Below are positions 1-56,042 of a DNA stretch of 56,042 nucleotides, in pieces (position 1 is the first letter of the stretch; the number at the start of each line of letters is the position of its first letter). Source of the DNA: Thermoplasmata archaeon. Its GTDB lineage: Archaea; Thermoplasmatota; Poseidoniia; Poseidoniales; Thalassarchaeaceae. The stretch is from the NCBI GenBank assembly GCA_002727675.1, contig PBXQ01000054.1, positions 1 to 56,042 on the forward strand, written 5' to 3'. The notes beneath the pieces were generated by a model that was not told the DNA's origin, ran no database searches, and saw only the letters and a list, made by a program, of their open reading frames with translations. Position numbers and translations under genes: made by a program.

Positions 1-1
1 C

Positions 2-1618
2 CCGATTATAGGGGGTGATTCCTGGCGAGATAGATACGGATGTATCGACAATGACGGCGATGGTCAATCTGATCTCAATGATGCCTTTCTTAATCAATCA
101 ACTCAATGGAGTGATACTGATGGTGATGGTTTTGGGGATAATTGGGATAATGTTTCCTGGAACAATACTCGTGCATCTTATTGGCCTGGGATTTGGATTT
201 TAGGTGCCTTTTTACCAGACCCCTCTCCAATGGATTCGGATAACGATGGTTTTGAGGATGGTGGAATTTCTAACAGTTCTCAACCTTGGGATGATTGTGA
301 AGATTTAGTTGGTTATTCATGGCGAAATCTAGTTGGTTGTCCAGACGAAGATGGTGATGGTTGGGCTGATATTGAGGATGGGGTGCCTAATAACCCCACT
401 CAAACGGAAGATTCAGATGGTGATGGTTATGGCGATTCCATTAATGGTACGGAAGTAGATGATTGTCCGAATCGTGCTGGAAATAGCACCATTGATCAAT
501 TAGGTTGTCCAGATAATGATGGCGATGGGATCTCAAATGATGCTGACGATTGTCCGACTGTTTTTGGATATCCGCCCAATGGTTGTCCTGATCGGGATGG
601 TGATGGTTATGTGGATGAGACTGGGGAGAGTGATGCCTTAGTAGATGGCTGCCCAGATGATTTTGGCACCTCATTTGAAGACAAGTATGGTTGCCCTGAT
701 GGCGATGGTGATGGTTATTCAGATGAGGGTGATCAATTCTCTAATGATAGCACTCAATGGAGTGATAGTGATGGTGATGGATATGGTGACAATCCAAATG
801 GTACAAATGCTGATGATTGTCCATATCGTGAAGGTAATTCGTCAATAGAAATTCTTGGTTGTGATGATGCTGATGGCGATGGTTATTCTGATATTATTGA
901 TTTATTCTCTGAAAACGGCTTGCTTTGGTCAGACAGTGATGGTGATGGATTTGCTGACCAGTTAGGTACTAACCAGTCAGATGATTGTATAAACAAAGTT
1001 GGTAATTCTAGTAATTACTTGCTAGGTTGTCCCGATTTAGATGGTGATGGAATCCCAGATTCATTGGATGATGACATAGATGGTGATGGATATACGAACA
1101 TAGAAGAAAATAATGCAGCAAATGCTACAGATCCATTTGATCCCAATAGTTTCCCAGTTAATTCTAACACAGATTCACAGAATGGGGCTGAGGATGGAAA
1201 TCCATCTAGTGGTTCATCTTTAGGGGGATTCAACAATTCATTACTAATTGCTGTATTGTTGTTGCTTCTTGTGATTGTCGGTAGAATAGGTTTCAACATT
1301 AATGCCAATGTCAAATCCCGTAAGTTGTTTGAGGAGATGCAAACAACTTTTTCTAAAATTAATGATTTTGAAGGTCTTTCATCATTTGAAGAAGAGTTAG
1401 ATCAGGCATTGAAGACAAATTCAATCATGGCATCTCAAGGGGTATATCTTCGTAATAGAATTGAGAAGAAGAGAACAAAGTTCATGGAGGAGTTACAAGT
1501 TTCTCAATATGCTGAATGGTGGGCTCAAATGGGATATCAGCAACAACAATCAGGTTGGTATCCAGCAGATGGTCAATCACAATGGCCTGCTGGAAATTAT
1601 GACCAAGGTCAACAATGA
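2..1618 (+). CDS. Calcium-binding repeat (thrombospondin type 3-like, DxDxDG) surface protein with C-terminal TM anchor; 5' end truncated by window
   Basis: Frame 2 is open from base 2 through the listed 230..1618 ORF. Many D-x-D-G-D-G repeats, then TM segment SLLIAVLLLLLVIVGRIGF and a charged cytoplasmic tail. Confidence 0.85.
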   Translation, partial: PIIGGDSWRDRYGCIDNDGDGQSDLNDAFLNQSTQWSDTDGDGFGDNWDNVSWNNTRASYWPGIWILGAFLPDPSPMDSDNDGFEDGGISNSSQPWDDCEDLVGYSWRNLVGCPDEDGDGWADIEDGVPNNPTQTEDSDGDGYGDSINGTEVDDCPNRAGNSTIDQLGCPDNDGDGISNDADDCPTVFGYPPNGCPDRDGDGYVDETGESDALVDGCPDDFGTSFEDKYGCPDGDGDGYSDEGDQFSNDSTQWSDSDGDGYGDNPNGTNADDCPYREGNSSIEILGCDDADGDGYSDIIDLFSENGLLWSDSDGDGFADQLGTNQSDDCINKVGNSSNYLLGCPDLDGDGIPDSLDDDIDGDGYTNIEENNAANATDPFDPNSFPVNSNTDSQNGAEDGNPSSGSSLGGFNNSLLIAVLLLLLVIVGRIGFNINANVKSRKLFEEMQTTFSKINDFEGLSSFEEELDQALKTNSIMASQGVYLRNRIEKKRTKFMEELQVSQYAEWWAQMGYQQQQSGWYPADGQSQWPAGNYDQGQQ

Positions 1619-1688
1619 ACAATAATTGCCAAAAATTCCCCTCAAGTTGAAAGAGGGGTCGCATTCAGCGTTGTTTAGAGGGAATGGT

Positions 1689-3011
1689 ATGTCTGGCAAA
1701 GTAATCAACGATACAATCCATGGAATGTTTAGAATTAAGGGAGTTAGAGAGGAACTTCTCACTACTCCAGAGTTCAATAAATTAAGTCATATCAAACAAC
1801 TTGGTTTAGCTCACTTAGTTTTCCCTGGTGCACATCATACTAGATTTGAACACTCTCTTGGAGTCTCTCATATTGGGGGTTTGATGGCTGATTCTGTAGG
1901 TCTTGATGAGCATGAGAAAGATATTGTGCAAGTAGCTGGGATGTTACACGATGTAGGGCATGGGCCATATTCTCACACGCTTGAGCACATACTTCACGAG
2001 CGTGGGGGGGCTGATCATATGCATATTACTGAAGGAATCATTACAGGTGATTATGATATTCTTAAGGATGATGAACATTCATTATTTGAAAATAGGATGA
2101 AAATACCTGAAATTCTAGAAAATTATGATATTGACCCTGAACAAGTTGCTGGATTAATACATGGCGCTGATGCAGCAGGTTCAGAAAGAAATTTGTTTAG
2201 TTGGTCTGAGGGTGGTAGTAATTTTGAGTCTGAAGATCATACATTAGCTCATTTAATTCATGGCCCTGTAGATTGTGATCAATTAGATTATTTGTTGCGA
2301 GATGCACACTTTACTGGTGTGGCACATGGTGTGGTAGACCACCTTAGGTTGGTCGAGTGTTTGGAAAGGCACAGTGGTGATGTTGCTGTTCAAGAAGGTG
2401 GCGTACCTGCTCTGGAGGGGATGTTAATGGCTCGTGGTCTAATGTATTCTGCAGTATATTTCCATAAAGTTACAAGAGTTACAGAAATGATGCTTTCTAG
2501 AGCTGTTGAAAGAAGTGCCGATAATCTTCCAGATGCCGTTGATATGCAAAGGATGGTAGATGCTGAAATTTGGCAGGCTTTGTCAGAGGCTGGGGGGATT
2601 GCTAAGGAGATGTTGCGCCGCTTAAAATATCGTCAATTGTTGAAGGTTTGTGTCACTCGCAGGGCTGATGAATTCAGTGAAGATCAGATTAAGAGATTGG
2701 TACAACTTGCCGAAAATGGGGATTTAAGGAGAGAAATTGAAGATGAAATTTGTAGGAGAGCGAAGGTTCCTGAAGGATTTGTTGCAATCGATGTCCCTAG
2801 TGTAAAATTATTACTTTCAGAGCCAAGAATGGCCCAAGTTGACGTGCGGATAATTGGACATGACGGCAAGACTCGTTGGTTCCAAGAACATACACCTATA
2901 GCAGATGCACTGCGCAGGAGGCAAGTTTCTCAGGCTGCTATGTTCATCATGACATTACCAAATTCTACTGAAGATGTTGCTCAAGTAGCAGAGCGTATTA
3001 TATTTCAATAA
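1689..3011 (+). CDS. HD-domain phosphohydrolase (dGTPase/SAMHD1-like)
   Basis: HTRFEHSLGVSH...AGMLHDVGHGPYSHTLE HD signature. ORF open from 1626; ATG at 1689 (MSGKVINDTIHG) is the likelier start. Confidence 0.88.
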   Translation: MSGKVINDTIHGMFRIKGVREELLTTPEFNKLSHIKQLGLAHLVFPGAHHTRFEHSLGVSHIGGLMADSVGLDEHEKDIVQVAGMLHDVGHGPYSHTLEHILHERGGADHMHITEGIITGDYDILKDDEHSLFENRMKIPEILENYDIDPEQVAGLIHGADAAGSERNLFSWSEGGSNFESEDHTLAHLIHGPVDCDQLDYLLRDAHFTGVAHGVVDHLRLVECLERHSGDVAVQEGGVPALEGMLMARGLMYSAVYFHKVTRVTEMMLSRAVERSADNLPDAVDMQRMVDAEIWQALSEAGGIAKEMLRRLKYRQLLKVCVTRRADEFSEDQIKRLVQLAENGDLRREIEDEICRRAKVPEGFVAIDVPSVKLLLSEPRMAQVDVRIIGHDGKTRWFQEHTPIADALRRRQVSQAAMFIMTLPNSTEDVAQVAERIIFQ

Positions 3012-3030
3012 TTGACTCACGTGGGATTTT

Positions 3031-3459
3031 ATGGCTGAGGACTCTGATGTAGTAGATTCCGAGAATTCATTCATACGCTCTCCGGCTGCAATTATGGCAG
3101 CAATATCTGGCGGCACTCTTTCTGTTTCTGCAATTTTAAACCCTAGTAAGGTTACAGGTTTGAGTCTATGTCCTATCTTCCACATGACTGGTGTAGAATG
3201 TCCTTTTTGTGGGATGACTCGTTCCTTTGTTTCAATCACTCATGCTCGTTTTTCTGAAGCTTTGGATTACAATATTGGATCCCCGTTAATCTATGTGGCT
3301 TTTGTCTGGATGCTATTTGTATCAGTTAGAGATTTGAAATTAGGCCAGCATAAAGAGATCCCATCAACCCCCAAATGGCTGTACAAATCGTGGCTTATGG
3401 TTACAATAACAGTATTTGCTTGGCTCTTTTGGAGCCGTTGGTTAAGCAATCTAATCTGA
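3031..3459 (+). CDS. DUF2752 family membrane protein
   Basis: CPFCGMTRSFVSITHARFSEALDYN motif plus TM segments. Confidence 0.85.
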   Translation: MAEDSDVVDSENSFIRSPAAIMAAISGGTLSVSAILNPSKVTGLSLCPIFHMTGVECPFCGMTRSFVSITHARFSEALDYNIGSPLIYVAFVWMLFVSVRDLKLGQHKEIPSTPKWLYKSWLMVTITVFAWLFWSRWLSNLI

Positions 3460-3852
3460 TTACCTTTTTAGAGGCATTCCATTTGCATCTGGTAGATTTC
3501 CCATGACTATCAATATCAAATCAATTAATTGCCAAATCCCACATCCGCCAAGAGTTATTAATTTGAGAATGCCAAGTCCCGTGTATCCAAGGTAAAATCT
3601 GTCAATTCCTAAATAACCCACAAAAATAGCCAGTAGCAGAGCTATTAACCATTCTTTTTCTTCTCCGCCTACTTGTGTTGCGCCCATCGGCACACCAGCC
3701 ATTGCTGGTGCTGGTGCTGGTGCTGGTGCAGGTGCAGGTGCACTAGCAGCGGGAACAAATCCTGGGAAATGTTGTTGCGTGTATTGCAAAGCGCTTTCAG
3801 GCGCGTGTCCTTGTCCAATTAATCCATCATAGTATTCTTGTGCTCCACTCAT
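3460..3852 (-). CDS. TM2 domain-containing membrane protein with Ala-Pro repeat linker
   Basis: [41 protein letters not shown] matches the TM2 domain. Likely start [10 protein letters not shown] at 3852 (ORF open to 3915). Confidence 0.85.
3712..3750. repeat. Short tandem hexamer repeat (GCTGGT/GCAGGT) encoding an Ala-Pro linker
   Basis: gctggtgctggtgctggtgctggtgcaggtgcaggtgca visible in sequence. Confidence 0.85.
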
Positions 3853-4011
3853 ATTATCACTAAACCTCCGAATAAGGTTTAGCATATAATTTGACCGACT
3901 AGATATAATACTCAAACTAAAAACCTCTCATTAGCAAAGATTGGTTGGGTAATAGTGAAAAGTAGAACTTAGGTCGGCGGTCAAGAACAGAGTTTTTCTC
4001 TGACCTTTTAG

Positions 4012-5382
<1,371 letters not shown>

Positions 5383-5388
5383 TTTTCT

Positions 5389-5652
5389 TCAAACAGCCGT
5401 TGGTGCTACGTGGTCATCATCTTTATCAGAGTCATCATTGACTCTATTCCAAACACCAGTCATTAATTCGTGGTGGTGATTTTTGCAATAGTGGAATCTT
5501 CGGTATGCTTCTCTAAATGAATATGCTTTCTTACCAGTAGCTACCAAATATCCTTCTGGCGAAAGGCGGCTAATAATTTCTCCATTCTCCTCACATCCGG
5601 GGTAGTCACATTTTGGGTTTGTGGAATCTTTTTGTTTGTTATTATTAGTCAT
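5389..5652 (-). CDS. Small hypothetical protein with putative zinc-binding Cys/His residues
   Basis: 87 aa; CDYPGCEENG...FHYCKNHHHEL; occupies the space between gdhA and the BCCP gene. Confidence 0.55.
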   Translation of the reverse strand: MTNNNKQKDSTNPKCDYPGCEENGEIISRLSPEGYLVATGKKAYSFREAYRRFHYCKNHHHELMTGVWNRVNDDSDKDDDHVAPTAV

Positions 5653-5685
5653 ATGTTTCCCCCTTTAAATTAATTATTTTGATAG

Positions 5686-6099
5686 TTAATTGTCTTGTTC
5701 CTCATCATCTGTATTTGGTTCAATTACTACTAGAGGAAAATTTGATTCAATATTAACTCCAGCTTGACAATTAACTTCTGTTACTACACCTGTAATCGGG
5801 GCAGCGACTTCATTTTGCATTTTCATTGCCTCAAGAATTAGAATAACTTCTCCTTCTTTAACTTCTTGACCTACTTCAACTTCTACAGTAATGATCTTAC
5901 CAGGTATAGAACTTGAAACAACACCTGATTTTGCTCTTTTCTTGCCCGTTCGCTTTCGTTTTGAAGTTGTAGCAGTTTCCCCTTCTACTTCAATGTGAAA
6001 GGTTTCCCCTTCAACCGTAGCTTTCCATGAATCTCCAACAGGTTCTAATTCAACCTCGAAAGTTTCCCCATTAATGGTAACCTTTCTTTTTTCAGTCAA
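5686..6099 (-). CDS. Biotin carboxyl carrier protein subunit of acyl-CoA carboxylase/decarboxylase
   Basis: Biotinyl motif ILEAMKMQNEVAAPITGVV. Confidence 0.93.
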   Translation of the reverse strand: MTEKRKVTINGETFEVELEPVGDSWKATVEGETFHIEVEGETATTSKRKRTGKKRAKSGVVSSSIPGKIITVEVEVGQEVKEGEVILILEAMKMQNEVAAPITGVVTEVNCQAGVNIESNFPLVVIEPNTDDEEQDN

Positions 6100-6103
6100 A
6101 ATA

Positions 6104-6445
6104 TCACCTCCAAGTAGACCTCTTTGATCTGGAAAATGAATATCCTGGCAACCCTAATGCCATAAGTCGGTGGTCTTGAGCCCAAGGGCTTCCCATTTGC
6201 CTTCCAATTGTTGACTGAGTTTCAGTGCTGTGGTTTTGAATTGAAAGTACTGCCATGATGGCTGCAACCTTTCTTATCTTTGAGCGGTTATCAGAATGAT
6301 TAGGAGATTCATCAATTTCTTCTATTGGCACATTTTCTTTGATTAAGTGTGAATCAAATTCAATAATTTCAGAGATGTCACCTCTAGTATTATGTAATAT
6401 ATTACTTAATGAATTATTGTAAGTTTCATCATTCATATAATTCAC
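6104..6445 (-). CDS. Small accessory subunit of acyl-CoA carboxylase/decarboxylase complex (OadG/epsilon-like)
   Basis: Abuts the carboxyltransferase stop and lies upstream of BCCP; IRKVAAIMAVLSI...SPWAQDHR pattern resembles small subunits in such operons. Confidence 0.5.
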   Translation of the reverse strand: MNYMNDETYNNSLSNILHNTRGDISEIIEFDSHLIKENVPIEEIDESPNHSDNRSKIRKVAAIMAVLSIQNHSTETQSTIGRQMGSPWAQDHRLMALGLPGYSFSRSKRSTWR

Positions 6446-7057
6446 CTACAATGGTATATTGCCATGCTTTCTTGCAGGACGATCTTCTTGTTTATCAAGT
6501 AACATTCCCAATGCCTTGCAAAGTTTTTCACGCGTGTTTTTTGGTTCTATAACATCATCCAAGTAACCTAGGGATGCTGCTTTGTAAGGATTGGCAAATA
6601 AATCTCCATATTCTTCAACGAGTCGTTCTCTTTCTTGTTCTGGGTTTCTTGACGAATTAATCCTTTTACGATGAATAATTTGTACAGCACCATCTGCACC
6701 CATTACTGCTAGTTGTGCGGTTGGCCAAGCTATATTGTAATCGCCTCTAATATGTTTAGAGCACATTACATCATAAGCACCCCCATACGCTTTTCTCATT
6801 ATAACGGTCATTTTTGGCACAGTGGATTCAGAATATGCATAGAGTAGTTTGGCGCCATGGCGAATAATCCCACCCCATTCTTGATTTGCTCCAGGTAAGA
6901 ATCCAGGTACATCAACAAATGTCAACAATGGAATATTGAAAGCATCACAAAAACGAATGAATCTGGCAGCCTTTACAGATGCATCAATATCTAGGCACCC
7001 CGCCAATACTTTAGGTTGGTTTCCGATTATTCCAACAGTATTTCCATCTAGGCGAGC
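6446..7057 (-). CDS. Carboxyltransferase (PccB/MmdA-type), C-terminal part, downstream of an in-frame UAA
   Basis: [63 protein letters not shown] continues in the same frame right after the stop at 7058-7060. The listed ORF begins at an internal TTG at 7006. Confidence 0.85.
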
Positions 7058-7999
7058 TTAACCAATTACGATATTTTTTGCATAATCACCTTGAACTTCG
7101 AGAAAAGCTCCATCATCAACAATTTCTGAAATCACGTCCAATACGTCATAGGGCTTTTGTGAATCTTCAGGTACCAATTCTTGTAGTTTCTCACATAATC
7201 TATTTGCTGGGTCTTTTGTAGGTTTTAGTGGTGTTTTTTCGAGATTATTTTGTGGTAGATGGGAAACTAATTCTCTTGCAATTTCAAGCGCATCTTCATC
7301 ATCATTTGCCGTGAAATGAGTAACTCCTGACATTGATGCATGTGTTGAGGCACCACCTAATTCTTCAAATGATACTTCTTCATTTGTGACGGTTTTGATA
7401 ACTTCAGGTCCAGTGATAAACATGTGTGCTGTTTTATTCACCATGATGACAAAATCTGTAATTGCGGGGCTGTAAACCGCCCCTCCAGCACAAGGTCCCA
7501 TAATGATACTAATTTGTGGAATAATTCCACTCGCTCTCACATTTCGGAAGAAAATTTCAGCATAAGAGCCTAAACTTGCGACCCCTTCCTGAATTCTAGC
7601 TCCTCCGCTGTCATTGAGCCCAATGACGGGTGCTCCAGTTTTCATCGCCATATCAAGGACTTTGCAAATTTTTAGACCATGCATTTCTCCAAGGCTCCCC
7701 CCATATACAGTGAAATCTTGTGCGAAGCAGTAAATTGGCCGACCTTCAATTGTTCCATGTCCAGTAATTACGCCGTCCCCTGGGATGACATTTTGATCCA
7801 TTCCAAAATCACGGCATCTGTGCTCAACTAAGGAATCAATCTCTTGAAATGAGCCCTCATCTAACAGTAATTCTAGTCTTTCACGTGCAGTCATCTTACC
7901 TTTAGCGTGTTGAGCATCTACTCTTTGGCCACCTCCGCCAGCTTCTGCAACAGCCTTCCTACGCCGCAAATCGCCTAGTCTTTCCTCGGTCGTTTTCAT
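7058..7999 (-). CDS. Carboxyltransferase (PccB/MmdA-type), N-terminal part ending at an in-frame UAA
   Basis: MKTTEERLGDLRRRK...GPCAGGAVYSPAITDFVIMV...FLEVQGDYAKNIVIG*. ORF open to 8104; ATG at 7999 is the likelier start. Confidence 0.9.
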   Translation of the reverse strand: MKTTEERLGDLRRRKAVAEAGGGGQRVDAQHAKGKMTARERLELLLDEGSFQEIDSLVEHRCRDFGMDQNVIPGDGVITGHGTIEGRPIYCFAQDFTVYGGSLGEMHGLKICKVLDMAMKTGAPVIGLNDSGGARIQEGVASLGSYAEIFFRNVRASGIIPQISIIMGPCAGGAVYSPAITDFVIMVNKTAHMFITGPEVIKTVTNEEVSFEELGGASTHASMSGVTHFTANDDEDALEIARELVSHLPQNNLEKTPLKPTKDPANRLCEKLQELVPEDSQKPYDVLDVISEIVDDGAFLEVQGDYAKNIVIG

Positions 8000-8124
8000 T
8001 CCGCTCAACTCGCAGGTGACAACACTCGCCAATAGACTATGCGGCTCATAGTAATCAATTATTTCTGAAATGTGAGGGTCGCTCAATTGAAAGGGGAGGG
8101 GCATTTCGACTACTACGGGGTCCT

Positions 8125-8562
8125 ATGCGCATCGTCATTGCAAAACCAGGTCTTGATGGCCATGATAGGGGTGCTAAGGTTGTTGCTCGTGCATTACGGG
8201 ACGGTGGTCATGAAGTAATTTATACTGGTTTAAGAAGAACTCCAGAACAAATAGTACGTACCGTTTTAGATGAAGATGCAGATATGCTTGGACTTTCTAG
8301 TTTATCTGGTGCTCATGCATTTTTGTTTCCTCGGATTTGTGAGTTGTTAAAACAGGAGGGTTGTGGTGATGTCACAGTATTTGGGGGAGGTATAATACCT
8401 GTTGATGATCGCTCAGAGTTATACAGGGCTGGAATTAGGGCTATTTTTGGACCAGGTACAAAAATGCAGGAAATGATTGATTTCGTTAATGAAGTAAAAA
8501 ATAGAATAGATGTCGGAAAACCAGTTGGTGTTGGAGAGGGTGGCGATTGGTTTTGGTCTTAG
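8125..8562 (+). CDS. Methylmalonyl-CoA mutase small subunit / B12-binding domain
   Basis: MRIVIAKPGLDGHDRGAKVVARALRDGGHEVIYTGLRRTPEQI; B12-binding DGHDRG motif. Confidence 0.93.
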   Translation: MRIVIAKPGLDGHDRGAKVVARALRDGGHEVIYTGLRRTPEQIVRTVLDEDADMLGLSSLSGAHAFLFPRICELLKQEGCGDVTVFGGGIIPVDDRSELYRAGIRAIFGPGTKMQEMIDFVNEVKNRIDVGKPVGVGEGGDWFWS

Positions 8563-9455
8563 GACGTGAGCAGTTGTCAATTGAGTTTGTTAATCAAGCA
8601 CTTTCTGGAAATCGTAGGTCTTTGGCCAAATTGTTATCAAGTATTGAGAACGGTGAATTAGATAGTAATTCTATTGGATTAGATGGACATGATGATGATG
8701 GAACCATAATAGGAATTACAGGCGCTCCAGGTGTAGGGAAAAGTAGTTTGATTGAGAAGTTGATTTCTCATTGGTCTACCCAAGGTTTGAAAATTGCTGT
8801 AATAGCAGTTGATCCATCTTCACCTCTTTCTGGTGGTGCCTTATTGGGTGATCGTATTAGGATGGATTCTGCAGATAGTAATTCAAATGTTTTTGTTAGA
8901 TCATTTGCAACCAGAAATCAACCAGGGGGTCTACCAAAATCGGTGGGGTTAGCAGCCAATCTGATGAGGAAATGCGGATATGATTTGGTTTTAATCGAAA
9001 CAGTGGGTGCAGGTCAATCAGAAATTAGAATAGTTTCATTTGCTGATAGAGTTGTGCTTATTGAATCCCCAAATAGTGGGGATCAAATACAAGCAGAAAA
9101 GGCGGGTATAATGGAAATTGCTGATTTGATTGTTGTAAATAAATCAGATTTACCAAATGCAGAACGTTCTGCTATGCAAATCACTTCTGCTCTTCAGATA
9201 TCAGGTTCTCCTACTTGCGTATTATTGGCATCAGCAAAAACAGGCGAGGGGGTTGAAGAACTTGCTTCACAATTACTTTCTATTCCTATAAAGATGGGTG
9301 CAGAGGTTGCAAGGGCTCGTGAAAGGCTATTGGCGGCATGGGCTTCATCCCTACTTTCAAGAGAAGATATATCTAAGATAATAAATGACATTTCCTCTGG
9401 TGAAGTAGATGCAGAAAAATGGGTTTTGAATAATTTGAGGTGGTATGATGAATGA
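8547..9455 (+). CDS. meaB: MeaB/ArgK-family GTPase, methylmalonyl-CoA mutase chaperone
   Basis: Walker A GAPGVGKSSL; DPSSPLSGGALLGDRIRMD; overlaps the mutase subunit gene by 16 nt. Confidence 0.92.
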   Translation: MVLVLGREQLSIEFVNQALSGNRRSLAKLLSSIENGELDSNSIGLDGHDDDGTIIGITGAPGVGKSSLIEKLISHWSTQGLKIAVIAVDPSSPLSGGALLGDRIRMDSADSNSNVFVRSFATRNQPGGLPKSVGLAANLMRKCGYDLVLIETVGAGQSEIRIVSFADRVVLIESPNSGDQIQAEKAGIMEIADLIVVNKSDLPNAERSAMQITSALQISGSPTCVLLASAKTGEGVEELASQLLSIPIKMGAEVARARERLLAAWASSLLSREDISKIINDISSGEVDAEKWVLNNLRWYDE

Positions 9456-10095
9456 TTCTTTGATACTGGCAGATGAATATGAAGCTGATCATGTTAAACA
9501 TAGTGTGGGTGGCTTAAGAGGCCATTTGTTAAGAAGAGCAATTCACCTTAGTATGGCATTTTTACCTTGGTTATATTATTGGCATGGCGCACTAATTTCT
9601 GATATTATTGGGATATCTATTCATAATTTTGTTACGATTGTTGTTTGTCTCATAATTTTAGCTGAATTAATTAGGTTGAAAATTGGTTTTACTATTATTG
9701 GTCAGCGAGACTATGAAGCAAAACAATTGAGTGCTTTATTTTGGGGTGCAATTTCAGTAGGTTTTGCGCTAATATATTCTCCACAAATTGGATTAATGGG
9801 TGCAGGCATTGGCTTGCCATTAATTTATGGATTATCTTTTGGAGATCCCGTTATGGGGGAAACTAGAAGGGCTGAAAAAAGCAGCAATTTTGTATTATTT
9901 TCTGGTTTATTAACGGTGTATTTAGTGTGGTTTTTATCTTGGCATTTAATCTCGACTCCATTGATTTATGCATTAATAATCCCTCCAATCCAGGTCGCCT
10001 CTGAATACCCAAGATTAAGGTGGATTGATGATAATGGTTTGATGGTATTAGTTCCATTAATTGTTATATTATGTTTTAACTCGTTGGGATTATAG
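9445..10095 (+). CDS. Polytopic membrane protein, possibly dolichol kinase / phosphatidate cytidylyltransferase-like
   Basis: LLRRAIHLSMAF... several hydrophobic segments; overlaps the meaB end. Confidence 0.45.
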   Translation: MMNDSLILADEYEADHVKHSVGGLRGHLLRRAIHLSMAFLPWLYYWHGALISDIIGISIHNFVTIVVCLIILAELIRLKIGFTIIGQRDYEAKQLSALFWGAISVGFALIYSPQIGLMGAGIGLPLIYGLSFGDPVMGETRRAEKSSNFVLFSGLLTVYLVWFLSWHLISTPLIYALIIPPIQVASEYPRLRWIDDNGLMVLVPLIVILCFNSLGL

Positions 10096-10167
10096 AGTTG
10101 TATTATTGATAAGGCTATAATTGATTAGGGGTTATTGTTAAAATCCGGTTACTTGTCGTGGGTATTG

Positions 10168-10275
10168 ATGCCAGACCAAGTATTGCAAGATGATGCTCCT
10201 CCTCAAAGTCTCTATTTGTTGACATATTCAGTAGCACTGATAGTTACTTTTGTAATCTGTGTAGTTTATTGGTGA
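10168..10275 (+). CDS. Candidate 35-aa single-TM microprotein
   Basis: MPDQVLQDDAPPQSLYLLTYSVALIVTFVICVVYW*, read directly in an otherwise empty 228-bp gap; below the ORF track length cutoff. Confidence 0.45.
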   Translation: MPDQVLQDDAPPQSLYLLTYSVALIVTFVICVVYW

Positions 10276-10323
10276 AAATTTAATCCACGCATTCAAATCA
10301 TGTGATTATTCCCGTGGTATTGC

Positions 10324-20195: not shown

Positions 20196-20507
20196 ATGAG
20201 TATGGCTGAACGCGGGTGGGTGAATATTTACAATTTGACTGATGCTCAGATTATTGATATTGATGAGGCAGAGAGTAAGATGGAAATGCATGATTTGACT
20301 GGAGCGGAAGAAATCCTAATTAGGATGTTGAATGAAGATAGTGAATGTGTCCCCGTATTGAGTAACCTTGGTAATCTGTATGGAAAATATTTTTATGAGT
20401 TTGAGAAGGCAGTAGAATATTATTCCAAGGTTCTTGAGATTGAACCAGATAATGCTTGGGCTAGGGATGAAAGAAGAAGGTATCAAAGATATGCCTCATA
20501 TGATTGA
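20196..20507 (+). CDS. TPR-repeat small protein
   Basis: LSNLGNLYGKYFYEFEKAVEYYSKVLEIEPDNAWA. Confidence 0.8.
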   Translation: MSMAERGWVNIYNLTDAQIIDIDEAESKMEMHDLTGAEEILIRMLNEDSECVPVLSNLGNLYGKYFYEFEKAVEYYSKVLEIEPDNAWARDERRRYQRYASYD

Positions 20508-20540
20508 TTTTCAATATACCCAAAGTTCAACCGCTTAGTC

Positions 20541-21458
20541 ATGTTGGGTGTTGTTGTGCACGATGGTAGTCTCTTAATCGCTGGTGTCGGTAGTCTAGGA
20601 TCTATTTGGGCCAAAAGAGCACATGAAAATTGTAGTGACTATTGTGATTTATTGCTAGTTGATTCTGATGAAGCCTCATTTGAAGATTCTAGGCACGCTC
20701 ATTGTGTTCCTTTGGGAGATTTATCTAGTGAAGGATGCGCCGCCCTCCCAGAATTAGCGGCCTCCCATTTCATGAAGGCTACAGCGATCATGGATAAAAT
20801 TCTGGAGCCAGTCGAATTATTGATTTTACTAACATCTCTAGGTGGTGGTGTTGGTTCAGGCTCAGCACCTTTACTTGCTTCACAAGCTAGGCGTAAAGGT
20901 GCGTTAGTAATTTCAATAGCTGGGATTCCGTTTGATGATCACCCGACTCGTCGAGAAATTGCATCTTCAGCCTTCAATAGATTGGATGAATCTTCTGATG
21001 TTTGTGCCAAATTATCTCTTGACCGCCTTGCATGGCAAGCACGGAGTAGAGGCGTGGACTGGAGAAAACACCCTTCATGGATAGAGGAATTAGTCCAAGG
21101 ATTGGTTCTTACTTTAGGGCAAGTGGGTATTATCAACTTGGATTTAATGGATTTGCGTTCAGTTGTTTCTAGAAGTGGGGCGGCTACAATGGTTGTTGCT
21201 GAAGGGGATCCGAATGATCCTGAATCTATTTTCTTGCAAGCACTTTCAGCTCCGTTGGCATCTTTAGATGTTAGTGGGTCTACTGGTTGCCTATTGCAAT
21301 TAGAAGGTGGGCGGCAAATGTCAATTTATCAGATGGAGAAGGTTGCAGATGCATTTACAAGAGGTTTAGATGAAAATGCACAAGTAATTATTGGCGCTAG
21401 GCATTCCGATGGTTTGGATGGTAAAATAAGAGTTGTAGCAGTAGTAAGTGGGCTTTAA
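20541..21458 (+). CDS. Divergent FtsZ/tubulin-superfamily GTPase
   Basis: LTSLGGGVGSGSAPLLASQA (cf. GGGTGTGAAP), INLDLMDLRSVV (T7-like NxDxxD), IIGARHSDGLDGKIRVVAVVSGL C-terminal strand pattern. Confidence 0.8.
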   Translation: MLGVVVHDGSLLIAGVGSLGSIWAKRAHENCSDYCDLLLVDSDEASFEDSRHAHCVPLGDLSSEGCAALPELAASHFMKATAIMDKILEPVELLILLTSLGGGVGSGSAPLLASQARRKGALVISIAGIPFDDHPTRREIASSAFNRLDESSDVCAKLSLDRLAWQARSRGVDWRKHPSWIEELVQGLVLTLGQVGIINLDLMDLRSVVSRSGAATMVVAEGDPNDPESIFLQALSAPLASLDVSGSTGCLLQLEGGRQMSIYQMEKVADAFTRGLDENAQVIIGARHSDGLDGKIRVVAVVSGL

Positions 21459-22750
21459 CCATCAATCAATTCAATTTCGTCTATATCCAATTCACCATGT
21501 TCGTTATTCTTTTTTTGACTAAATTCATCTTTTTGTTCACTATCTTCTTTACTTTCAGATATCAATTCATCGGCATAAATAGAAATTAATCGTGAATGTT
21601 TATTTATTACAATTGGATACAAAATAATTATTGTTAAAGCAGTAATAATGTGCCCTATTGCCATTGTAGTTGCAATGTTATTCCCTCCTATCCCGTTTGT
21701 GATATTGGATATCATAGCAATACTTCCAGCATAACCAAAACCAAAAGATAAGCCCCAGAATAATGCATTATCACTCGTGAACAATTTACCACCTTTACTC
21801 ACATTTCTACTAGCAAGTGCCCATATGGCAAGAACTACAGTTAGTAACATTAACACAAACTCTTCTAAAATCATAGTAATTGGTGAAGGGTCATCAATTA
21901 GTCTTCGCCATGCACTAGCAATGTGCCAAATGATAAAAATTTGAGAAATTAATCCCCATCTATTTGCTAAAGTAGCTCCACCTCTGGTTAGAGTAATTTC
22001 TCTAAGTTTTCCTGAATGTAAAAATATCAATACGATTTGTAGTAATATTGAGATAATAACGAATCCAAACCACTTAAAATTATTATCACCTTCAAAACCT
22101 GAACTATAACCATATCCAATAATAATGGAAAATGTAACCACCCCAATCAATTGGCCAATTATAGCGCCAAATAAAGTACCTTCGCGAGCTGTAGAGTCTG
22201 TGATTTTAGTACTACTTGAAATCCAAGCATAAGTACTACTTTTGAAAGAACTACCCTGCCCTATAGACCAGACTAAGAAGAGGGATGCTAGTCCAAAAGG
22301 AACCCAATCTTTTATGGAATCATTATTACTAGAAATTATACTGATAATTAAGGCAATAATTGAACTAATAATTATTGGAACGCTCCAAGATCTTATTGAT
22401 CTCATTATCAATGATTTTATCCATGAATCTGATGATATTTCATTTACTCTAACTAGGTTAAAAATTGCATCCCACCTAGTCGCAGTTGCAGTGATAGCGT
22501 AACCAAATGAAAGAGAAATGAACCCAATAGCTGAAAAATACAACAGACTATATATTTGAGCAAAAGCATAGAGGGTTGATGAAAGCATCATTAGTAGAAT
22601 AATGTGTGGTAGTGTTTTCAAATCTAATAATGTTGACAATAAATCCCCGAGGCCAAATTTTTCTTGTTTTATTGAATAATCATTATTTTCTTCCGAGGGG
22701 CCAAATGGTTCATTTTCTCCTGTAAGAAAATCGTTTTCTTCCTCGTCCAC
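21455..22750 (-). CDS. Polytopic membrane protein, unknown function
   Basis: About ten hydrophobic segments; charged N- and C-terminal tails. Confidence 0.7.
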   Translation of the reverse strand: MDEEENDFLTGENEPFGPSEENNDYSIKQEKFGLGDLLSTLLDLKTLPHIILLMMLSSTLYAFAQIYSLLYFSAIGFISLSFGYAITATATRWDAIFNLVRVNEISSDSWIKSLIMRSIRSWSVPIIISSIIALIISIISSNNDSIKDWVPFGLASLFLVWSIGQGSSFKSSTYAWISSSTKITDSTAREGTLFGAIIGQLIGVVTFSIIIGYGYSSGFEGDNNFKWFGFVIISILLQIVLIFLHSGKLREITLTRGGATLANRWGLISQIFIIWHIASAWRRLIDDPSPITMILEEFVLMLLTVVLAIWALASRNVSKGGKLFTSDNALFWGLSFGFGYAGSIAMISNITNGIGGNNIATTMAIGHIITALTIIILYPIVINKHSRLISIYADELISESKEDSEQKDEFSQKKNNEHGELDIDEIELIDG

Positions 22751-22802
22751 ATGACGCCCAAGCGTCCACTCCTGTTAAGTCCGATGCACACACGCGTGAA
22801 TT

Positions 22803-23108
22803 ATGGCTAAGTTGGGCAAGGCTTCCCGCGATAAGTCTCGCTGGGTTGGATTGAGACTTGATCAACCAGTTAATCAAAGGTCGGAATTAGAATCATTAAT
22901 CTCTCAAATTGAATCAATAGGTAGTAATTTTAGATTATATGATTTTGTTGATAATAAAGCAATAATACTTATGTCACTAGATACTTACATGAGTTCTAGG
23001 TTTGATTTAGAACAAGGAGTTGGTGGTATGAAATCTATAACCAGTTCTGGTAAAATAAAATTAGTAAGAGAAAGATTGGGTATAGTGGTAAAAAGGCGCA
23101 AGAGATGA
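22803..23108 (+). CDS. Probable RNase P protein component Pop5/Rnp2 (divergent)
   Basis: SRDKSRWVGLRL ... KAIILMSLDTYMSSRFDLEQ ... MKSITSSGKIKLVRERLG parallels the archaeal Pop5 pattern. Confidence 0.55.
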   Translation: MAKLGKASRDKSRWVGLRLDQPVNQRSELESLISQIESIGSNFRLYDFVDNKAIILMSLDTYMSSRFDLEQGVGGMKSITSSGKIKLVRERLGIVVKRRKR

Positions 23109-23112
23109 AAAT

Positions 23113-25695
23113 TTAATCATGTTTAGCTGCCCATGCATCCTCTACTGAAAGAGCTCTATTTTTCAATGGGATTATTTTTCTATATATTTCATATGGTGAC
23201 TTAATCTCACCTTCAACAGTTAGAAGCCTAACTAAAGGAATGCCAAAGTGTTCTTCATTTTGAATTAATAATGGTTCGATAATATCCCAATCCTTATCTG
23301 ATAATTCAACGAATTCACCCCCATTTAATTGTGATGATGATAAAATTTCATGTGGGTCTCTGACATATATTGCTCCTCCACTTGAAAGACTGAACAGGTT
23401 TCCACCAGGGTATGGTGTTTCTAGTTCTGTAATTGAACCAGATTGGTCAAATTTAATCCCGTTGATAATAACAAATCCACCCCCTTCTAGTGGATCTCCA
23501 GCCATGAATGACTCTGCCAAATAATCTAAAGCAGTCCCATTAATTACTAGTTTTGGACCTCCTACAGAGTTAATCATTGGCCTACCTGCGGCGTTTCCTT
23601 GGACAAACAAACGCCCACCTTTTGCTCCATATCCATAGCACTGTCCCACATCTCCATGAACCACCAAGGTACCTTTCTTGTAAATTTGAGCAACTTGATC
23701 CTGGGCATTTCCGTGCATATGGATTGTCATCCCATCACTCCCACTTCCAAGATAATCTCCAACACTACCAAATACATCTATTCTAACATCTTCAGTTTCC
23801 ATTCCAAAACCATTGCCAATAAACCGGTGTCCTCGGCAGTGAGTGACACAGAAATTTTTCCATCCTGATTGGTAAAGTGCTACTAATTCACGGGCTAGAG
23901 ATTCAGTTCCTTCTATGGGATATGGTCTTGCATCTACAACAATAGATTGCGTGAGGTTTTCTGGTTCTGGAATATGTCCGGGAGATTTTTGTCCAATGAA
24001 GTATTCGCATGGTTTTGTGCTAGAATGATTTAATATTTCCATTATTGAATCCTCTACTAAATCAAGCCAACGGCTTGTTCTAAGTTTACCAGTGTCATAT
24101 TTTCTATTTAGCAATAAACAAAGTAGTTCAACAGCTTGTTTACGTGATTTTTCACTTGCAAATGAACTAATTTCAGATAGTAGTGCTCTTGCTGAAGGCC
24201 AATCAAACTCGGAAATATTTGATGACAATTCGGGGAATATTGTTGTGGGCGACCATTCTTCTGGCCATTGAAAACCTGAAGTCAATGCTGAATTTTCTAT
24301 TTGGTAATTACCTGGGGGGTGGGTGTTAATCAAATCTCCAAATTTGTTTTTCATTACTAATTCATGTGTCCCATCTTGATTTGGATTTACGTCAAAAATG
24401 AATGACCCTCCGTCAGTGTATGATCCTCCTCTAGCATTCCAATATTCATCACATCGTCGCCAGAAACGATTATCTTCAGAAGACAAACTTTCCAATACTG
24501 CATCAATAACTTGCTTTTCTGAACCACAGAAAGCAATAGCCACCTCTCCTCTTTGATATGAGAATACTTGTGGGCGTAGCATACTTGTGTCAGTAATTCC
24601 AATTAATTGATGAGATTTGCCATTTGCTTTTGCAATTATGAAGAACCATGGTCCATCGGGAGAGCCGTGAATATGGGTTTTTTGAATGGCTTCGTAAACT
24701 TCTTGTTTTTCATCGGGGAGCATGATAAAATCTAATTCACCTGTAGGTGCTAGACTTTCTATTACATATTCGATGGGATATCCATAAACTCGTGAATGTA
24801 AATCGAATCCTAATGCTGCAACTTCTGTGTCAGTGAAGAATAATGGCTCCATTCCTCTTTGTCCTAGGTAGTCTTTGACTGACACATAATTGGAGAAGTC
24901 GCCGTTATGAACCAATGCTACATCAATACCCTGCCCAAATGGGTGTGCGCCACCAGGGTGTGTGACTCTTCCTCTAGTAGGGTATCTGTGATGGCCAATC
25001 CATACATGTGCAGTCACATCATCTAGTCTATAGAATCTAATCACGTCTTCTGCATAGCCAACAATTTTGAGAATTATCATATTTTGTCCATGGCTTAAAA
25101 CAAACGCATCAGCACGTTGATCTTTAGCGTAGAATTCAACATTTAATCTGTGAGTGTTCTGGAAAAGCATTTCATCCCACATTGCTTTTTTATTACTGAA
25201 GTCTTCTTCCTTGAGATTCCCTTCTGACAAGAATTTTTCTACAGCAGAAGGTTTTGGGCGTATGAAATAACAAACAACCTCTGGTGGTTTGACTTCTAAG
25301 TTTGGCAAATCTTCCCAATTTTTCATAGTGGAAACTTCATGAATGTGATCAACTTCAAATGAATTATGAATAAATTGTTTTTCAACGTCTTTTCTTACAG
25401 ATTCATCAGAGTAAGCTATTGCGTACAAATAGTCGTTTTTGAGAATCTCTTCACTAACTCCAAATTGTTCGTGGTTTAAGCCCACCATGGCAACACCTCC
25501 GCCCTTCCCATTACCTCTATTCCTCATTTGTTCAAGGGAGTTGAACAGATGTTTTCCAGCAACTGGTATTTCACAAGCTAAACCTACGACTCCGCAACCA
25601 CCCTCAGCAGCATCATCTTCATCGAATTCTATTTTAGGTAGGCTATTGTTCATAATTCTTCTAGAATTTAACAAAGCATCATGGTTTGACATCAA
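23113..25695 (-). CDS. Glutamate synthase: class II glutamine amidotransferase + GXGXG domain protein
   Basis: GGCGVVGLA N-terminal nucleophile region, HHRYPTRG, HPFGQGIDVALVHNGDFSNY; GXGXG region GMTIHMHGNAQDQVAQIYKKGTLVVHGDVGQCYGYGAKGG. Confidence 0.9.
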   Translation of the reverse strand: MMSNHDALLNSRRIMNNSLPKIEFDEDDAAEGGCGVVGLACEIPVAGKHLFNSLEQMRNRGNGKGGGVAMVGLNHEQFGVSEEILKNDYLYAIAYSDESVRKDVEKQFIHNSFEVDHIHEVSTMKNWEDLPNLEVKPPEVVCYFIRPKPSAVEKFLSEGNLKEEDFSNKKAMWDEMLFQNTHRLNVEFYAKDQRADAFVLSHGQNMIILKIVGYAEDVIRFYRLDDVTAHVWIGHHRYPTRGRVTHPGGAHPFGQGIDVALVHNGDFSNYVSVKDYLGQRGMEPLFFTDTEVAALGFDLHSRVYGYPIEYVIESLAPTGELDFIMLPDEKQEVYEAIQKTHIHGSPDGPWFFIIAKANGKSHQLIGITDTSMLRPQVFSYQRGEVAIAFCGSEKQVIDAVLESLSSEDNRFWRRCDEYWNARGGSYTDGGSFIFDVNPNQDGTHELVMKNKFGDLINTHPPGNYQIENSALTSGFQWPEEWSPTTIFPELSSNISEFDWPSARALLSEISSFASEKSRKQAVELLCLLLNRKYDTGKLRTSRWLDLVEDSIMEILNHSSTKPCEYFIGQKSPGHIPEPENLTQSIVVDARPYPIEGTESLARELVALYQSGWKNFCVTHCRGHRFIGNGFGMETEDVRIDVFGSVGDYLGSGSDGMTIHMHGNAQDQVAQIYKKGTLVVHGDVGQCYGYGAKGGRLFVQGNAAGRPMINSVGGPKLVINGTALDYLAESFMAGDPLEGGGFVIINGIKFDQSGSITELETPYPGGNLFSLSSGGAIYVRDPHEILSSSQLNGGEFVELSDKDWDIIEPLLIQNEEHFGIPLVRLLTVEGEIKSPYEIYRKIIPLKNRALSVEDAWAAKHD

Positions 25696-27017
25696 TTGCC
25701 GCCCCCTAAATATTTCAATAAATCAGTTCTGCCTACTAATTTTTTAACATCGTCAAGTCCCAGTTTGCTTAATATATCTCTAATTCTCCATTGTATTGCG
25801 GTATAGTAATTATCCAGTCTTTTGATTGCCCATTCTTGTTGGATCCATTCTTGCAGTTCTATGTCGGTGGTAGTTAATCCCCAAGGGCACCCTCTGCCTG
25901 ATGGCCCACCCTCACAGTTGGAGCATCTAGTGCAACCCATTGCAACTAAATCACTAGTTCCTAATACTACCCCGTCGGCACCAAGTGCAATTGCTTTGGC
26001 AATATCGTCTCCAGTCCTAATCCCGCCACTTGCAATCAAAGTGACTTTGTCTCTAATTCCTTCTTTAATTAAGAATTTATGCACCTTTGGTATGGCTAAT
26101 TCTATTGGCATTGCAATATTTTTCTTTGCTATTTCTGGAGCGGCTCCTGTTCCACCAAATCCACCGTCAAGGTGGATAATATGTGCTCCAGCATAGTATG
26201 ATCCTACAGCAACCATATCAACATCGTGAGGTGTTGAGACTTTAACTGAAATTAATGCATTTGGATTTACAGTTTGTATCCAATCAATATGCTTGGAGTG
26301 GTCCTCAACTGAATATGTTGAGTGGAATGGGAATGGGCTAAATAAACTAACAAAGGGGACGCTTCCTCTCATTTTAGCTACCTCTTCCCCGGCTTTAGAT
26401 GCTAGCAAGTGTCCTCCCAATCCTGGTTTTGCCCCCTGTGCATACTTGAATTCCACAATTGGGGCTGCTTGGATTGACCTTTCTTCTACTCCAAAATAGC
26501 CCGTGGCTACTTGAGTTATTACGTGATCTTTACATTGGTATAATTCCTCGGGATATCCTCCTTCTCCCGTTGACATGTAAGTATTCCATTTCTTTGCATT
26601 CATAGCACGGGCCATCATGACGTTTACAGAAACAGAACCATAAGACATACCACCTCCATAAATTGGAATTGGGGGGTTTAGTTTTGCTCTTTCATCTCCT
26701 CTGCGGTTTAGTGGAATACCAGTTTCAATTTCGTCAGAATTTTTAATCCAATCTTTTTCAGAAATATATTTGAATTCTAATTTGTCAAATCCACCGTTAC
26801 TATCTCCGGTTTTATAATTTAGATTTTCAGGTACTTTTCCAGTAGCTGCCATATGCCAAGTTGATAGAATTAGTTCATCTGTCCACCTTGCGTCACCTAG
26901 GGCAGGGGGGATTTCAAATTCACCAAATGCTATGGCATCCATACCATCATGCATTAGATGTGTTGTTTTGTTAATCAAATCAATACTGGGTTTCTTTGGT
27001 TCTTTACTCATGGCCAT
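25692..27017 (-). CDS. gltB: Glutamate synthase FMN-binding central domain (GltB-type) with Fe-S cysteines
   Basis: PIYGGGMSYGSVS, STGEGGYPEE, DGGFGGTGAAP, CTRCSNCEGGPSGRGCPWG. Confidence 0.93.
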   Translation of the reverse strand: MAMSKEPKKPSIDLINKTTHLMHDGMDAIAFGEFEIPPALGDARWTDELILSTWHMAATGKVPENLNYKTGDSNGGFDKLEFKYISEKDWIKNSDEIETGIPLNRRGDERAKLNPPIPIYGGGMSYGSVSVNVMMARAMNAKKWNTYMSTGEGGYPEELYQCKDHVITQVATGYFGVEERSIQAAPIVEFKYAQGAKPGLGGHLLASKAGEEVAKMRGSVPFVSLFSPFPFHSTYSVEDHSKHIDWIQTVNPNALISVKVSTPHDVDMVAVGSYYAGAHIIHLDGGFGGTGAAPEIAKKNIAMPIELAIPKVHKFLIKEGIRDKVTLIASGGIRTGDDIAKAIALGADGVVLGTSDLVAMGCTRCSNCEGGPSGRGCPWGLTTTDIELQEWIQQEWAIKRLDNYYTAIQWRIRDILSKLGLDDVKKLVGRTDLLKYLGGGN

Positions 27018-28525
27018 TATTTGCCACCTCCTACATATCCATCAATATCTGAAAATGCTTCGTCTTCTAGGTGAGAACACCACATGGCGCGACCAATTTC
27101 TCCTCGTAGTCTTCTTACTTCTCTAACACCCATAGCACCAAGAATCTCGAGCATTTGATCCCTCCATGAACAAGTTAAATTGACAATTCTTTGAATTGCC
27201 CAATCTTCGGTATATTTTCGTGGGAATTTTGCACCGTAGTCATTGCTTGATAAATCACCGTTTAATCTAGCTTGCATTGCAATCAACAATGGTTGATTCA
27301 AGCCCACAGCATCTAGTCCACAGATTATGGCTTTTGGAAGGTGATCAGCAGCTACAATTACGCCAGTGTTTAGCAAAGTAACCTTGTCCCTAAAACCTGC
27401 ATCTAGCAATTTTTGGTGGGCTTCTAACAATAAATCCATGATAAAACGGCCACCATCTCCTATTCCATGATTATCTGCAACAAAATGAATCACAGGGACA
27501 TTTGATAACATCATTTCATCTAATTTCTGTTGCCATCCTTGGGCAAATTCAAGTCTAACCCCAACAATAATGTCTGGGCAATCAGAAACAACTCTATCAT
27601 AAGATTTAGAATCCCAGCCATCTAACTCAACCATCCTTGTACCTGATTTGAATGATTTAGCACAATCTAGGGAATTTAATGGGATTATAGGTACTACAGA
27701 CGGGCTTGCCAAATTATTCGCAAGCACTATTTCAGAAGGTAAAATGGCTAAAGTATCTACATTTTCTGCAGATTTCTTCCAAATTTTGGCTAATTTATTG
27801 CTGATTATTTCATTTGGGGGGGCATCATAAATGAAAGGGACTTGAATGGTGAACATTCTTGGCCCTTCGCTAATCAAATTACCATCATTATCAAATTTCA
27901 AACTTAGTGGCTTAGATCCAATATCAACAATCGTGCTAATTAATTCCCTTCCATGAATTCCATCTCTGCTCGGCCTGACAATTTCTGACATGTCTGTAAA
28001 CATACCATCCCACCCAGGTCCTCCAAAGCGCCCACGGTACCCTTGCCCACGAACAGGCACAGTACCTTTTCTCGCTTCTTCATCAATTGTTGAAATGATT
28101 TTGGAGTTCAGATAATTATCACCCATAGCTTTTCTTTTTGGGTTATGCTCAACAGTCACAAAATCAGGGTGCTGGACAGTACAACGTAAGCAACCTACAC
28201 ATTTTTCTGGCCTAGGTGAAAATCCTCCGACAGGGCCAGAAAAAACTCCGTAGGTGCATGGTCTTGAAAAGACAACATCCCATTTCCCCCAATAAGTGAA
28301 AGTTTCACTAATTATTAGTTTGGCAAGTCCTATTTTTCCAACTTTAACAATAAATCTGTTAGGTAAAGCTTGATAATCACGAGTTTCCAATGCTTCAATG
28401 TGGTATCTATGATAACTATCAGCTCGCTCACGAGAAATTTTTGCAAACTCTTCCATTGTTAATTTAGAATTAGAATCCAATTTCTGCCCCTCCTCCTTTT
28501 CTTCACTTTTGTTCAACAGTTGCAT
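27017..28525 (-). CDS. Second, divergent glutamate synthase FMN-domain-like protein with CxxCxxC motif
   Basis: CVGCLRCTVQHPDFV; VRGQGYRGRFGGPGWDGMFTDMSEIVRPSRDGIHGRE; barrel-like C-terminus resembling gltB. Confidence 0.75.
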   Translation of the reverse strand: MQLLNKSEEKEEGQKLDSNSKLTMEEFAKISRERADSYHRYHIEALETRDYQALPNRFIVKVGKIGLAKLIISETFTYWGKWDVVFSRPCTYGVFSGPVGGFSPRPEKCVGCLRCTVQHPDFVTVEHNPKRKAMGDNYLNSKIISTIDEEARKGTVPVRGQGYRGRFGGPGWDGMFTDMSEIVRPSRDGIHGRELISTIVDIGSKPLSLKFDNDGNLISEGPRMFTIQVPFIYDAPPNEIISNKLAKIWKKSAENVDTLAILPSEIVLANNLASPSVVPIIPLNSLDCAKSFKSGTRMVELDGWDSKSYDRVVSDCPDIIVGVRLEFAQGWQQKLDEMMLSNVPVIHFVADNHGIGDGGRFIMDLLLEAHQKLLDAGFRDKVTLLNTGVIVAADHLPKAIICGLDAVGLNQPLLIAMQARLNGDLSSNDYGAKFPRKYTEDWAIQRIVNLTCSWRDQMLEILGAMGVREVRRLRGEIGRAMWCSHLEDEAFSDIDGYVGGGK

Positions 28526-28769
28526 CTGCTGCCCCCCGTAGGGGCTGTTGTCGGCGCGCCACGCCTTTAATCATTGAGTCGCCTCCGTACATTCTTAACC
28601 GCTAATACTATTCATTAGTTCACAATAATTCAATAATTGTGTTCATTCGTTCATCCTTTGGCCATTCTTTTAACCGTATGATATTTTACCGTTTCCTTCA
28701 AACATTTATCATAATTCTTGCCTTAATTTTAGGGGCGATATTCATGATGTGTTGCTTAGTCGGGCAATT

Positions 28770-29303
28770 ATGGCAGGGGGTGGAGACAGTGTTAAAGTGG
28801 CTCCTCATGACTTAGCTATAATAGTGGGTGCAATAGGCCTAATTGGTGCAATTGTTATTTCTCTATTTGCTACTTCATACATTCCACCTGTTGATTTTGG
28901 GGAGGATCAATCTAATCAGGAAGTAAGGTCGCTTTCAATAGGTGTTTTAGGGTCTAATGATAAAATAATCATTGATGGTAATCCATTATGTAATGCAAAT
29001 ACTTCTTGTGAAATTAATTCTATAGTTTTACACCTAGATGGTGATGAACTTCCTAATCCTGAAATTATTACTGAAGAAGATGGTTCATTTTATACAACTA
29101 TACCAGTTAATGGTAGTGGTGAGGTGACAATAGAAATGTCTGGTATAGGTAGTTGGGAGTTTGACATTTCAGCACAAAGGCAAATTCCAGTACAGTTTAT
29201 TCCTGCTATTTTAGCATTAATTATGCTAGTCTGGGGCGTTTGGCGTAAAATGCAGGAAACTACTGAAGATTCAGATATTGAAGATGTTGTTAGTTCTAAT
29301 TAG
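28770..29303 (+). CDS. Membrane-anchored protein with extracytoplasmic domain, unknown
   Basis: Two TM segments flanking about 100 aa; listed ORF starts at 28749, ATG at 28770 more likely. Confidence 0.6.
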   Translation: MAGGGDSVKVAPHDLAIIVGAIGLIGAIVISLFATSYIPPVDFGEDQSNQEVRSLSIGVLGSNDKIIIDGNPLCNANTSCEINSIVLHLDGDELPNPEIITEEDGSFYTTIPVNGSGEVTIEMSGIGSWEFDISAQRQIPVQFIPAILALIMLVWGVWRKMQETTEDSDIEDVVSSN

Positions 29304-30799
29304 TCGCTCCATTTCCGGGTATAACTGTCAGTTATAATTTCAATGAATTTGCCATCATGGCAAATTAACTCACCTTGTGAGCTCAAACCACACACATTTA
29401 ATTTCATGCCACTGTCAGAAATTGCGAACTTACCAGGGGATAAATGGTTAGACATTAAATTCCAAATTGAATTTGTATAATCGTTTATGTTTGGCACTAA
29501 TTCATGGTTTTCGTAAAGTGATGAAATTGAGCAATTTAGAATTTTTGCATATTCTTCTAGATTTAATTCTTTATTGGTTATGACATCATTAATACTAGCA
29601 ATGGGCAATTTATTGATTTGTTGAGATGTTATATTTACTCCAATTCCTAATACGATTTTTTGTTTCCCTCCAAACTGTCTACCTTCAATCAGGCAGCCAG
29701 CGATTTTACCGTCCCTATTCCATACATCATTTGGCCATTGTAAATTGATGCCTAATTCCTTGATTTGTTTACAGTTAGTCCAATGGCTAGAGGCTAAAGG
29801 GGTTTTTGTTAAAGCACAAATTGAATCCACAACTGATAAAGCAGCAGACAACTGAAAATTCCCTTGGTTTCCTGAAACAATATTTGGATCAAGGTTCCAA
29901 CTACCTGCAAAATCTCCCTTATTTGTAATCCATTCTCTATCACGTTGGCCGCGTCCAGATGTCTGTTTTCGTGCAATAATACATTGTCCAATTTTTCGTT
30001 CTTTGTCCAGTAAAAATCGATTAGTAGATTCTATTTCATCATGCCATTCAATATGTGTTCCTTGAAAAGGTCTCCATGCAGAAAAACAGGTTATTCGTTC
30101 TCCATCGCCCAATTCGTACTCTTCAATGGTTCTGGTAGCCCATCCAGCCAGACGCCAATTACTTTGCAACATATTGCCTCTAATGTTATTTGTGTGGATT
30201 AAGTATACAGCCCCCGAATTTTTTAGCATCCTTGGTTTTTCTTCAAGTAATGAAATTAAAAGTTCACCCCAACCTTTTTCCCCATCATTATCTAGTAATC
30301 CTGCATCTTCCAGTGGACCTAATCGTATTTCATTTTCATTGATTGGTTCTAAATATGGTAGGTTCCAAATTATTAAATCAAATGGTGCTTCTGAATTGAA
30401 TATATTTTCTAACTGTTTGTTTGACTTATTGTGATCTCCGACCCCTTCCTCGTATACTTTAATTTCAACATTATTTTCAATTGCGTTTCCAATTGTTGAA
30501 GCAACAGCAAGAGGGTTAATGTCACATGCAACAACATCCCAACCATTGAATGCTGCAGATATTGAAACAACTCCAGTTCCACAACCGATTTCTAGTAATT
30601 TCTTTCCCTTACCATCGCCAATTAATGATATGCATTTATCAATTAAATTTGTATCTTCTCTAGGTGGGTATACTGTTGGTGGAATAATTATTGAAATCTC
30701 ATTTCCTTTACTACTAATCCATTTTTTCTCAACAGGGATTGAATTTTGATAGCCGACCTCTCTTTGAATTGGGCCGTCCATAATATTGCGGGTAGGCAT
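29300..30799 (-). CDS. Fusion: HemK/Mtq2-like class I methyltransferase + biotin-protein ligase (BirA)
   Basis: N-term PREDTNLIDKCI, LLEIGCGTGVVSI, IIWNLPYLEP; C-term ESTNRFLLD, TSGRGQRDREW, LQWPNDVW, GKIAGCLIEG, GIGVNI. Confidence 0.9.
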   Translation of the reverse strand: MPTRNIMDGPIQREVGYQNSIPVEKKWISSKGNEISIIIPPTVYPPREDTNLIDKCISLIGDGKGKKLLEIGCGTGVVSISAAFNGWDVVACDINPLAVASTIGNAIENNVEIKVYEEGVGDHNKSNKQLENIFNSEAPFDLIIWNLPYLEPINENEIRLGPLEDAGLLDNDGEKGWGELLISLLEEKPRMLKNSGAVYLIHTNNIRGNMLQSNWRLAGWATRTIEEYELGDGERITCFSAWRPFQGTHIEWHDEIESTNRFLLDKERKIGQCIIARKQTSGRGQRDREWITNKGDFAGSWNLDPNIVSGNQGNFQLSAALSVVDSICALTKTPLASSHWTNCKQIKELGINLQWPNDVWNRDGKIAGCLIEGRQFGGKQKIVLGIGVNITSQQINKLPIASINDVITNKELNLEEYAKILNCSISSLYENHELVPNINDYTNSIWNLMSNHLSPGKFAISDSGMKLNVCGLSSQGELICHDGKFIEIITDSYTRKWSD

Positions 30800-30810
30800 T
30801 GATTATTCAA

Positions 30811-30816
30811 AATTTA
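30811..30816 (+). promoter_or_regulatory. Putative archaeal TATA-like box upstream of structured RNA/tRNA-Lys
   Basis: AT-rich aatttaatg about 25-30 nt upstream of a GC-rich structured segment beginning about 30839. Confidence 0.3.
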
Positions 30817-30838
30817 ATGTGAATTTGTGGATACCTTT

Positions 30839-30953
30839 ATGTCGGACTCATGTAAAGGGTATTCTGGAGCGCCAACTCCGATTATGACCGAGCGGTCGTT
30901 AGGGTCAGCGTACGCTGTGCGGCAGGTTTTTGAAGGGTACCCAAGTCCGACGT
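30839..30953 (+). ncRNA. Candidate structured non-coding RNA (or tRNA/RNAP-operon leader)
   Basis: Closing helix ATGTCGGACT/AGTCCGACGT (30839-48/30944-53, one wobble), GGGTA/TACCC (30857-61/30938-42), hairpins TGGAG-CGCCAA-CTCCG, ATGACC-GAGC-GGTCGT, CAGC-GTAC-GCTG. GC-rich in an AT-rich context. Confidence 0.45.
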
Positions 30954-30970
30954 TATCTCCTATTAGCCAT

Positions 30971-31044
30971 GGGCCTGTAGCTCAGTCAGGTGGAGCGACG
31001 GACTTTTAATCCGTTGGTCGCGGGTTCGAACCCCGTCAGGCCCG
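30971..31044 (+). tRNA. tRNA-Lys (anticodon UUU), CCA not encoded
   Basis: Acceptor GGGCCTG/CAGGCCC, D-arm GCTC..GAGC, anticodon arm ACGGA-CTTTTAA-TCCGT, T-arm GCGGG-TTCGAAC-CCCGT. Confidence 0.96.
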
Positions 31045-31095
31045 CTCCACCAATTGGGCCTCAGTCCATCGTTTTTGGAGTCTGGGGGAAAGGGC

Positions 31096-31686
31096 GTGGC
31101 GGTCAAATCATCAACTAAGAAACGACTAATGGAATTGGGTGTAAAAGAGGAGCTGGCACACAAGTTGGCGGATGATGCCAACATGGATACCATCAAGAAG
31201 ATGAGTGCCAATGATGTTGCTACTAAACTTGGATTGAAGATGGGTGACAATGAACTTGAGACCATTATGGATATTATTCGTGAACAATCTGCATCAAAAC
31301 GTCGCAGACCCACACGCCGGGTTGAGATGAAAGCAGAATTGCGTAAGTTGGAAACAAGTATTCCTTTGGGTGAAATGAGATTTAATGTTTTGAATCATGA
31401 ACTTGTACCACTCCATGAATTAGTTTCCGAAGATGAAGAAATGGAAGAATTGTCTCCCTGGGAATTGATAGGTTCTGATGTAGATGGCAATCAAAGATTA
31501 CGCAGGGAATTGTTGCCTAAGATTTTGATTACTGATCCAGCTATTCAGGCTCTCAAAGAGGCTCTAGAGTTGGAAAATGATGAACTTAGGGCTGGTTGGT
31601 TGAATAACAGGGTGGTGCGAATCACACGCCGTAGCCCATCTGCAGGTATTCACGTAGCTTACAGGTTAGTAGTAGAGGGTAATTAA
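31096..31686 (+). CDS. rpoH: RNA polymerase subunit H (Rpb5-like) with N-terminal helical extension
   Basis: FNVLNHELVPLHELVSEDEE...LPKILITDPAIQAL...VRITRRSPSAGIHVAYRLVV. Likely GTG start at 31096 (VAVKSSTKKRL). Confidence 0.92.
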   Translation: MAVKSSTKKRLMELGVKEELAHKLADDANMDTIKKMSANDVATKLGLKMGDNELETIMDIIREQSASKRRRPTRRVEMKAELRKLETSIPLGEMRFNVLNHELVPLHELVSEDEEMEELSPWELIGSDVDGNQRLRRELLPKILITDPAIQALKEALELENDELRAGWLNNRVVRITRRSPSAGIHVAYRLVVEGN

Positions 31687-31692
31687 GGAGGT
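31687..31692 (+). promoter_or_regulatory. Shine-Dalgarno sequence GGAGGT upstream of rpoB
   Basis: ggaggt 8 nt before ATG at 31700. Confidence 0.75.
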
Positions 31693-31699
31693 TAATGAC

Positions 31700-34600
31700 A
31701 TGAAAGAAATTATTGAAACATTCTTTAGAGAAAGAAGTCTTGTGAACCATCAAATTGCTTCATACGATGATTGTCTTCCCAAAGGAGATGGCCGTAATTG
31801 TCGTTTTGAAAAAATTGTACAAGGGATAAAAATAGGAACAGACGAGGTAATTGAAGATGATGAAGGAGGATTAGTCAAACTGGACGTCCTAGATAACGAA
31901 ATTACAGTACGAATGAAGAATTTAACTTTGGGTCCCCCAACAATTCGTGAAGCAAATGGAGCAAATAATTACGACGCGACACCTTTAGAGTGCCGGTTGA
32001 GAAAATTGACTTATTCTTCTCCAATTATGCTGGATTTTACTATTCACCGTGAAGACCACCCTACTCCAATTAAGGAAGAATCAGTACAAATTGGTAGTTT
32101 GCCAATTATGGTTAGGTCAGAGAGATGCAATCTAAATCCTGGGCATGTTGACCCCAACCGCATTCTTAAGCCGGAATCTAGTGAAGAGGATAAAGAAGTA
32201 TACATGTCCCTTCTTAAGAAAAAAGGAGAAGACCCATATGATCCAGGTGGTTATTTCATTATTAACGGAACAGAAAGAGTCCTCATTTCTATGGAAGATT
32301 TAGCACCTAACAGGGTTACCGTTGAGATGAATAAGAGATATACCCGTCAAACAGAAGTTGCTAAGATATTTTCTCAGAAAGATGGTGTACGTAAGCCGTT
32401 AACTGTGGAAAAGAGAAAAGATGGAATGTTGATGGTGAAAATCAGTAGTGCAGGTGCTCAGGTAATTCCTGCTGTTTTATTGATGCGTGCTTTGGGAATA
32501 AATTCAGATGAAGAGATATTCTCATCAATTGCTGGACATAAAGATGCTTTCAAGTATGTTGTTGCCAACATTAACCACGTAAGAGACCCTGAAATCAAGG
32601 ACCCTTATGCAGTTGAAACAAATGAGGAAGCTATTGCATGGTTAGAGAAGAAATTCGCAGCAGGGCAACAAAAAGAATATCGTGAACAGCGAGTAAATAA
32701 TTTGATGGACAAAGAGTTACTGCCTCATCTTGGGCAACAACCAGAACACAGAATGAAGAAAGCCGTATTCTTGGGTAGAATTGTTCGTCAAGTTCTAGAG
32801 ATGGCCATTACAGATAAAAAAGCAAATGACAAGGATCATTATGCAAATAAGAGAGTAAGATTGGCAGGTGATTTGATTGAGGATTTGTTCAGAGTTAGTA
32901 TGACTCAATTGGCTCGTGATTTGAAGTACCAATTAGAAAGACACCATAACAGAAAGAGAGAGTTGAAGATTAACAGTTGTTTACGTCCGGATGTTTTGAC
33001 ATCTAAGATTATGCACGCTTTAGCAACTGGTAATTGGGTTGGTGGTAGAACAGGAGTTAGTCAACTTTTGGACCGTACCACATATATTTCTGCACTTTCA
33101 CATATGCGTAGAGTTACAAGTCCTCTTGTAAGAAGCCAACCTCATTTCGAAGCTCGTGATTTACACCCAACCCAATGGGGCAGGCTTTGCCCTAATGAGA
33201 CTCCAGAAGGTCAAAATTGTGGTTTGGTAAAGAACGCATCCCAAATGATTGACGTTTCTGAAGCAGTTTCTGAAATTGAGGTGCAAGAGTTACTAAGAGA
33301 AGCAAATGTAGTTGAGCCAGAAGATTGGTCAGAGGGTTCAAGAATACATGTAAATGGAGATATTTTTGGTTTGCATAAGAACCCAAACCGTCTCATAACT
33401 CATTTCAAGCGTCGCCGCAGAAACGGCCGTATCCGCCCAGAAGTAAGTATTCGTCACGATTCTGTTAATAGGGATATTTTCATCAATACTGACAAAGGGC
33501 GTATTCTCCGTCCATTATTGGTATTGGATAATGGGAATATGGTTCTTGCAAAAGAGCACATAGAGGCATTGAGAGAACGTGAAATTACATTCAAGGATTT
33601 GGTAAATAAAGGAGTGGTTGAATGGGTTGATGCAGAAGAAGAAGAAGATCTTCTAATTGCGCCAAGGCCATATGATTTGCCAGCTTTGTCTCCAAAGCAT
33701 AAAAGGCCAATTAACCCTGCTAAAGTTAATTGGAAGAATCTTGGCGAATTCGACATTTCTCATGCTGATTTAGAAGTGGATGTGCAATTGTCTAATGGTG
33801 ATTGGGTAACTGAGAAAATGAAATTACCACTGAATTACTTCCAAGAAGAAATTGAAAAATTACGCCGTAAAGAAAAGAAGAGTGGTGATGTTCTTGTATA
33901 TACTCACGTGGAAATAGATCCTCAACTAATTCTTGGTGTTTGTGCTAGTTTAGTTCCTTATCCGGAGCACAACTCTACACCTCGTGTTACTGGCGGTACT
34001 GCTATGGTTAAGCAATCACTAGGTTTACCTGCAAGTAATCACAGATTAAGGCCTGATACTAGGATGCATATTTTGGATTACCCGCAACGTTCTATAGTTC
34101 AAACAAAATCTATGGAAACCACCAATTTCGTCAACAGACCAGGTGGGCAAAATTTCATTGTAGCAATATTAAGTCATCATGGATATAATATGCAAGACGC
34201 TGTGATTATGAACCGCGCATCTGTTGAAAGGTCTCTTGGGCGTTCAAGTTTCGTCCGTACATACAATGCAGAGAAGAAAAGGTTCCCAGGTGGTCAACAA
34301 GAAGAGATTCAGATTCCAGGTGCAGGGCAAGATGAAGTAAAAGGAAGGAAGGATAGTTCTGAGTATGATCATTTAGAATATGATGGTCTCCCACATCCTG
34401 AGACAATGTTGTCTGGTAAAAGAGATGATGATCCTGCTGTTTTGGTTGGAAAAACTAGTCCACCACGTTTCCTTGAAGAAGGTCATGGTGCTTTCATGAT
34501 GGGTCAGTACCGTCAAGAGTCTAGTATGCACGTTCGTCATGGTGAGAGTGGAAATGTAGATCATCTCTTTGTGACTGAAAGTTTGGACGCAGGGCGCTTA

Positions 34601-35377
34601 GTAAGAATTACCTTACGTCAACATCGTATTCCTGAATTAGGTGACAAGTTTTCATCTAGGCACGGTCAGAAGGGTGTCATTGGTCGCCTAGTTAATCAAG
34701 AGGATATGCCATTTACAGTTGATGGTGTTGTCCCGGATTTGATCATTAATCCTCACGCGATTCCAAGTAGGATGACAGTTGCTCACATTCTAGAAATGAT
34801 TGGTGGGAAAACAGGCGCAATGGAAGGTCGTTTCATTGACGCTTCTGCATTTTCTAGTGAAAAGGAAGCATCTATTCGTGAAGGTTTGCTAAGGAATGGT
34901 TTCCAGCACACTGGTCGTGAGAAGATGATTAATGGTGAGACTGGTGAGGAGTATCCATCTAACATCTTTGTAGGATGTATTTATTATCAGAAACTTCATC
35001 ATATGGTGAGTAGTAAGATTCACGCACGTAGTCGTGGTAGAGTGCAGATTCTAACAAGACAACCGACTGAAGGTCGTGCACGTCAAGGTGGTTTGAGGTT
35101 TGGTGAAATGGAGCGTGATTGTCTAATTGCTCATGGTGCTTCAATGGTAATTAAGGATAGATTGCTAGATGAATCTGATGGTGTCCATCTAGCAGTGTGT
35201 GCAGAAAGTGGGCACATTGCTTATTGGGATAACAGAAGAAGATGTTACATCAGTCCAGTCCATGGTGAAAGTGCAGAGGTACATTTAGTTGAAACCTCAT
35301 ATGCATTTAAGTTGTTATTAGATGAAATGAAATCTCTTGGGGTCGCTATGAGGCTTCAGTTGGAGGATAGGAAGTGA
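31700..35377 (+). CDS. rpoB: RNA polymerase subunit B, undivided (B''+B')
   Basis: 1225 aa; GGYFIINGTERVLI, LCPNETPEGQNCGLVKN, GDKFSSRHGQKGVIG. Confidence 0.97.
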   Translation: MKEIIETFFRERSLVNHQIASYDDCLPKGDGRNCRFEKIVQGIKIGTDEVIEDDEGGLVKLDVLDNEITVRMKNLTLGPPTIREANGANNYDATPLECRLRKLTYSSPIMLDFTIHREDHPTPIKEESVQIGSLPIMVRSERCNLNPGHVDPNRILKPESSEEDKEVYMSLLKKKGEDPYDPGGYFIINGTERVLISMEDLAPNRVTVEMNKRYTRQTEVAKIFSQKDGVRKPLTVEKRKDGMLMVKISSAGAQVIPAVLLMRALGINSDEEIFSSIAGHKDAFKYVVANINHVRDPEIKDPYAVETNEEAIAWLEKKFAAGQQKEYREQRVNNLMDKELLPHLGQQPEHRMKKAVFLGRIVRQVLEMAITDKKANDKDHYANKRVRLAGDLIEDLFRVSMTQLARDLKYQLERHHNRKRELKINSCLRPDVLTSKIMHALATGNWVGGRTGVSQLLDRTTYISALSHMRRVTSPLVRSQPHFEARDLHPTQWGRLCPNETPEGQNCGLVKNASQMIDVSEAVSEIEVQELLREANVVEPEDWSEGSRIHVNGDIFGLHKNPNRLITHFKRRRRNGRIRPEVSIRHDSVNRDIFINTDKGRILRPLLVLDNGNMVLAKEHIEALREREITFKDLVNKGVVEWVDAEEEEDLLIAPRPYDLPALSPKHKRPINPAKVNWKNLGEFDISHADLEVDVQLSNGDWVTEKMKLPLNYFQEEIEKLRRKEKKSGDVLVYTHVEIDPQLILGVCASLVPYPEHNSTPRVTGGTAMVKQSLGLPASNHRLRPDTRMHILDYPQRSIVQTKSMETTNFVNRPGGQNFIVAILSHHGYNMQDAVIMNRASVERSLGRSSFVRTYNAEKKRFPGGQQEEIQIPGAGQDEVKGRKDSSEYDHLEYDGLPHPETMLSGKRDDDPAVLVGKTSPPRFLEEGHGAFMMGQYRQESSMHVRHGESGNVDHLFVTESLDAGRLVRITLRQHRIPELGDKFSSRHGQKGVIGRLVNQEDMPFTVDGVVPDLIINPHAIPSRMTVAHILEMIGGKTGAMEGRFIDASAFSSEKEASIREGLLRNGFQHTGREKMINGETGEEYPSNIFVGCIYYQKLHHMVSSKIHARSRGRVQILTRQPTEGRARQGGLRFGEMERDCLIAHGASMVIKDRLLDESDGVHLAVCAESGHIAYWDNRRRCYISPVHGESAEVHLVETSYAFKLLLDEMKSLGVAMRLQLEDRK

Positions 35378-35381
35378 TAAC

Positions 35382-40012
<4,631 letters not shown>

Positions 40013-40045
40013 TTACAATCCCACCATGAGAAACAAAGTGAGTAT

Positions 40046-40050
40046 GGAGG
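40046..40050 (+). promoter_or_regulatory. Shine-Dalgarno GGAGG upstream of rpl30e
   Basis: ggagg 8 nt before ATG at 40059. Confidence 0.7.
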
Positions 40051-40058
40051 AATAAATA

Positions 40059-40358
40059 ATGGATATAATTAGACAATTAAAGATGGCATTGAAGAGTGGA
40101 AAGTTATTGTTTGGTCAAAACCAGACTGCAGCAGCATGCGCCCGAGGTGAAGCAAAATTAGTCATCATGGCAGCTAACTGCCCTGGTGAATATTTAGATG
40201 ATTTACATGCGAGTCACCCAGATGTCCCAATGCATCGTGTTACTATGGTAAATCGGGAACTTGGTGCAGCTTGTGCTAAGCCATTCCACGTTAGTACCAT
40301 TTGTGTGGTAGATGCAGGTAATAGTGATTTACTCTCACTAAAAGGTAATATTGATTGA
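40059..40358 (+). CDS. rpl30e: Ribosomal protein L30e
   Basis: MDIIRQLKMALKSGKLLFGQNQTAAACARGEAKLVIMAANCP; canonical position after rpoA2. Confidence 0.92.
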   Translation: MDIIRQLKMALKSGKLLFGQNQTAAACARGEAKLVIMAANCPGEYLDDLHASHPDVPMHRVTMVNRELGAACAKPFHVSTICVVDAGNSDLLSLKGNID

Positions 40359-41413
40359 TTTCTGGTAATTTATATTACTCTTTATTTCGCCAATTTATCT
40401 TTGTTGAAGGCATAGCATTGATGTGCTCTCATGATAGCGGAGAGATAATGGCAATTTCATTATCTTCAGTTCTAGATGAACTTGGTATTGGAATAAAACC
40501 TTCAGGTATTGTATGCAGAACCCCTGGGATTAATTGTTTAGGGGTAATTGAATCTATTAGTGATTTAGATTTCAAGTCACCAGTCCCAGTAGGTTCTTTT
40601 GTTTGGCATGCTGAACCTGGTTGGGCTCCAATTGATAGAATGGAACTAGAGCGTTGGCTAGTAGATTCTCCTAAAGGAGTTCATTGGATAATTTCTGAGA
40701 GGAATTTATTAGATATTGAAGGCGTAGCTATTCTTGAACATATAGATTTAACAATTTGGGGCATAGATGATTTAGCTAAATGGCTAGGTCACGCCTTGTT
40801 ATCGGGTAGGATTTCATTATCAATCGAATCAAACAAATCAGAATCTATTAATTCTATTTCTCAGAGAATAAAAAATAATTCACCTAAGCCATTGAATGTA
40901 GTTGCATATAAGCCAAAGGTAAACTTAACCGAATGGTTATCTCAGAGGGGTTACGAAAGATTACCAGTCAGGCCAATTTTATTGGAAGGTAGACAATGGG
41001 TTGTTGAAGGAAAATTGATAGGTCCAGATGATGTTAGTGAAAGACATAGTTGGAAATTAATTGATGATCCATTCACTGGGGAATTAAGCAGATATGGGGA
41101 TGTAGAGTCATTACCCTCAATCCCTCATCTTGAACGTGTAACTCCTTTAACATTGAAAACAACTGAAATGGTGAGGTCGGAATTGCCTTCAATTTGTGAA
41201 GAAAGGCGGCATTGGAGGATGGATTCAGGAAACGAATCAGGCACGCAAGGTAGTATATTGCATTGGTGGAGAATAAGTGAAAAGGATGCAAGTATGTCTC
41301 ATTCTCCAGTTTTAATACCTGCTTGGGATGTTAACTTCCCGGGTTCTGGCTGGATGTTAGTTCATGGGCTGACTGGCGAAGTTTTGAATTCACCATTAAG
41401 TAATAGATCCTAA
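40355..41413 (+). CDS. Hypothetical protein in the position where nusA is often found
   Basis: 352 aa ORF; start could be at MCSHDSGEIMAIS; no domain recognised. Confidence 0.6.
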   Translation: MISGNLYYSLFRQFIFVEGIALMCSHDSGEIMAISLSSVLDELGIGIKPSGIVCRTPGINCLGVIESISDLDFKSPVPVGSFVWHAEPGWAPIDRMELERWLVDSPKGVHWIISERNLLDIEGVAILEHIDLTIWGIDDLAKWLGHALLSGRISLSIESNKSESINSISQRIKNNSPKPLNVVAYKPKVNLTEWLSQRGYERLPVRPILLEGRQWVVEGKLIGPDDVSERHSWKLIDDPFTGELSRYGDVESLPSIPHLERVTPLTLKTTEMVRSELPSICEERRHWRMDSGNESGTQGSILHWWRISEKDASMSHSPVLIPAWDVNFPGSGWMLVHGLTGEVLNSPLSNRS

Positions 41414-41417
41414 TTAA

Positions 41418-42140
41418 TTAATCAAATAATGGGCCCAAAATAGTTACAGAGCCTGAACTAATATCAATTGCCTGCTTTTCCATGCTGTGTCTGACATGCC
41501 TCATCTTTTCAATTTGCAAAGTCCTCACGATCTTTCCATTCCTTCTATCCAAACCTAAGTTAATGATACCATCAGCGATGAAACCTTCATTCCCCTGTAG
41601 TTCAGCATGTTCGCCTGGTTGTCTTTCGGTTATGATGAATGTGTAAAGGCCTTGAGTTCTAAGAAAATCAAAGAATCCAAACATTTTCTTCCTCATTTCT
41701 TCATCAACGCTAGTTAAACTGTAAATTGCACCAAGGCTATCAAGAATAAAAACAGAGAATTGACTTCCCCTTTCTTGCTTAAAATGCTGTATCATTCTTT
41801 TAGTGAATTTTAGATAGTCCATAGCTTCATTTTCTTTCCTTAATTCAGTAAGATCAGTGATTTGAAGGTTGGTGGGCAACTCTAAACCCATTGAGTTACA
41901 GGTTTTTAGTAAACTATCAACTGTTTCTTCAACAGTACAGTACAATCCAAACTCACCCGTGCGCTTAAGATGATTAGAAATCATGGATAATGAAAAACTC
42001 GTTTTCATAGACCCCGGTGGGCCTGTAACCAGACTTAGATAAGGTGGTTCAATATCATTGCTAATTACTCGCTCCATTCTTGTAATGCCGCCAACAAACA
42101 TGTTACTCGTGCGTTGGATTTTATGGGTCTTCTTAATCAT
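41418..42140 (-). CDS. RAD55/KaiC-like RecA-superfamily ATPase
   Basis: LVTGPPGSMKTSFSLSMISNHLKRTGEFGLYCTVEE; FVILDSLGA Walker B-like; FIITERQPGE. Confidence 0.85.
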   Translation of the reverse strand: MIKKTHKIQRTSNMFVGGITRMERVISNDIEPPYLSLVTGPPGSMKTSFSLSMISNHLKRTGEFGLYCTVEETVDSLLKTCNSMGLELPTNLQITDLTELRKENEAMDYLKFTKRMIQHFKQERGSQFSVFILDSLGAIYSLTSVDEEMRKKMFGFFDFLRTQGLYTFIITERQPGEHAELQGNEGFIADGIINLGLDRRNGKIVRTLQIEKMRHVRHSMEKQAIDISSGSVTILGPLFD

Positions 42141-42288
42141 TATCTTAAATATCTCATTGGAGGGCAGTTATTTGATTATAATCAGTTGATTCAATTAATC
42201 ATAGTGATTTAATAACCATGTCTCTGTCGTGGGTTTGCGTGATACCAGCCCTTTGGGTTGAGAGAATGGAATTGGAGGCTTGTAATCG

Positions 42289-43143
42289 ATGCAGGAAGCA
42301 CTGAAACGTGTCGAAGTAGAAGCTGAAAAATTCATGACAAAACATCAAGAAAGACGTGATGAATGGAATACAAAAGTAGTTAATTTCCGAACACAACGTG
42401 ACCAAATTAATGGTCAGAAACGTGAGTTATATGATGAAATTGAAAGGCAAAGAGGCGTTAGAGATAAGGAGAATTCTAGGGCCCGTGAAGCAAAAACACA
42501 GCGTCGTGAAGCTAATGAAAAATATTTGTCTTTACGTGAAGAATTATTTGGTCCTGAGGAGAAGGGCAAAAAACAACGGAAAAAAGGAGATACTGTTGAA
42601 TCAATAAAAAAGAGGATGAATTCATTAGAATTAAAATATCAAATTGGTGGTTTTCCTGGTCGTAAAGGAGAAGATCAGTTTCGTGATGAAATGACTAAAT
42701 TATCACGAAAGTTACGTGAATTACAAGCAGATCAATCAAAAAATCAGGAATCTTTTGATAATCCAGAATTAAAAAATTTACATGAGATTAGGGAAGCCGC
42801 TCATCGTGAAGTAATTGAGTCTGCGGATGCTGCACAGGCAGCACACGATTTGATGGGTAAATTGCAGGCTGAAACTAAGAGAATGAATGGAGAACATGAA
42901 ACGGCCCATCGCTCTTACATTTCAGCAAAAACTGAGGCTGATTTAGAGCATCAATATTACATTGTAGCGATGCGTTGTGTTTACAGTGCCCGACACCTAA
43001 CTAAGGCGATTCAAGATAGGGCGGATGGAATCCAACCATCTAAGGTTGAAGCCACAAGCCAAAACATCGATTTGATGAGTGCTTTGATGTCTGGTCAAGC
43101 CCTTACTACAGAACAGTTAATGGCTATGAAGAGGAAAGATTGA
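42289..43143 (+). CDS. Coiled-coil protein (COG1340-like)
   Basis: Highly charged heptad-rich; C-term SALMSGQALTTEQLMAMKRK. Confidence 0.75.
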   Translation: MQEALKRVEVEAEKFMTKHQERRDEWNTKVVNFRTQRDQINGQKRELYDEIERQRGVRDKENSRAREAKTQRREANEKYLSLREELFGPEEKGKKQRKKGDTVESIKKRMNSLELKYQIGGFPGRKGEDQFRDEMTKLSRKLRELQADQSKNQESFDNPELKNLHEIREAAHREVIESADAAQAAHDLMGKLQAETKRMNGEHETAHRSYISAKTEADLEHQYYIVAMRCVYSARHLTKAIQDRADGIQPSKVEATSQNIDLMSALMSGQALTTEQLMAMKRKD

Positions 43144-43154
43144 GCGGTGATGTT

Positions 43155-44312
43155 ATGATTGCCAAATCTGAAATTAATGATATTCTTCAGAATTATGATC
43201 GCATGAAGTTAAGGATTGGGATGACTGCTAGTCATTCTGCCTTAGATATTTGTGATGGAGCAATTGAGGAAGGATTTCCTACTGTTGCTTATTGTCAGAA
43301 AGGAAGAGAAAAAACCTATTCTGAGTATTTTAAGACTAGGAGAAATCATTCTGGTAGGGTTGTTCGTGGAATGGTTGATAAGGCAATTTTATTGGATCGT
43401 TTTGATGATGTTTTAAATCCCGCGTTTCAAAAAAATATGACTGATAGAAATGTTGTCTATATCCCCAATCGTTCATTCACTTCATACTGTGGGATTGATG
43501 CAATAGAACAGGATTTTCGTGTCCCTATGTTTGGTAGCCGGAATATGCTAAGGATGGAGGAGAGAACAGAAGAACAGGATTATTATTGGATTCTTGAACA
43601 AGCAGGACTCCCATACCCTGAAGCAATTGAGGACCCTCAAGATATAGATTGTTTAGTAATTGTAAAATTACACCATGCTGAAAAGCAATTAGAAAGGGGA
43701 TTTTTCACTTGCGCATCATATGAAGAGTATATGAAAAAATCTAAAGAATTACTAAAACAAGGCGTTATCGATGCCGAAAGTTTATCTGGGGCTAGAATTG
43801 AAAGATATGTTGTAGGCCCAGTATTCAATCTAAATTTTTTCTATAGTCCATTAGAAGAAGAAATGAATAAATTAGAATTATTGGGGGTAGATTGGCGATT
43901 TGAATCCAGCCTTGATGGTCATGTACGTTTACCGGCACCACAACAAATGACAATGCCATTACATCAACAAATACCAGAAATGACAGTTGTTGGACATAAT
44001 ACCGCAACAATTAGAGAGAGCCTTCTTGAAAGTGCTTTTGAATTAGGTGAGAAGTTCATTGCAGCTAGTAAAGAGCATTATGATCCAGGAATCATAGGTC
44101 CTTTCTGTTTACAGACATGCATTGACAAGGATATGAATTACTACATTTATGATGTCGCTCCTCGGCTTGGTGGTGGGACAAATGTACATGTTAGTGTAGG
44201 ACATCCTTATGGGAATGCAACTTGGAGAAAACCAATGAGTAGTGGCCGCAGGATTGCTATGGAATTACGTCGTGCAGTAGAGCAAGATAGATTAGATGAA
44301 GTATTAACTTGA
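43155..44312 (+). CDS. purP: 5-formaminoimidazole-4-carboxamide ribonucleotide synthetase (ATP-grasp, PurP)
   Basis: TASHSALDICDGAIEEGF...GIDAIEQDFRVPMFGSRNMLRMEER...GPFCLQTCID...DVAPRLGGGTNVHV. Confidence 0.9.
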   Translation: MIAKSEINDILQNYDRMKLRIGMTASHSALDICDGAIEEGFPTVAYCQKGREKTYSEYFKTRRNHSGRVVRGMVDKAILLDRFDDVLNPAFQKNMTDRNVVYIPNRSFTSYCGIDAIEQDFRVPMFGSRNMLRMEERTEEQDYYWILEQAGLPYPEAIEDPQDIDCLVIVKLHHAEKQLERGFFTCASYEEYMKKSKELLKQGVIDAESLSGARIERYVVGPVFNLNFFYSPLEEEMNKLELLGVDWRFESSLDGHVRLPAPQQMTMPLHQQIPEMTVVGHNTATIRESLLESAFELGEKFIAASKEHYDPGIIGPFCLQTCIDKDMNYYIYDVAPRLGGGTNVHVSVGHPYGNATWRKPMSSGRRIAMELRRAVEQDRLDEVLT

Positions 44313-44316
44313 TTTT

Positions 44317-44682
44317 TCATAAAATCGGGATAAGATTCGCAACTCCTTCATTCATTTTCCTTCGTACTAAACCCAAATTTGCCCCCTTTTTCATATTTGA
44401 AACAAGGGAGTATTCGCCATTAATACGAATAATTGCTAATATTCCTTCTTCGCCAACAATTGTTACTATTTTTGGCTCGCCTAGTTTCATATTTGAAAGA
44501 GTTGATGTTGCATTTTCAATAGTGTTTGGCAACAATGATGCTGTACCTTCAAGAAATTTTGATGGTGCACCTGAAACTTCTTCGATAAATCCTTCACCAG
44601 TTGTAATTGCGCACCAATTAACACCATCTAATGAAGCAATGCTCTTCACAATTTCTTCTCGCATATTGCACCGGTGTATCAT
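44317..44682 (-). CDS. Roadblock/LC7-like domain protein
   Basis: IASLDGVNWCAITTGEGFIEEVSG...LGEPKIVTIVGEEGILAIIRIN...NLGLVRRKM. Confidence 0.65.
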   Translation of the reverse strand: MIHRCNMREEIVKSIASLDGVNWCAITTGEGFIEEVSGAPSKFLEGTASLLPNTIENATSTLSNMKLGEPKIVTIVGEEGILAIIRINGEYSLVSNMKKGANLGLVRRKMNEGVANLIPIL

Positions 44683-44707
44683 TCAGTCAATAAATAAAGT
44701 TGAGAAA

Positions 44708-45712
44708 TTAATCATCTCTTCTCTTATATGTGCGTGATACTCCACTTCTTCGGGCTTGGATTTTTCGCTTACCTAATGTTTTCTTTTTCTTCTTATCTTG
44801 TTTAGATGAATCTTCGGTTTGTTGAAGTTTTGACAAACCTCCACTGTGCAAAAGTCTAGCCATGTCTTCTACAGAAAGAGAACCTCCGCTAATTGCATGT
44901 TCTCGTAATGAATTTATTCTGACTCTTACCTTTTTACCGCGTTGTTCATCTGCTTTTCTAATTCTCAAAAATGATTCTAACCGAGCAATTTCTTTCTTAG
45001 ATTTATTCAATTCTTTGCGATAACTACGAATAGATACCAGCATTTTCTCGATTCTTTTGTTTAATTTCTTTTCTTCTTTACGATTAATATTCATTCCCGT
45101 TAATCTAGGATTTTCATCGCTTGCCTGTTCTGCAACAATTGTATCATCTTCTTTTAGTTCATCCAGTTTTTTAATTGTCTCTTTTTGTAATCGGATCAAA
45201 TCTACAAAATAATTGTGAGCAGCATCTGATTGCTGTTTCAATTTATGCATTTCGATTAATTCAAAGAAGAAGGAAAATTTCTGTATTTCGTTTGCTAATT
45301 GTGGTGCTCTTGTAGCGTCGTCCCTAATTGTTGTAAGATCTCTCCAAGTTCTTTTAATTAATTTTTCAATTACTGATGTGGGCGGGCTTACTCTTTGATT
45401 AATATCATCACGTTCTGCTTTTGCCTCATTAATTTTGGGAGTTCTTTCTCTTAATTCTGTTAGGAGTGCCTGCCTTTCTTTGCTTATTCCTCCACTTTGA
45501 CCAAGAGCATTACGAAGAACTTGCACTGTGGAAATTAATGCATTCCTTTCATTGCCCATAGAGTCTAATTGCGATTCAATTGAACGGATAGAGGATTTAT
45601 GGTCATTGATTTTTTCTTCTAAATGATGTGTTTCCATTTCACGTAAATCCTCAAAGTAATCACGATCTTTAGATCCTTTCTTCCCCCCCTTCTTCTTTGG
45701 CTTTCTCTTCAT
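44708..45712 (-). CDS. Coiled-coil protein
   Basis: Charged heptad-rich 334 aa; C-term ISGGSLSVEDMARLLHSGG. Confidence 0.7.
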   Translation of the reverse strand: MKRKPKKKGGKKGSKDRDYFEDLREMETHHLEEKINDHKSSIRSIESQLDSMGNERNALISTVQVLRNALGQSGGISKERQALLTELRERTPKINEAKAERDDINQRVSPPTSVIEKLIKRTWRDLTTIRDDATRAPQLANEIQKFSFFFELIEMHKLKQQSDAAHNYFVDLIRLQKETIKKLDELKEDDTIVAEQASDENPRLTGMNINRKEEKKLNKRIEKMLVSIRSYRKELNKSKKEIARLESFLRIRKADEQRGKKVRVRINSLREHAISGGSLSVEDMARLLHSGGLSKLQQTEDSSKQDKKKKKTLGKRKIQARRSGVSRTYKRRDD

Positions 45713-46557
45713 TCTTCCTCACCCCCTGTTTTTTCTTGGGGTGATTGTCGTGGCATACTAGATTCTTTTCCTTCTGCAACCATTCTCGCTGCAGCCAGTA
45801 AGTCTCCAGTCCCATCTTTAAGGTCATCAAATCCCTTTTCAATACGGTGATTCCAATATCCAATTATTTCATCTGCTGACTGTTGTAATGCCTTAGAACG
45901 GTTCAATTGTCCTTGGGCAATTTTTTGAACATCACGATTTTCCTCAAATTTTGTGTGGAATTCAGCACTAATTGATGCTAATTCTGTTAATTTTTCATGA
46001 GCATCATTTGCTGCATCCAATAATTCTCTATACTTTTTCCAACCTTCTTGGTATTCTTTTAAATCAGGGTCAGATTCGATTCTGTTAGCTACCCATTCTT
46101 CATGAGACCTGGTAAGTTCTTTCATTTCCCTGAGTAACTTACGCTCACTATTGATATCAAGTGCAGAGGTTTCTAATTTCTCATCCAGTTCAGCCAATTT
46201 TGATGCCAGTTTATCCTTGGCCCAACCTGGATTTGGATTCTTCAATCTCTTTTCAGCAATTAATTTTTCTCGTAGATTAATTAGGTGTATTCTGAGTTCT
46301 TTTGATTCTCTTTGGAAATTATCCCTCCCCACCTTCAAATTTTTTACATTATTCGTGGCGGAATCCCTTTCTTTTAGCGATTCATCAACTAAAGGATTTA
46401 GGTAGTCTAATTCTTTTCTTCTTTCACGAATAATTTCAGGAAGAAGTTCTACCAACTCACGTCTACGTGAGATAATAGATTGAGCCACTTCTTCTGGAGT
46501 CATGGCAATTAGTGTACTTACATCCATAGGTAAGTCGTCGACAGGCCCACCTTTCAT
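45709..46557 (-). CDS. Coiled-coil protein
   Basis: Charged heptad-rich 282 aa; stop/start overlap with the next coiled-coil gene. Confidence 0.7.
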   Translation of the reverse strand: MKGGPVDDLPMDVSTLIAMTPEEVAQSIISRRRELVELLPEIIRERRKELDYLNPLVDESLKERDSATNNVKNLKVGRDNFQRESKELRIHLINLREKLIAEKRLKNPNPGWAKDKLASKLAELDEKLETSALDINSERKLLREMKELTRSHEEWVANRIESDPDLKEYQEGWKKYRELLDAANDAHEKLTELASISAEFHTKFEENRDVQKIAQGQLNRSKALQQSADEIIGYWNHRIEKGFDDLKDGTGDLLAAARMVAEGKESSMPRQSPQEKTGGEEE

Positions 46558-46625
46558 AAACTTAGGCTTCTGACATATGTTTGATAGGAAAGGTCATTCA
46601 ATTGGTTTGTATTAGAGGGGGTAGT

Positions 46626-49256
46626 ATGAGAAGTTCTAGGGTCTGCCAATTCGCGGCCATTACAATGTTGTTGTTGTTTTGCTTACCTCTGTTGCCAGTA
46701 GTTTCTGCATCAGGTAATGGCCTTCTTATGGATTCCAATTCATTACAGATAAATGGTGACTTAGAAGTGGGGCAAGGAGATATCAATGTAACAATAGATG
46801 TCCAAGCACATGATGTTTCAGCTATTGGTTCTATAAATTTCACCTTAGTTGAAGGTATGAATACTATAGTGGCAAGTGACAACATTTCTCTGAATTTGAC
46901 TTCTGGGGAAATAATTACAGTGCAATTCAATGTATCTATGCTACCAGTCGGTCAATATACTTTAGATTTACAACTTTATGGTTCGGTAGGAATTGCTAGT
47001 CAAAATCATACAGATCACTTGAATCAATTTGTAAAACGTTTAGCTCCTGCGAATCTAGTTCTTGGTGATCAGAATACATGGGTTCTTACTCCAGTAAATT
47101 TCGATACTGGTGAGGCGAGTGGCAATTTATCATTCAGGGATGGTGATATTGGCTGGGTTGTGATACCAGTTACTAATTCTGGCGAGGTGGCATGGAACGG
47201 TTCATTAGGGTTTAATCTACAGGGCGGCTCAGAAAACTACCTAAATGTCAATCTTTCACCCCAATCAAGCACATTTGTAAATTTCACACTACCCCAATTG
47301 AGTGAAAATAATTCAGTAATCTTGAATGTTAATATGTCAAATCAGTTCATTTCGAAATCAATTTCTGTAGGCCCCCCGCCATTAGCAAGGTTAAATTTGA
47401 CAGCAGAGGTGAATAATTCATCTGCTACTTTGAGTGATGAAGTCACATGGTTTATTAATGCAAGTAACAATGGTGAAATTACGTGGTTTGGAAGGTTAAT
47501 TTGTAATTTTTCCAATGTTGCACTTTATGATGAAATATTAACAATAAATGCTGCTTCATTAGAACCAATCCAAGTAATTCTAACAGTCAGGCCGGGGGAA
47601 TTATTTTGTCAATTGCAAGGCGAAGAGCGAATTCATGATGATTCAATAATTAATTTCTCTTTCCAATACAATATGGATGCTGCACATTTTTCTAATGCAG
47701 GGAGTTCTGGTTTAGTAATTGATGGTACAAACTTTCATGTTGGTGATGTTCTAGATGCGACAATAATTGTACATAATGGTGGGGATTTTTCAGGTACCGC
47801 TAAAATTCAGTTTTCTGATTCTGGAGTTACTTCTGAAGGAGAGTTGAGACAATTTAGTGTGGGTCATAGTTTGCAATTGAGTATATCCCACTCATTGTTA
47901 GGTATTTCAGGAGAAAGAGAAATTATGTGGTCAGTTGTTAGTCAAGATGGACTTGTAGACTCAAATTTATCGGGGGTAATTAATTTATTAGTAAATCCAT
48001 CTCAACAATTATCTGCGTCAATTTCAACTTCTTCATGGACTACATCAACAGGGATTACAACTGATGTTGAGTTGATGTTATCTGAGGGGCCTTCAAGAAA
48101 AATTCACATTAATGTTGGATATTCTAATGATGATGATACCACCACTGTTATCAGTAGTGAGTTAATTTTGTCACCAGGGCAAAGATCACTATCTTATTTA
48201 TTGGGTGATCCAGTAGATGCAGATGAAGTTTGGATAGAAGTCAATTCAATTGATTGGTCAACTTCTGTGATTTCAAATTTAGATGATTATTTCACAATCA
48301 CGCCCCCTAACTTAGTTCCTAGTATTGCATTGGGGGTAGCAAATCCTCCTGTGCCTGTTGCTGGTGATCGTACTACAATTGCATATACATTAACTAATGA
48401 TGGTAGCGATGACATTTCTGGGGGACTAATTGTTCTCAAATTATTATCAACTAATGAAATTTTGTGGGAGGGTTCAGCACCTTTGGTACAAGCAGGAGAT
48501 AGTCAATCAGGAGAAATAGTAATCGATACCTGGCCAGAAGGAAATCTTGTTGATGTAGAATTAAAATGGGTTACTGATCACATTGAAACTAGTTATGCGA
48601 ACTCTTATCCCTCTAAGGGTGAAATTATTTCTGATGATATAGACATTCCATGGTCTGCAATATTCTTAGGACTAATTTCTGGTATTGTAATTGCTTCAAT
48701 TGCCCGTTTTGTTATTGTTTGGCAAAGTGAAGACCCCGATGAAAGGAATAGATTGAAAATTGAACGTAAACAGGCTAGAATTGATGCTAGAAATAAAGCA
48801 CAAAAATCTCGTTTTGAAAAGAAAAATCCTAAGGAGAAAAAGGAAGTTCCTTGTCCTTCTTGTGATATGGTGTTAAGAGTTCCAAATGATTATGATGGTC
48901 AAGCGAGATGTCCTGCTTGCACCCATGTTTTTGTGGTCAAACCTATGGATTTACCAATAGAAGAAGATGAGGAATTAGTAGATGAAGATATTGAAGAAGC
49001 TGCTGAAATAGTTGATATCCCAAAGCCAGTGAAAACACCCAAGAAATCAAAAAATGATATAAAAGAAAATTCTGTTGAAGTTAAATCAGACAGTAAAAAG
49101 GCCCAATCAAATGATGATAAATTAATTTCATTTTCACCAAATGATGAAATCAGATGCCCTTCCTGTGCTCAAAGGTTAAGGGTCCCCTACGATAAGAGGC
49201 CAATAACTGCAAGGTGCCCAAGGTGTGAGATAAAGTTCATTGCGGAGAAAAAATGA
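46626..49256 (+). CDS. Exported CARDB-like repeat protein, single C-terminal TM, cytoplasmic tail with two zinc ribbons
   Basis: Signal FAAITMLLLFCLPLLPVVSAS; TM AIFLGLISGIVIASIARFVIVW; CPSCDMVLRVPNDYDGQARCPACTHVF and CPSCAQRLRVPYDKRPITARCPRCEIKF. Confidence 0.85.
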   Translation: MRSSRVCQFAAITMLLLFCLPLLPVVSASGNGLLMDSNSLQINGDLEVGQGDINVTIDVQAHDVSAIGSINFTLVEGMNTIVASDNISLNLTSGEIITVQFNVSMLPVGQYTLDLQLYGSVGIASQNHTDHLNQFVKRLAPANLVLGDQNTWVLTPVNFDTGEASGNLSFRDGDIGWVVIPVTNSGEVAWNGSLGFNLQGGSENYLNVNLSPQSSTFVNFTLPQLSENNSVILNVNMSNQFISKSISVGPPPLARLNLTAEVNNSSATLSDEVTWFINASNNGEITWFGRLICNFSNVALYDEILTINAASLEPIQVILTVRPGELFCQLQGEERIHDDSIINFSFQYNMDAAHFSNAGSSGLVIDGTNFHVGDVLDATIIVHNGGDFSGTAKIQFSDSGVTSEGELRQFSVGHSLQLSISHSLLGISGEREIMWSVVSQDGLVDSNLSGVINLLVNPSQQLSASISTSSWTTSTGITTDVELMLSEGPSRKIHINVGYSNDDDTTTVISSELILSPGQRSLSYLLGDPVDADEVWIEVNSIDWSTSVISNLDDYFTITPPNLVPSIALGVANPPVPVAGDRTTIAYTLTNDGSDDISGGLIVLKLLSTNEILWEGSAPLVQAGDSQSGEIVIDTWPEGNLVDVELKWVTDHIETSYANSYPSKGEIISDDIDIPWSAIFLGLISGIVIASIARFVIVWQSEDPDERNRLKIERKQARIDARNKAQKSRFEKKNPKEKKEVPCPSCDMVLRVPNDYDGQARCPACTHVFVVKPMDLPIEEDEELVDEDIEEAAEIVDIPKPVKTPKKSKNDIKENSVEVKSDSKKAQSNDDKLISFSPNDEIRCPSCAQRLRVPYDKRPITARCPRCEIKFIAEKK

Positions 49257-49265
49257 GGTTTTATT

Positions 49266-49916
49266 ATGTCGTCTCCAATACTAGAAGAACAAGAGATGTA
49301 TCTCAAGGTCTTGTATGAAGTACATATTGTGGATCCAGAATCTCCAATTCGTACTAGTCAAGTAGCTGAGGCGATGTCTGTGACTGCTGCAAGTGCTAGT
49401 GAAATGCTGAAAAGGTTGGGTGTCAAGGGGTTTGTAAATCATATTCCATACAAAGGAGTTACACTTACTGAGAACGGAATAGAAGCTGCTAGTAGAGTTA
49501 AGAGAAGAGAATCTTTGATGGAAGTTTTTCTAGTTTCGTTACTAGATTTTGATGGGGACATTAAGGACGCTGCATGCAGATTAGAACATGCTTTGACTGA
49601 TGAGTTAGAGTATTCAATTGATAGATTGTTAGGATTTCCTAGCCACGCACCTGATGGTGCTGAAATCCCTAGAATTAACAGGGAAATTAATTTTGGAATC
49701 AAGGGTGTTTTACTTCCCTTGAATGTTTTACCTGAAGGCATGGTTTCTTCAATTGAATTATTAGTCATAGATTCTACCGATGAAAAAACATTGAAAGATA
49801 TGAATATTGAAGTTGGAATGAAAGTTGAAAAAACGAATTCAGATTTTCTTGTTAATGGGTTAAAAATTCAATTATCTAATAACATGCAATCCCGTATTTT
49901 GGTTAGGACCGAATGA
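49266..49916 (+). CDS. DtxR/MntR-family metal-dependent transcriptional regulator
   Basis: EEQEMYLKVLYEV...IRTSQVAEAMSVTAASASEMLKRLGVKGFVNHIPYKGVTLTENG; FeoA-like C-terminus. Confidence 0.9.
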   Translation: MSSPILEEQEMYLKVLYEVHIVDPESPIRTSQVAEAMSVTAASASEMLKRLGVKGFVNHIPYKGVTLTENGIEAASRVKRRESLMEVFLVSLLDFDGDIKDAACRLEHALTDELEYSIDRLLGFPSHAPDGAEIPRINREINFGIKGVLLPLNVLPEGMVSSIELLVIDSTDEKTLKDMNIEVGMKVEKTNSDFLVNGLKIQLSNNMQSRILVRTE

Positions 49917-49960
49917 ATATTTCAAAGAACGCTTTGATATGGGATTAGTAACTCGGATGC

Positions 49961-50959
49961 ATGATGGCGAATGCCGATGGTGATGCTGACCCTGAAGGGG
50001 AAGAGGTAAAAAATCGCCTTCATGCAATGGAAGCAAAGATGAGAAGGTTGTCAGAAGTTCGTCGTTCTCATAATGATAAGGCAAGAACTAATGCAAATCA
50101 AAGAGATGCAGTTCAGCAACAATATTCTGAATTACGTGATGAGATCAAAGTAATAATTGATTCACAAAAAGAAGTTCGTAATAAGGCTAAAATTCACCAA
50201 GCCCGAAGGGATGCAATTCAAGAACAACTGAGAAATTTGTTTTCACGTTCTAAGTCCACTAAATCCAATCGTGAAAAATCAGTAGTTTTGCAGTTATCTG
50301 AGAAAAACGCTGAAAAACATCGGTTGGAAGAGAGGTTAGTAATTGATGGAAATTTATCTTTAGAGGCCGAAAATAAAATCCATAAGAAATTGAAATCTTT
50401 GAAATCTGAAATAGAAAAACTTGAGCCACAAGTTGAAGAACAGATGCGGATAAAAATAGACCTTGATGATATGGATGGTTCTATTGAACAGTTGAAATTA
50501 GAGGCAGATGATGAACATAAGCAGATGGTTGCATTACATGAGGAAGCCGATAAAATTTGGGAAGAAGTAAAACCAAAATTTGAAGAGCGTGATTTTCTAA
50601 AAGCTGAAGGGGATCGTTTACACAATTTATTTGTTAAATCTAGAGAGGATGCTGATGAAGTCCACAAACAAATTGAGGAACTAAGTAATCAAGTGACTGA
50701 AGTTAGAGGTGAAATGAAGGCATTAAGGGCAGAAAGAGATTCATGGATTTCAGTTCATAATCAATCTGTAGAGGAATCCACTACTACTCCAAAAGATGAT
50801 GCTGAATTAGCTAATAGTCTAGTTTCAAACCTAATGGGTTCTGGGGCACTTTCTCTTGGCGGAGTGTCTAACTCGCTCGACTCATCAGAAAGAAAATCAT
50901 CTAAGCGCAAGGTCAGAAATACAGGCACGCCAGCTAGGGGCCGAGTAAGAAAAAAATAA
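49961..50959 (+). CDS. Coiled-coil protein (COG1340-like)
   Basis: Charged heptad-rich 332 aa; basic C-terminus. Confidence 0.7.
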   Translation: MMANADGDADPEGEEVKNRLHAMEAKMRRLSEVRRSHNDKARTNANQRDAVQQQYSELRDEIKVIIDSQKEVRNKAKIHQARRDAIQEQLRNLFSRSKSTKSNREKSVVLQLSEKNAEKHRLEERLVIDGNLSLEAENKIHKKLKSLKSEIEKLEPQVEEQMRIKIDLDDMDGSIEQLKLEADDEHKQMVALHEEADKIWEEVKPKFEERDFLKAEGDRLHNLFVKSREDADEVHKQIEELSNQVTEVRGEMKALRAERDSWISVHNQSVEESTTTPKDDAELANSLVSNLMGSGALSLGGVSNSLDSSERKSSKRKVRNTGTPARGRVRKK

Positions 50960-51075
50960 CCATGCTAAATTTTCTACAACATGAGTACTTGGAAAAATCA
51001 TAGTTTGGCTCAGTCAAATTAAATATGAATTATAACTACATCATTCTAATAAAGTAAGTTGCTAGGGGCCGCCAT

Positions 51076-51318
51076 ATGAACGATGATGATCATGGTCCCA
51101 TGAGGTCCTATGATCGGCAATGGGATGAGATAGAGGAAATGCTTGAATTAGCAGAATCGCGAGGTATAGAATGGCAAGAATGGTTCGAAGAATGTCGCGA
51201 TAACGGGGACCGGGATGGGATGAAAGAGGCTGCGCGTAATTTCAAAGCACTTCAAGGTGTTATCAAATGCTTGAAATGGGTATTAGGTGAACAAGGAGTT
51301 GATCATCCTTTAGAATAA
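51076..51318 (+). CDS. Small acidic hypothetical protein
   Basis: 80 aa ORF in an intergenic space, no overlap with stronger ORFs. Confidence 0.5.
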   Translation: MNDDDHGPMRSYDRQWDEIEEMLELAESRGIEWQEWFEECRDNGDRDGMKEAARNFKALQGVIKCLKWVLGEQGVDHPLE

Positions 51319-51402
51319 GTTTAGATTCTAATTTCATCCTTTTGTTGTAATATTATTGACTAAAACATTCATGAGTTATTCCTTGTTCGGGGTTTTGTTA
51401 TT

Positions 51403-52386
51403 ATGGCCTTAGACCTCAATGAAATGCGACATGGCACTGAATTATTGAAGCGTGGCTTTGCAAAAATGCAAGAAGGCGGCGTCATCATGGATGTTGTAAC
51501 TCCTGAGCAGGCTCAAATTGCAGAAGATGCAGGGGCAACTGCTGTTATGGCTTTGGAAAGAGTTCCTGCTGATATACGAGCTATGGGCGGTGTGGCTAGG
51601 ATGAGTCATCCCGATTTGATAACCGGAATAATTGAAACCACTTCTATTCCTGTTATGGCTAAAGCTAGAATAGGACATTCTGGAGAGGCTAGAGTTTTGG
51701 AAACTCTAGGAGTTGATATGATAGATGAGTCAGAGGTGTTGACACCTGCTGATCCATTTTACCATATTCCAAAAAATGATTTTTCCATTCCATTTGTTTG
51801 TGGTTGTACTAACCTAGGGGAAGCTGTGAGGAGGATTTACGAAGGGGCGGCAATGATTCGTACAAAAGGTGAGGCTGGTACAGGTAATGTGGTTAGTGCA
51901 GTTCAGCATGCGCATTTGGTTTCAGAAGAAATAAAATGGCTCCAGAATTGTGGTGATGATGACTATTCATTTGCAGTTGAACAAATTATTGAACCGTTCC
52001 TTAAACTTGAAATTGCCAGTGAATTAGGAATTCAATTGGAAACCACGCCGTTTGGTTCTATTGACGAATGCATTTATGGGGTGGAGGAAATAATTGCTGA
52101 AGTTAAACAAAAGGGAAGATTACCCGTTGTTACTTTTTCTGCTGGTGGAATTGCCACCCCTGCTGATGCTGCATTAATGATGAATATGGGGATGGACGGC
52201 ATTTTTGTCGGGTCTGGAATTTTCAAGTCAGAAGATCCTGAAACAACAGCACAAGCCATTGTTCATGCCACTCATCATTTCAAGGATTCATCTAAGGTTG
52301 CAGAAGCATCTGCTATGATGGCTACTCCAATGCCAGGGCTAGAAATAGAAACTCTAGATGTTAGAATGGAAGAAAGAGGGCATTAA
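51403..52386 (+). CDS. pdxS: Pyridoxal 5'-phosphate synthase subunit PdxS
   Basis: [49 protein letters not shown]. Confidence 0.97.
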
Positions 52387-52659
52387 TTAAGCCAAAACTG
52401 GCGAATCGCCTTCTGCAATTGGTAAATTTACTGCTTCTTTTTCGTTGCGTTCCAACCATTCCTCTTCTTCATCAGGGAGATCTGTATCAGCAAAAATCGC
52501 ATCCTCAGGGCATTCTGTAACACATGCTGCGCAATCAATACATTCGTCAGGATCTATGACGAGATATGTTTCAGCTTCACGGAATGCTTCCACTGGACAT
52601 ACTGCCACACATTCTTGGTATTTCTTATCCACGCATCCAGAAGCAACTACATGAGTCAT
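52387..52659 (-). CDS. Ferredoxin (zinc-less 3Fe/4Fe type likely)
   Basis: [18 protein letters not shown] and [16 protein letters not shown]. Confidence 0.9.
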
Positions 52660-52707
52660 GGTTATCTCCAACCCTGCGTCAGGCTCATCAATTATGAACT
52701 TAATTAT

Positions 52708-53190
52708 TCATTGCAGTCTTTTGACTGGTTCGGGGAGGTTATTGCGTTTTGCTATATCAGCAGCTTCTGAAAGCAATTTAACCGCAACTTTTTCTTTATC
52801 ATCACCAGGATACAATTCCAATTTTATTCTTCCTTTAACATTCTCAGAAAGTTCTTTAGGGGTAACAAGAACTAAATTACCGCAAACTAATTCATCCAAA
52901 TTAATTCTTAAATGTAACCAATTTTCACTATCAATTCTATTGATTACTTCATTTTGTAATTGTCCAAGTACAGATGAGCCTAGTCTTGGCAAGGATTTAC
53001 GGGCTACTGATTTTTTGTCAGCGTTTGCCCTTATTAGATAAATATCTGAGCCATGAAATGATTGGGTTTTTTCTATTTCAACTATATTTTCATCCCCAAT
53101 TAGCCATGCCAAAGAATCACAAATCACGTCAATATCTGAAATTCCAGACGCGTTTACTGTCCACTCGACCCGGTGGACTGGTAGTGTCAT
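52708..53190 (-). CDS. Exosome-type RNA-binding protein (COG1325-like)
   Basis: VEWTVNASGISDIDVICDSLAWLIGDENIVEIEKTQSFHGSDIYLIRA pattern; ORF open to 53274. Confidence 0.55.
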   Translation of the reverse strand: MTLPVHRVEWTVNASGISDIDVICDSLAWLIGDENIVEIEKTQSFHGSDIYLIRANADKKSVARKSLPRLGSSVLGQLQNEVINRIDSENWLHLRINLDELVCGNLVLVTPKELSENVKGRIKLELYPGDDKEKVAVKLLSEAADIAKRNNLPEPVKRLQ

Positions 53191-53337
53191 GTAACTTCGG
53201 TGATACCATGTAATTGATGACGATGTCGCTATATGGGGTGAATTTCTTCTTGTTGAGTGAGTAGCGGCGTTCAAATAGTGGGGGGAAGTCGGCGAGGCGC
53301 TAATGGGGTAGCCCCCGTAAGACCAAGGTGTTAGAGA

Positions 53338-56042: not shown

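Follow-up and report, generated by a model that had tools for sequence, protein, structure and literature searches.

RpoH and RpoA'', two core subunits of RNA polymerase, begin with the same small helical module throughout the marine archaeal order Poseidoniales, and the RpoH copy is, on the profile evidence, particular to this order within the Thermoplasmatota sampled. Archaeal Rpo5 is described as having no N-terminal extension, which serves as a standard contrast with eukaryotic polymerases; here a widespread marine archaeal group breaks the rule, and the domain it has added seems to be a copy taken from a second subunit of the polymerase itself. It is unusual for a domain to be copied between core subunits of a universal machine, and this case offers a natural experiment on the effect of an addition at the position of the Rpb5 jaw. 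We found no prior description of the RpoH and RpoA'' extensions in the open-licence literature, where the variable RpoA'' appendage also seems undescribed. That the module is a tethered protein-docking device on both subunits, with RpoA'' as the source of the copy, is the reading we put first, at about an even chance.

The window (the whole stretch analysed, 56,042 nucleotides) comes from a metagenome-assembled genome of Poseidoniales (Marine Group II). Its polymerase locus reads tRNA-Lys, rpoH, rpoB, rpoA', rpoA'' and an L7Ae/L30e-like gene, and contains the following features:

31096..31686, + strand: rpoH (Rpo5) gene, N-terminally extended, 196 aa with a GTG start; reading frame, and PF01191 at residues 96-192 (E 7.8e-16)
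31096..31287, + strand: RpoH N-terminal (HhH)2-like module, residues 1-64; homology to the RpoA'' module
31288..31377, + strand: RpoH linker, predicted flexible, residues 65-94, basic at its start; pLDDT and net charge
31378..31683, + strand: RpoH assembly domain (Rpb5 C-terminal domain); PF01191, and Foldseek matches to archaeal subunit H and eukaryotic Rpb5
31700..35377, + strand: rpoB, in the operon between the two modified subunits; Pfam Rpb2 domains
35382..38477, + strand: rpoA' (Rpo1N); Pfam Rpb1 domains 1-4 and part of 5
38477..40012, + strand: rpoA'' (Rpo1C) gene, 511 aa, of which about the first 110 form an N-terminal extension; TIGR02389 match over residues 131-505 (E 1e-124)
38477..38662, + strand: RpoA'' N-terminal (HhH)2-like module, residues 1-62; homology to the RpoH module and to RpoA'' N-termini of other Thermoplasmatota families
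38663..38806, + strand: RpoA'' linker, predicted disordered, residues 63-110, strongly basic; low pLDDT

RpoH thus has the assembly domain of the archaeal subunit, of the Rpb5 C-terminal type (PF01191, with a structural match to archaeal subunit H), preceded by an extension of 94 residues, whereas archaeal RpoH (Rpo5) has been described as devoid of any N-terminal extension (PMC3906176). The extension is not a jaw of the eukaryotic type: Pfam gives no match to the Rpb5 N-terminal domain in RpoH, and the Foldseek alignments of RpoH with Rpb5 mostly span about 96-100 columns, which corresponds in length to the C-terminal domain. Matches of RpoH to Cas_CT1975, nesprin and ADH were at chance level. 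The neighbouring RpoA' shows a peculiarity of its own: compared with Pyrococcus Rpo1N, residues 419-564 (window 36636-37073) form an insertion of about 130-146 aa, located before the active-site NADFDGD region. This insertion, which received no Pfam name, holds CxNPxC and CPHC pairs with the look of a zinc-binding site; it was seen in all Poseidoniales loci read and in none of six loci of other families, including the sister group.

The sequence-only reading had proposed that the N-terminal segments of RpoH and RpoA'' are homologous, and this is borne out. In a single BLASTP comparison, the two modules are identical at 29 of 73 positions (40%, E 1e-15), and their local alignment score of 120 lies far above those of 5000 shuffles (mean 25, maximum 53). 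A six-frame search of the whole genome with the RpoH segment returned only RpoH itself and RpoA'' (E 2.5e-9), with no third copy of the module; the further copies that the same reading had suggested looking for thus reduce to these two. Its boundaries need one correction: the start at 31096 is right, whereas the end at 31320 falls in the linker, the module stopping at 31287. Recent gene conversion between the modules is unsupported, as their DNA identity is just 55%.

Could the extensions be an annotation artefact, with the real starts lying downstream and the extensions left untranslated? The RpoH start codon is a GTG with an in-frame TTG upstream, and the open frame of rpoH extends back into the tRNA-Lys gene, so that automatic start calling could err here. 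(This tRNA-Lys (TTT) gene, at 30971-31045 of the window, ends 50 bases upstream of rpoH.) However, the in-frame stretch 5' of the start codon varies among relatives and conservation begins exactly at codon 1, while a G-rich, ribosome-binding-like sequence precedes both starts. Across the order, mean column identity in RpoH is 0.72 for the module, 0.74 for the core and 0.54 for the linker. Values of dN/dS fall at 0.01-0.04 across the modules: we obtained 0.036 for the RpoH module and 0.014 for the RpoA'' module against 0.059 for both cores, from six same-genus RpoH and four same-genus RpoA'' sequences in which synonymous sites are near saturation, making the values rough but leaving their ordering clear. 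Judged by these ratios, purifying selection on each module is stronger than on the body of its own subunit, which argues that the start sites are right. An artefact is therefore most improbable, and start sites downstream of the extensions, which had been named as a way for the initial proposal to fail, are contradicted by both selection and conservation.

The module was found in all 40 relatives examined. Of the 296 genomes sampled across the phylum, 82 are Poseidoniales, and 80 of these carry it, nearly always in two copies; the other two are uninformative, since neither rpoH nor rpoA'' was found there. Both families of the order carry both copies, and nearly all of the best 80 of 548 matching stretches are labelled Euryarchaeota, Poseidoniales, Thalassarchaeaceae or Marine Group II. 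Outside the order, the best match of the Poseidoniales profile in a whole genome has an E-value of 0.03. Among 98 genomes of other Thermoplasmatota with RpoH, sister group included, none was found to have the module on this subunit: RpoH stop-to-stop frames there are mostly 76-150 aa long (81-88 aa in five genomes of the sister group), and those read show no module at the frame start. The module had been described as absent from typical archaeal subunits and as specific to one lineage. The first statement holds for RpoH within Thermoplasmatota; the second holds for the RpoH copy but not for the RpoA'' copy, for which leave-family-out HMMs give matches at the start of RpoA'' from 14 of the 34 further Thermoplasmatota families sampled (f3, f5, f8, f12, f17, f18, f19, f25, f26, f29, f30, f31, f32 and f36) with E-values from 1e-6 to 1e-21. 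Weaker matches in f4, f10, f15, f21 and f23 mostly fall on HHH_5-like repeats, and about fifteen other families gave no RpoA'' module match with these HMMs. As far as such profiles can tell, the RpoA'' module is patchily spread over much of Thermoplasmatota.

RpoA'' frames outside the order are often 450-900 aa long, with the surplus at the N-terminus, and many outgroup RpoA'' proteins start with M(A/S)KxDTIxALxKRGhxxxhAxxhA. A profile-profile comparison aligns Poseidoniales and outgroup modules in register from residue 3 (probability 94%, E 9e-8), a match inflated, like those of the outgroup profile below, by the choice of the outgroup set (A2) by eye for its N-terminal motif. This bias is lessened, but not removed, in the leave-family-out HMMs and in an HMM built from Poseidoniales only. 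The latter provides the stronger evidence: against 72 outgroup RpoA'' proteins its best eleven matches are all N-terminal, led by the RpoA'' N-termini of f5 (E 1.5e-4) and f29 (2.2e-4). Overall, the N-terminal appendage of Thermoplasmatota RpoA'' appears to be fast-changing, with HhH repeats, unnamed domains and charged tails.

Several of these RpoA'' starts deserve description. In the sister group (family f3; L115, L118, L119, L121 and L122), the N-terminal extension is about 390 aa long, with the helical module (L118:3176-3364) followed by a conserved unnamed region, beta-rich in look and without Pfam match. In several other families (L130-L132, L143, L144, L146, L154, L155, L191, L199, L204 and L206), RpoA'' starts with an unnamed domain bearing a motif like GYITxxKxxxxYxVxISxV; it is apparently doubled in L206, and those scanned had no Pfam match. 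In family f16 (L142, L147, L150-L153, L156-L159 and L107), long lysine-rich, low-complexity tails replace the folded module.

In a tree of the modules (66 columns, with long branches), RpoH and Poseidoniales RpoA'' are separated from all other RpoA'' modules with support of 99/98. The sister group has the module on RpoA'' only. The RpoA'' module was probably the source, copied once onto RpoH on the Poseidoniales stem; this direction is drawn from the distribution and not from the tree. We infer that the RpoA'' copy is the older of the two, and we saw no other candidate gene as a source of the RpoH copy.

The suggestion of a small helical, HhH- or SAM-like fold fares well. AlphaFold models both modules as five helices with a module pLDDT of about 80 (helices 6-13, 18-25, 30-34, 38-45 and 52-67 in RpoH); pLDDT drops to about 51-55 at RpoH residues 71-100 and stays below 60 in the linkers of both subunits. 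With the RpoA'' model, Foldseek retrieves NusA, FANCM, RAD51-N, XPF and Hef domains with probabilities of 0.9-1.0, the best E-value being only 0.059; models and matches agree on a compact five-helix (HhH)2 fold. The outgroup profile matches the HhH domains of Topo V (2.7e-11) and NusA (1.2e-6), then ligase and RadA, and a combined profile retains Topo V and NusA at 1e-4 to 1e-3. The Poseidoniales-only profile gives no significant PDB match and no convincing Pfam name, and therefore the evidence for the fold comes mainly from other Thermoplasmatota sequences and from models of pLDDT around 80. Taken together, these predictions support a five-helix domain of the (HhH)2, NusA acidic-repeat or RAD51-N type on a flexible basic linker. 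For Pfam HHH_5 (PF14520), the best E-value is 6.8e-6 in the outgroup and 0.026 in Poseidoniales, and the outgroup member shown in full scores 20.3 bits against a curated cut-off of 27; we file the module as HHH_5/(HhH)2 superfamily-like, not as a member of PF14520.

Where would the two modules sit on the enzyme? RpoA'' residue 151 aligns with Rpb1 1038, which places the canonical RpoA'' start (around residue 110) near Rpb1 residue 997 or so, in what we take to be the foot region. In published structures, the N-terminus of archaeal RpoH sits at the downstream-DNA end (PMC2675907, PMC3906176), by a corner where Rpo13 docks in Sulfolobales and which the Rpb5 jaw partly fills in eukaryotes (PMC2675907; see also PMC13257274 for Rpo5 position and Rpo13). 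By analogy, this downstream-DNA/Rpo13 corner is where the RpoH module of Poseidoniales would project. Open-complex formation depends on RpoH, and when Pyrococcus received a chimeric RpoH fitted with the N-terminal domain of yeast Rpb5, the added domain was soon lost (PMC3906176).

Our preferred reading, protein docking, would run as follows. Each subunit would hold out one small helical domain on a flexible, basic N-terminal linker, and this domain may act as a tethered docking device like NusA AR2 and the bacterial alpha CTD. Initiation or elongation factors would thereby gain two grips on the polymerase, RpoA'' offering one in the foot region and RpoH the other at the downstream-DNA end, where eukaryotes have the Rpb5 jaw and Sulfolobales have Rpo13; the basic linkers may add non-specific nucleic-acid contacts. 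A precedent exists in NusA AR2, a dual HhH domain that binds proteins, namely alpha CTD and SuhB (PMC6614801). Behind protein docking we place DNA binding second and a pairing of the two modules third.

In the second of these readings, the modules are DNA-binding appendages, the RpoH copy holding downstream DNA in the manner of the Rpb5 jaw or Rpo13 and the RpoA'' copy another stretch. The profile relatives are mostly DNA binders (Topo V, RadA, ligase), Foldseek matches include RAD51-N, XPF/Hef and FANCM domains, the linkers are basic (net charge +1 to +5 in the RpoH rows examined, +6 to +10 for RpoA'' residues 63-98), and the position of the RpoH N-terminus beside downstream DNA (PMC2675907, PMC3906176) would suit such a role. 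The module itself, however, is neutral to slightly acidic (0 to -3), the conserved N-terminal lysines K4, K8 and K9 being its sole obvious basic patch. Moreover, the GhG hairpin that contacts DNA phosphate is missing from all 45 module sequences, while 10 of 13 neighbouring HHH_5 repeats have it. Even without GhG, the module may still bind DNA. Protein docking is favoured over direct DNA binding because GhG is absent, the module is neutral or acidic, and NusA AR2 binds proteins; the DNA-binding role first suggested for the module is accordingly not favoured, and we consider it possible but tentative.

Alternatively, the two modules might pair with each other, like the paralogous (HhH)2 domains of XPF-ERCC1 and FANCM-FAAP24. 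Such a pair would staple the two subunits to each other and brace the lower jaw and foot in a way particular to Poseidoniales. In its favour, the order retains exactly two paralogous copies together, each on a different subunit of a single complex, the fold matches include dimer-forming (HhH)2 and SAM domains, and both linkers are long and flexible. Yet in other families the RpoA'' module exists without a partner copy on RpoH; we regard pairing as unlikely. Likewise unlikely is its bolder version, a heterodimer of modules across the polymerase that forms a movable jaw specific to Poseidoniales, derived from the RpoA'' appendage duplicated onto RpoH; if true, it would be a third, independently built structure at the place taken by the Rpb5 jaw in eukaryotes and by Rpo13 in Sulfolobales. 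Finally, the module could help to assemble or stabilize the polymerase without binding any factor or nucleic acid. Its N-terminal placement on RpoH and RpoA'' and its tight conservation would fit, but long disordered linkers separate it from the core and most archaea assemble their polymerase without it, which makes this role improbable.

Among known systems, the bacterial NusA repeats AR1 and AR2 come closest to the protein-docking reading: they share the dual HhH fold and motif (best or near-best match), the transcription context and the tethering to RNA polymerase. To our knowledge, the NusA acidic repeats also lack GhG, as the module does. NusA, however, is a free-standing factor that also has NTD, S1 and KH domains, whereas the Poseidoniales module is fused to archaeal core subunits, the proteins that carry it being RpoH and RpoA''. 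The eukaryotic Rpb5 jaw is likewise an N-terminal addition to the same subunit, before the same C-terminal assembly domain, but it has about 130-145 residues and another fold, and we found no sequence relation between it and the 64-aa HhH-like module. Rpo13 of Sulfolobales resembles the RpoH module as a small, lineage-specific helical element at the RpoH/clamp-head corner (PMC2675907); it differs in being a separate, unfused HTH subunit of other sequence. Closest in location are the HHH_5 repeats on RpoA'' of other Thermoplasmatota (L111, L113, L116, L145, L195 and L197), which belong to the same superfamily and occupy the same end of the same subunit, but are mostly canonical GhG hairpins in one to three copies, none of them on RpoH.
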